Shown here one piece after another: positions 1 through 64,000 of a DNA stretch of 64,000 bases; position 1 is the first letter of the stretch; every line of letters starts with the position of its first letter. The notes beneath the pieces were generated by a model. The model saw only the letters and a program-made list of their open reading frames with translations, was not told the origin of the DNA and did not search any database. The stretch comes from Shinisaurus crocodilurus (Eukaryota > Chordata > Lepidosauria > Squamata > Shinisauridae). A program made the translations under genes and the position numbers. Location: positions 142,478,564-142,542,563 of the forward strand of contig CM037880.1 in assembly GCA_021292165.1 (NCBI GenBank), in the 5' to 3' direction.

Positions 1-383
1 TACATCAATTGTAAGTGTAAGTTAAAGACCAGAGAAGTCAAATAGAGACTGTAAAACAGCAGATGAATCAAGGAGCTTAAAACGTAGACTACAGAAAGCT
101 GATTCTACAATTTTATGACTCAAGATTAATGTTCCTATCGAAAACTGGTCCCTAGCTTTGTGAGTCTGATCTAAAAAAAAAAAAAAGGAAGAAAAAGAAT
201 CAAGAAATGTTTAAATTAATGAGATACTGTACTATACACTCTCCAGTGCCTCCTCATAAGAATACTACAGTGAATTACTGAGTCACTTGAGACGGTAGAT
301 TTAAGAGTCTACACTTTCGGCTTGTCCCTGAACAATAATCAATGAAAGAATGTGTGAAGAAAGTGACCCATATTAGCCTAATT

Positions 384-525
384 CAGCCTTCCCCAACCTA
401 GTGCCCTCCAGATGATCTGGACTTCAGCTTCCATCAGCCCCAGCCAGCATGGCCAATGGTCAGGAACGCTGGGAGTTGTAGTTCAATAACATGGGTATTG
501 GAGGGCACCAAGTTGGGGAAGTCTG
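384..525. mobile_element. hAT MITE, family A
   Basis: Inverted termini CAGCCTTCCCCAACCT and AGTTGGGGAAGTCTG are flanked by the exact 8-bp duplication GCCTAATT (376-383 and 526-533). The internal GGGAGTTGTAGT segment is the family hallmark. Confidence 0.85.
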
Positions 526-884
526 GCCTAATTGCTAAAGTCTGGCTGGCCGGCCTAGCTGGATTCCATGTTAAAGACAGAACGCCTCAAACCCCTTTCC
601 TGAGCTAGTAACATTGGCCAAGTAGCTAGTTCCAACCAGTTTAGATACAAGGATGTTCCCTTTCTCTGTCTGAATCCGATGTGTTCGTGGCTTGCCTGTT
701 TGCCTCTCCTCAGGTTCCCCAAGTAAATGCTAAAATTGGTTGGTAAGCAGAACTGCTTTGCCGGGCTCAGGTGCATGATACCCTTCATGCCATCCCTCAG
801 CCCTGACACTCATTGCTGTATAATATTCATGTTGATCTGGTTGGTTGTCTACCAGACATTGCAAGACAACATTTTAGCCATACA

Positions 885-954
885 GGAGAGACTGATTTCC
901 TTGCAGGAAAAAAGGTGGGGGAATGAATGAATGAATGAATAAATAAATAAATAA
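885..954 (+). mobile_element. SINE 3' tail fragment
   Basis: This contains the TCCTTGCAGGAAAAAAGG motif and an (AATG)n/(AATA)n tail, the 3' end of the tRNA-derived SINE found elsewhere in the window. Confidence 0.65.
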
Positions 955-1053
955 TTCTGACTGGCATTTCACACACCTTGCATCTTGCTTACTTGTATCA
1001 TAGCTTTGGGTTCTTTTCTCCAGAGGGGGTAGAAGCCTGTGCCTAATGCTAAA

Positions 1054-1265
1054 GAGAGCCAGTGTGGCGTAGTGGTGAGAGTGTTGGACTAGGACTTGGG
1101 AGATCTGGGTTCTAGTCCCCACTTGGCCTTGAAGTTCACTGGGTGAATTTGGGCCAGTCACTGACTCTCAGCCTGACTTACCTCACAGGGTTGTTGGGAG
1201 GATAAAATGGAGAGGAGGAGGATTATGTAAGCTGCTTTGGGTTCCTTGCAGGAGAAAAGGCAGTA
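1054..1265 (+). mobile_element. tRNA-derived squamate SINE
   Basis: The head GAGAGCCAGTGTGGCGTAGT carries an A-box-like region, and GGTTCTAGTCC acts as the B box. The body includes CTGACTCTCAGCC and CACAGGGTTGTTG, and the 3' part matches TTGGGTTCCTTGCAGG. Confidence 0.9.
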
Positions 1266-1369
1266 TCTTTGTTGTTGGGTTTTTTTGCACAATTAAAAAC
1301 AACAACAACAAACCAGTTCTGGCAGTCACGGACAACCCCTCCAAGGTGCCACTTGGGCATTTTGAAGGG

Positions 1370-1560
1370 ACTGTTGGTGGCTGCTGTCAAAATGGGGCTT
1401 TCACGATCTCTGCGAATGCACCCAATGTGTCTGATGAACTGGGCTCTAGCCCACAAAAGCTAATGCCACAAAATATTCACTAGTCTTCAAGGTGCCACAT
1501 GACTTTCTTTTTTCTACATCTTTGTTTCCTTGATCCAGGCAAGCAACAACAAATGTAATA
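1370..1560 (+). repeat. Unclassified amniote-type repeat (CCCACAAAAGCTAATGCC)
   Basis: The segment contains GCTCTAGCCCACAAAAGC followed by TCTTCAAGGTGCCACATGAC. A related copy at about 1955-2045 (GAAAGCTTATGTC, GGTACCACAAGACTC) lies inside the hAT. I recognise the repeat by its wording but not its class. Confidence 0.55.
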
Positions 1561-2186
1561 TATAAATGCATTCTGTGCATTCCCAAGATGAACAGACCTC
1601 CCTCTTATGCATGAGCATTGCTGTTTTGGCTACATAAGAATCAGCACTCTCACCCCCAAACATCGCTAATACAGGGAACAAAGAACTATGTATGGGTTCA
1701 TCTACACAGATCTCTATAAGCCTCTGTAGCTGGGCCCTTTTCAGGGCCGGATTAAGAGCATTATGGGCCTGGTGCTGAGGATTTTGGTGGGCCTTTTTAT
1801 GGAAATAAATAAAATGAAGACGCAATTTTATATTAAAACAAATTAAATATTTTAATTACCATTAAAGTGCCAAAACAGAAACATATTGAAAATATTTCTT
1901 TTTTTGTAAACAATAAGCTTGTTAACTCAAGTAAAACCTGATGGAAGTGGGCAGTGTCCGTGAAAGCTTATGTCAGAATGAATGTGTTGGTCTTTAGGGT
2001 ACCACAAGACTCTCTTGTTGTTCTTGCTGCAATAGACTAACACAGCCCACCCCTTCGGGAATTATGCAGACTGTTAGGCAACAATGTACACGAACCGAGC
2101 TCTTACTCAGCTGCCCCCCCCCCCCCACGGGGTGTATGGAGAGAATGCTATTGACCTGCCTTACAGGGTTGATGTAAGGATTACAA

Positions 2187-2275
2187 CAGGGGTCCTCAAA
2201 CTTTTTAAACAGGGGGCCAGTTCATTGCCTCTCAGACTGTTGGGGGACCGGACTATAGTTTAAAAAAAAAAAAGA
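2187..2275 (+). mobile_element. hAT terminal fragment
   Basis: This starts CAGGGGTCCTCAAAC and continues with a GGGGGCCAG block and a GGACCGGACTATAG segment, typical of an old vertebrate hAT end. No matching right end is found, so it is a fragment inside the larger hAT. Confidence 0.5.
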
Positions 2276-2447
2276 ACGAATGGATCAAGTAAAAAAAAAA
2301 AGGACCTGGGTCATTTTTTTTCACTTGATAGGGGTGAATTTTTTTTTCTTAAATGGAAAGTTATTATAAATTAATTATAATGTTAACAAGTGATTAAATG
2401 GAGGATGGAAAGTTATTTTGATGGCAAAAGTGGGTAGAAATTAATGA

Positions 2448-2773
2448 TTTATTTATTTATTTATTCCATTTATACCCCGCTCTTCAGCCAGAAAAGGCTC
2501 TCAGAGCGGTTTACACAGATTACCGGTAATAATAAGACATTCCCTACCCTCAGGCTCACAATCTAAAAGACTGAATGCCAAACATTATATTGGTGCCTGA
2601 GTTTGGCATTCTTCCTCCTCCCTCCCAATCCCTTTTCCTTTTGTGTCATGTCTTTTAGATTGTGAGCCTGAGGGCAGGGAATGTCTTATTATTAATCTGT
2701 GTAAGCCGCTCTGAGAGCCTTTTCTGGCTGAAGAGCGGGGTATAAATGCAATAAATAAATAAATAAATAAATA
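2448..2773. repeat. Long inverted repeat (about 124-bp arms) of a SINE/LINE tail
   Basis: Arm 2448-2571 and arm 2650-2773 are reverse complements with few mismatches, separated by about 78 bp. Each arm has an (AATA)n tail, a GGGTATAAATG-like 3' end and a GAGAGCC core. The flanks share a direct repeat of about 47 bp (GATTAAATGGAGGATGGA, at about 2393 and 2776). It would form a long hairpin if transcribed. Confidence 0.8.
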
Positions 2774-2973
2774 ATGATTAAATGGAGGATGGAATTTTAT
2801 TTCGATGGCAAAAGTGGGTTTAAAAAATAAGAATGTACTACCTTTTTTGCTGTCTAAAATTGAAATACATTATAAAAGGCTACCTACAAATTATAAGCGT
2901 GTTTTGCTTTTGTCTGGCTGCTCTGTGTGTGTGAATGCTTTGTGTGGGGTAAACTGAAATACATTATAAAAGA

Positions 2974-3160
2974 GTCCCTGACTCTCAGCCTAACCTACCT
3001 CACAGGGTTGTTGTGAGGATAAAATGGAGGAGGAGGAGGAGGAGGAGGAGGAGGAGGAGGAGGAGGAGGAGGAGGAGGACTATGTAAGTCGCCTTGGGTT
3101 CCTTGCAGGAAAAAAGGTGGGGTATAAATATAACAAATAAAATAAATAAATAAATAAAAT
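2974..3160 (+). mobile_element. tRNA-derived SINE, 5' truncated, with expanded (GGA)n
   Basis: It starts at CCTGACTCTCAGCC and has the CACAGGGTTGTTGTGAGG body. A (GGA)n expansion at 3026-3079 replaces the usual short AGGAGG tract. It ends in the CCTTGCAGGAAAAAAGGTGG tail. It lies inside the hAT and so moved with it or inserted later. Confidence 0.85.
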
Positions 3161-3559
3161 GTGAAAAGGCAGCAGCGCCTGTATGGGAAACAGGTGGGCA
3201 GGCAGGAAAGAGGGCACTCTGAGGGAAACTGAGAAAGATGCCAGGAAGGAGGGAGAGTACTTTGAAGGAAGCTGAGGCAGAAATGGAAGGAGAAAGGGAA
3301 TAGAAGGGGGGGGGACCCACTTTGTGCCTGCCTGCCTTTCTTTTTTGCTTGTTTCCCTCGGACTTTGAGGGAAACTGTATGCAAACTTTGAGGGAAACTG
3401 AGGCAGGAAGGAAGGTGCTTTGGGGGAAGCTGAAACAGGAGAAAGAGAACGGAAGTGTCTGCGTGTGAGGGGGGGCATTTTGTGCCAGCCTTGCTTTCCT
3501 TTTTGCCTCGGTTTCCCTCAGGGAAACTGGACAAACATTGAGGGAAACTGAGGCAAAAA

Positions 3560-4285
3560 GAGAGGGAGACGTAAATGGATAAACTTGGAGGGTGGCGGCG
3601 AGAAAGGCTCCGGGGCGAGGCGGCTCTGGGGAGCATGCTCAGGTCCCCCCCCCCGCGTCCAAGCGGAGGAAGAGGAGGAGGAGGAGGGCGTGGCGCGCGC
3701 ACCTCGCGGCAGCCCCACCCGGCGAGGAGGAGGAGGACGACGCCCCCAGGCATGCCGGGGGCTTCGCGCGTGCCCACCCACCCGGTTCTCCCCCCACCCG
3801 CTCACCTTGAAGGCGACGTCGTAGAACTCTCCGCTGTTGCTGAGCGAGGGTCTGCTGGGCAGCGCCACCCCGTTGGCGGCGCAGCAGGAGGAGGACGCCG
3901 CCGCCGCCGCCGCCACCGCCGCTCCGGCTGCCCCCTTGGCCCGGGCTGCGCCCCGGCCGCTGGCATCGGCGCGTTGCTGGGCGGCGGGCAGGGCGGACGA
4001 GGGCGCCGAGGTGCCGCCCTTGCTCTTGGGGCTCTTCTTGCGGGACATGCTGGCGCGGGCTTGGGCTTGGCTCAGTGCGCCCTCCCGGCCGGCTGCGAGC
4101 AGCAGCAGCAGCAGCAGGTGGGCAGCCCCAGTGCCGGCGGCATCCCTCCGCCCCTGCCCTCTCTCCGCCTGCCGGTCCCACTCTCGGCCGCCGCGTGACT
4201 CTCATTTCCCCCGGCGCCGCGCGTCCCTATTGGTGGGCCTATTTTGGGGGAGGGGCCTGGAGCTGCCGCTCCAATAGCCCCTATG
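3560..4285 (-). promoter_or_regulatory. CpG island, captured RAB26 promoter/5' region
   Basis: This block is strongly GC-rich and dense in CpG, in sharp contrast to the AT-rich flanks. It covers the RAB26 exon, its 5' untranslated side (4049 to about 4200) and the start of its first intron. A CAG repeat (4099-4116) and Ala-coding GCC repeats are present. CpG islands of this kind normally act as promoters; transcription here would run leftwards, the same direction as NFATC1. Activity is not shown. Confidence 0.6.
3806..4048 (-). pseudogene. RAB26: RAB26 first coding exon, isolated copy within a hAT transposon
   Basis: RAB26 is a small Rab GTPase of secretory and synaptic vesicles. On the minus strand an ATG at 4048 opens 81 uninterrupted codons beginning MSRKKSPKSKGG and ending RPSLSNSGEFYDVAFK. 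They are followed exactly by a GTGAG donor (3801-3805). The start and the FYDVAFK end match vertebrate RAB26 exon 1, which stops just before the GTPase P-loop exon. The middle is a long alanine-rich tract (about residues 36-51), making it longer than the human exon. No P-loop (GDSGVGKT) exon or any other Rab exon is seen between 3800 and 1. The exon sits wholly inside the transposon at 1742-4299, so I read it as a captured fragment without gene function of its own. Alternatively it is the true first exon with a very long intron, but the transposon boundaries argue against that. Confidence 0.85.
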
Positions 4286-4307
4286 TTAATCCGGCCCTGG
4301 CCCTTTT

Positions 4308-6317
4308 ACTCCATATCTTAGGTCATTATGTGCCCAGGAACTCCCCAACCTTTCATGGAATGACAGAGGTGACAGTACAGAAATTTATCATGCTTAGCTG
4401 CTACCATTTCTGTATTTTGCTCCTAGTTTTGTGCAGCAAAACCCCAGCGATATTTAAAAAAACAGCATTGGCTTTCACTGGACAATATCCTGTATATTCC
4501 ATTTTGAAAACACAGGTGGAACTAAAATGCTTCATTTCTTTCAGTCCTGGGATGGAAGATAATCTATCCATCTTTGAATGCATTTCATGAAAAATAAGTT
4601 AACTGGTTGTATCTCTTAGCAATGGATCTTCCATGTACAAAATTATATCAATAGAACACTTGACTAAACAGATATTCTACTGCCTGGTCATGCTGAGAGT
4701 TGAATGTTCTTGGTTTCCATTGAATTCATAATATATTGTAAACCTCTTTCCAGAGATATAAAATGCTCCTTGCTTTTTACAACACTGAATCCATGACCAA
4801 CTCTCAAACATATCATAAAAATGGCAGCCATAGAATAGGCAGACATTTATGCCAATAACACTACAGAATTCAGCCCACTGGGCAATATTTTTATTTAAAT
4901 TATAATTTGCCTGGGTTATTTATAACAACTGTCCATGGTCTTCTTCTTTAGTATCCTGAGGAACTAGGCCTAGTATTACCAATGGGGGTGGGGGACAATG
5001 AAAAAGAAGTGACACCAGTGGAACATAGGGTCGTATCCAATACTGATGCTGCACTCCTGCTCATTCCGTTGTGCCAGCAAGACCCACCACTCATGCAAAG
5101 TTTCAAAAAGCAACCCTGGAAACAAGAGGAAACATTTGTTTCCAGATCTGGACAAGTCTGTTCCAGAAACAAGTGTTTGTGCTCATTTGGGGTTGCTTTT
5201 AGAACCGCTAGCTCCCCGTGGAGGGTCCCACTGGTGCACAGACAGGCTTGGATACTGCTCACAGTGCTGTAAAATTAGGGACATTCATTGCACTCTAGCA
5301 GAGGTGTCATGCTATTAAACAAGACAGATAAGAAGGGTAAAATGACAGCAACAACAGTTGAATCCTCAAAAACAATTTTAAAAATCCCCTATATATATAT
5401 ATATATATATATACACAAAGGATGGCTTTTCCCATGAGTGAATCAAGTAGCCCTACTCACATCCCTCTGTTACAAGATGCCATTATTTCCAATGCTACAG
5501 CTCTGCATGGGAGTACAACATCATTAATGAGGTGTGAGAAGTCCTCATCCTCCTGATTCACACTGGCATATACATCATTTGGTATCTTGGAACTTGATGA
5601 CTTACTGCTGAAGGTGTGAGCTGCCTCTGTTGCAAAGGGCTTGTGGTTGAGGTGATGGAAGAAGTGACAAGAAAGCTCTGCCTATGCCTGATCTGTGGAG
5701 ACCATTTTACACATGCGTATTATCCCTTGAGGTTGCAGCAAGAGTGGGAACATGCACGTTTGAGCTCCTCCTAAGAGGAGACACACATCCTGCATGACAC
5801 AGCCACCTTTACTCTGCGAGGCTTTGTCAAGGCTCACGGAACAATACGAGAACAGAGAAAAATTCTTCTATATTAGCTGTAAAACTGGAATTATACTGTG
5901 AGGGTGAAATAAACCTTTGTTACTCAACCCTGGCTTTATAAGTCTTATATAAAAATAAAGTAATTCAGATAGATTCTCTCCAAAAAGATGGGCACAAGAG
6001 CACATTTTTCTCTTTCACAGCAGAAGGTCCTAGTAAATTGTGCCTATAGTCAAAAGAGTTTCAACTTAGGTGGTGATATATTGTTGCAACTCTACCTTGG
6101 CTCCCTGATGATGCTTTGCTTGTCAATGGAGAAAACCACACACACTAAATTTGCATATACATTTAGACAAATGTATGCAATTGTACATTACTTGGACTTT
6201 CCTCCAATAGTCAACTAGTAAAGACCTAAAACTTCTAGGATGAATCATATAAAATGGCATTATATGGTAATCATACTAGAGGCCTGCAGCCAAAGATCTT
6301 TATTTCAAATCAATGTA
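4308..6317. other. Noncoding stretch without recognised genes
   Basis: AT-rich sequence to the right of the hAT. The only distinct item is an (AT)n tract at 5391-5413. I see no exon or named repeat. Confidence 0.6.
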
Positions 6318-6570
6318 CAGTAATACCTTGGATTGCAAGTAACTTGGTTTGAGAGCGTTTTGCAAGACAAGCACATTTTTTAAATATTTATTTTTAAAAA
6401 TTTGACTTGATATACAAGCGACGTCTTGCAATACAAGTACTGTAGTACGGCTTAAATTAAAAATCTCTGTACAAATTTTTTTGGGGGGGGATTTCGTTTT
6501 GATATAAGAGTGTTTTGGATTACAAGCACATTTCCGGAACGAATTATGCTCTCAGTCCAAGGCATAACTG
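6318..6570 (+). mobile_element. Tigger/pogo-like MITE, copy 1
   Basis: A 253-bp element with ends CAGTAATACCTTGGATTG and CCAAGGCATAACTG, flanked by TA (6316-6317, 6571-6572). TA target sites and CAGT termini fit the Tc1/mariner-Tigger group. Near-identical copies are at 29425 and 49370. Confidence 0.8.
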
Positions 6571-7083
6571 TATTAACCTCAGCCTTTTGTACCTCTGTTG
6601 TTCCCAGTCATGTGTACGTCTTTCTTCTCTGCCCATTCTTTCCCACAGTTTTTCTCTTAGATGCTTTCCTTCTGCCTCTCCTTTTTGTCCTGGTCTTTTG
6701 GAACAGTCTTTTTTACAACATTCTAGTCCTGTACCCGTGCTCCTTCCCTTGGCATGTAGCTTTCTGAGATCCCTACCTCATTCTTTCCTAGGGTCCTCTT
6801 GTCATTCCTTTTTAGACTGTTCTATTTGCCTTGCCCTCACTAGGATCTGAGCAGCTCAGCCAAAGGCAGACAGAAACACTTCTGTTTGCTTCATCCCTCT
6901 GTGACATGAAGGCATCTAGAGATGTTGGAGATCTGTGATTGTGTCTCCAATTTATTCATGTATTTATTTATTTTGTAAAAGAAAAAGAAAAAAAGGGTGG
7001 GAGGAGATTTCCCATCCACTGCATTCAAACCTGGGATAGGTTTTTTTTTTAACCTTCTCCCCTGTGCCAGTTCCCTAAATGAA

Positions 7084-7108
7084 CACACACACACACACAC
7101 ACACACAC
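7084..7108. repeat. (AC)n microsatellite
   Basis: About 12 uninterrupted AC units. Confidence 0.95.
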
Positions 7109-7365
7109 CACCGCAGCTTCTGTTTGCCCAGTTAGAAAAAATGTAGATGCAAGTTTTCTCTAATGGGGTAAACACAGTAGCTTGAGTGGTTGTGGCAGCA
7201 ATTTTCATTGGGAAAAAGTACAGGGAAACAGATCAACCCAATCTGATTGCCACAGCCCCGATTCAAATACCTTCTTCCTCTGATCTCAGATTTCCAACAT
7301 CTTAATTTAGACCTCAGTCAATTACTACATAAGGCTACTTTAGCACCAACACAACAAAATCCTTA

Positions 7366-7450
7366 AGGGTGCAATCCTATGCATAGCTGGTTGGGGCATA
7401 CTGGGAGTTGTAGAATTTTTCTCTGACTAAACATGCATAGGATTGAACCC
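7366..7450. mobile_element. Harbinger-like palindromic MITE, family B, diverged
   Basis: Ends AGGGTGCAATCCTATGCAT and ATGCATAGGATTGAACCC are inverted, with GGGAGTTGTAG inside. It is a shorter version of the 38103 element. Confidence 0.65.
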
Positions 7451-9487
7451 AAAGTGCATTACAGTATGGATTACACTGCCAGAGTGTCCACTCACTACTA
7501 CTAATTAAAACACAGAACTCTTCTCTTATGTAAGAAAGGTATAAATTGGAATATTCTGTGAGCACAAAGGAAGAATGTTCTTGTTAGGAAAATCAGCAAC
7601 AGTTCTGCCATGGATGGAAAAACATTTCAGAAACCAGCAATATTTAATATCTGAGGCACAAAGGGTGCAATGTACAGCAGATCACTCTAAAAGCCACAGA
7701 ATTAAAACCAAAACCAAAAAAACAATTAACGAACAACAAAAAGAGGCTTATAGAGCAAATGGAAAATATAACCACACATTCCATGAAGGAAATGGATCTT
7801 GTATTACCTCAGGTATTCTGGATGTGTCTAAACCTTAACTTATTTTTATCTTTTTAATCACAATAAGCTACTACCCCAGGGCATACCATTTTTGGAACAA
7901 GAGAATAGGCTGGGTGCAACAAGTGAGTGACAACGAGTAGCAGGTTTTAATAAAACATGATCCTCCTATATGTGAATGAGGTTTTGGCAGTGATGTTTGA
8001 CAGTCATTAAGGTGGAATAATTTTCCTACCTGAAGTGGCCTTTTCTTTGTTAGCTTGATAAATCCAAATTGTGGAACAGAATGACTGTGGAATGGGCTTC
8101 AGGTGAGAGTTTGGAAATGCATCTTGCCACTGGTCATTTCAAAAGAAATGCAAACCCTTTCTGCAGTAGGCTTCTGCGGTGCAGATGATTAGGGTTACCT
8201 CGCTGCACTGCTAGTCATTATTATATATATTCTGGTTATTACTATTACAGCAACCCTATTCAGCTGCTAAAGTCCTCATGTGATTAGAATCGTGCACTAT
8301 TGGGATTTTAAATTGTGCGGTGAGCCTACACGAGTATAGCAGGCTCCCCCACTGCAGATCTTTGCCCTTCAATCAGGGGAGACTGGTGACTCCTGTGTAC
8401 AGCACCATGGACAGCTCCTAGAAAGCTCAGAATAAAAGTTGCAATGGAGAAGGAGCCCCACTGACATAGGAATCACCAGGCTCCCCTGCCTTCAGTATGT
8501 GGATGGTGGTAGGGCTGGAAACAGGGCTATGACCGAGGGGGCGTGAGCCCTTTAGAACCTGAATATGTTCCAAGGTTTTGAGATTTTGCTGTCTTGTCTA
8601 TATTTTGCTGGAAGCCATCTCAGATACTGAGGAGGAGATGAGGGCATAAATATTCTACATGAATGAATGAACAAATGAATGAATAAATAAATAAAGCCTG
8701 CAAAAATTCTACTATGGAAACACCTTGGAGAGTCAACCAGGGAAAATTTCACCATTGAAGTGAGGTGTCTGCTGTGTGCAGTAGCTACTTGACTAGAACT
8801 CTTGGACTGGGTTCAAATCCCAAATCAATCCCATTCCTAGATTCATCAGCTCACATAATGCAAGTCTCACTGGCTTTATATTTTCTGTCAAATACAAATG
8901 GAAACCTACAGCATTTTGGTCTTCCTGTAAATGGGGTCTGTTTTTTGTTGTTGCTGAAAACCACCACTGTCCTGGAACTTGGTGTCTCTTGACCACTATG
9001 TCATCAATAAATTGTTATGTTGAGCTGGCCCATAAATATTTGATAGAATGGTGACATTTAAAAACAACAACATGCAATACGAAGCTAAAAGCAATACTGT
9101 AGCTTTCACTGTCCTATTTTTGGAGACAATTACCTTATTTAGCGAGAGCTTTAATTAATCAACAGAGAAAGAAAATGCTGCCTAGCATAATGTAAGTTTC
9201 AACCACTATCACACAGATATATTCATAGAGAAGAAAAGGGGGGAAAGCCACATTGTAACCAAAATTATGTATTTACATTCCTAATAGCACAAGTAAGTGA
9301 AACAAAAGCTAGGCATGTATTCAAGTTTTGCGCAGAATTTCCATACCACAAAAACAAACACAGTGTGACCATATGTTAAATAAAAATGCTGATGCTCAAA
9401 TCAGGGAACTGAATTGGAGAGGTTTGGGGGAAAGGTGTGAGGTAGGCCCCATTAGTGCTACATTCTATTTTATTTCCTAGTATTGCC

Positions 9488-9528
<41 letters not shown>

Positions 9529-10148
9529 AGCTTATATTAGGATTTTGCCAACATTTGATGGCCTAGATCAGTGATGGCTGATGAAAGATGCATAGACCCA
9601 ATGTGGCCTAGTAGTCCTACCAGATTTTACTTGGTATGTGGTAATTTCCCCCCCAAAAGTTTCACTTGTAAGGATAAAATAAATAGTTCTCAAAAGTTGA
9701 GAGTAATAGGTATGTTTCACACTTTAATGTTAGATCTCTTTGGGTTCTGTATGTAATGCCCCAATCTAGCTTAAGTGCATGTCCTCCATAACGGTAAAGA
9801 CCTTATTGCTAGGCAACGCTGAGTCCACGAAAGCAACTGTAGAAGAGGTTGGGTTTGTGTGGTAAAGCTTGTTCAAGGGTTCAGCATGGCAAGGTGCGTG
9901 CATCTAAGCTTCTTGTGCAAAACTGGCCCCAGGCTAGTGCAACAGAAATTACTCCAGTCAACATTTTACATATAGAAACAGTAGTGGTGCAGCAAGATGG
10001 CAATGAGGTCTTTATTCTTTAAATGCAGGACAATATGAGGAGGGGAGGGAAACACCTAAAGGGGAGAAATGTGGACAAGGAGTGTGTGATGGGGGAAATG
10101 CTTACTGTTTGTATTGTATTGAAAAAAATGAAAAAAATCTAATAACCT

Positions 10149-10186
<38 letters not shown>

Positions 10187-10370
10187 CAACAACAACAATA
10201 TGGCAATCAGGTGCTTGGCAGCTGGAAAAGTTGGGCAAACGTATCTACCCATTTACCATATCACGCCATGTTTGTTGTTTCTACGTTTCATGAAATTAGT
10301 CCTGATGATGTCCTGGTCTGCAGCTGATTTTCCGATGTTTGATCTACATTTACACTTACTGTTTTTGAAA
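7451..10370. other. Noncoding stretch with simple repeats
   Basis: No exon recognised. A (GAT)n tract lies at 9488-9529 and an (AAT)n/(AAC)n tract at 10151-10200. An (AATG)n/(AATA)n tail at 8660-8697 is probably the end of a decayed SINE or LINE. Confidence 0.6.
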
Positions 10371-10378
10371 CAATCACA

Positions 10379-10921
10379 CAGAGGCAGTGTTAACGGGTGG
10401 CCCACTAGGGCTGGAGCCCTGAATCTTTCATTTGGGCCCCGAATCTTTGGGAGGCCATCTGTCCCACCACCCTGCTGTCCATGGGCACTTGCTGAAATAA
10501 AGGTACAGGGGCTCTGATAATCTCCATTGCATCTGATCCCCGTGGATTAGCTGGCTTTTTGCCCACATGTGCTTCACCTTGATGGGAGACCCTCTTCTAG
10601 TTTCCTGCATTGAGCAGGGGGTTGGACTCGATAGCCTTGTAGGCTCCTTCCAACTCTAGATCTATGAAACCTCCTGCTCCCCCCCCCCCGAATCATTCTG
10701 ACTGAGTTCCCCCCCCCCTGAAATCAGATGCTCCCCTCTCCCCTGTCCGTACACATCTTTTTACAAATCAGGGTGTCCTTCGGAGACAGGGTCCTTTAAA
10801 GACACACACAGAGAGACACAGACTTTAAAGCGTATGTAAATTAGCATATGCAAGTTTGTGCATTTATTTTTGTGCTGTGGACCTGAGCCCCGGAACTTTT
10901 CGGTACCTAGCACCACCCCTG
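10379..10921. mobile_element. hAT element, 543 bp, with a SINE inserted
   Basis: Ends CAGAGGCAGTG and CACCACCCCTG are flanked by near-identical 8-mers, CAATCACA (10371-10378) and CAATCAAA (10922-10929). The termini are only moderately symmetric, so it is an old copy. A 5S/CR1 SINE occupies its middle. Confidence 0.6.
10505..10668 (+). mobile_element. SINE with 5S rRNA-derived head and CR1-type tail
   Basis: A CCTTGATGGGAGACC segment matches the end of the 5S rRNA internal promoter region. It is followed by TTTCCTGCATTGAGCAGG and a GGTTGGACTCGATAGCC stretch ending in ATCTATGAAA, as in CR1 3' ends. Confidence 0.7.
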
Positions 10922-10929
10922 CAATCAAA

Positions 10930-12111
10930 GTAATAAATGGAAACTGAGCACTCCAAAATACAAAGAGGCAATGGCTTCATATTCTCTCCCTCCCTAACCC
11001 ACCACTGCCCAAATATCTATTGACCATGAGCAGAGAGACAGAAGTAAGCAGAAAGCAAAGAAAAGAGAAGAAAAATGGTGAAGGGAAGAAAAGAAATAGG
11101 AGAGGAGTACAGAGGTTGGGGACTTGATGGTGAGGATGGTGGGTGGGGGAGAAGGACATGGAAGTGGGGAGAGAACTGTAGTGCCTCACAAAACTGTGCT
11201 GTCTTAGTTAGGTTTCATTCAGCTCAACAAAGTGTTGCTGCATTAACTCACAGGGGCTTCATGCTTCATACCGATTATTGTATACAATTCTTATACCTCC
11301 ACCCCAAGATCTAGCATGCCTCCAATCATTGCTTAATGGCTACAGCATTTTGTGACTTCCAGTGTTGTGATGGAGGGAAAGAGGACTAGCTTATGAAGGA
11401 ACTCAGCCACAGCAGAAGCGGGTGACACAGGGGCATCTCTACAACAGGTTACCCACTTTCTTTGAGGTGCACCATGCCTCCAGCAATCCTCATTTTCAGC
11501 CATCCCATATCTGGGTGCCAGGCCACTCTGAATATTATGTTTTGCTTGATTATCCTCAAATGGCAGTCCAGTGTGGTACTGGTAGATTTACGGGATTTCA
11601 GTGCTGTGATTTCCGCTGCAAAGTTTTTGCGGGGGTTACAGAAATAATTCAAGCTCGTTTTGGGGCATGCCATTGTGTACTGTCACAAGCTGGAAAGGCT
11701 GGATATTTCTGAGGCAATGTAGCCCTCAGGACCATATCTAGTGTTTAAACAATGCAACAACTGCAATAGTTAGCAAACAAATAAAATTAAAAACATGGCT
11801 AAGGAGTCCCCTAACTTTTCTTCTCCCTTATTAATTGGGAGAATGTACAAGTTCCTTTCACTAGTTCTTCCAAAATCTTCTCTGAATTTCAAGATACTTC
11901 CAGAGAGTTATCTTAGCATACATAATCAAAACTGAAATACACACTTGCTGGATCACCAAAAGCCTGCCTAGTTGTTCTTAGAGTGGGACAAGATGACATC
12001 TCTCCACTATAATCTAAGAGCATGTCTGTATGGGCCTGGAGAAGGGGAAGCTTTGCCTTTGATATTCTCAATCAGTGCATCAGATTCCTGAAAATGTGGA
12101 ACTGCAGAGCC
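10930..12111. other. Noncoding stretch without recognised genes
   Basis: I see no named element or exon. Open frames at 11422-11712 lack protein-like conservation and codon structure that I recognise. Confidence 0.55.
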
Positions 12112-12346
12112 AATGTGGCGTAGTGGTTAGAGTGTGTTGGACTGGGACTCAGGAGATCCGAGTTCTAGTCTCCACTCAGCCATGAAGCCCACTGGGTGAC
12201 TTTGGGCCAGTAACTGACTCTCAGCCTAACCTTCCTCACAGGGTTGTTGTGAAGATGAAATGGATGAGCAGGAAGATCATGTACACCGCCTTTGGCTCCT
12301 CAGAGGAAAGGCGGGATATAAATGTAACAAACAAACAAAATATTAT
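12112..12346 (+). mobile_element. tRNA-derived squamate SINE, full length
   Basis: It has the head AGAGCCAATGTGGCGTAGTG, a GAGTTCTAGTC B box, and a body through CACAGGGTTGTTGTGAAG. The tail GGCGGGATATAAATG ends in (AAAC)n. Confidence 0.9.
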
Positions 12347-14832
12347 ACTCAAAGGAAGGACAACACAAAACCATGTAAGCTGAACTTGAAAAATTGGACA
12401 CACCTGTGTAGATGCATGACCTAAATTATTTCTCTCCTTTCTTACTTCTAATTGATTGATGAAGGTTATGCTGCAGGCATTCTGGTCCTGATATATAAAA
12501 CTGTTGTTAGAGAAGAATTTAAATAACATAGTTCTCTTTAAATGGTAGGATTTTTTTTAAATAATTGACACTTTGTGGTAAAAATAAAACCAGATGGAAT
12601 TAAGTGTAGCTCAAATTATGGTGGAAGACACGTCATCTTATTGCAAACAGCTGGTGTCAATGATAGGTTCACACCAAACTTTGTCACGTGACACTTCAGA
12701 CATATCACTTGTCAGTGGACATTTTGTACCCGCCAGCACAAACACAGGGTGTACTTTTTACGGATTTCCAGTTTTCACTTAAAATTCCTTTTGGTAAGAA
12801 GGAATGACATATTCTCAGGGCCAAATGCCTGCAATGTGCAGTCCAATCCTATGCAAGTTCAATGGGAACCTGTGTGCATGGAATTGCAGCCTATTTGTTG
12901 TATACATGATCTATTAGTTTTTCAACCTAGTTATCAGCCCACTTGTGTCTGGAAACTGTATCCTGAACTAGTCCTCTGCAAAGCAGCACGGTGGCAGGGG
13001 GAGGGGGGTGTAGGGGAAACACATGTTATTTGCAGGAAAGCAACAATTGGTGGGAAGGAGGATGCTTAACCCTTCCTCCACCTGTCACTTTCCCTCTACA
13101 ACTTGTCTCAGCCACTTTTCTCCCAAGAGTTCTAGGCATGCATGTGCCACCTCAAGAGAAGTGGCGGCCAAGGTTTCCATACATCAGTTGGCTGCAGAAT
13201 ATGATGTTCTGGCCTCAGTTACCCACCTAAGCACCTTCCCTGTCCAAACCCTGAAGTCAAATATTATCACCACATATACATTTTTACTTGTACAATTTCC
13301 ATTGAAATCACTGAGACTTTCATCCAAAAGAATATGCTTAGGAACATAGAATAGCATACTCCACATAAAGGAAGGACAAATAAAAAGAAAAAAATAAAAC
13401 GTGGAAGATGGTACCTACAGTTGGAGATTAGGATGCTCCTGTGTGGACATGGCCTAAGTAACCTCTCTCCTTGCCTGGTTCTATTGATTCATGATAATTA
13501 TGCCAGCAGGCACTCTTGTCCTGATATAAAACTGTTGCGAGAGCAGAATGTAAATAGCATAAGTTTCTTAGGATTGCATGATGTTTAAATAATTGACACA
13601 TTGTGGCTGAAATAAAACCAGATGGTTTCATCTGGGTAACACTCCCTTGAATGCTTCATAATGAATCGTTTGCAAAATATGGGCTTTTAAAACACATTAA
13701 ACTGATTTATTCCTTGTTAATAGCTGTTCCTTCCTATCGTCTTCTTATGGCCTCTGCACTTATTCAAACCACCCTTTAAACCCGGTACTTAAGGGTGCAG
13801 ATTTCAGATTATTCTAGTCCTTGCAATGACTGGTGCACACACTTGTTATTACATAAAATCAATTAGAGAGAATGCACGTGTGGCCTGTGAATTTGATTTA
13901 GAAGTAATGAATGCTTCAGTAATGTACAATTACAAGAAACCTAATGACCTCTTTCTACTGAATGAAACGTCCATGGCATCTAATATTCTCTGATGAATTG
14001 TTCTTTTTGTACAGTATCAGAAAATATCATATAATGATTAATAATTTTATAATCTATATCAACTTTTAGCCTTATTTGGCTCCCCAGCAACCTTCATAAT
14101 AAATACTTCATAATAAATTTAGATTATCCAGTAGTCCTGCGTACTGCATTCTGTGTGCATACATATGAGCTTGTTTTTAAATGTGTATTGCCTTGGGGCT
14201 CTTTTGGTCAGAAAGGTGATGAATAAATATTGTAATACATAAGAAAATATGTACATGCATATGCGTACATGTGTGCACACACATGGCCACTCTCCATCTT
14301 TGTAGATGACTAACTGAAGTCTCATTGTTCTCAGTGGGTTTACTCTAAGCATGATTAGGTCTGGATCCAAACCACTGACCTTCTATTAATACTTGTATAC
14401 AAACACATATCTTCTTTGGATCCAGTCCAATGAAATAGTCCACCTCTCTGTGCATCAAGAATATGTTCCAATCCAGCTGGTGCTTGTAGTTTTCATCACC
14501 AATGATCCAGGCATTGCTAAATGTACCAACTAATTACACTTTTGTCTGCAACCTGGAGAGACAGATGCTTACCATTTTTAAATAATAAAAATAGGAAACA
14601 GTTTAGTTGATGACTTGACCTGTCTTTTCTGCTGTCTCGTACAAGTAATCCCAAGCACCATAATCTCTCACCAAGAAAGAAACTCCCTAGTTAGTTGAAC
14701 TATATGGGTGGGGGCTGGCACATGGCAGCCCAAGGCCTGAATCTGCCACACAGAAGGCAACATACGGTGCACACTTTAAATTAACAGACAGCACAGCGGG
14801 ATTAGTGACAGTAGGCCAGAAGGTAAGAGTGA
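12347..14832. other. Noncoding stretch
   Basis: It contains diverged related segments at about 12420-12600 and 13440-13625. Both include CTTGTCCTGATATAAAACTG or similar and AATAATTGACAC, so they are two copies of one unclassified repeat. A weak family-C MITE trace lies at 14315-14375. No exon is recognised. Confidence 0.55.
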
Positions 14833-15173
14833 GGGCTTTTCTACACAAGGCTGTTAATGCACTGTATCTACATTCAGTTTCATTGCAGAATTGAGATCTA
14901 AGCACTACATGAAGACTGTTTCCTTTCCTGCTTTTCTGCTAGAAAACCTCTAGGTGGCACTGTGGTATAGTGGAATAGTGCAAATACACAAGTGGAAAAA
15001 TGCTTTATTTTGCTTTCACAATTAATACTACATTTTCCCAGCTCTAAAAACACTTGCCGAAAGTGCTCTTTAAAAACAGAAGCAAAATGAGGGTCACATT
15101 GTTTAAAGAACACAGAAACAACCATGAGCAGGGAATGATGAGTGCACAATAGATGCCTTGTGTAGAAAAGCTC
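14833..15173. mobile_element. Harbinger-like MITE, 341 bp
   Basis: Inverted ends GGGCTTTTCTACACAAGGC and GCCTTGTGTAGAAAAGCTC are flanked by TGA (14830-14832, 15174-15176). The 3-bp duplication suits PIF/Harbinger. It is homologous along its length to the interrupted element at 35477. Confidence 0.75.
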
Positions 15174-16257
15174 TGAGTTCCAGTCAGTTTGTTGCTATTT
15201 GGCTGAAGAAGGTTTACTGCTGGATGAGCAGAGAGGGGGAAATGGTGGGAAGAGTGTAGCATGCATGTTAGTGTGTAGTAAAACCCAGCACTGCCATGCA
15301 ATCCATTTCAACAGACAATTACATTGGAAGACAACTAGACAACTGCCCCCCCTCCCCAAATTTTGCTGTATACATTCCTCTTTACTGGGGAGGTGTCCAG
15401 TTATGTTGAAAAGAGCTGAGAACTTACCAACTACGTAACTTCACAGCTTCCCTGTGCTTTGAGAGCCATATATGAGTACTCAAGTTCAGGTTCTCAAAGA
15501 ATGTGATGGGGAAAGACCCACCACAGAAGACTAGGCAGAATACCTTGAAGGTGAGAGCTGCAGGGTATTTATTTTTCATGCATGCTTAAAATGCTGGGAC
15601 TACTCAAACACTTGCAGATGGTATTTGCTTTTTCTCCAAAAAGAAAGAAAATGGGCAGCTACTTCCATGGCCAGCAGTAGGAAATGTGGCCCAACGCATA
15701 AGCTCCAATCAGTTTGTTCCCAACTCCACTCCCTTGGGAGGTGAGCTAGTCTGATTGTCAGAGTGTTCACTCTTGGGAAGAAGGAAGAATATTCATTTTT
15801 AAGCCCACTTCAAAAGCCAGAATGACTCAGAACATTTTGTGTTCTACTTTCAAAGCAATCATTAGCAATCTGCCGCTGCAATCATTTTCTGTTCTCTCTT
15901 AAACTTCCGGAGAGAACACCTCACCATATTGGTATTTGGAAAGTTACAACGTGTCATCCTGGCTAGGGCTGTGATTCTGCAGTGCATAAAAGTTTTATCT
16001 GAAATTTAGCACGACACTTTGGTCAACCGCGAGGCAATTTAGGTAATAAAAGAACCGTAAGAATTGTGAACATACAAGAGCAACATATACACATAAGACC
16101 TGCAGTGGCCAAAACAGGTTGCCTGTATTAGAGTTGTAATATTGGTTTTGCTATTTGAAAGCAAAAACCCTCCCAATCCCCTTACATAGGAATCAAGGAC
16201 TACTTTTTTTTGTTATGTACTGGAGGTCTCATACTGCATAGCAATTAGTGTCTAGGC
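15174..16257. other. Noncoding stretch without recognised genes
   Basis: No exon or named repeat could be identified. Confidence 0.55.
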
Positions 16258-16394
16258 CAGGGGTGGGCAACCTGTGGCCTTCCAGATCTTCTTTGACTAA
16301 AACTCCCATCAGCCCTAGCCAGTATGGTCAATAGTTAGGGATGATGGGATTTGCAGTGCAGCAACATCCAGAGGGCCACAATTTGCCAATCCTG
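16258..16394. mobile_element. hAT MITE, family A variant
   Basis: It starts CAGGGGTGGGCAACCTG and ends TTGCCAATCCTG. The flanking 8-mers are GTCTAGGC and GTCTAAGC (7 of 8 identical). Confidence 0.8.
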
Positions 16395-16424
16395 GTCTAA
16401 GCTCTTCAAGTGAGCAATACAAAT

Positions 16425-16540
16425 TGCTGGACGGCCATCTGTCAGGGATGCTTTGACTTGGATTCCTGCATTGAGCAGGGGGTTGGACTCGATGGCCTTG
16501 TAGGCCCCTTCCAACTCTACTTTTCTATGATTCTATGAAA
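16425..16540 (+). mobile_element. CR1 LINE 3' end
   Basis: It encodes the last residues of the CR1 polymerase frame (GRPSVRDA-like in one frame) and then the 3' UTR hallmarks GAGCAGGGGGTTGGACTC, CCTTCCAACTCTAC and ATGATTCTATGA. Confidence 0.85.
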
Positions 16541-16834
16541 TAGGTATATCCTTGGGTCCTTGTACCACCTGTAATTTGACACCAAAAATGCCTGCCTGCC
16601 TGAGCATGCCCAGATACACACGTCCTAATAAACACAACTGAAGGCTCTCCTCTGCCTTCTGTATGCTGTATTATTTTCTCTGCATTAGCCTGTCCTGCAA
16701 TGGCTTTCTGGAGCAAGGCACATTAGTAATTGTAACAATTTATTTAGATCAAAGATTGTTGAATAGAGTGAATATTTAATCCCGCAATGAATCTGGTAGT
16801 ACTTATTCTACAATAATTGCCATTTATACCACAG

Positions 16835-16928
16835 CCCTATACATGGCTACTGAGAGGTAAGCTTCAGTGAATTCAATGGGCTCTACTCCCTACTCCCGGG
16901 TGGGTGGGCATAGGACTGCAGCCTTAAA
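16835..16928. mobile_element. Family-C palindromic MITE
   Basis: It contains the AATTCAATGGGCTCTACTCC and GGGCATAGGACTGCAGCC segments. The family signature is GTAAGTCCCATTGAACTCAG; better copies are at 25549 and 43828. Confidence 0.55.
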
Positions 16929-17528
16929 CTCATTCAGCAACATTCACGATAGAAGCTTACGGAGGGGGGGGGGATGTAAGAGAAGCAGTATACTGGTGAC
17001 AGAAAAGGAGCTAGGTTTTCATCTGTGAAATGTTCTTGTGTTTCCTTGGCTTTCTGATACTTCAGCACACATCAGCCACATGAGGGCTAGAGACTTACAT
17101 TACAACCCTGCAAAGCTATATTTGTGCATGTGGGGAAGAACCATGAACACAGCTTAAATTTCTCCACAGAGGCATATAAAGCTGGACAGGGATGACATCA
17201 GGGCGGGGCCTGGGAGATGGGTGGGGTTGGAGGAGGTTCCTCCACTGCCTCAAGGCATCCCTGAAGTTTTTTTTTCCCTACAGCAATTCACACAGCGGAA
17301 AAGGTAAGCCCATTTTAAATGTAAAAAGTACCCTGCCTGTACAGTAATACAGGTAGTTGTAACCGAAACGTCAAAGACACCTCTGGATGTATGTGTGGTT
17401 CTCCTCTGTGCATGTGCACAGCTTTGTAGGACTGTAGTCTTTCTTCTTCTTTTTAATGAAAGCTGAGGTAGGAGCACTTTAAAATGGTAGGGGTCTTGGT
17501 CCTGGTCCTCTTACCCTTTTATATTTCA

Positions 17529-18225
17529 CTAGCTGTTGCCCGCGGCTGTGCTTGCGTGGATTTTAGGATTTGGTACAATGGAAAAGATACAGTGTCTCTG
17601 ACGGAAAGTGTAACGTTTAGGCTGGGTGCTGGCAGCAGAAAACTTTTCTGACAGAAATATCTGATCTTAAAGAAAAATCAGGTTAATCCTGAGAGTCTAC
17701 AGGTGATGAAGAGTGACCGTGCCAAGTTTGGGGTAGATCCATCAAAACATGATGGAGTGGAGCCTATGTGAGACACCCCCCACACAACAGTCATTCAGTC
17801 ATTTAAAAACTTTCCCTTCCTTTTCACCCCCTCAGAGAACATTCTAAATGGCCTAGGGGAGATTTGCATACCCACCCCTATTGGCCCCTGCAGGAATTCA
17901 TACAAACATTCTAAGTGTCGTATGGGCTATTTGCATAACTGCTCCTATTGGCTCCTGCAGCAATTATGAGGTGAGGCCGATTTGCATAACTGCCGCCCTG
18001 TTGTTTTGCCCATAGGATATGAGAGCGGGGCGATTCCCCCCCCTTTCACCCCCTTAGGGATGGAATTTCCAAAAATCCTTCCTTAGTGGGTGTCTACGTC
18101 ATAAAAACTATGTCCCTTCACAATTTCACGTTCCTAGATTAAACGGTTTGAGCTGGGCGTTGATGAGTGAGTCAAAATCAGTCAGTCAGTCAGTCAGTCA
18201 GGGCACCTTCTTTTATATATATAGA
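17529..18225 (-). mobile_element. Non-autonomous Helitron-like element
   Basis: On the minus strand it begins with TC (TCTATATATATAAAAG) and ends with CTAG, lying between A and T as expected for Helitrons. The 3' end reads CAGCCGCGGGCAACAGCTAG. Internally it has (CAGT)n at 18178-18200 and tandem units bearing GGCCAATAGG and ATGCAAAT. It is related to the element at 32602. Confidence 0.65.
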
Positions 18226-18782
18226 TTGTTAATCTGGTCCTGTCCTGCCTAAAAACAGTTAAAATGTGATAGCTATCATTCTTTTTTAAAGGCTGCTTTG
18301 TTTAAAAGCTTTGATTAAACATTGTGCATTCTGATTTTTTGTTGTTGCTTGGACTAAAGTAGAATCCCCCCCCCCCACTACACCTTTTGTAAAAACACAG
18401 CATTTAACAAATGATCATCTAGCTTCTGTCTACACACATTTCTGAAATACTTTCATTCCAATCTGTCTTGGAAGGAAGCTTTAAGATGAGTGGAAACCTG
18501 GCATTTAACTCAACAGGGAAGAAGTGGTTTCCACTTCACAAAGAAAGGGGTGGGAGAGTTATAAAAAGAACATCAAATGTTACAGCTAAGTATGGAGATG
18601 GAAGATAAGAAAAGACTAGAGAGAGGCAAAACTCCTGCCGATACTTGCCCTTGGGTAGAGGCTGGGCCAAACCGTTACTTGTCTTTCTCTTATCAAAACA
18701 TGTAAATATTTTTAATAGGCAGATGGATGTTTTAAATCATTCTTTTAAAAACATGGACTACCTTGACTTTTTCTTAAACTTA

Positions 18783-18872
18783 AGGTGCAATCCTATGCAG
18801 GTTCAGACAAGAAAAAGCCATGCTGGGAGTTGTAGGCCTTTTTTCTGTCTAAACTTGTATAGGATTATGCCC
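18783..18872. mobile_element. Harbinger-like palindromic MITE, family B
   Basis: Ends AGGTGCAATCCTATGCA and TATAGGATTATGCCC are flanked by TTA on both sides (18780-18782, 18873-18875). Confidence 0.75.
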
Positions 18873-18887
18873 TTAAAAGGATCAGAG

Positions 18888-19005
18888 CATCCTTCCTCAA
18901 CCTGGTACCCTTGGATGTGTTGGACTACAACTTCCATCATTCCCAGCCAGCATGATAAGAGTTCCAGTTCAACATATCTGGAGGGCACCAGGTTGGGGAA
19001 GGCTG
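18888..19005. mobile_element. hAT MITE, family A
   Basis: Ends CATCCTTCCTCAACCTGG and CCAGGTTGGGGAAGGCTG are inverted. The flanking 8-mers GATCAGAG and GGTTAGAG match at 6 of 8 positions. Confidence 0.75.
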
Positions 19006-21230
19006 GGTTAGAGCTTTGTCTGGTTTGGACAGGACAAATTGTTGTTTGAGGTGGCGGCAGGCGGGGAGGAGACACCAACTCCCCCCTCAAGACTTTAACC
19101 TCCTCTTTGCTGCAGAATTTGATCTATTCAGTGACTTCTTCTTCCAACTATCTGCCAAGAGGAAATAACTGTGCTGCACTGGGAGTCTGGGAATCCTAGA
19201 AAACAATCTTAAATCCATAAAATAATTGAAGTGTAGTTTTACTGAGCTGTTCAGTTCGGTTCTGATTTTTATTACAATGTCAACAAGTGTTTAATTTGTT
19301 TTAAAGTTTAGGTTCTTAAATCTGAGTGATATACGGTAGTTTACAGCTTGCTGGCAAGAGCTACTGTGGAAAAAAAATATGAAAGTGCATATAAAGGCAG
19401 TTCTAAGTTTGACATTATAAAGCAGGGAGCGAAGCCAAAAGCAGCAAGCAGCACGGCTTTCTCAGTCCTGGCCAGCTTTGGGGACTGCTCATTTATTGAC
19501 ATCAGTCACTATGGGATACATTTCTCTGCTCTTAACCAATCTCATCTGGAGAGTGTAATTAAAAAAGAAATGTCTTAATATGAATTTCTCTCCCCCAAAA
19601 CATTTACAGATGTTAACTATGGAGGCAATCCACGAAGTAGCAGTGCTCTGTCGTACAACTATTAATTTTAGGAGACGGGGGGGGGTCACGTTTATACAAG
19701 CAACCATGTTTTCTTGTGAATTGTGCCCCTCACTGCTAGTGGCTGGGGGTTGATTCCTCCTTAACAACTTTGTGGTGGCTTCGAAGACCTGATTTTGAAA
19801 GAAGCAGCCATTTAGTACACATGAGCAGAGGCAGGGGGAGCTGGAGATGATCACTTTATATATACATGTACCGGTATTTGTTTTTAACTTGGATGTTTTA
19901 ATAATAACAGCCAACAGCTATATTCTGCTACATGCTTTATCCTCAGCATTCCGGCAGAAAACAGATTAATAGTATCCTACCCTAGCTTCAAACAAATATC
20001 AAAGTACCGTACATTTTAGGCTTTAGTGGGTTCACTGTGTATTTTCTGTCAGCCTTCTTTGGCCAGCTTCTCATTTTCCAGGTGCTGTTAAAAGCATTAT
20101 AGAAATGCAGAGAACAAACCTTAGAGGTGATGTACTTTTATGCATATGCCGGGCACGAGAAAGCGATAGCATAAAATGGAGGGGCTTTATAGAAGCTCTC
20201 GTCCCCAGAGAATTTTTAAAAGGGGGGCTTTCCTCAGCTGGCTGAAAACTGTGCAAGCAGACGTCTTTGCCTGTGCTGACTGCACACGTGTCAGTCCCAC
20301 TTCTGCAATGTTAACTGAAGTGGAACTTTTTTCTCAGAGCCAAGTACTTCATGATTTACACAGCCATATCAAATATCTCTGGAGTACCCTGCAAGAAGGT
20401 GATGGCTAAAACCTCAGTTCTGACATTTGCAGCCCAGACACAGTTGTCTGATTGAGGGCCTTTTTTGTGTGTGTCACTGGCTTTGATTGGAGCCAGAGCC
20501 TTGAGTAAATCAGAAGAATTTCTCAATTTTTCTGAGGGCCATGAGCACTAAGTGTTTTCCGGTACCTACTTCCTGCCATATCTAAAACAACAGCAGCTGC
20601 ATGGGCCTGATAGAGAAGCATCCCAGAGCACAAATTTTCACAAATTGGGTGGGAAAGAAAAGAGGGGGGGCAGAAGACATTTATTTAGGGAGCTGATAAC
20701 ACATGCACACATATGGCATCAGATTTGTTGTTGCCGATGATAGCCGTTTAGGCTGCGGGCAATGAAGTTAGAAGCAAACCAAACCTTCTGCTGTGACCAT
20801 GGGAATAATAAGTTTCCATGCTGGCTAGGATAACAGAGGGAGCCATAGCGCACTTGTCCTATTGTACGGAATATCAACCTTTGATTAGCTAATGTCTCCA
20901 AAGGACAGATAAGGAAGGCGAAGTGACTCAGACTCAAAGGCTTTCATGCCCTTTCTTTACCATGACTTGAAAATGTTTTGTATGTTTCCAATAAGGAAGG
21001 GTTGCCTGTGAGAAAAATATTACACGATTCAGAAAGATTCCAAATAAACAGCATGAGCTTCAATGGAAAAAATGAACAATTTAAAAAAATTGTTGTCAAC
21101 ATTTTCTAGGCCACTGATTTCCAGACTGTAGGGAAGAGCCCACCAACAGTTGGCAAGAACCAGGAGGTTGAGTTGCCATGCCGTTGATGATCAGCTTACT
21201 GTTCTTTTGACAGTGATGCAAAGTAGTGAT
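19006..21230. other. Noncoding stretch without recognised genes
   Basis: No exon or named repeat identified. Confidence 0.55.
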
Positions 21231-21880
21231 GTGCGACCTTCTGGTGTCTCCATTTCCAATATCCTTATAAAAATACATGGTGTACAGACACATTTGAAAT
21301 ATGGTGCATACAGCTCTAGTCTCCACTCCACATCTTAAAAATGATATTGTGGAGCATGAAAAGATACAGAAAAGGGCAACTAAAATGTTCAGGCAGCTGG
21401 AGCACCTTCCCTAAGAGGAAAGACTGTAACAACTGGGGCCTTTTTGCTTTGAAAAAAGGGGAGTAAGGAAGGACATGAGAGAGGTTGATGAAATCATGCA
21501 TGGTGTGGAGAAAGTGGATAGAAACAAGTTTTTCTTCCTGTCTCATAATAGTAAAACTTGGAATCATCCAAGGAAACTGGCCAGCAGGAGATTCAGCACA
21601 GGTGAAACTACTTCTTCACCCAATGTGTAACTAATTTATGGAATTTGCTACCAGAAGATGTGGTCATGCCCACTAGCTTAAATGGCTTTAAAATGGAACT
21701 GGACAAATTCAAGGAGGATATCTGGGTAATAGCCATGATGGGTATCAGCAATCTCTGTTCAGATGCAGCATGCCTCTGAGTACCAGTGGCTGGGGGGCAA
21801 CAACAGGAGAGGGCTATTGCTAGTGATGGGCGACCTTACCCCAACAGGAATTGTAATTTGTTCATCAGGTTATGCATTCC
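21231..21880 (+). mobile_element. L3/CR1-type LINE 3' part
   Basis: Broken frames read CR1/L3 polymerase C-terminal wording such as HEKIQKRATKMF, then an ATGGAATTTGCTACCAGA segment (WNLLP-type motif), and ALKWNWTNS with a frameshift. Stops and shifts show it is dead. Confidence 0.75.
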
Positions 21881-23394
21881 TCACCCAATCTCAGGTGGAA
21901 GTTCTCCATTATTTTGAGATATTGTGTATATATGAATTGTGTGCATGCGCGTCAACAAAGTGCATCTTGGAAAATGTAGTAAGGCATCACACTATGTGTC
22001 ATGTCATGTGTCACTGCATTATATTCCCCTCTCTGATTGACTGCTTTCATGTGCTCTCCTGTTTACCCTACAGTCAGTATGGAGCTGCTGGAGGGAGTGT
22101 CTGCCACATGAGCACCTGTGGCAGAAGTAGGAGCTGTGGAAGAGGCACCCCCATCTACTGAAGCCCAGATTTCCTCCTCACCTGCCAGCCACCCCAGCCT
22201 GCGCCATTCCCCTTTCAACCTACCTCTCCTTGGACTCTCTTCCTAGTATCCCCTCACAGTGCCACCCACCAGCACTCAGATCCACAGTAGTAATTTCAAA
22301 CAAGAAAAAAAAAAAGTCCAATACTAGAGAGAAATGGCCTCAGTTGACTAGCTGGATACAGAAAGGAAACCAAGCCACAAGTGAGAAATAAATGTTGAGC
22401 AAGGGGTGGATGCTAACGTATGTGGCTGTTTCTTAAATCATGCTTGGTTTGCTGGAGGATTTCATATCCAAACTTTTACACTGAGTGCATTGGAAAATAG
22501 TAACTACAGCATTAAGTAACATCTTTCCATGATCATGGCACTACAAATGAGACATTTACATTTCTTTAAGAAAGTCAAGGGTTAAACCAACCAACATCAG
22601 GGTATGCACAGAAATAGATGCTTAGTCATGCAGACCACAGTGGAGCAGAACAGAGATATCAACCCATAATCTCAGTTTGAATAACGAAAATACTAAAGTT
22701 CATTAATTTAGGGGCATTATGAATGTAACAGATTCTACCAATGAACTGCTGAATTTCAAGATTCTGTGGCATCCGTAGTTATTGCCTTCATGCCCTGCTT
22801 ATACACTTCTGAGAAGCATCTGCTGGGCCACTGTGGGAAAGAGCTGCTGGACTGCAATATCTTTGGTGTGACCCAGCAAGTCTCCTCTCATGCTTAGCAG
22901 AGTCAATTGCTTGAAAAATATATCACCTCCCCCCCCCCCAGGTTTTAAATTGGCTTGCAAAGTTTTGAGCATGCACATTCTTGCAGTGCTGCTTGTGGAT
23001 TTTAGTACAAGGATTGGGGAAGGCAGCTCATTTCCTAGACCAAAGACCAAAGCCACAAATAGTCCAGGAAGCTTTCACACACACACACCCATCTTCACCT
23101 GCTTCATACAGAAGCAACGCCAGCAGTGATGAAACACAGAAGGATCTTCCCACCAGTAATCCCTATGGAAATGTCCCATAGCAGGTCTCAAGCTGGAGTG
23201 AGGGGTAGTACAGATCCACTGCCATAACTCATGCCCTGGTCCAACATATGGCATTGCCAAGCAATCGATAGCCCAGGAGCCAAAGTACTACTCTGTAAAT
23301 ATATTTTCATTTTAAAATTTCAAATAAATCTCAACTTATAATCTTTTAATTAATTTACTTTTAATCAGAGGCAGTACGCTTATGTACTCCAGTT

Positions 23395-23540
23395 GCTGGG
23401 GAACATGGGAGGGAAGGTGCTGTTGAACTCAAGTCCTGCTTGTAGGATCACATGGGCAGCTGGCTGGCCACTGTGTGAACAGAATTCTGGACTAGATGGA
23501 CCCATGTTCTGATCCAGCATGGCTCTTATGTTCTTATCTT
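23395..23540 (+). mobile_element. L3/CR1 LINE 3' terminus
   Basis: It contains CTGGCTGGCCACTGTGTGAA, GGACTAGATGGACCCATG and the end CTCTTATGTTCTTA, typical of L3-like 3' ends. Confidence 0.75.
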
Positions 23541-23729
23541 CAGCAATCAAGGTCAGATTAATTTAAGAGTAAGAATTCAAAGTAATTACCCCCTGAGCAT
23601 GTTGTAACAGTGGCTACTGGTTTGGGGCACCTAGTTTGATAAATGTCTAATACACAAAGGTAAGAAATACTTCAACTCCTCCACCAATCATGGAGTTGGT
23701 TTCATATTGTTACAGCTTTGGTATCCTTC

Positions 23730-23900
23730 CCTCCCATGGTATCCTGCTACATTTGGTGCCTGCTGAAGACCTCCTTGTTCAAGGAAGCCTTCTCTGCTCT
23801 TCAACCACCAGTGTAATTTTAGTTTGTTTTCAATGTATTGTTTTTGTTTCTTGTTGTGGAGCGCTATACAAATACTGTAAATAATAAATAAATAAATGAC
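23730..23900 (+). mobile_element. L2-type LINE 3' tail
   Basis: The sequence GTGGAGCGCTATACAAATAC with (AATA)n at its end resembles L2 3' tails. The preceding TCCTTGTTCAAGGAAGCCTT also fits. Confidence 0.55.
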
Positions 23901-26370
23901 AGCCTGCTGCTGCAACTTGTTTGCTCCCCCCTCTTCCTGGCAGTGGGCAGGATGGTAGCAATGGGAAGGAGGAATCGGAGCAGTGGAAGCTGGCAGTAAC
24001 AGCAGTGAGGAGGAGGAGGTGGTGGTGGTGGGATCACCGAGGGAGAGAGCCAACACTGAGATATGGGTTGCCACTGGGGTTCCCTTGATTAAGGACCTCC
24101 CAAAACCTGAAGGCGGTACTGGAAGTCAGGGAGGAGCCATACGTCTCCTCACAACTGAATAATTATCTCCTGGGGGACTGGTTTTACCCTTTGAGAACCA
24201 TGTGGTCCTAAAGAAAATGAACTCTCACCAATAGGATCCATACCAATTAACCAATCCAAAGGTCCAGTGGAAGAATGTCTTGGGACACAATTTGACTGGT
24301 GTGTGGGGGAGGAGTATATTGAGAATGAGAATAATATTAAAATATAATAATATAATATAGTAATGTAAAAATAAGACATTCTGTCTCTAATATATACAAT
24401 AATATCCACTAACAAAGTTCTAAGAAGGCTACAGGTAACAGAAAAGGAAGTTGGCAGCACTGCTTCATTTGTTGTTTGGATAGGAAACAGGATGGTATGC
24501 TTACGTTTCTATTTCTGCCCAAAGATTTAGTCTCAACTAGATTTATGTTTAATGTTAAAAAAAAAAAAAAGTTCTGAGCCTCCAAAAGTTGCATTTCTGT
24601 AGCTCAGTTATACAGATGCATGAATTAGGAAGACAACCCACTTGAGCTTACATAGTAAAAGTGTGTTTAGCATTTCTGCTTAAGGATCCTGTTCATATTC
24701 ATTCAATTTCCAGATTTGAGCCATCTTTTGTAGAAACAGGACATAAAAGAGGACATTTCCTAATTCTTAACCATTTCTCAAACAGTAGCGCTGCAGACCT
24801 CAGAATGAGAAAGGTTAATAAATTAGATATTTTGATACTTTTAATCTTACATATACATATACAAACACCCCTAAAGGGAATGGTAAAGACAAAAGCTTCC
24901 TTTCTTGTTTAAAAAATGTTTTTAAATGAAGCACTACGGTGACTTTGGTCTGGAGGAACTTAATAATCTGTCTGAAAACTACTTGGTACAGGTGTTTCCC
25001 CAAACTAATATTAAATGCAGCATTAAAACTTGTGTGGGTGGTTATATTCTCTGCTTTCAGTTTCTGTCATGTTCGCTTAGGGCTTCCCCCCCATTATGAA
25101 TCTGTGACCGGTAGATGCATATATGAGATAGCAATATACAAAATGCAGGAAAACATTCACTGCTCCAGTATTTTATACATATTCATAAATCCACCAATTA
25201 ACACTTGAAGGAGTGCATAAGGATAATCTCCAACACCCTCTACCAGCAATCTGTTGACCAAATGACAAATCTGAGAGACAGTGACTGACTGGATCAAGTT
25301 CATCCAGTGAGCATTGTGGAAAAGTGCGGATTTGAACCTGGGTTTCCCTGGGCCTAGTCTTTAACTCTAACCACAATACTACAGTGCCTCTCAGTATTTT
25401 TAAATATTATTTTCTTTCTTTCTCCTTGAGATAGTCTTTTCCTTCTCCCTTCCCCTATCCATGCAAGAAAATAGTCATGCTAACCATACTGTCAAATCTT
25501 TAAAAGGACCTGTGAATAGTTGGGGAAACTGGAGAAACAGCCTTGGGCTGCAATATTATTAACTCACTTACCTGAGAGTAAGTCCCATTGAACTCAGTGG
25601 GTCTTATTTCTGATTAGACGTGTGAAGGATTGCACTGTTAGAAACTTAATGCACGTAAGTCACTGGATAGGGTTCCTTATATTCATTTCTCATGATAAGC
25701 TGATGATCTGTTTTGTGGTCAACTTTGTAACCAGTCTTCTTATTAAATAAAAGTGGTAACAGTTACACATGCCACTATATCCCTGTTGACTTATCCACTT
25801 TGTGAAAGATGTCTATCTGCTCTTTTGACTTTGCTTTGAGATTCAGTTGCAATACCTACTGGTATTATGTTATTCTTAAATCTGAGCCCTCTGATGCTAT
25901 TCCCAAACCTCACTTCTAGTATGAAAACATTTGTAAGCTTTCCTGAATTACATGTAATGCTTTAAAATCCTTTTCAATCCCTTTCCCTGTAATCTCTGTA
26001 TTTCTGGAGCATGCAGATCTGAACCTCAATAGATGCAAACTCCAGGAGCTGTCCTAGAAGCAATGAAACACTTCTGATTTTTTGATGAGATGAAGATGTG
26101 GCCTAAGCATACATGTTTTCAGACAAAACTTTAAATGCAGCAATCACTCGATGAGCCAAACAAGCCTTGCCTTGTAGCAGTCACAGTGTGTTCCTATTCT
26201 TGATCTTGAGAGATTTGGGGAATCTCCAAAAGCCAGGGCAGATATATCAGCAGGGATATCTTAACTATGGAGATGGGGCAGAGTGGTGTTGATGTTCATT
26301 CTCCATTTCCTCCCCCCATCTGACATCCTGCAGTGCTGCGTGCCCCTACTTAAAGCTTCAGGAGAGTGGT
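23901..26370. other. Noncoding stretch with one MITE
   Basis: It includes a family-C MITE at about 25549-25640 (GAGAGTAAGTCCCATTGAAC and GGATTGCACTGTTAG). The rest shows no recognised exon or element. Confidence 0.5.
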
Positions 26371-26576
26371 GCTATGGGAAGGATCTTAGCTCAGTGGCAG
26401 AACATCTGTTTTGCATGCAAAAGGCCCCGAATTCAATTCCTGAAAAAAGGGATCAAGGAAGAGGTGTTGGGAAAAGCCTCTTCCCAAAACCCTGTTTCCA
26501 ACCAGAGGATACAATATAGAGGAAACAATATAGGAAGGACCAAGGGTCTGACCTGGTACAAGACAGCTTCCTATGC
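26371..26576 (+). mobile_element. Second tRNA-derived SINE family (TAGCTCAGTGG type)
   Basis: TAGCTCAGTGGCAGAACATC resembles a tRNA A box and ATTCAATTCCTG the B box. The 3' part GGGTCTGACC and AAGACAGCTTCCTATG matches the copy at 51209. Confidence 0.75.
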
Positions 26577-26666
26577 AGCCTCCGTAAAGAATGTTTACCA
26601 TGATGTGTTTGAAAAACCAAAAAATGTTATGCGAACAAAGGGGATTGTTGTGTCATAATGAACATT

Positions 26667-26918
26667 GAGAGCCAGTGTGGCATAGTGGTGAGAAGTGTTG
26701 GACTGGGACTTGGGAGATCCGGGTTCTAGTCCCCGCTCAGCCATGAAGTTCACTGGGTGACTTTGGGCCAGTCACTGACTCTCAGCCTAACCTACCCCAC
26801 AGGGTTGTTGTGAGGATAAAATGGAGAGGAGGAGGAGGATTATGTAAGCCGCCTTGGGTTCCTTGCAGGAAAAAAGGTGGGGTATAAATGTAATAAATAA
26901 ATAAATAAATAAATAAAA
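26667..26918 (+). mobile_element. tRNA-derived squamate SINE, best-preserved copy
   Basis: All parts are present: GAGAGCCAGTGTGGCATAGT, a GGGTTCTAGTCCC B box, GGGCCAGTCACTGACTCTC, CACAGGGTTGTTGTGAGG, GCCGCCTTGGGTTCCTTG, and a long (AATA)n tail. Confidence 0.93.
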
Positions 26919-28134
26919 TTAACAGTCCCCAGGAAGATTTTTATGTGTATTTAATAATTTATTTATTTATTTATTTTTCCTTCATTTAGAACTCTGAAGT
27001 GATTCATATGCATTATCTTTTAAAATGTGACTTATGTCCCTTTTGGGTCTAATAAGCACATTTCATGTTAATTGGAGGTGCTGGCTACTACAGTAGTTAT
27101 AGTCTGAGAGAGTTCTTAATGGATTATCCAGTAGGTTTGAGGTGAGAGTGATGTCTAAGATAAGGTTTTGGAGTGGCTCACAGATTAAATTCTTATTTCC
27201 AAATATTAATTAACAATGGTAGAGAAATTAACCTTAGCATTGTGTTTTTCATAAAAGAAAAGAAAAGAAAAAGGGGGAACAGATGGATAGGTGGAAAAAT
27301 GGCCCAGCCACCAAGGGGGATGCTGTTGAGTTCAGAGCGGCTAGCCCGGAGCACTATTTTAGAAACCTTTCTTGCCTGATCTCATCTTTCTCAGAAATTT
27401 TTACTCAATAGATGTCTGGAGAATATTCAGCAAAATTAGTTATGTATTTTGCAGTCACACATTAGCATTACCGCACACCGTCTTGCAAGTAATCGAGAAG
27501 AAAAGTTCTCAGCAGTACATAAATATGGGTAGGAGGGTTGTTTTTTTTAAAGGTGCAAGTCTCCCCCCCCCCCCGTCCCATTAACATTAGTGGAAAAAAA
27601 TGTAACAGGTGTGGGCAGACTTTAGGCTTGTGTGGGATCTACTTTGTTTTTACTAGGACCTTAACGTCCATCAACTAGAGCCAGGTGAAAAAAGTGGCTC
27701 ATGGTGATGGACATACATTTAGAATTATGGGCTCAGCCCAGGAATAAGTTTTTAGTATCAGAACTGAACTCACAAGCCCTTTCACACAAAAATCCACTCC
27801 TAGTTTCTTCCCCGATTTTCTTTGTTTTGGCACATGGGGGTAGTGGTGGGGAGCCATTTGTTGTTATTACTGTTAAATAATTGGGAGCCAGAAACGCTTG
27901 TTGATCTACTGCAAATTACCCAGAGATCTACTAGTTCATTCTGATTTGTCTTCTGCCCAGCCCTGCTTCAGTGATTAGTTTTCAAAGCTTGAACCCCAAA
28001 AAAAGAACTGGAATTCAGCCAGTATATATTATCTGACAGATAACTATTGGGAATTACAGACAGCTTGATAGTTGACTATGGCACTACTGACTGGAAAACT
28101 AATACCATCTTAACTTCATGTGAAGGTTTTAGGG
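26919..28134. other. Noncoding stretch without recognised genes
   Basis: No exon or named repeat identified apart from short homopolymers. Confidence 0.5.
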
Positions 28135-28149
28135 TATGGTTTGAAGGCT

Positions 28150-28276
28150 CTTTCTGAAGCTAAGCAGGCCTGAATGAAGCCCATGCCTGGATAGGAGAAT
28201 ACCTGGGAAACCTATGTAAGCCACCTTGAGTTCCATATGAGAAAGGAAGAATACAAATGTAATAAAATAAATACGC
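28150..28276 (+). mobile_element. SINE with 5S rRNA-derived head and tRNA-SINE tail
   Basis: GAAGCTAAGCAGGCCTG and CTGGATAGGAGAATACCTGG match the 5S rRNA internal promoter region. They are followed by GTAAGCCACCTTGAGTTCC and an ATAAATA-rich end, as in the tRNA-headed SINEs. Confidence 0.75.
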
Positions 28277-28447
28277 GCTGATGGCATTCCATCCTCTCTA
28301 GTCACTGCTGACTTTCCTAATACAATTTCCAAGTTTTTGAGGGGACTAAAATATTTTACATGAAATCACAGAGAAATGTCTCCTATTGGTGACAACATGG
28401 ATATAGAGTCCCTAAGAAAATAAAGCCTGGGATGCATCTCACTGATC

Positions 28448-28530
28448 ACAGCAGCCTTCTCCAGCCTGATGCCTTCCAGAAGGGTTGGACTGCAACTCCC
28501 ATCATTCTCAGCCAGCATGGCCAACTTTCC
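28448..28530. mobile_element. hAT MITE, family A, partial
   Basis: CAGCCTTCTCCAGCCTGATG and CAACTCCCATCATTCTCAGCC are present. The right end is lost. Confidence 0.65.
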
Positions 28531-29424
28531 TCAAAAATACAATTTCCAGGTAAACATAGTAGAAACAATCTCCTGTGCTGTACCTGATCTTTCCAGAAGC
28601 AATGCTGGTCTCTGACTACCACAACTATGTTCCATCAGTGTAACAATTCTGCATTTTTTGGATTGCTAACATGGGCCTAGGGAAGCTTCCACTGAATCAA
28701 AAGGGGAGCATTGATAGTGAGCAAAAAAACAACAACCCCTGACCATTTTATTGTTGTGCAGTGCACTGAGCTCAATGGGACTTGCTCTCAAGTAAGCATG
28801 TAAAAATACAATAATATAATAGCTTGCCAGTATATATTAAGTCATCAAGTCTACTTCCAGGACTAAAACGGCTCCTTCTGCACATTCAGATCTTAGAGAA
28901 CTGGTTGATTTGATCGATTTAATTCCTGGTAAATAGGCTTATTTATTTATTTAATTATTAAAATTATATACCACTGTTCATAAACGTATCATAGTGGCCT
29001 ACAATTTAAAATGATAAAAGCAACAACCAACCAAATCAGTGGTAAATCCTAATCAACACCAACAAAACAACAACAAATACAGCAGAACAGAAGAGGTGCA
29101 AATAGCATCAATTTCAATAGCTAAACATCCTCTGAAAAAGGATAATCTTCAGCTATCCCTGAAAGGACAGTGTTACTCTTTGCATCATCATATTTAACAA
29201 ACCAAAAGGAGTGGAAGATGACCGTAGTCAAACTTTGACAGGTGACAGGATTCTGAATAAATAGGTTGAGGTAAGTACTGCTTAGCTCCTCTGAGGTCAA
29301 GGCCATGCAATCTTGGGAGAGAAATGACTGCTACAGGGGCTTTGTTTGCTTGCACATCTCTTCGCTCAGTCCCACTATTACACAAGTCACCCCAGTCATC
29401 AATGTTAGGGCCAGTGTCAGACTA
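28531..29424. other. Noncoding stretch
   Basis: A (TTTA)n tract with TTATATACCACTGTTCATAA at about 28935-29010 looks like a reversed LINE tail. Nothing else is recognised. Confidence 0.5.
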
Positions 29425-29674
29425 CAGTCATGCCTTGGATTGAGAGCATAATTCGTTCCAGAAACGTGCTTGTAATCCAAAACACTTTTATATCAAAACG
29501 AAATCCCCCCAAAAGAATTTGTACAGAGATTTTTAATTTAAGCCGTACTACAGTACTTGTATTGCAAGACGTTGCTTGTATATCAAGTAAAACAAAATTA
29601 AATAAATATTTAAAAATTTGCTTGTCTTGCAAAACGCTCTCAAACCAAGTTACTTGTAATCCAAGGTATTACTG
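29425..29674 (-). mobile_element. Tigger/pogo-like MITE, copy 2
   Basis: Reverse-oriented copy of the 6318 element, flanked by TA (29423-29424, 29675-29676). Confidence 0.8.
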
Positions 29675-29676
29675 TA

Positions 29677-31226
29677 TTTCCTAGACCACTGTGTCATGTC
29701 TCAGGAAGATGCTTGCCTGAGACACCAGCCTCATGCCTGGAAGTCTGGCTCTTCCAGGTATACATTTGAACTCCATTTTCCAGTTCTGTAAACTCTGGGC
29801 CAGGATTGATCAGTGGCAAGATGAAGAGCCATATTGCTGATGCTCTCCTACATAAATAAGGTTGCCTCATGTACAGAACTTGATGCCTGTTGAATAAGCC
29901 CACAGTGCTGCTTTTAAGCAAAGCCTCCCATTCCTGCAGGTGCCTTTCTGGTTCCTTGCTCTTTCTGCCCAGATTCCTTGCATTTAATCTTCAGACTGCC
30001 TATTTGTCAGCTTCTATGTCTGCCTTCCTACTTATCTCCTCGTGACTGGATTCCTCTGACCTTTTTGAGGCCTTCCTACATCCCCTGCTGCTTCACACTG
30101 TTCCACAGACCACTTTCCTGGACTTGGTCGTTGCCATGTCATTACAAGTTTGCCTGTTTCCTAGGGATTGCACGCACACACACACACACACACACCATCA
30201 CTACCACCACCAATCCAAAAGAGATTACCAGCCCTGATCCAGAAGAAACTGGCCCTCTAGTCCTCAGGTCTCAGAATGGCCAGAGACATCCAACTATCCC
30301 AGCAACCTGGCACTTGAAATGTACACTTGAAACATAAACATCTATATTTCCTCCCACTAAGGCCAGTGCCCACCCACGACGTCCTTAGCTGCTCTTCATA
30401 AAACAGTGTGTCACTAGTACTACTACTGCTCATCCTCCCTACATTCGCAAAACTTACGCAATTATCAGGGGTGGCCAAAATCTTGATGAAAGAGACAAGG
30501 CCTCTCACTGGCCCCACCTTGGCTACTGGCCTACTTTCGAAAAATAATTTCTCCAGAAGCATTTTTGTCAAGACAGGCCAGGTCATTAGAGTAACGACAG
30601 TTTAAGCAGCTCCCACAGTGGCTGTGGACTGATCTGCCAAAACTGTGCAGCTCTCCAGTGACACTCCCCAGAAATATTTCAAACGAAGATCATATTCCAG
30701 TGATGAATGCAAGCATCTGAACAATGCTTTCTCGGGAAACTAGGCTCTGCTTCTGCACAATGTAAATTTTCTTTGGCAGCAGTTCAGACTTATAAGCAAA
30801 CAAATGTTACTATAACTTATATATGCAGCAGGGCCTTATCTACCAAGCAAAATTATGGTGATTTTAAAAAATCCTTCTTACTTAGAATGGTATTATGGAA
30901 GGAAGTAAGGACTAAAATGTGGAAGCGATTCTCAGTTGTTAATCCATTTATTTGTGAGAGAGATATTTGGGCTAAATGATGGCATTTAATGTCACATGGA
31001 TCAGTACATCTGCTGAATTAAATTGTTTAATGCAAAAGGAACATGTTATGTGCATCTTATTTCATCGCTTCCACAGGGCTGCAAGCTACTGTGCAATTCT
31101 TCCTGTCTTTTTCTACTTAGTTCAGCTAGTCACCCACACCAAAGCCTTGAACATTGTCAGTGCAAAGAGGAGCCAAAGGATCTCATCTTCACTCAAAAGC
31201 TCAGTATCTTTAGACACTTAATGACT
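29677..31226. other. Noncoding stretch without recognised genes
   Basis: An (AC)n tract lies at 30172-30195. No exon or named element identified. Confidence 0.5.
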
Positions 31227-31779
31227 GGGTTTGCATGATATGACAACACAGCATGGCTTATAAGGGTGGATTATTTTTTGGCTTATAAATCAGCCTGACA
31301 AGCCATGGCTTGCAGTAGGATTTGTTGGACCCATGATGGATTGTTGTGTCGTCCAAATGCAGACGACACATGACCCATGGTGTGTCAAGCCCTAATGCAA
31401 GTGAGCCACTTGGCAAGAGTGGCAAAAAATACCTTGCTGCTCTTGCCAAGCAGTTGCTGGGCAAGTGCCACTGACAGCCACCCCCAAAGTGCCCAAGAGG
31501 CACTTGGGGGTGGCTGTTAGAGGCTCTCCCCACTTTCTGTTGCTGCGCTGAGCCTGTTGCTGTGCCGAGCCTTTCAGGCTCCCTGTGGTGGTGGGGAGGG
31601 AGGGAACCTTGGTGCTTCCACGGGGTCCCTTGGGGTACCTGCGAGAGGACCAAGGGGGGAGGAGGTGGGCAAGGACGCACAATGTGCCCTAACATGTCAG
31701 GCACATTGTGGGACCTTGGGCAGACAACCCACACTGTGTGACTTGTGCCACAGTGTGGGTTGTCATGTTGTGCAAGCCC
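31227..31779. mobile_element. Harbinger-like GC-rich element
   Basis: Inverted ends GGGTTTGCATGATATGAC and GTCATGTTGTGCAAGCCC are flanked by ACT and ACC. Nested internal inverted segments (GTGGGTTGTC, AAGCCATGGCTTG) and the GC-rich interior explain the spurious long frames here. Confidence 0.6.
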
Positions 31780-31827
31780 ACCCAATGTTTAGAGTGGTGA
31801 ATTCAAACTTATTGTCAGGGAATGTAG

Positions 31828-32277
31828 TCATAGAATCATAGAATCATAGAAAAGTAGAGTTGGAAAGGGCCTATAAGGCCATCGAGTCCAACCCCCTGCT
31901 CAATGCAGAAATCCAAGTCAAAGCATCCCTGACAGATGGCCGTCCAGCTGCACCCTGAATGCCTCCAGAGTGGGAGAGCTCACCACCTCCCTAGGTAACT
32001 GGTTCCATTGTCTTATTGCTCTAACAGTCAAGAAATGTTTCCTGATGTTTAGGTGGAATCTGGGTTCCTGTAACTTTAGCCCATTATTCCGTGTCCTGCA
32101 AACTGGGATGATCGAGAAGAGATCCTGGCCCTCCTCTGTGTGACAACCCTTCAAGTACTGGAAGAGTGCGATCATATCTCCCCTCAGTCTCCTCTTCTGA
32201 AGGCTAAATGTTGATCTGTCCACTGCGGACTCCCTATGCATTATAAAGGAACCTGAGGTACATTCTAGGACATGCAC
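31828..32277 (-). mobile_element. CR1 LINE 3' end with coding remnant
   Basis: On the minus strand an open stretch reads the CR1 polymerase C-terminus, with motifs LQKRRLRGDMIALFQYLKG, RTRNNGLKL and NQLPREVV. It is followed by the 3' UTR GAGCAGGGGGTTGGACTC and the terminal repeats of ATTCTATG. It is 5' truncated. Confidence 0.92.
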
Positions 32278-32402
32278 TTCTTAGCAAGTGCCATGTTGCA
32301 CGTTGGACTTAGACCTCATCTTGTGAGAACATCTGCCCAACCATCTCCTGCAGCTACACTTTAAAAAAGACTATTAGTAATGATGGACAAGCAGCATCCA
32401 TC

Positions 32403-32601
32403 GAGAGCCAGTGTGGCATAATGGTTAGCGTTTTGGACTGGGGCTCGGGAGATCCGGGTTCTAGTTCCCACTCACCCATGAGTGACTTTGGGCCAGTCAC
32501 TTACTCTCAGCCGGGTTGTTGTGAGGATAAAATGGAGAGGAGGAGAATCATGTAAGCCGCCTTGGGTTCCTTGCAGAAAAAAAGGCAGAATATAAATATA
32601 A
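32403..32601 (+). mobile_element. tRNA-derived SINE interrupted at its tail by a Helitron-like element
   Basis: The head GAGAGCCAGTGTGGCATAAT, a GGTTCTAGTTCC B box and the 3' part CCGCCTTGGGTTCCTTGC are present. The A-rich tail is cut at 32601 by the Helitron-like element and resumes as AAAAAATAAAA at 33581. Confidence 0.85.
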
Positions 32602-33579
32602 TCTACTATATAAATGTGAATGTTTGTACGTGTGTACGTACGTACGTACGTACGTACGTATGTCCGATCGGCTCGTGTGCGTCACATTGGCTCCTACACG
32701 GTTGGATGGATGCGCCCCGAACTTGGCACGCATACTCCCCATGACCCAAGGACAAAGACTGGTGGGTTCAAATCTCCGAAAAACCCTTGCCGCACCTGTA
32801 CGGCCCAAAATAGATGAGAGCCAATAGCATCACTTGGAATGTTTGCAGGGGCCATTCAGGAGCGGTTATGCAAATCGGTCCAACGGCATTTAGAATGTTG
32901 GTATGCACTGCCGCAGGGGCCCAATCAGAGGCGGATATGCAAATCTCTCCTACGTCCAAACAGAATGTTCATATGAACTGCAGCCGGGGCCTACACGGGG
33001 GGGGGGGGATTCCAAACAAACAGTGCCTATAGGAAAATGACGACCCGTGCAACGCCATTGTGTAGTCGGGGGGGGGGCAGGGATTTCATTGTGTGGTCCT
33101 GGGGGGGGCAGTAGGGAATTCATTGTTGTGTGGTCCCGGGGGGGGGAGCAGGGATTTCATTGTGTGGTCCCGGCGGGGGGGGGGGGACACACACAGGGAT
33201 TTCATTGCATAGTCCCGGGGGGGGGGGAAAGCAGGGATTTCATTGTGTGGTCTGGGGACGACGACAGGGAAAACATTGTTGCATAGTCCTGGGTGGGAAG
33301 GAAGCAGAGCTTTCATTGTGTAGTACTGGGGGATGGATGGACAGGGAATTCTTCAAAGTGTAGTCCCAGGGAAGCTGGGATGTCATTGTGCAGTCCCGGG
33401 GGAGCTGGCAGTCCCGGGGGAGCTGGGATTTCATTGTGTAATCCTGGGGGAGCTGGTAATCCCGGGGGAGCTGGGATTCCAAGGGATTCCAAACAGCGGA
33501 CAGCTACCTTAAGGAATTTCGAACAAATAGTGCGTATAGGAAAATGATGACCTGTGCAACGCCAGGTAAAAAAAGCTAG
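32602..33579 (+). mobile_element. Non-autonomous Helitron-like element with internal repeats
   Basis: It begins TCTACTATATAAATG after an A and ends in AAAAAAAGCTAG before a T. The TC start, CTAG end and A|T insertion all fit Helitrons. It carries an (ACGT)n tract at 32636-32661, GGCCAATCAG/ATGCAAAT repeat units (octamers at 32868 and 32937) related to those at 17529-18225, and a G-rich minisatellite. A 3'-terminal segment (AGGAAAATGACGACCCGTGC) is present twice, at about 33031 and 33537. Confidence 0.65.
33054..33480 (+). repeat. G-rich minisatellite within the Helitron-like element
   Basis: Irregular units of about 25-50 bp carry the core CAGGGATTTCATTGTGTGGT followed by a CCCGGGGGG-like run. 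Later units shift to a GTCCCGGGGGAGCTGG form. Overlapping frames read Gly-rich repeats and are not genes. Confidence 0.85.
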
Positions 33580-33891
33580 TAAAAAATAAAATCAGCTTTT
33601 CTACTGTTACTGGTTTTCTTATTCTGGAACTCATGGTTTCTCAAATCACAGTTTGAAAACCATTGCTTTAGGATTAATGCTAAAGAAAGTCCTGCTGACT
33701 CCTGCATCTTCATTTGGCTATCTGAGATCTCCATTTGGATGTTTCAGCACTGTTTCAAACTCAGTATGTTCACCTGTATTTCACTCTCCTCAATTGCTCA
33801 CTAATGCTATTGTGGAGAAAAAGAGCCTCTGAGGGTTCCTACACACATACTCACACGCCTGCACACACACACACGCACACGCCTCCTCACG

Positions 33892-34790
33892 TGTAAACCA
33901 AGTAAGGCCGGTTGGGGGCTGGGAGGAGGCGAAATGTGCATAAAGTATCGGATGGGGCATGGCGCCTGAAAGTCCTGAAAAGCCGGTCTACAGCTTTCAG
34001 ATGCAAATGTCATGAGTCATGAGTCCCCCTCCCCTGCCTGGCCAGGTGAAGTTCATCCTGATTGGCTAGAGGCAGCAGAGCTACAGAAAGGAGGAGGGGA
34101 GGGGGGAAGAGCTATATCCCCAAGGTGTGGTGTTTGTGTCTTTGTCTTTGGGTCGTCACATGGTTGCTGTTGAAGCAATGGCGGCAAGCCAAGCAGAGGT
34201 CCAAGCCTTCGGGCAGCCTCAGGATCCGACCCCAGGTAGCTCCTGGTGAAATTAGCTGAATGAGGATTTGGTAAAGGCAAGCCTTGTGGAGGGCTACCCA
34301 TCTCGGACCTTCGGGTAGGTGTGTAGTCTCTCCGGGCGGCAAGGCTGTGCTGGACCCAACCCTGAAGAGAACTGACTCCCAGGTAACTAGCTGTGTGCCT
34401 GGGAGATATAAGGAATCAGTAGAGGTTTTGTTATTTTGCAGCTTTACTCCGTGTACCAAAGTGTCTCTCTCTAATTTCGTGTGCTTCCCTCATTTCCCTA
34501 TTCTTGTTGTAATATGCTACCTGAATAAACCTTCTTGGTTTTTTACCCCACATGGTGTTTGTAGTTGCTCCGTGGCTTCAGCATCTAAATCCAGTTTACA
34601 ATCAAAAAGGCAAGTCCCTGAACAGAGATTCAAGTAGGATTGCAGACAGCTAAGGCTGGCAGTCTGGTACCTTGAGATCTCTGGGGGTCTTGGGTCCTTT
34701 GGGTAGGAAAGGGTGGGTTGTGTCGGGTACCAGACTGCAGCCAGCCCCCGCCTTCCTCCACAGCTATCATATCCAGCCTGTTGACCTAGC
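33892..34790 (+). mobile_element. Possible LTR of an endogenous retrovirus or LTR retrotransposon
   Basis: A GATATAAGG TATA-like box at about 34405 is followed about 115 bp later by AATAAA (34524). This spacing is typical of an LTR R region, and the segment is more GC-rich than its surroundings. Clear TG...CA limits and a target duplication could not be fixed, and no viral genes are present. The limits given are approximate. It could instead be a cellular promoter fragment. Confidence 0.3.
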
Positions 34791-35476
34791 ATGAAGCCTT
34801 GGCATTATCTTAGGTTCCTCACTCCTCATATTGAATCAGTCAGCAGTTTATGTAACTTCTCCCTGTACAACACTGTGAAAAGCTGCTCCTTCAGTTAAAA
34901 CTGAAGCATCTTCCCCTTGATTACTGGAACCTGCTTCACTCAGGCCTCTCGTCACACCTGCTAAAATCATCAATCCTGCTCATCGTTCAGGGCATTTGAC
35001 ACCCGTACTCAAATCCCATCCACTGGATTCCCATCCCCTTCCACATCAAGCATGAACTCCTTCTCCTTCCCTTTAAAGCTCCTCTCAGTCTTCATGATAA
35101 GCCTTCACAACAACAACAACAATAACAACAACAATTTTGCCTTGAGATTTCATACACTGGCATGGTCAGAACAAGGAAATGGCATTTGTTTTTATGGCTC
35201 CCCTTTTTGGGAGTTCTGCAATTAATCCCTCACTTCTTCCTCCACCAGTTCTACCATATTATCATTTACACCTTGCCCTTATTTAACTGGTGCTGTCCCT
35301 TTGTCAACTAGCATAAGGGACTGTTGCTGAATTGTGGCAAAACACAGGCAACAATGAAGGTGCCAGGATCTGGAGAGCCTCACTCGTACCTATGATTCTT
35401 ATACCACAAGCTTCAAAGGCCTCTGTCAGTCAGTACAGAACAATGCCAATGTGAAAGGGAGTCTATAAGGGATTAA
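34791..35476. other. Noncoding stretch
   Basis: A (CAA)n tract lies at 35107-35133, and a segment with a diverged L2-like reading may be present at 34950-35110. No exon recognised. Confidence 0.4.
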
Positions 35477-36279
35477 GAGCTTTTCTGCACAGGGCAATTT
35501 TTAATCTGCTGTATCTACTTTCAGTTTTGTCGCAGAATTGAGATCTCAGCTCTCATTAACAGCTTTTCCTTTCCTGCTTTTCTGCTATATAACCTATAGG
35601 TGGCACAGTGCTGTAGTGGAGTAACACAATTACACAAGTAGGAAAATACGTTTTCTTTTGCTTTTTGAAATAGTACTCCATTTGTGGGACCTTGCCCCAG
35701 TCCAGGGGGTGCTATAGCCTGTGACACTGATTCAGAGTCAGAGGAGGAAGCTGTAGAGTCAGGCCCAGCCATGGGAAGCCAGATGCCTGAGAACTCAGTT
35801 TTAACAGGCTTCCCACTGGCTGACAAGCTGGGAGGAGTGAGACGTAGGATGCTGATACAGCCTACCTTCCACAGTTAGGACACCTGACCTTGACGGAGAC
35901 CCCTGCCTCTTGACCAGGGATATCTTCCATGTGCTGAACCAAAGAATGGTTGCGCCTTTTGTCGTGATGCTCATGAACGAATTATTGTCAAGGAACTACA
36001 CTGTGATCTGTTAACTATAGGTCTTTAATGGGACTGTAAAGGCTTATAGCTAATTTCTGGAATCACTGCAATAAAAGGTTTTATTGACACTTCTGCCTCT
36101 GCTCTGGGAAGTCAGGTTCTGACACCATTTCCCCCACTCTACCCCCCCCCCCGGGCCTGGAAAATACTCTTAAAAAACAGAAGCAAAACTGGAGGGTCAT
36201 GATGTTGTCTAAAGAACCCATAAACAACCACGAGTAAGGAATGATGAGCACACAATAAACGCCTTGTGTAGAAAAGCTC
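35477..36279. mobile_element. Harbinger-like MITE interrupted by a solo LTR
   Basis: Inverted ends GAGCTTTTCTGCACAGGGC and GCCTTGTGTAGAAAAGCTC are flanked by TAA (35474-35476, 36280-36282). Without the LTR and its duplication it is about 356 bp and matches the 14833 copy. Confidence 0.8.
35683..36124 (+). mobile_element. Solo LTR, 442 bp
   Basis: It starts TGTGGGACC and ends TTCTGACA (TGT...ACA) with a 5-bp target duplication CCATT on both sides (35678-35682, 36125-36129). An AATAAA at 36070-36075 lies about 50 bp before the end. There is no internal retroviral region, so it is a recombined single LTR. Confidence 0.8.
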
Positions 36280-38102
36280 TAAATATCACAGGATGCTATG
36301 AAGCTCAATGAGCTTCTATCCTAGGAGGCTCTGTATCTTGAGGAACTGGACAGAGTCCACCTGGCTTTCCTCGTTCTTCCACCCTCCTTATTTTTCAATT
36401 ATTTTATTTTGCCCCCCTCCTTTTTCTTTTGCCTTTCATACAGCAACAGGATACAGAGGAAATGAGTGGGAAATGGGATGGGGCATGGCAGGCGACATTA
36501 TATTCTGATTAGTTGGGTGGCCGGGTGGCTGGCCAGATGGGCAATTAACAAATGTAATAAAATAAATAAATAAATAAGTCAAACCAAGTGAACATGTTGA
36601 AATATGTGGCTACAATTTTTTTTGAAAATTCATATACCACCGATACCTCACTCACTCACTCACTCACTCACTCACACTGAAGGAGGACAGGGAGATATGA
36701 AAGACTGGATGTAATTGTTACACCTTGCAACACCTTTGACTCCTCCAAAGGTGGCTCTTTGGGAAGCTTCTCATAGAAAGTACCTCTATAAAGCTGGTAA
36801 CTGCAGCAAAAAGGAAATCTTAATACCGTGACCTGACCCAGTGTGGTTTCATTTAATGGCCCACCATTCAAATGCAGACATTAAAGTCCATTAAAGGTTT
36901 GACCCTAATGAATTATCTGAGTTATCTATTCCACCACCCCCACTGCCTTACCCATCATGTCTGTCTAACCTTCACCCCCCAATGTTAGCGGCCTAGCATG
37001 TTTTACCACGGTAGTATGTACACTTTCAATCATCATTATAACTGAGGAGGGGTCCTCAACCTCGGCACATAGCCAGCTTTACTAAAACTTTCCACGAGGA
37101 AAGCCTTTTGTTTTCCTCCAGAGCTGCTAGTCGAGGCCAAAAGAGAGGAAGGGTGGGAGGGGAAGGGTAGGAGGGGCCAAGACGGGGAGCTTGAAATCCC
37201 GTCCAGTGTGTTGACAGTATTACTGGGCTTTGTAGAGTACCTGCATGTTGTTCTAATGACATCTGGACTACTGGAAATCAGTGAGCACACTCAGAAGTTT
37301 TTAAAAGGCATAATTGTGGCAGCAGCAGACTAAACTTAATGCTTCGAGAGCCAATCACTTTAATCACAAGGCTGAGGTGCATGAAAAAGGATACATTTCA
37401 ACGCAAGAATAATTCTGTCTGGTATAGTTCCTGTTCAAATAAACTATATGACCAAATCATGCACATTTCAAATTTATATATAAAGTTGAAATATATAAAA
37501 CACCCCACCCCCTTCCCGAAAATATGGCGCAGAGACAACAGAATTTAATATATGTTGCATTGGAGAAATATGGACATGTCAGACATCTAACAGTTCGACA
37601 GTGTAAGCAATTCATGGGAAGGACATTAGCAATAGCTCATATTACCTCCATAAGTTCCAGCTTTTACTGCAAAAGTTATTTTTAAGAGACACCTTTAAAA
37701 TGGCTGGTTAGGCTGCAGCTTTCAATAACACTTTGCCTGTGGTTTTGCCTTTTTTACATACTTACATGAGAGTTTAATACTCCCAATTTACCTTTTTTTC
37801 TTTTCTTTTTTTAAAGAAAGCAGTTGAAATGTATGCATTCATGGGCAAAGTGCTATAAAACTCACAGCTGTGCAAAGACAATTACAAGGGGCAAAAGCTG
37901 ACTGGCACTGAAAAGACGCTGATGAGGTGCTTTTGATACCTACTGTCAGCAGTATATCAAAATGCCAGGCACCTCTGTTTGAGGTATATGCCCTTATATT
38001 GATATATAAAAGATCTAGATAATACCATCAAATGAAGCCCTTCATTAGAAAGAAAGGGGAGGAATTAAATACAAAGTGCAATGAAAGAGACAAAACATTT
38101 TA
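36280..38102. other. Noncoding stretch
   Basis: A (CACT)n tract lies at 36648-36675. An (AATA)n tail at 36553-36578 ends a decayed retroelement. No exon recognised. Confidence 0.5.
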
Positions 38103-38236
38103 GGGTGCAATCCTATGCATGCTTAGACAGAAAAAAGTCCTCTAGCTCCCAGCATGCCCCAGCCAGCCATGGCTGGCTGGGGCATGCTGGGAATTGTAGG
38201 ACTTTTTTCTGTCTAAGCATGCATAAGATTGCACCC
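38103..38236. mobile_element. Near-perfect palindromic Harbinger-like MITE, family B
   Basis: The 134-bp element reads almost the same on both strands around the centre CCAGCCATGGCTGG. Ends are GGGTGCAATCCTATGC and GATTGCACCC, flanked by TTA on both sides (38100-38102, 38237-38239). Confidence 0.85.
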
Positions 38237-38964
38237 TTAGTTCCTAAATTCCATTTTCCAAAGTTGTTTCAGGTAACTCTGGCTAGATTTTCAGAAACAA
38301 AAGTGGCGCTCAGGCACTTAGTCTGTACTGAAAGATTATGGAGTTAGGTAACTGCAGGTGCAATCCACAACATCAGAGCAGTCCTATTAAACTGAATGGG
38401 ACTGCTCAAGAGTTATGGCTGACAGGTAATTTCAGCTTACTACTACTACTAAAAACCTTGAGCTCAGACATTCTAGTAATCTCACTGAAGGTGAATGACA
38501 TTTATATTTCAATCATTAAATCCATCTAACATAGAATTATGCATACTTAAACCCATTTAAATAAATGGGATTAAGCATGCCTCTGTTGGATTGTGACTAT
38601 AGTCTGGACTTATTCCCATCAGGGCAAAAGGTTTGGAGGATAACAGTCCTAGAGTAGGTCTTCCCTTTGAAAGAAAATGGGATACATTTTCCCCCTACCA
38701 CTGCTTTCATTTTTTAGTTAGATCAGAGTAACAATTGCTCAAATAAATAATTTTGCAGTCTTCATTGTTATCTATCAATTCATTGTCAATTTAACATTGC
38801 ACTGGTCCTGAATTTCTATCTGAAAGTAAGAACTAAATGCTCTTCTTCTCACTGTGATCATTAAATAAGATAAGAACAAAACAGCAACAGTAACATTACC
38901 ATTAAAGCAAAATCACATCTTTTTATTATATTTGGTCCTAATATTCAAACTCTTTCCCATACAA

Positions 38965-39075
38965 CAGCCTTCCCCAACCTGGTGCCCTCCAGATGTTGTG
39001 AACTTCAACTTTCATCAGCCTTTGCAATCATGCTTAATGGTCACAAACCCTGGGAGTTGTAGTTGGGGAAGGCTG
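38965..39075. mobile_element. hAT MITE, family A, exact 8-bp duplication
   Basis: It starts CAGCCTTCCCCAACCTGG and ends GTTGGGGAAGGCTG. CCATACAA is present on both sides (38957-38964, 39076-39083). Confidence 0.88.
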
Positions 39076-39296
39076 CCATACAACATGCCTTGCTGATCCC
39101 CAGGAAAGCATTATTGTGAAGAATGTGTGATATGGGATTTCCATAGGCATAGCATAACTTCCATCACTTCCAGGTGACCATATACAAGGATGGATCAGGT
39201 CACATGTTACCTATGATGAGGCATCACCAGGAGGAACACTGGGACATATTGTAGTGAGATTTTCAATGGCAGAACAGTCCTTAAGTCAGGGATGGG

Positions 39297-39422
39297 CGAC
39301 TTGTGGCCTTCCAGATGTTTTGATCTACAGCTCCCCTCACCCCTCACCATTGGCTATGCTGGCTGGGGCTGATGGGAATTGTAGGCCAAAACATGTGGAG
39401 AGCCACAAGCTGCCCACCCGTG
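39297..39422. mobile_element. hAT MITE, family A variant
   Basis: It starts CAGGGATGGGCGACTTG and ends GCCCACCCGTG. The flanking 8-mers CCTTAAGT and CCTTAAAT differ at one base. Confidence 0.8.
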
Positions 39423-39730
39423 CCTTAAATCAATGATCCTCATCAGCAAATTCAGCACACATACTAAGAACTAAATTCTATTAAGGTGCAATCCTATGCA
39501 CGTTTAGACATTAAAAAGGTCTACAACAATGGCTGGCTGGGGCATGTTGGGAGTTGTAGGCCAAAACATGTGGAGAGCCACAAGTTGCCCACCCCTGCCT
39601 TAAATCAATGATCCTCATCAGCAAATTCAGCACACATACTAAGAACTAAATTCTATTAAGGTGCAATCCTATGCACGTTTAGACATTAAAAAGGTCTACA
39701 ACAATGGCTGGCTGGGGCATGTTGGGAGTT
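39381..39730. repeat. 175-bp tandem duplication joining two MITE families
   Basis: 39381-39555 and 39556-39730 are nearly identical. Each unit begins GTAGGCC inside a MITE and ends in the same motif of the next. The unit covers the right end of the family-A MITE and the left part of a family-B MITE. Confidence 0.9.
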
Positions 39731-39771
39731 GTAGGCCTTTTTTCTGTCTAAATGTGCATAGGATTGTGCCC
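39659..39771. mobile_element. Harbinger-like MITE, family B
   Basis: Ends AGGTGCAATCCTATGCAC and GCATAGGATTGTGCCC are flanked by TTA (39656-39658, 39772-39774). The duplicate left end is at 39484, preceded by TTA at 39481-39483. Confidence 0.8.
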
Positions 39772-39774
39772 TTA

Positions 39775-42038
39775 GTTTCATAGATATTTTTTCTTAAAGT
39801 AAGGGTATTTAGGGCAACTTCTTAAATTGTTTTGTTTGTAGTCAAGAATGTTGCAACTCTGAATTTAGAATCAAGGTTCAGGTTAAAGAAACCAATGTTA
39901 GAATGCCAGCCAAAAGTTGGGTCATTTTTAAAAGTTTTGAACAGGAATTACCATAAATGTCTCTGGTTTAAAGGGCCATCATTATTTCATTGTTGGTTTT
40001 TTCCGCTTAAAATATTATTTGTTATCAGCATATTCAATGAAACACTGACTAATAATATCTCTGTGTTAGGAAGGTTGGCTCATCAGTTACTTTCCAGGAG
40101 TCTCTTCCTGTTGGTACTGACGTGTTCCCTTGTCGTGCACAGAGATAACATTTATTGATAACCCCCACTAATTTCTTTGATGTTTTTAATGGTAGGAAAT
40201 AACTTCACAACTGAATGGCTTTGTGCTGTAAAGAACAAAATATACCGAAGGAACATCAATAAGATTAATAACCTAAAATAACCCCCCTTCGATACTAAAA
40301 GCACCAATACTACTTTTGAAAATGGAAATCTTAGGAGATTTTGTGTGTATTCTGTGTGGCACAAATGATTTAAAATAAAACAAAACAGTGACATTAGGAC
40401 AATAGCCAAAGACCCTTCCAGCTTCAAGAACAAGTGTAGTGCTACATTAACTACAGGGAATATTCTAGCAATCGAGAACAGCCCTCCAAACTGTGAACTA
40501 TTTTAGAAATATTTTAGCGAAGAGATGCATTGTCTACGCTGGTGTACACATGGATGCATGTAGTCCTCTTATATCTAGGAGTGGCTCATTTTGATATAAT
40601 TTGGTAAAAGTCTATTTAAAATATGTCCAAGATTCAGGTGGAAGTTTCCAGATGAAGTGCCATTGTCCTGCTTCTAACCTTCAAATCTGTCTGCCATTAA
40701 AAAAAAAAAAAATTTAAGCAAGAAAGGAAGAATATAATTTTTGATGGTGCAAATGCATTAACATATAAGGTACTGCTCAGATATTTTGGCATAAAAACAG
40801 GCAAAACCTAAAGGGCTTTGTTGGGTTTTAATTTTTGGTTAATGTTAATTTATCTGCAAGAAATTAATTCTTAATTTTACATTGTCCATATGGGTACCAT
40901 ATTAATACCAATTGTGGAGAAGTTTGGTATTAGACATATAACGTTTCTGAACAAATGAATTCCTTCTGGATGTTTTTTCAGATGTGTAACATTTCTGAGC
41001 AGAGTGCTTTAAAAAAAAAAAAAAAAAAAAGCCATGTAGTCAGAGAATATAATATTGCTACTTTAAAACAATACCGGTAACTTTAAAAATCAGAATTTAG
41101 GTGGGGTCATGCTGTTTAAAATGGAATACAATACCTTAAGTCTTGTTGTTTTTTAAAACACACAAACAAACAAACAAAGAATAAATTGTCTTGTGTGACT
41201 GGTTTCCCTTAGAAGACAATCATATGCATAGTTTCATTGGAACAATTAGTTTAAAAACAAGATCTGTTCAAAGGTATTACTTTGCCATGTACTATAGGGC
41301 ATTATATAAGGTTATGCTGCTTATGAAAACAACCTCATTAACTGCATAAGGCAAAAGTTCATAAGAACTACTAGGGCTAAAAGCACCATATCACAATTCA
41401 GTGAGGTAATATAATAACATTCCAGATTTCATCCTTTATTGCACTAAACGAATAAATCTTTGGGAGTTTGACAGGCTCATTGTAGCATTTCAACATTGCA
41501 GTGGTGCATGCAGAACAAAGATATATACTTTTTTTAAAAAAACTTTTAAATAAAAAAGCCAACTACACATTTACAATATAAAGTAAGGGAGCTGGAGGTG
41601 TGGAGGGGGAAGTAGCCTTAAATTCAGATACCAGAGAGTCAAAGTCATGTCTTGATTTTTAATCTGGACTTTCTTAGCTGAAATAGAGTGGTTTTGTCAT
41701 TTAATTCCAGTTAGCAGGCTCACATATTTCAAGTTGCAACATACGATGGACAGTGGGTCAATTCCAAATCAGCTTTCAGTGCCATTCTGCAAGCCACTGG
41801 CATAGCATAAGCCAAGACCATGTGGTTAAGATTATTGCAATGGACATGCAGATACTTCAACAATGACTAACAGCTCTTACCATTTAGATTATACACTTTC
41901 ATTATTGCTGATGACATTAAATAAATCTTTCCCATACAGATGTCACCCAAGCTGAATTCTGCACCATTCCACAAGGCTGTTAATTGGCGGTTTTCCCCAT
42001 CAGAATGCTTAAGGAGATTAAAAGAACTCAATGGCACA
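39775..42038. other. Noncoding stretch downstream of the NFATC1 tail exon
   Basis: This would be intron of the longest NFATC1 form, or 3' untranslated sequence of a read-through form. A minus-strand AATAAA lies at 41435-41440. No repeat of note is present, only A and T homopolymers. Confidence 0.5.
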
Positions 42039-42082
42039 TCAAAATGGTTGAACACAAACCTCTACATCTGCAGAAGACTTAC
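42039..42082 (-). CDS. NFATC1: Possible alternative C-terminus by read-through of the NFATC1 tail-exon donor
   Basis: If the GTAAGT donor after LYLDD is not spliced, translation continues as GKSSADVEVCVQPF to a TGA at 42039-42041. A minus-strand AATAAA (forward TTTATT at 41435-41440) lies about 600 bases downstream and could end such a transcript. I know of no firm evidence that this end is used. It is recorded because the gene already uses read-through at the previous exon. Confidence 0.3.
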
Positions 42083-42763
42083 CATCGTCCAGGTATAACT
42101 GGTCCAATTCCTCAGGTTCTCGCTTGATCGTTACAGGAATAGGGGCCAAATTATGATTATTGTCCTCATGCAACTCGGGCAACGACAGTGGCTGATCTGC
42201 TGGAGATTCATTTCTTTGAACATTCGGCAGTTGCTGCTGACCCATTATGGATGAGTGAGTTGGACTGCAGGACTGCAAATAGGTTGACTCTTGGGTTACA
42301 GATGGAACTGGAGAGGAGGGACTGTTGGGATAGAGTGTTTGTTGGTAACCAAGGGAACAGCTACTGCTCAGATGTTGACTCACCTGCGGCTGCAGCATGA
42401 TGTGAGATGACTGATCTGGAGAGCTTGGGTGCACAACTATAGACCTTGGCACTTCCTGTATGGTGGGGACACCTCCAACCGTCTGCTGAAGTCCTAGATG
42501 GTTGTGGCCTGGGTTGGTGATGCACTTGTAAGCAGGAGAGGAAAGATCGTGCAGCTTAGGACTTGAGCTGGGAGATGATGACATCACAGTGTTTCTCTGC
42601 TGACAGGAAGTGAAGCCAGCCACAAGGCACGAGCCAGGATCAGGAGGCATCATGATCTGCTGGCTGTAGTATGGTTTGGAGAGAGGACTTAATCCTTGGT
42701 TCCTTGGTCCACAGGTTTGAGCAGGCTCATAGTCGTCAGTGGGTTCTGTTTTTATAATTGGAA
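42083..42763 (-). CDS. NFATC1: NFATC1 long-isoform C-terminal exon (transactivation tail)
   Basis: This 681-bp exon encodes the C-terminal activation region found only in long NFATC1 isoforms. The acceptor is CTTTCAACAG; the exon completes the Val codon and begins PIIKTEPTDDYEP. It continues through a Ser/Pro/Gln-rich low-complexity region and ends with PVTIKREPEELDQLYLDD, followed by a GTAAGT donor at 42077-42082. About 226 residues are encoded with no stop. Two sumoylation consensus motifs, IKTE near the start and IKRE near the end, sit where NFATc1 is known to be sumoylated. The tail motifs GLSPL, YYSQQ, MPPDP and LAPIPVT are characteristic of NFATC1 and separate it from NFATC2-4. The donor implies one more small exon, which in mammals encodes about 16 residues. 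I did not find it in the window. Confidence 0.96.
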
Positions 42764-43410
42764 CTGTTGAAAGAAAAAGAAAGTGCTTTGAATAAACATG
42801 GAGTTGCACATTGGTATGATCAAGTTGGCTTGTGGCTAGGATACCCTTTGCAAAAACAAACAACGTCTTGAATAAGACTCTGTGTGTCCTTTGCCTGGTT
42901 CTCCCACCCCATAAAAAATATGAATGAGTCATCCGCACAAGAAAGTCACAGCTGGTTCTAATATTGAAAAAGACTATTTTCTTTGGACTCTCCTCCAGCT
43001 CTAATGTGCTATAAAAATCTATTTGCAAATAGCTGCGCTGCAGTAGAAGCTCTGGACCCAAGGGTTCTATGGATTTGTAGTAATCAAAGGATTTTTTTTA
43101 ACTTGGATGTACTACCGCATGTCTAGTGCTACTGATGGCCCATTTGATAGATGTCTGCACAATGGACAAATTCAAGCATGGGGATTCAAAAAAGGAGCTT
43201 TCAGAGTTCACCAAAATAAAACTCCAGGGAGAACGGCAAGTTTATGAAAAATTATGCATTTCATCATAAGACTTTTTTCCTGAATAAGCTAAAACCTAAC
43301 TTTTCTTCTTTTAAAAAACAAAGACAGTGGAACAGTGTTTTCATATCATTTTTGTAGTCCATACTAGAGCACATGTGAAAATTCAGTAAACAATATTTGT
43401 CACAGCTTAC

Positions 43411-43457
43411 TTGATTCAGAACATTAGAAACAGTTATTGATTCAGAACATTAGAAAC
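43411..43457. repeat. Short tandem duplication
   Basis: TTGATTCAGAACATTAGAAAC is present twice with about 6 bases between the copies, at 43411 and 43438. Confidence 0.85.
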
Positions 43458-43827
43458 TTTCGCCTGTGTTCTGTCACGCAAGGACAGACTAATTTCCACT
43501 TGTCCGTAACAGAACTGCTCCCACTGCCATATATTTCACTGCAACTGTACCTGCTAATCAGGGTAGAGAAGTCTCTAAAAATACCAGGGAGAGAGGCTTT
43601 TTAAGATGATGGTAAATGTTGTCAGCATGTGTTGAACAACAGTAATTCAGATGGAATCTATGTCTCTCCACACTATTTCAAAGAGTACATGACACTTTCA
43701 AGAAGACTGCCACTCATTCTTCAATCATGTTCATTTCAAATTAGGACAAGTAGTCTACAACTGAAGACTGGGCTAGCATTTATGTGCAGCAGTTTTATCC
43801 ACAACCCAGCTAACTCTAAGATTTAGG

Positions 43828-43920
43828 TTGCAATCATATGTACACTCAGCTGAGCCTAAGTCCCAGTAACAGCAGTGGGACTTACTTCTGAAGAAACACA
43901 CATAGGATTGTGCTGTTAAA
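43828..43920. mobile_element. Family-C palindromic MITE
   Basis: GGTTGCAATCATATGTACAC and CACATAGGATTGTGCTG are inverted ends around GTGGGACTTACTTCTGA. A second partial copy follows at 43925-43977. Confidence 0.65.
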
Positions 43921-43980
43921 TGAATGTGGAGTCAATATGTATGCTTACTCAGAAGAAATGTAAATCCCATTGTGTTCTTA

Positions 43981-44445
43981 GGGCCGGTTCATACGACCCA
44001 GGCGGCGAGCGGGGGAGGCACCATGGGGGCGTCTGCGGGGTCTGGCGGGGCACCGCAGATGACTTGCGCCCCGCACGCGTGGGCGGACCCCGGTGGAGCT
44101 GGCAGTCCCTGCACTGCAGTGTGGGCCTCCCGGTGCTAGGGGGTGGCAGCTCGGGATGCCCAGAGGGGCCGTTTGGCCCTACAGGCCGCAGCGGCCGCAG
44201 CTCTGGCCACTCTGGGCTGCCACCTCTGTGCGGCCATGGGAGGCCCCCCCGGGATGGCTGCCCGCTGTTTGCATGGCAGGGTGGCCACACACGGTAGGGG
44301 CTTACCCCTCTATCGCCCATGGTCACTTTGCGTGCTTCCCGCATGTGGCCATCCCACGGGGGTGCCCCCGGCCAGCGTTCGCACGACACAGGAACCGCGG
44401 GGACCTCTGCTCCCCCGCAGTTCCCTGTGTCATGTGAACCGGCCC
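43981..44445. mobile_element. GC-rich Harbinger-like MITE in the NFATC1 intron
   Basis: Inverted ends GGGCCGGTTCATACGAC and GTCATGTGAACCGGCCC are flanked by TTA on both sides (43978-43980, 44446-44448). The 465-bp interior is CpG-rich, which produces several overlapping meaningless long frames. Confidence 0.85.
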
Positions 44446-47400
44446 TTAATAAATGTTCAGAGGATTGCTGCCTTAGTCAAAGCGAAATGTATATCCAGTA
44501 CTTTTATCTGCTTAAGTGGTTGTGGCTTTGCCCATAGTAGTGAACTGCTCAATTGAACCCCAAGGCCATTTTAACATAGAAAGATGCTAGTTACTGGGGT
44601 AAATGGTGAGCATGGAATTCATAGCAAAGAGGTCCTCTGGTTGTTTGCCCACAAACTCAAACTGAAGTCCACCATGCCACAAAAGTGGCTTGAAAAGTTG
44701 CATGATGATTAGCCATTATCTAAGCACATGATGAAAGGCTTTGCTGCAGGTTCAATACTAACCAGTAATGGTTATTGGTTGGTTTCACCACCCATATGGT
44801 AAATGTGCAACTGGGCTGAAAATAACTCAATTCCAAGCATATTGAGGCAACTAAACTGTACATTCGGTTGTTAATAACAGGTTAAATAAAAGAATGGCAA
44901 CTTTAGATTCATGTAAATGTTTATTATTTCTTTCAGAACCATTTTCCATCTATAGACATCTGTTTACATTGCATTTCAGACATTTGGGCTGCTTGGGAGA
45001 TACAAAGTGAATTTAGGGTTAGTGTGACATGCGAACACGCCCGTAGAGTATTTTGAATAAAAACAACAGATCATTACCAAAATTTCCCTTGAGAGATGGA
45101 AGGACAGCACTTCATATGTGAGTAGGGCCACAATCTTTCCCTGATTTTTATGCATGCATATCTTAAATGGAGCACTGGTGTATTCCATTTCCATATCCTT
45201 GTACAAAAATTAAAATAAAATATATTGAAGTGGCCCTCAGTGTGTGGCTTGGGAAAGTCACTCTCTTGCCCAGTCTAACCTACTGGTACTTGATAAAACT
45301 GCTGTAATGACAGAACAAGATAATTTTGAAAGTGTTTTGTACATTGAAAATGGCTACTAGTAATACTATCTATATATTTGTTCACTAAGGGCACCAGTCA
45401 GTGAACTTCCCGGTTCAATTCAGCCTTTAAACCGGGGTGTCTTGGGAAGAAGGGAGTTTTTGCCTTGCAACTTTGGTCACCCTGCAGTATACTAACATTC
45501 ACTAGAGTTTAATGCAGTGTTCCTAATTCTGTTAACAAACAATAATACTTGACATTCCAAATTAATTAGAGTCAGATTTAATGCAAGCTAACAATGTCAG
45601 CCTTAGGCTGACAAATGTGTCACAGTGTCAGCCAGTTTAACATTAGAACCACATTTCTGGAGTGATGCTAGCTATAAATCAGCAGTCTCTCCTGTTTTTA
45701 GTGAGAGGAGTCCATATGATGACATCACACCAAGACCAGTTGGATAAAGACAATGAGCCTCTATGTGAATTTGAGTGTGGGGAGAATCACCTCAGTTATA
45801 CAAGCTGAAATGAAAGGCTCTGAACAGGTAAAATATGAATACATCAAATCTTGACAAAAAATAATAAATCGCTTTTGCTGAGGGAGGGCAAGTATGAGAT
45901 TTCTTTAAAAAATGACTTTGCTAAAGCCAGTTTTCTCGGACATGTTAGAAATCCAATGTTTCACACTTCTATAATTTATCTATTTTGGCCTGTGTCTGTT
46001 AGGATGAGTAAAAAATAAGACACATATTTCAGGAAACAAGGCTACAATGCATTCAGCTTCCAATCTCCTTATTAATTGTGTGACTGCAGTTAAAAGATGA
46101 CCAAAAGTTCTGTGTCCTATTAAAGTCTTGCTAGAGATTGTTGCAGCAAGAGCTTCCATAGGCAATAGCCTATTTTATCATATGTGCATACTGTAGTAAA
46201 CCAGGGCCACAACAGATTTTTGTCTTCTTGTAAATAGAGTCATCCCAATGAATAATGAAACTTTATTGCCTTCAATATATGTACTCCCATGCCTAACATC
46301 TACACAAACTGATATATCTGGTCTGGGTTATCTTCTACTACAATCTTTAGAAAGTATAATTATCTTTGCAAGTAATTCAAATTACTCAGTGTTTGCACAA
46401 CTGTGGTCTCTTCTCAAATAAATCAGTCATGCAGTGCTTTTCATTTGCTGTTAAAATGTTTGGCAGTTCAACAAATACCAAAAGAGAAAAGACACTGTAG
46501 ATCCATGGCACTGAAGTTCTTTCAGAGGAAAACCCTGGAGCACATGATTTGCTTATGTACAACTAGTGAAGCTAAAATATACATTAGATTGATTAGAGGT
46601 TTTAGAAAAATGATTCATTTTGTATCACAAGTCATTAATCATGTAATTCTGAAAGGGGTAAATTGAGTCCAAATTTCATTTTCTTCTAAGGAAGATTTCA
46701 GGGCATGAGAAACAAGTTGCTCCCTTCCCACTCAAAAACTACAAAAACATTACTTTGTCCAGTTCTTTATTGTTTCTGGAATGTATCTTCCTTGGTTGTC
46801 CCTTGGTCCAGAATGAACAATGAAGCACACAAGGGCAACTGCACAACACTTTGGGAAACCCAACATTAGCTTACATTTTAAAAGTCTGTAATTCGTATAG
46901 TTAAAAAGAAGAGACTGGAAATACAAAGGAGATATCTGAGTAAGATTCAGAAACCAAAGGGCTTCCAGTTGTTAGGGATGCTAGCTAGCTTGGGGGCAGG
47001 GGCAGGATGTGTGAGTGTAAGAACATGGCTCCTGTGCCTTGAACAGCTGTATGATATACAGGGATTCAAGCAGACAACCCCTTTCTCATTACTGCATCAC
47101 CATGTCAGGAAAACTTTCTCCTGCTGAATTCCTGCTTGTCATAGAGCTGTTAAGAGAATTGTGCTAAAGGCTGTTAGTTCAGAAAATATGTTTAGGATTT
47201 ATTGCATGCTGTCCTGTAATCCAGCATGCCACTTGTTGCCTGATACACAAATGATGACCAAAGAAAAATCAAAGGATTACTATAAACGTGTGCATTAAAC
47301 TATATTCATGTATACTAACACCAACAATAAAAACACAACGAAATGTGAAACATATAATACCAGAAGAGATAACTAATGAGAAACTAATACATAATAATAC

Positions 47401-47572
47401 TAATGAGGATTAAAATACATCCAAAGGGTATTCCGTGAAGTGATATGATTGATGTAGTCTCTGGAATGCTGACAAATATAGTCTATAAATCCACCACTAT
47501 TACAGATAGTAGTGTAAATCCATTAGGAAGACTTGGTTTGGCCCATGTAGCTAGTCAATGGGAACGCTGGAC

Positions 47573-47907
47573 TATTCTCCTGTTTTCAACTATGCAGTTT
47601 TATTCTTAGGAACACGCCAGCTCTCATTGAGTTCGATCAAGGCGTAATGGAGGACCATGTGTTGGCAATCAGGCAGCATGCGGGACCTCTTCATAGGGTG
47701 AGAGCCGTGAAGGGAAAGAGGTCAAGGGCAGGGCAGCCAGGCCTAATATCGGCCTTGGGGCTCCGCCCTCCTTCATCTTCATTGGGTGAGATCGCCGATG
47801 GTAGTCTCACTCTCATTCCCCCCACCCGCAAAATTCTCCCCATCCACAGCTGCGTGTGGTCGGGGGAAGGGTATTCTCCTGTTTTCAACTATGCAGTTTT
47901 ACTCTTT
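47573..47907. repeat. Direct repeat of about 35 bp flanking a GC-rich 265-bp segment
   Basis: TATTCTCCTGTTTTCAACTA continuing to TGCAGTTTTA occurs at 47573 and again at 47872. The sequence between is richer in GC than the intron around it and contains no recognised element. Confidence 0.75.
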
Positions 47908-48949
47908 AAGCCACACTGTGCAACATTCAAGGTTCTTCAGCAGGATGTCAGGGTCAATACTAAATCAGTGGATAAATCATGTATTCCCCATCTGCAGCAA
48001 AATCCCAATTACAATTATACATACATACCTAGCATAAATGATAAACAATTGTATATTATTTTTTAAATATCCAATCTAAAATCTAATATAATTTAAACCA
48101 CATGAATTAAAATATCAAGACAGGGAATACTAAAAAAAGTGAAAAACTGCTTCCATCTGTTATACCTTACCTTCAAATTCAAACCCATTACAACTTCTCT
48201 AATGGCTCATTTTGATAACCTTTTAGAATAGCGGGAATGACTCCCATCCTTGCTAGTACCTTGTTTGTAAGATAGTTAATCTACAACTATTTAACCATTT
48301 TTAGATAGCGTGTATCAATGATACATGCCAACAGTCCATTAACCCCGTTACCATGGTAGATTAACTTCATAATTGAAAATATATAAAACCTTATCCAAGA
48401 ATAAAACACACAGAATCATCAACAATTATATCTTGTCTAAAGAGCCACCCTGTTCTCATCAGTATAGTTTGTAGCATGATTTGTTAAAAAGCTTTGCTGC
48501 TTTTAAATAACAAATGGTATAATTGAGTTTAATCAACAACGGTTATACAGTGACTAATGTTGGGCCATTTTTTAAATGTTTGATTTTCAATATGAAAGTT
48601 GCAAGGGAGTGATGGGACAGAAGGTTCATGAAGACTCTTTTACTTTCAATGCTTGCATACTTTTTTCACATCTGTAGCTATTGTATTCCCAATCTGCTGC
48701 TGGTTTGGGACCTTAAAAAACAACTTAAAAATACTACTTTGCCATGTGATCCTAGCCAATCAGGGATTATGTAGTGAATGTGATAACTTCATAGTGCCAC
48801 CTAACCAATCAGGTTTGGCTAAGTGATAATGTCATTGAAGGTAAAAGAAGTTGTGGTCTGGTATTCAGCCTGTTCTAGATAGGGTTGCTGTCCCGCTTAA
48901 GGATCAGTTTCACAGTTTTGGGAGTGCTGCTGGTCCAGTTCTACTATTC

Positions 48950-49340
48950 AGGTCACATCTATTGCCAGGAATGCTTTTAATCAGCTTGAATTTATATGCC
49001 AGCTGCAGCCTGGGGAAATAAGATCTTGCCACTGCCATTCATGCCTTAGTAACTTTCAGTTAGACTAGTGTAATGTGTTTTATGTGGGGCTGCTTCTGAT
49101 AAGTGTTTGGAAACTATAGCCAGTTCAGAATGTGCTCTTACCTTTAAAGCCCTAAATGTTTGGGGTCCACATTATTTGAGGGATAGCCTCCTCTCTTATG
49201 AACCTGTCCATAGAGTGTGGTCATCACTGGAGGTCCTGCTCTGTGTCCCCCTGCTTTCAGAAGTGTACCAGGTGGGGACTACAGATAGGGCCTTCTAAGT
49301 CATGGCACCCAGATTCTGGTACTGTCTTCTTTAGGTTCCA
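48950..49340 (+). mobile_element. L2-type LINE remnant
   Basis: Diverged frames preserve L2 polymerase C-terminal wording, for example LTFKALNVWGPHYLRD and then LLSEVYQVGTTDRAF. It corresponds to the better copy at 53330. Confidence 0.75.
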
Positions 49341-49369
49341 TTAAAGCACCATAATATGTTGTACATGTA

Positions 49370-49619
49370 CAGTAATACCTTGGATTGCAAGTAACTTGGT
49401 TTGAGAGCATTTTGCAAGACAAGCGAATTTTTAAATATTTATTTATTTATTTATTACTTGATATACAAGCGACGTCTTGCAATACAAGTACTGTAGTACG
49501 GCTTAAATTAAAAATCTCTGTACACATTTTTTGGGGGGGATTTCATTTTGATATAAGAGTGTTTTGGATTACAAGCACGTTTCCGGAACGAATTATGCTC
49601 TCAATCCAAGGCATGACTG
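49370..49619 (+). mobile_element. Tigger/pogo-like MITE, copy 3
   Basis: A 250-bp copy flanked by TA (49368-49369, 49620-49621), with ends CAGTAATACCTTGG and CCAAGGCATGACTG. Confidence 0.8.
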
Positions 49620-50655
49620 TATTAGAAGATGAGCCTGTGAGTGAGCCCTTAGTTATGGCTGATGTTGTTTGGTCCATTGAAAAAGGGACGTAATTGACAT
49701 AATTGTTTGTAGCAAGGGTTTGTTCCAAGGTTTGTATGATTCAGGGTGCACACTAAATTAAAATCTTAAAAGGCAGAGTGCTACTCATTGTGACAGAAGT
49801 GCTTCAAGAGTACATGTCATATTCTTGTTCGGGCTCCTTAAAATTGCCTCTGCTTGCAGATTGCTAACCAGAGGGTCCACTAACTGATCCTGGAATCTAA
49901 CATGCTTCCATCCATAAGTACACTATCATTTTTATAACCTCATTCATCAGTTTTAAATGTACACATCTTAAATGGTTTAAACTGTTTATATAATTCCTGT
50001 ATATTGGACTCCATCTTGTATAGTCGAATTTGGGAGTATATGCCAGCATCCCCGTAGAGCAAAGAGCCTAGCTACATAGCTAAAGCCTTCCAAATAGATT
50101 CATGATTTGGCTGTTATGATTGCCTATGTTTGACTGCATTCCAGAGACTGCATATATGATATCATTAATGGAATAACATATGGCTATATTTTCTTTAGAT
50201 CCCTCTTTAAGATCATCAGGTATTTAGCAGTAATCTTTTTTTTTTTTTTGTCTTTGGTCATTTGTAGCCTAATAACCCAAGGCTGAGCAAGAAAGAGGCA
50301 AGACAAGGCCCTGAGCCACATGAAATTAGGATGGAGAGGTAGTACCTAGAAAAGCAGAAGAGTAAGCTAAATAAAGTTCAAAGCAGATGATGATTGTATC
50401 AAATGTAAAGTTGGTGGGAAAAGTACAAGCGATGTTGTTGTTCCACTAGTGGTTGCATGTTCCACTAGCAGTTGTGCAAGTACTAGTGGAACTAGTGCAA
50501 GCAACACCTAGCATAATGAAGTTGGAATGAGTTGTGAAAGTACTTCAGCAATTACTCATGCAAGCACGTGTGCATGTGGAATCAAAGTACTGGATATGAC
50601 AGTTGTGCAAAGATGAAAACAGGATTTCCATAAGAGGTAGAAGCTTTGCACTACC

Positions 50656-50764
50656 ATACCCTTACCCCAACTTGGTGCTCTCCAGATGTTCTGGACTACA
50701 AACAGTGAGGCATGATGGCAGTTGTAGTCCAAAACATCTGGAGGGGCCCAGGTTGGGGAAGGCT
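50656..50764. mobile_element. hAT MITE, family A, diverged
   Basis: CTTACCCCAACTTGGTGCTC and CCCAGGTTGGGGAAGGCT are inverted arms around GCATGATGGCAGTTGTAGTC. Confidence 0.7.
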
Positions 50765-51208
50765 ACATTGGCAGAATGACACCATTGGATAAACCCAGAA
50801 TACTGAGCACTCTATGATCTATGAAATCTATGAAATCTACATTGGTATCAGGCCATTCAGATGTCCTTTGATAGAAGTTCTGACCGTACCTCCCTCCGAT
50901 TTCCTGTTTAGCACTGAATTCACTGTTCTTGTCTAAACATTCTAATCTAAGATGAGCCCAGCCATACATTAAATCATATCGCTGATTACTTTTTTTAGAT
51001 CATCATGATGGCAAACAGATATAAAACTGAGAACAAAAAATGCAAAAGCTGCCCATGATACAGGTTACTATCAGATTCATAGAATCATAGTACTGGGCAG
51101 AGCTGATGAATCATCAAGCCCATGGATGGGAAACTGGTAGCCCATGGGCTGAATCTGGTCCACCAAGTGGTTTGCTTTAAGGCAGATTCTAGTCTAACCT
51201 CCCTGTTG

Positions 51209-51396
51209 TAGGGGAGGGACCACAGCTCAGTGGTAGAGCACATGACTGGCATGCAGAAGGTCCTATGTTCAATTCCTGGCATCTTCAGCAAGTGATGGGA
51301 TAGGCCTCTGCCTGAGACCCTGGATATCTGCTGTCCATCAGATTTGGCTATATGGAGAAATCGCCTCACTTGGTATAAGGCAGCTTCCTGTGTTCC
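51209..51396 (+). mobile_element. Second tRNA-derived SINE family, full copy
   Basis: CACAGCTCAGTGGTAGAGCA is tRNA-like, and TGTTCAATTCCTGGC is the B box. The body CTCTGCCTGAGACCCTGG and the end AAGGCAGCTTCCTGTGTTCC are typical of this lizard SINE. Confidence 0.88.
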
Positions 51397-52578
51397 CTAC
51401 GCATGTAATATGCATATGATATAAAGTAAGTGCAACTCATATTTTCAGTGACATGCTTCGGGCCAAACAGATTGTCCTGCTGTATGGTATTCCACCAACC
51501 AACTACTTTCCATGTTTTGTTTCAGTTTGCCTCTCTGTCGAAATTGCTGTCTTACTGGGTCAGTCACCGCCTTTCCAATAGCTCCAGCCAGGATGGTCCT
51601 GCAACACTTTCATGGCTTTCAAACCACTTTCACAGAAGCCATTCTTCCCTGATATCCCCTTTACCATGCAAAATCATCACACAGTGGGGTTCTTCTGAAA
51701 CAATTTTGTAAAACTCGGGTCACTTCGCCCCCCCCCCCCATGCCATCTACCAAGTCACTCTGCCGACCCAGCTAGTTTAAAAGAGTTTGCTCAAATTAGC
51801 ATGAAGTTTTAAAGCTGAAACATGTCAGGGGATTAGCAATAAAATGGAAATGTGTGTCACAATCCAGGAAATCATAACATAGCATCTTGGTTTTACTATT
51901 TTCCCCCTAGTTAGACTGGCATAATATTTTAGTTTAGAAAGTGAGCTAACCGTGGGTGGAGAGAGAGGATGCAAAAAAGCAGTGTGGCTCTTAAATGTCA
52001 TCACTAGAAAACTATCACTGCAAATAGTCAAAAGATAATTATAGACACAGAACAGGAAGTAGAGCCCAAGGCTGACAAAAGTGGCCACTGCTCACTATTT
52101 TCAGAAGCATCATCACTTTCATTCTTCAGTGCATCAATCATGTAATCAGTAGGTTAAATCTAAAAATTAAAAGGTCGGGCACAACAGCGTAAATGAGATT
52201 CAGCCTCAGTGTTGTGCGCCCACACATGCTAAATGCATTTGAAATGTTCAGTTTTCAAATTTTCAAAGGATAACATGCTGGGCTATAAACTCTTGAAAAT
52301 ATGTCAAATGTATCTTTCTGGGATGCATATAGCCCACTAAGGGGCAAATAAGTTTTTACTTAGGGCTGTTTATCGCATTATATTTTAAAGGCATTGGAAT
52401 CTCTGCAGGAAACTAGATTACTTGTACTGCAAAACACTTAATCTGAAGCAGTCTTGAGGCATTTTTGAACTGTACCCAGTATGAACCATGCCAGTTGGAG
52501 GCCCAGATCATGTCATGCTAGGGACAGCTGTACAGCCTGTATATATGCATCTTCTGACATTTGTAATGGTAATCTCAG

Positions 52579-52820
52579 TTTATTTATTTATTTATTATAT
52601 TTACGGTATACCCTGCCTTTTTTCCTGCAAGGAACCCAAGGCGGCTTACATAATCCTCCTCCTGCTCTCCATTTTATCCTCACAACCCTGTGAGGTAGGT
52701 TAGGCTGAGAGTCAGTGACTGGCCCAAAGTCACCCAGTGAGTTTCATGGCCGAGCGGGGACTAGAACCCGGATCTCCTGAGTCCCAGTCCAACACTCTCA
52801 CCACTATGCCACACTGGCTC
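52579..52820 (-). mobile_element. tRNA-derived squamate SINE, full length, reversed
   Basis: The reverse complement has GAGCCAGTGTGGCATAGTGG, the B box GGGTTCTAGTCCC, and the CCTTGCAGGAAAAAAGGC end with an (AATA)n tail. Confidence 0.92.
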
Positions 52821-52857
52821 ATGAATTCATAGGGTGGCCTTTGGCAAGTCACTGGCT

Positions 52858-53025
52858 GGGTTTGCACAACACGCTAAGCCATGGTGGCTACAGTAAACAC
52901 TAGAACAAGGCATGGCTTCGAAGCCATGGCTAAGAAACACTGACTGGGTCACACAAGACACTAAGCCACCCCTCGAAGTCATGGCTTGTTCTAGGGTTTA
53001 CTCCCCATTTGCACTATTTGCAGGT
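52858..53025. mobile_element. Harbinger-like element fragment
   Basis: GGGTTTGCACAACACGCTAA followed by repeated AAGCCATGG motifs is like the terminal region of the 31227 element. The right end is absent. Confidence 0.45.
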
Positions 53026-53059
53026 GAACTCGGTGGCACAGACGGAGCACCTTTTATCA

Positions 53060-53960
53060 GCTTAGGGTGATATACCAACTACGTCCTTATCTGGACAGAG
53101 ATAGTCTAGCTACAGTTATCCATGCTCTGGTAACCTCTCGTTTGGATTACTGCAATGCGTTATACATAGATTTCATAGATCATAGAGTTGGAAGGAGCCT
53201 ACAAGGCTATCAAGTCCAACCCCCTGCTCAATGCAGGAAACTAGAGGAGGGGTCCCCCATCCAAGTAATAACCAGGCCTGACCCTGCTTAGCTTTCCACA
53301 CTCAGACAAGCTGAGCCAGCGTAAGCCACTTGGGGCTGCCTTTGAAAACGGTCTGGAAACTTCAGCTGGTCCAAAATAGGGCAGCGAGATTGTTAATGGG
53401 GACTGGCCGACGTGAACATATTATGCCAGTGCTTTCTCATCTGCACTGGCTGCCAGTCTGTTTCTGGGCCCGATTCAAAGTGCTGGTGCTAACATTCAAA
53501 GCCCTAAACGGCTTCGGGCCAGGGTATCTGAAGGATCGTCTCCTCCCATATGTACCTGCCTGGACACTAAGATCTGCATCAGCGGTCCTTCTCCGAGAGC
53601 CCCTGCCAAAGGAAGTGAGGCAGGTGGCTACCAGGAGGAGGGCCTTTTCTGCTGTGGCACCCCAGTTGTGGAATGAGCTCCCCAAAGAGGTTCACCTGGC
53701 GCCTACTTTGTACTCTTTCCGGCGCCAGGTGAAGACCTTTCTATTCTCCCAGGCATTTTAATTATTTTAATCATCTTAATCATTTTAATCTTGTAGTTGT
53801 TTTTAACTCTGTTATTGTAACTGCTGCTGCTAGCTCTGCTTTTTGTTTTTAATCTGTGCTTTTAAATTTTATATTTATTTTATATTGTATTTTATGGTTT
53901 TAACTGTTGTAAACCACCCAGAGAGCTTCGGCTATTGGGTGGTATTAAAATGTATTAAAT
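53060..53960 (+). mobile_element. L2 LINE 3' part with a SINE inserted
   Basis: The frame 53330-53761 reads an almost intact L2 polymerase C-terminus, with motifs LQLVQNRAARLL, LHWLPV, FKVLVLTFKALNG, PQLWNELP and FLFSQAF. It ends in TAA and the L2 3' UTR (CACCCAGAGAGCTTCGGC), with an (AATA)n tail. The earlier part of the frame (LVTSRLDYCNALY, at about 53127-53165) is split from it by a SINE. Confidence 0.9.
53165..53325 (-). mobile_element. SINE with 5S rRNA-derived head and CR1 tail, inserted in L2
   Basis: On the minus strand AAGCTAAGCAGGGTCAGGCC and TTACTTGGATGGGGGACC match 5S rRNA. They are followed by TTTCCTGCATTGAGCAGG and the CR1 3' end with ATCTATGAAATCTATG. It shares the whole junction with the 10505 copy. 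Confidence 0.82.
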
Positions 53961-55191
53961 AAATAATAACTTGTACTATGATAGTACCAACAGCCTACTG
54001 CACAGGGTAGCTGTATGGATTACTGAGCCCTTAGGGAAAGTGCTATACAAAATAATAAGCATCATTATTTGATTCTAAACATATAAATGGGCTTTTTGCT
54101 GCCATGCAAATAGCCAGGCCCCTGGCCCATTTTCGGATCCTGTACAGCTAGGATCACATGGAGAAAAGGATGCTGGGCAGTACACACATCCATTTTTTTC
54201 AAGATGCCACAACATGGACATCTATTTACTGTAGCGGTCTGCACTGACCCCCAGCTTTAATTTGGACTCTGATTTGGTGCTTCAGCAAATTGTCCAATTC
54301 TGTTCAGAGCAATTTGGAGGCCATCCAACTTGGGTACCAAACCTGACTTGGGTACCAAACCCGAGCCAAGATTTGGAAACCTGAGGCTTTGTGCTTCCCA
54401 TTGATTATAACTATGACCATATTGCTATAACTTTTTTTGGTCAGAATTGGATGGTATTTGCAGGCATAGTAGCCCCTTAGGAGGGAAGTAAGTCTGCCAA
54501 ATGTCAGAAAAGAGGTGCAGGGTTTTTTGTGCTACATGTCTTTCTATTTTGACTTTATTTTACTGATTTTTATTTCTTAGCAGAATTGGATAACATTTGC
54601 AGGGATAGTTGCCCCTTCTGAGGGGATAGAGCCTACCAAGTTTCAGATGAATAGTTTTTGTGCAAGATCAGCCTTGCTATTTTGAGGACATGCTTATCTC
54701 CCTATGTTCCTTGTGGAAAATTGTTCTCAAAATGGCAGATGGCCTAGAGGGTTGCCTAAGTAGGAAACCTGCAAACTGTCAGAAGGATAGGTGCAGCAGG
54801 TCATGTGGAAGGGGAGCCCTCAAATCTGGTGTGTGTGTGTGATTTGCTTCCCTTTCCCCCATTTTTTTGGGCAATTCATATGAAAATGCAACACATCATA
54901 GGTTTCCCCATGCAAGAAACCTGTTTCAGAAGGTCACCTGTAGAGGCTAGGGAGTTGTGATGACTGAAAATCAGTTTAAGGCTTTTTTCATAGTGAAGCC
55001 TGCTGGCATTGGAAGAATGGCCATCTCACGGTCCCATCTTTGCCCTCTCCGAAAACACAGTGATTGAAACCCCTAGTAAAACGTAGAAGGTGGACCTGTC
55101 AGTCACTTAACTGCACTCCTTCCCCCTCCCCCACTCATCAGTGTTTTAGAGAAATGAAACCAAATCATGCTATTTGGAGAAGAGAGAGATT

Positions 55192-55522
55192 GGGCTGGTT
55201 CGCATGATCAAAATACGCCACAATGGCTTATTTAAATCGCAGCGCATGCCAGGCATGATTTGAATAATCACCACGTGGGCGCAGCTTGTTGTGTTGTCCC
55301 AACCTGGGCGGCATGGCTTGTTGGAAGGGGAAACAATCCTCCAATAACCCTACAACCGCCCATGGGTTATTGGAGGGTGGTTTCCCCCTCCAACAAGCCA
55401 TGCCACCTGGGTTCAGACAACATGATAAGCCATGCCCACGTGGTGATTATTCCAATTGTGCCTGGCATGTGCCACAATTTAAATAAACCACCGTGGCTTA
55501 TTTTGATTGTGTGAACTAGGTC
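55192..55522. mobile_element. Palindromic Harbinger-like MITE
   Basis: GGGCTGGTTCGCATGATCAA and TTGATTGTGTGAACTAGGTC are inverted ends. The arms remain complementary for most of the element (CACGTGG motifs on both sides). Confidence 0.65.
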
Positions 55523-56346
55523 AATGTCTGCCTCTCCAAACATGAATTGGTAATAAAGCCTCATTCTGGTGTCTTCAGAGTGAAGCCCCCTTTGCATCAG
55601 GAAGCACCAGAAATGGTCCGAAGGGATCGGATTCTGCTCAGGCTTTGGGATTTGTCTGAATCCAATGCACATGCCTAATTTATTGCCAGTTCACACATTA
55701 TATTCTCCACATGAGTGTGTGCCCGAGGATGGTTGAGGTTGCTCACATATAGGAAAAAAGGATCACAAGATCCAGCCTTAAGTAATTTGTGGATTGTGGC
55801 CCTGTTACTACTTTCAAATTGGCAGCTTCCTGCTTAGTTACAGGCTTGACCACTTTGGCCAGCTTCTCAGACATCTTTGGTGGGTTTTCAGGTCTAATAA
55901 TGGTAAATTTATTTCTTCAATATAACACAATTATAAAACTTGCTGTGTCCTAGGTCAATTGTCTTTGCTTCCTATGCATGTTTTAAGCCATGGAACTGTC
56001 ATTGAAGTGGCACTGATAGGAAATTAGTGAGTGGTATAATGCTGGCATAAGATCAGGGTATCAAATGGAAGAACTAGGCCCCAGTATTTAATAAAAATGG
56101 ACACTGCCAGAAGAGATTACAAGCAAATGAACTGAAAAAAGAAAGAAGTATTGTTATCTGGAAAAAATATATTTGGCAGTGTTCTAGCTGTCACTCATAC
56201 CGCTGGCATAGGTTTAAAAACAGAGTGAGTGGTTTCACTTGGCCTTAAATTTAAGTTTTAAAGCAGATGTTGGTTGGAGGTACTATAAAAAATTAGGAAC
56301 CAGATTAGATTCACATTGAGGAAACGCTAAGAGTGAATGATATAAA

Positions 56347-56347
<1 letters not shown>

Positions 56348-56391
<44 letters not shown>

Positions 56392-56392
56392 G
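56348..56392. repeat. (ATT)n microsatellite
   Basis: About 15 uninterrupted units in the NFATC1 intron. Confidence 0.95.
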
Positions 56393-58010
56393 CAGTAGTT
56401 AAATTCCTATCAAGATGATGGGAGGCAAATGTCAAGCACTGGGGGATAGCTTTTCTCATTTTGCTCTTCTAGTAGGTTTGGAGAACCTACTGTATTTTGC
56501 TCACATCATGGAAATGATGGCAATAGCTTGGATGAAGGGTTATGAGGTAGGGGAGAGCCCATACATCTCTACTGTGCAGCCCTTCATCCAGGCCTAGAAA
56601 CCTAGGACTGACTCTGCTCTTTGCTGTGCCACATTGCAAGGACAGCAGAATGATGGCGAGAGAGAGGCATCCACCGTGTTTACGCCATATAGCCCTTTGT
56701 TTAAGCCATTGCTGCCATGGTGAAGCAAGTAAGAAACAGGCACAGAGAATGAGGCCTGCTGTAGTAATTTGCATTGTGGCAACAGCATAGAGCATAGGCT
56801 ACAGGGCAGGGAGGAGTGGCCTGCGTTATATATGGTCAGAGATGGTGAAGAAAGAACCCTCTTCGCTTCTGCCCCCTTCCCCTTCCAACTGACCTAGGTA
56901 CTTGGAAGAAAAGAAAGATGTGCTGGGGGGGAAACAGTCCACTATCCATTTGTAAATGGGCATTCTGAATCACAGGTATACTCGGATCCCCCCTTACAAC
57001 AATGCTTCTTAGGGTGGTTGCTATTTCTATTTTACTGCTGGAAAAATATGGCTGAGGAATAGGGACTTGTCCAAGATTGCCAATGGCCCCATGGCTGAGG
57101 TGGGACCTAAACCCTGCAAGTCCATGGGCCACTCTATCTAGTTATCAGATCTCATATTCAATTCACTCTCAGCAGAGTTCAAACAGATCATTGGAACTTT
57201 GCTGCCTAAATCAGACAAACCTAATACCCTTTTCTTTTTCACCTTCATGATTTACAACTTTCACAGACATATACACATACCCCAAAATATTTGGGTGCAG
57301 TTCAACCATCACAAAGCCACCCCACAGTTAGCAGGGTACTGCTGTATATAATTAAGGTTGCTATTTTCACATTCTCTTTTCCTTGAGCATATTTTGGCTA
57401 CAACTCTCTAGCCACTTCCTCTGGAGCAGCCCCAGTGACTTCTGTGGGAATATCATTCTCTCAGGGGTGGGTGGGGGTGGGGGTGGGGGGACAGGCACGG
57501 TTAAGTATTGTAGATTTTTGATTCTGAAATATGGATTTACCATGTTTGTGATAACATATTTATAGTTTACACCCCTGGGGCAGGAAAAGGTACAAGAGAC
57601 TGTTCCTTTTGATATTATGATTAAAACTAGGACATCCTTGAAGTAGAATGATATGGAATTAAAACCTGCATGCAATTTTTTTTGCAGACATTTCAGGTTT
57701 TGCTTTATGTGCCCTTGGAACAAAATGTCTTCTTCCCTACTGAAATCCTATGGAAATACACTGAAGGATTGATTGACTGATGGATTGAAAAAGCAAGGTG
57801 ATTTCCTTGTAAAAACATGAGCCATGTTCATTTAAAAGAGGTGTGAAGAGCTTTTATTGGTCAAGGGCTGCACTCTGTAATTTGTCAGGGGCCACATGCT
57901 GGCAGTGGGTGGGGCCACAGGTACTCCCTCTCAAGATCATCACTACCCCACTGTCCCCTCCCTCGTTGAGAGATTAGCACAACCCCACAATCCTTCTCAC
58001 CCCATGTACC

Positions 58011-58052
58011 CCTCCCTCCCTCCCTCTCACTCTCTCTCTCTCACACACACAC
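58011..58052. repeat. Compound pyrimidine/AC simple repeat
   Basis: (CCTC)n followed by (TC)n and (AC)n. Confidence 0.9.
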
Positions 58053-58958
58053 CTCCCTGTCACACCATTCTCTGCTCTCATGCACCCCATGTTTCCTGCC
58101 CTCTTTCTGTTATACTGAGTGGGTCAAATAAAAAAAATGGTGCCAAGTAGCACATGAGAACACAGTCACCACTGCTGCCAGTACCACAAACAGGTGGCAA
58201 AGAGGGGACAAAAAAGGTGAGCATGGGGGTCGTCCATGAAATCTTTCCTCCCCTCCAAACCCTTCTTTCAAGCCAGGAAAATATGCACTTACACAGTTCT
58301 CCATGTTCTATCATTCTGTTCAGTATTCGTATACACAGGCACTTAAAAAAAAAAAACTGGCACTAGTGTTTTAAAAAGGCTCCATATAGTGCTTAGGAAG
58401 AGCAGTGAGTCTATGGGGGTGATGTTGGGACTGATAGCAACTGTTCACAAAATAGTGACCTACTGTTGCAACCAGGATCCACAGCACAATACAATGTACT
58501 AGAGAGGTCTTCCTTGGCAGCTGCATTGGTGGTTTGCAGGCTGAGGTTATAGACTTGTAAGAAACAGGAAAACCAGATATGCCCGGAACAAAAAACACAA
58601 CAGTAAGCTCATATGGGATACATGTGAGAGCCACAGCAGCTTCAGAAACAGTATTGCCTAGATGCATCACCACACATTGTCATCTGGAATTTGCAGGGTT
58701 AGATCAATGCCATGATGGGCCTGGGTTTGGATCCAGATGTCTGTGCTGACTGAAGTGGACACCCCACCCACTCCTTCCCAAAGCAACCCCTCCAGCCTTC
58801 TGAAAATACTACATAGAGAGTCAGTAGACCCTACTGAATGGAGTGAACTATGCTGTGTGGGAGGAGGAACCAAAGATCGGGCAGAGGGACCTTCCATGGA
58901 TGGAGCCCCTGCTTCTGTTGCAGAAAGCAGATCCTGGATCCAACCCATATATTAATGC

Positions 58959-59078
58959 AGCCTTCCCCAACCTGATGCCCTCCAGATGTTTTCGACATAA
59001 ACTCCCATCAGCCCCAGGAATGGCCAAGGGTCAGGAATTATGTAGTCCAAAACAGCTGGAGGGTACCAGGTTGGGTTG
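58959..59078. mobile_element. hAT MITE, family A
   Basis: CAGCCTTCCCCAACCTGATG and GGGTACCAGGTTGGGTTG are inverted. No clean duplication was found. Confidence 0.7.
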
Positions 59079-60680
59079 CCGTGAACGTCATCTTCCATAC
59101 TTTTCTGGAAGCAAAAGACACTGAAGCCCCCTTCATGTGTGAATCATGTGATCTCACTGAGTGCAAAGGACTGTGGGGCCCTGCTCCTGATACCATAGTT
59201 TCCCTGGCCCCACCCCAGATGGCCTCATGTTGATTGTGGATGTCTGCATAGAAGCAGCATACATGTGTGTATAAGTGGCCCCCAAATTTTTATAAACCAA
59301 AGACAAGAGTTCTTATTTAAAATGGATTGTTTATTTAAAAGGGTCTTGAATGCCACTGAGCCCATTTCTGGCTAGTGGGCTCTGAAGTAGAAAGTGTGAA
59401 CTCTCTCTCTCTTATGCTTTCGGTGCACATCGACAGTAGGTGCAGAGAACAGAGATCATGTAATAAAACATAGCAAACAAAATACTGTGCTGTAACATTT
59501 TGGAAGTGTTGATGGGGCCCCGCTGAGACAGGAGAGCCCTGGTTTGCAGCCCAGATGGTGCATGCCATAATCTGGCCTTGGAAAGGTGGCTAGTGGGGCA
59601 ATGGTTTTGAGCAAACTGTTCTACACAACCAATTCAAAGCTTTCAACTAAAAATATGGGGCACTGAATTTTATGAACTCCCTGTAGATTGTTGGAAGGAT
59701 TGCACTGGAGTCTCCAGTGCAAACCGCAGAAGAACAGAATGGTAGAGAGAGAACTCACATTGTAGCTCTGGGCCACCATTACAATCTTTGCCTAGGATAG
59801 AGAGCATGATGGCAGCGTATTGTAAGACAGGTGTGAGAGACTGCTGGCATTTTGTTTATTGGATGGAGGTTGAGATTCTTCCTTCCTTTAGAATGCATCT
59901 GCACATGACATGGCTTATTTTGGAGGTTCAATGTACACAGTTCAAAGCTTCAACTTGCTCTGATCTCCTGTTCATGCCTGTGGTTAATTTCTAAGAGAGA
60001 GGTCCCAAGGCTCTGTCTGGAATTCACGCTCTCTGACCCAGGAGCCCAACTTCCCTAATGTCAAATGTGCAGGAGCAGGTATTGGTTTAAGCCAGTGGGA
60101 ATGGAAAGGCACTCTGCACTAGCTCTCATCTTTTCATCTTTACATACCGCAGAGCTGAATACAGGCCTCAAGGCTGAAATTAAGTCCTGCCACATGCATT
60201 ACAGGAGCAATTATCGAAGCAGGAAGGGCTGTGCAATCTGTACTACCACCTTCTAGGTTGGGGTGGTGTGCATGTCTCAGACTGCCTTCTTTAGGAACAC
60301 TTCGCAAACTTCTAGTTGCAACTAAAGCACCTGAGAGAAAGCATAGGCAGCTACCAGTAACATTATGCCTTTATTTTGCCACATACAAAACCCTATACAT
60401 ATTATGAATATACGATAAAGCAGAAATCAGGGTTGCCTTACTCTGACACACTTCTCAGCCTATGCATAATTTTGTTATTTATGGATAACAAACATAGGGT
60501 ATTGTTTTGTTTTAAGTTGTGAATATGCCTAGGCTGACCTCTCTCCTTCCCCTCAGGCTGCCTGAAAGAACCTGTTGTCAACATCTGGTGAGTAGGGAAA
60601 ATGAGTGCTAAGCTAGCGTGCCCACATAAGCTAACTCCTCGTGTTTTCCAGGTTCCATGAACAACATCTGTTCTTCATGC

Positions 60681-60816
60681 CAGGGGTGGGGAACCTGTGG
60701 CCCTCTAGATATTGTTAGATTCCAACTTCCATCAGCCCCAGCCAGTATGGACAATGGACAGGGATAATTGGAGCTGAGTCCAACAACATCTGGTGGGCAA
60801 CAATTCCCCACCTCTG
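60681..60816. mobile_element. hAT MITE, family A variant
   Basis: It starts CAGGGGTGGGGAACCTG and ends TTCCCCACCTCTG. The flanking 8-mers CTTCATGC and CTTTATGC differ at one base. Confidence 0.8.
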
Positions 60817-60944
60817 CTTTATGCTCTGGCATTATTCAAGTCTTTATCCAAGATAGTGGGGTGTAAGAAACATTACATATCTCTCAACGAAGTGGAACTT
60901 TTGTTATGTTCCTAGTAGATGTCTACCAAAGAAACAATAGAAAA

Positions 60945-60950
60945 TTTATT
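60945..60950 (-). terminator. Candidate proximal poly(A) signal for the short NFATC1 isoform
   Basis: A minus-strand AATAAA hexamer lies about 140 bases downstream of the short-isoform stop codon. Another hexamer, at about 60370, is an alternative. AATAAA is common in AT-rich DNA, so the assignment depends on position only. Confidence 0.4.
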
Positions 60951-61091
60951 TGGAACAAAACATTTTCCCCAGGCTATTCCATTTAACATGAGGGCACTGA
61001 TTGAAGCCCTAAATTGTTCAAGAGTGCTGTAGAATTATAACAAATTTCTTTATCTTGCACCGCTTTTTCAAATGATAGACACACACACTAT

Positions 61092-61129
61092 TCATTTTCT
61101 GCAGCTTGAAACTAGAAATATGTTGTTAC
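61092..61129 (-). CDS. NFATC1: NFATC1 short-isoform C-terminal extension (unspliced donor)
   Basis: Reading straight through the donor of the 133-bp exon adds [12 protein letters not shown] and then TGA (61092-61094). The mammalian short isoform, NFATc1/A, also ends by reading through this junction and starts its unique tail with a similar G-N-x-I-F-L sequence. The N-terminal half of this tail therefore looks conserved, while the rest is shorter and diverged. An AATAAA on the minus strand (forward TTTATT, 60945-60950) lies about 140 bases past the stop and could be the proximal poly(A) signal. This isoform lacks the SUMO-site-bearing tail. Use of this end is inferred from homology, not shown by the sequence alone. 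Confidence 0.7.
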
Positions 61130-61262
61130 CATTAGCAGGAAGATAGGTGAAAAGCTGGTACTGGCTTCTCTTTCTCTTTCCATTGCAGACATAGAAATTA
61201 ACTTGGGCAGGACTTGTAATTCTCTGATTGCGGAACGGTGGTATCTCAATCACCAATGAAGT
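61130..61262 (-). CDS. NFATC1: NFATC1 coding exon: end of the IPT domain and basic motif
   Basis: The exon is preceded by a pyrimidine-rich TTTTCTTTTAG acceptor and encodes 44 residues plus one base. Segments visible are [31 protein letters not shown] and FTYLPAN. The first and last parts are the final strands of the NFAT Rel-homology/IPT fold. The KRKR cluster corresponds to a nuclear localisation motif of NFATc proteins. The last base, G of the AATG|GTAACA donor, begins the Val codon completed by the exon at 42763. Length and phase match the vertebrate gene. A Gln replaces the Arg I would expect after SQYQ, which looks like ordinary divergence. If the donor is not used, the frame continues into the short-isoform tail described separately. 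Confidence 0.95.
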
Positions 61263-62657
61263 CTAAAAGAAAATGTTTAAAATGATGTTTTAAAAAAAGA
61301 TCCATCGCTTGATGAAACAATGGCTTAAACCAAAGATGTGTAAGCTAATCAAATTCATGCACAAACATGAGGAATATACCTCAAGAATATTTCCTGCACA
61401 CTTAATGGTGAGTTTTCCTACAGTGGGCTATGTAGTAGCAATCTGGGCAGTCTGAGAAGAGATTTACTTTTTGTAGTCATATACCTGAATACGAAATGCA
61501 TCAGTATGAAGTGAACATGCATGCATTTTTATTTTGCTGCATGTCTCTCTAAGATTCTTGTGAGTGGCCACCTGAGGGCTGGGGAAGTTTTAAAATTGAC
61601 AGGGTGTGTGCCATTTGCAGGGGAGAACAGGTGGGCAAGGGAAGGGTTAAGTACCCCTCTCACCCAACAGTTCTCCATGCCAGTCATCCTCCTCATAACC
61701 CCACATTGCCTTATGAGAAAAATGGCATTATGAACTGCGTGTTTTCTTCATAACATGTAGTTCCATCCCGAACCTTTCCCAAGTCACCACTCACAGGTAT
61801 TTTAAAAGGATGGACATTTCTCCATACTTCATATCAGATATGTGTTGAGTGTATAATATCTCAGATATCATACCCGAGTAAAAGAACAAAAACCAAAATC
61901 TTTATGAAATAGCCTGAGTTTGAAGCTTCTGCCATTAAGTCGCCCTAAGCACTAACATACGGTACATTTTAGGCCCAAGAGAAAAGACAATGCTCTTGAG
62001 CTCTTTCATACAGCCTCCTCACCTCTTCAACAAAGTGCTGAGGTCAGAACAGAGCTTTATGAAAGACACAGCATATGGCAAATCCTTCCTTTCTCCCTTG
62101 CCTTGATCATCCTTCAAGTTGGCATTAGATTGCTGTCCACAGGCACTGGATTGAAGTACACTGATGAAGTTGGGACACAGAGATCTGCTCCCCTATCATA
62201 CAGGCTTTGTCTCTCTCCTGACTTCAAACTCTGCCAACAGCAGTGATGCATAGTTTCTGAGGGGCTGCACACATTACAAACCACAGCAAAAAGCAGAGCA
62301 AGTAGACTCATGCGTCCACGTTCCACTGCATGTTGGGACACCTGGGAAATGAACTTATGAATCGCCTATAGAAAGCCATATGGAGGAAAGCAGGAGTGTG
62401 AATGTACCCTTGCAACTGCTTATTTTCCACAATTCTTGAAGAGCCCCTATTCATCTGGGTTTTTTAAAAAAAGCCAGCTAGAGTCCATACTGTGGGGGTC
62501 AAACCTAAATGGCTGGTATATTTACCCACCTTTGATTTTGACAGTAATGAATCTCAATGAAAGTGATGGCAGGCCAATTTGATTAGCACCAGAACCGAAA
62601 ATAAACATAGTTATAACTCCCCATCTCTCCCACCCAGGAAATTATGTGGGGCATTTA

Positions 62658-62702
<45 letters not shown>

Positions 62703-63757
62703 GCTCTGTAAGATAAAAATTGCAGGCTGGCTTCCTTGCAATATAAAAACAACAAAAATGCAAAAAACCTTATTACCGGTTTTAAAAAATAAAAATCTGT
62801 TGTTTACTCTCTTGTTTAAAAAGACAAAATGTCTTCCAGGAGATGTTAGTATTCACTACAGGACAGCCTAGCACTGTGCATGTTCACACATGTATGCATA
62901 ATGTATGATTACTCAATGCCTGATCACTTAATGACTCACAACTGAATGAACAGGCCTCAGTAAAAAGGGCAGAGCAATCCTAACTCCCTCTGATGGCAGT
63001 CCAAGAGGGGTTAGGATGGGGTGGAGGTCCCACTCCACTGGCAGACAGGAGCTTTACTGGCAGAAGGGCATGACTGCCCCAGAGGCTCCAATAATGCCTG
63101 TGGAAAGCTCCATAGCTGTAAATCTACAGCCGACGAAGTTCTTTCCAGTGCTAGACCTCAAAACTGGGTGTTTCAGGGGCAGCCTTGGATCTGGTGGATC
63201 CAAGGTCCTGCCCATTCCTCCATGAGGCCCCAGGATTGGGCCCCTTGCCAACTCCAGCCCTCAGGCTGGCATAGGCATCCCCCCCAACCATTTTAACCAA
63301 TGAAAGGGAAAATAGAAAGAAAAACAACAATGCCAGCAACAACAAATAAGGTAAATCTGACCCAGCCACCACCAGCCATCCTTGCACGCATAAGCTGGCA
63401 TGGCTTTGGAAGTGGCAGATGATCCGCCACTTCGCTCCCCCACAACCCGAGTTAGAATTGCTCTGTTAAAAATGTTTGGCAGCAATTCTGTTTACAGCAA
63501 TGGCTTATGTTTAGCTTTCCTATGAGACAAATATAATGAAATGAGCAAAAAAAGATAGAACCACTGTTACTGAAAACAGTGTTTAGGAGGGAATCAGCTT
63601 ATCTGAAAAAGGGTTTGGTGGGGGCGATTGATCCAGCTTTTACACATATACAAGTCTGTCATCACTTGATATTTTAGTAACTGAATGATAAAGATGCATA
63701 TATGAATGCATCCACAGAAAAATGAAGGTATTTCTCAAAGGGGCGGGGGATACTTAC
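61263..63757 (-). other. NFATC1: NFATC1 intron between the 56-bp and 133-bp exons
   Basis: A 2.5-kb intron with consensus ends. It contains an (ATC)n tract at 62661-62702 and AT-rich sequence. Nothing else in it is recognisable. Confidence 0.85.
62661..62702. repeat. (ATC)n microsatellite
   Basis: About 14 units in the NFATC1 intron between the two short exons. Confidence 0.95.
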
Positions 63758-63813
63758 TGGCTTACACAATTCTTTGTCTGTTTTGGCTTCCATTTCCCAC
63801 ACGTGATGACCAT
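63758..63813 (-). CDS. NFATC1: NFATC1 internal coding exon (IPT part of the Rel-homology region)
   Basis: NFATC1 is a calcineurin-activated transcription factor that binds GGAAA sites, usually with AP-1, and acts in lymphocytes, osteoclasts and heart-valve endocardium. On the minus strand a T-rich tract ending in TAG precedes the exon, and the exon is followed by a consensus GTAAGT donor (63752-63757). The 56 bases read, after a split Asp codon, as GHHVWEMEAKTDKELCKP. This matches the C-terminal IPT/TIG half of the NFAT Rel-homology region. It starts with two bases of the Asp codon and ends on a complete codon, so it joins in frame to the exon at 61262. Earlier exons, carrying the regulatory region and the DNA-binding half, lie beyond the right edge. 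The paralogues NFATC2-4 are similar here; the C1 call rests mainly on the tail exon. Confidence 0.93.
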
Positions 63814-64000
63814 CTAAAAAACAAGAACAAGAAAAAAAAAGTCTAATTCTACTCCTTTATTTATCCCTTCATAGGTGTCAGAAATGGGATGGGCGATCTC
63901 CATTTTTGAGATGCTCCCCTTAATCTCTCTCACAGACATTATATGAATTTGAAAAAGACTCTCGGCTTCTTTCACACTTTTTCAACCTGCTCGTCTCCAG

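Follow-up and report, generated by a model that had tools for sequence, protein, structure and literature searches.

We found a hAT-type element of 2558 bp (1742..4299) that carries the first coding exon of RAB26 between perfect terminal inverted repeats (TIRs), bounded by an exact target site duplication (TSD), in the window, the whole 64-kb stretch of DNA analyzed here. The later exons of RAB26 are absent from the window, where the coding sequence to the right of the element belongs to NFATC1. The best reading of this arrangement, with a probability of about 0.86, is that a non-autonomous hAT-type transposon captured the 5' end of a squamate RAB26 gene, the composite lying beside or inside NFATC1.

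Ends, target site and interior of the element

The left TIR, CAGGGCCGGATTAA (1742-1755, plus strand), and the right TIR, TTAATCCGGCCCTG (4286-4299, minus strand), are complementary at 14 of 14 positions. An exact 8-bp direct repeat, GCCCTTTT, bounds the element at 1734-1741 on the left and 4300-4307 on the right. Both features, the 14-bp perfect TIRs and the exact duplication, had been proposed in an earlier note on this DNA and are present as described there. The octamer has no further plus-strand match in the 64-kb window, while its reverse complement occurs twice (21370 and 62963). Pairs of this kind were sought by a scan for inverted arms 100 to 20000 bases apart, made of at least 3 different letters and flanked on the outside by an exact direct repeat of 8 bp. 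With 12-bp arms, 1742-4299 is the sole pair in the 64-kb window and none was obtained in 60 Markov-generated sequences of equal length. With 10-bp arms, a second pair appears in the window (38965-39075), against an average of 0.03 in the Markov-generated sequences. The element ends have no other full pair within the 64-kb window; one lone TIR-like match at 18229, with 2 mismatches and without a partner, was taken as chance.

The hAT definition in PMC3517528 comprises an 8-bp TSD, TIRs of 5 to 27 bp and a total length under 4 kb. The element agrees with it in its exact 8-bp TSD, its 14-bp perfect TIRs and its length of 2558 bp. Pfam found no transposase domain in any of the six frames of the element, the rows for Myc_N, Ribosomal_60s and DUF1180 being below their curated cut-offs, and therefore the element is regarded as non-autonomous; a non-autonomous hAT copy need not encode transposase. 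The TSD consensus of Ac-type elements is nTnnnnAn, from which GCCCTTTT departs. Its centre, CT, also mismatches the nnnTAnnn consensus of the Buster branch of hAT (PMC3517528), a comparison of one site with a family consensus and thus weak evidence.

Nested repeats occupy the left two thirds of the element. One end of a second element, starting with CAGGGGTCCTCAAACT, is found on the plus strand (2187..2270, right limit approximate); we presume that it belongs to a CAGGG-type family, and no matching other end was found in the 64-kb window with up to 1 mismatch. It is followed by a palindromic repeat (2440..2775), whose outer 83-nt arms are 95% complementary, and by a plus-strand copy of a dispersed repeat (2973..3164), which we take to be a SINE and which recurs in partial form near 1156, 12209, 26770, 32483 and 52720. 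A run of ACGT/CGTA repeats at about 32600-32700, where CpG reaches a further local maximum of 26 per 400 bp, adjoins one copy of this dispersed repeat. The nested repeats may have been part of a captured RAB26 intron 1 or may have inserted afterwards; in the former case the captured block would exceed 650 bp. To their right, a GA-rich segment (3216-3565) is duplicated internally over about 180-200 bp, with copies 69% alike, around GGGAAACTGAGGCA motifs. Rfam at the gathering threshold and a tRNA scan gave no match.

The RAB26 exon and its CpG-rich block

Coding exon 1 of RAB26 lies on the minus strand (3806..4048). The open reading frame from 4048 reads MSRKKSPKSKGG...SLSNSGEFYDVAFK, has 81 open codons, finishes in phase 0 with ...EFYDVAFK and is followed by a canonical GT splice donor at 3805-3804 (AAG/GTGAGC), as read from the sequence. 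Residues 1-82 were searched against about 5.77 billion proteins, which yielded 122 matches with E no greater than 1. Elgaria multicarinata webbii RAB26 ranks first (E 2.8e-19, 72% identity over 100% of the 82-residue query) and suggests an anguimorph lizard as the source of the DNA; it is followed by RAB26 of snakes and other squamates; among the best 120 of the 122 matches the identity over the whole exon never exceeds 72%. In an alignment that took in 9 of these proteins, the exon and Elgaria RAB26 share 67 identities, with 8 mismatches and 15 gap columns. Identity is complete over the last 25 residues, the differences being mainly in the alanine/glycine-rich middle, and the frame is kept. 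The intact first coding exon claimed in the earlier note was therefore borne out by its 81 codons, its donor and its best match. Conserved ends and an open frame form the pattern of a constrained ortholog, which leaves two possibilities, a recent capture or constraint on the copy itself.

When seven RAB26 proteins were compared with the window by tblastn (E up to 10), all seven found exon 1 and every other row had E >1; thus no later RAB26 exon was detected in the 64-kb window, including the 3.8 kb downstream of the exon. Residues 78-176, which cover the exon end and the intron read-through, had no homolog among 373 candidates (E up to 0.1). The exon had no match to solved structures up to E 10, and Pfam detected no domain in its open reading frame. 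A retrocopy of RAB26 was considered and rejected, as the retained intron and upstream DNA indicate that the copy was not made through RNA.

The exon is part of a CpG-rich block, on the same strand, that holds the RAB26 5' flank, exon 1 and the start of intron 1 (3581..4230, approximate). The block has a GC content of 0.75 and a CpG observed/expected ratio of 0.84, and no 400-base step elsewhere in the window has as many CpG as this part of it (51). The window as a whole has a GC content of 0.424, in line with the contrast between a GC-rich insert and AT-rich flanks described in the earlier note. The inner limits of 3560-4285 proposed there are approximate by GC content in 60-base steps, which is 0.52 from 3542, 0.75 from 3602, 0.67 from 4202 and 0.53 from 4262.

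Upstream of the start codon, the 5' flank (4049..4233, minus strand) presumably comprises the promoter and 5'UTR. Relative to the ATG, it has a single GC box at -105 and a single CCAAT at -185, and TATAAA was not found in 4049..4233. The CCAAT sits at the edge of the block and so may belong to the element. The CpG block may still be able to start transcription.

It is generally known that GC-rich first exons are hard to assemble, and an assembly join error might have put RAB26 exon 1 at this position. Matching TIRs and a TSD outside the block are not expected from such an error, which we regard as extremely improbable.

NFATC1 surroundings and the origin of the composite

Three exons of NFATC1 were recognized to the right of the element, all on the same strand as the RAB26 exon. 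The first is a long coding exon (42083..42764, minus strand, upstream limit 42764 approximate) with a donor at 42082-42081. It matches 62 proteins (E up to 0.001), among which the gene named specifically is NFATC1 (for instance P0124, E 7.7e-128), in a search whose length range excluded full-length NFATC1. The second (61131..61259, minus strand) encodes part of the Rel-homology dimerization region (Pfam E 1.7e-8) and matches solved structures of NFATC2, NFATC4 and NFAT5. The third (63749..63856, minus strand) is a match of 36 amino acids, 66.7% identical to P0123 (E 9.4e-11). The Pfam scan to the right of the element covered the three minus-strand frames of 4300-64000, with stops read as residues, and included a DUF3278 row below its cut-off. 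The segment 42042-43061, which comprises the long exon and its upstream read-through, is 96% alike in protein record P0121, a likeness that suggests a close relative in the databases.

The 64-kb window did not yield the final NFATC1 exon, which forms the tail of P0125, and because of this we infer the intronic position of the element: it lies most likely in the long last intron of NFATC1, or otherwise beyond the gene.

This setting bears on whether the exon might be at its native locus. In humans, NFATC1 maps to chromosome 18q, and RAB26 maps to 16p, next to PKD1 and TRAF7. A native exon 1 could have been moved beside NFATC1 by a rearrangement in this lineage, with the rest of the gene to the left of the window and the hAT ends merely bracketing it. 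The exon is intact with conserved ends, which is also what would be expected of an exon still in native use, and the window ends only 3.8 kb downstream of it. However, the second exon is absent from these 3.8 kb, the exon block is closely bounded by exact TIRs and a TSD, which point to a single transposition unit, and the surroundings are those of NFATC1 instead of the usual PKD1 and TRAF7. A native locus is thus disfavored by the NFATC1 setting and appears very unlikely. Capture is favored over it because NFATC1 is not known to be a neighbor of RAB26.

Capture of RAB26 by the element, as proposed in the earlier note, therefore stands as the best reading and is strengthened by the NFATC1 surroundings, while the parental gene and the mobility of the composite stay at the level of inference: a parental RAB26 would persist elsewhere in the genome, and hAT transposase supplied in trans would have moved the composite. 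At the DNA level, the hAT-type element would have copied the RAB26 5' flank, the first coding exon and the start of intron 1, probably through a template switch while a break inside the element was being repaired or replicated. Thereafter the composite would have come to lie in or by NFATC1, likely in its last intron and in the same transcriptional direction.

Two routes of capture are described by Tan et al. 2021 (PMC8277862). In the first, a gap in a resident TIR element is filled, with a strong bias to nearby parents; in the second, fork switching is followed by transposition, giving multicopy captures from distant sources that tend to be GC-rich. Single-copy animal Pack-TIRs show no GC preference in the same source, and most animal Pack-TIRs are near the parent, 160 of 281 within 15 kb (PMC8277862). 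This near-parent bias runs opposite to the distant source deduced here and counts against our preferred reading. The GC-rich, probably inter-chromosomal source fits the fork-switching route, and the single observed copy fits gap filling.

It is possible, at somewhat less than even odds, that a break in an older hAT element at NFATC1 was filled by template switching from RAB26, in which case the composite never jumped. Such a capture in place is a sub-case of capture, and its likelihood overlaps that given for the main reading. It would follow the main route for single-copy animal Pack-TIRs (PMC8277862), but the captured pieces in that paper are short, with a median of 224 bp, and lie mostly close to their parent, whereas here the piece is about 650 bp and GC-rich. 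The source was, judging by the human positions, probably on another chromosome, which also speaks against capture in place; these points are not decisive.

Known relatives and the possible transcript

Host sequence, the RAB26 exon, lies between paired TIRs, as in the elements named Pack-TIRs. hAT captures had been described in the earlier note as known in plants; animal cases are also known, since Tan et al. 2021 report 370 animal Pack-TIRs, of which 208 are hAT, and reptile cases are represented by 38 Pack-TIRs in the American alligator (PMC8277862). Like those hAT elements, the one described here has host gene sequence between TIR ends with a TSD. Exonic captures make up 13.4% of the animal Pack-TIRs, and the captured pieces have a median of 224 bp (PMC8277862), against a larger block of about 650 bp in the RAB26 element. 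That paper also gives Pack-hAT-N8_XT of the western clawed frog, a hAT element that also holds a piece from the 5' end of a gene, in this case 291 bp of the CAPSL 5'UTR, and is present in three copies with distinct TSDs (PMC8277862). What sets the RAB26 element apart from the animal Pack-TIRs is that it includes a dense CpG island and a 5' flank followed by a complete first coding exon, from start codon to donor. It is a further example of the known hAT Pack-TIR type and stands out by its CpG island and by the intact state of its first exon.

Among the matches listed in literature searches limited to openly licensed papers, RAB26 was absent. A search for hAT capture in squamates, over titles and the start of abstracts of openly licensed papers, showed no similar case among the matches listed. 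Helitrons of vesper bats have captured a promoter and first exon, likewise within a vertebrate mobile element; Helitrons are rolling-circle elements and are not known to have TIRs or TSDs of this kind.

A transcript started in the CpG block would carry RAB26 exon 1 and its canonical donor, which could be spliced to the next acceptor downstream, presumably that of the final exon of NFATC1. As the donor of RAB26 exon 1 is in phase 0 and that of the 42-kb NFATC1 exon in phase 1 (phase from P0125), the join would be out of frame. Such a transcript would give a short RAB26 N-terminal peptide and not a fusion protein.

A unit in which a full first exon with start codon and donor is preceded by its 5' flank has what new transcripts need wherever it lands. 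It offers a clean case in which to ask if a CpG island remains unmethylated once it has been captured and removed from its native locus. In the more far-reaching scenario, an active multicopy family scatters an unmethylated CpG-island promoter with first exon and donor, and NFATC1 gains an internal start in its last intron; we consider this improbable. Squamates have active DNA transposons, and the element raises the question of whether their genomes hold more such captures.

One other GC-rich element was observed in the window at 43981-44445, with inverted ends GGGCCGGTTCA and TGAACCGGCCC, TTA on both sides and up to 33 CpG per 400 bp. By the type of its TSD we take it to be of the PIF/Harbinger type, with an interior that we regard as unusually CpG-rich.
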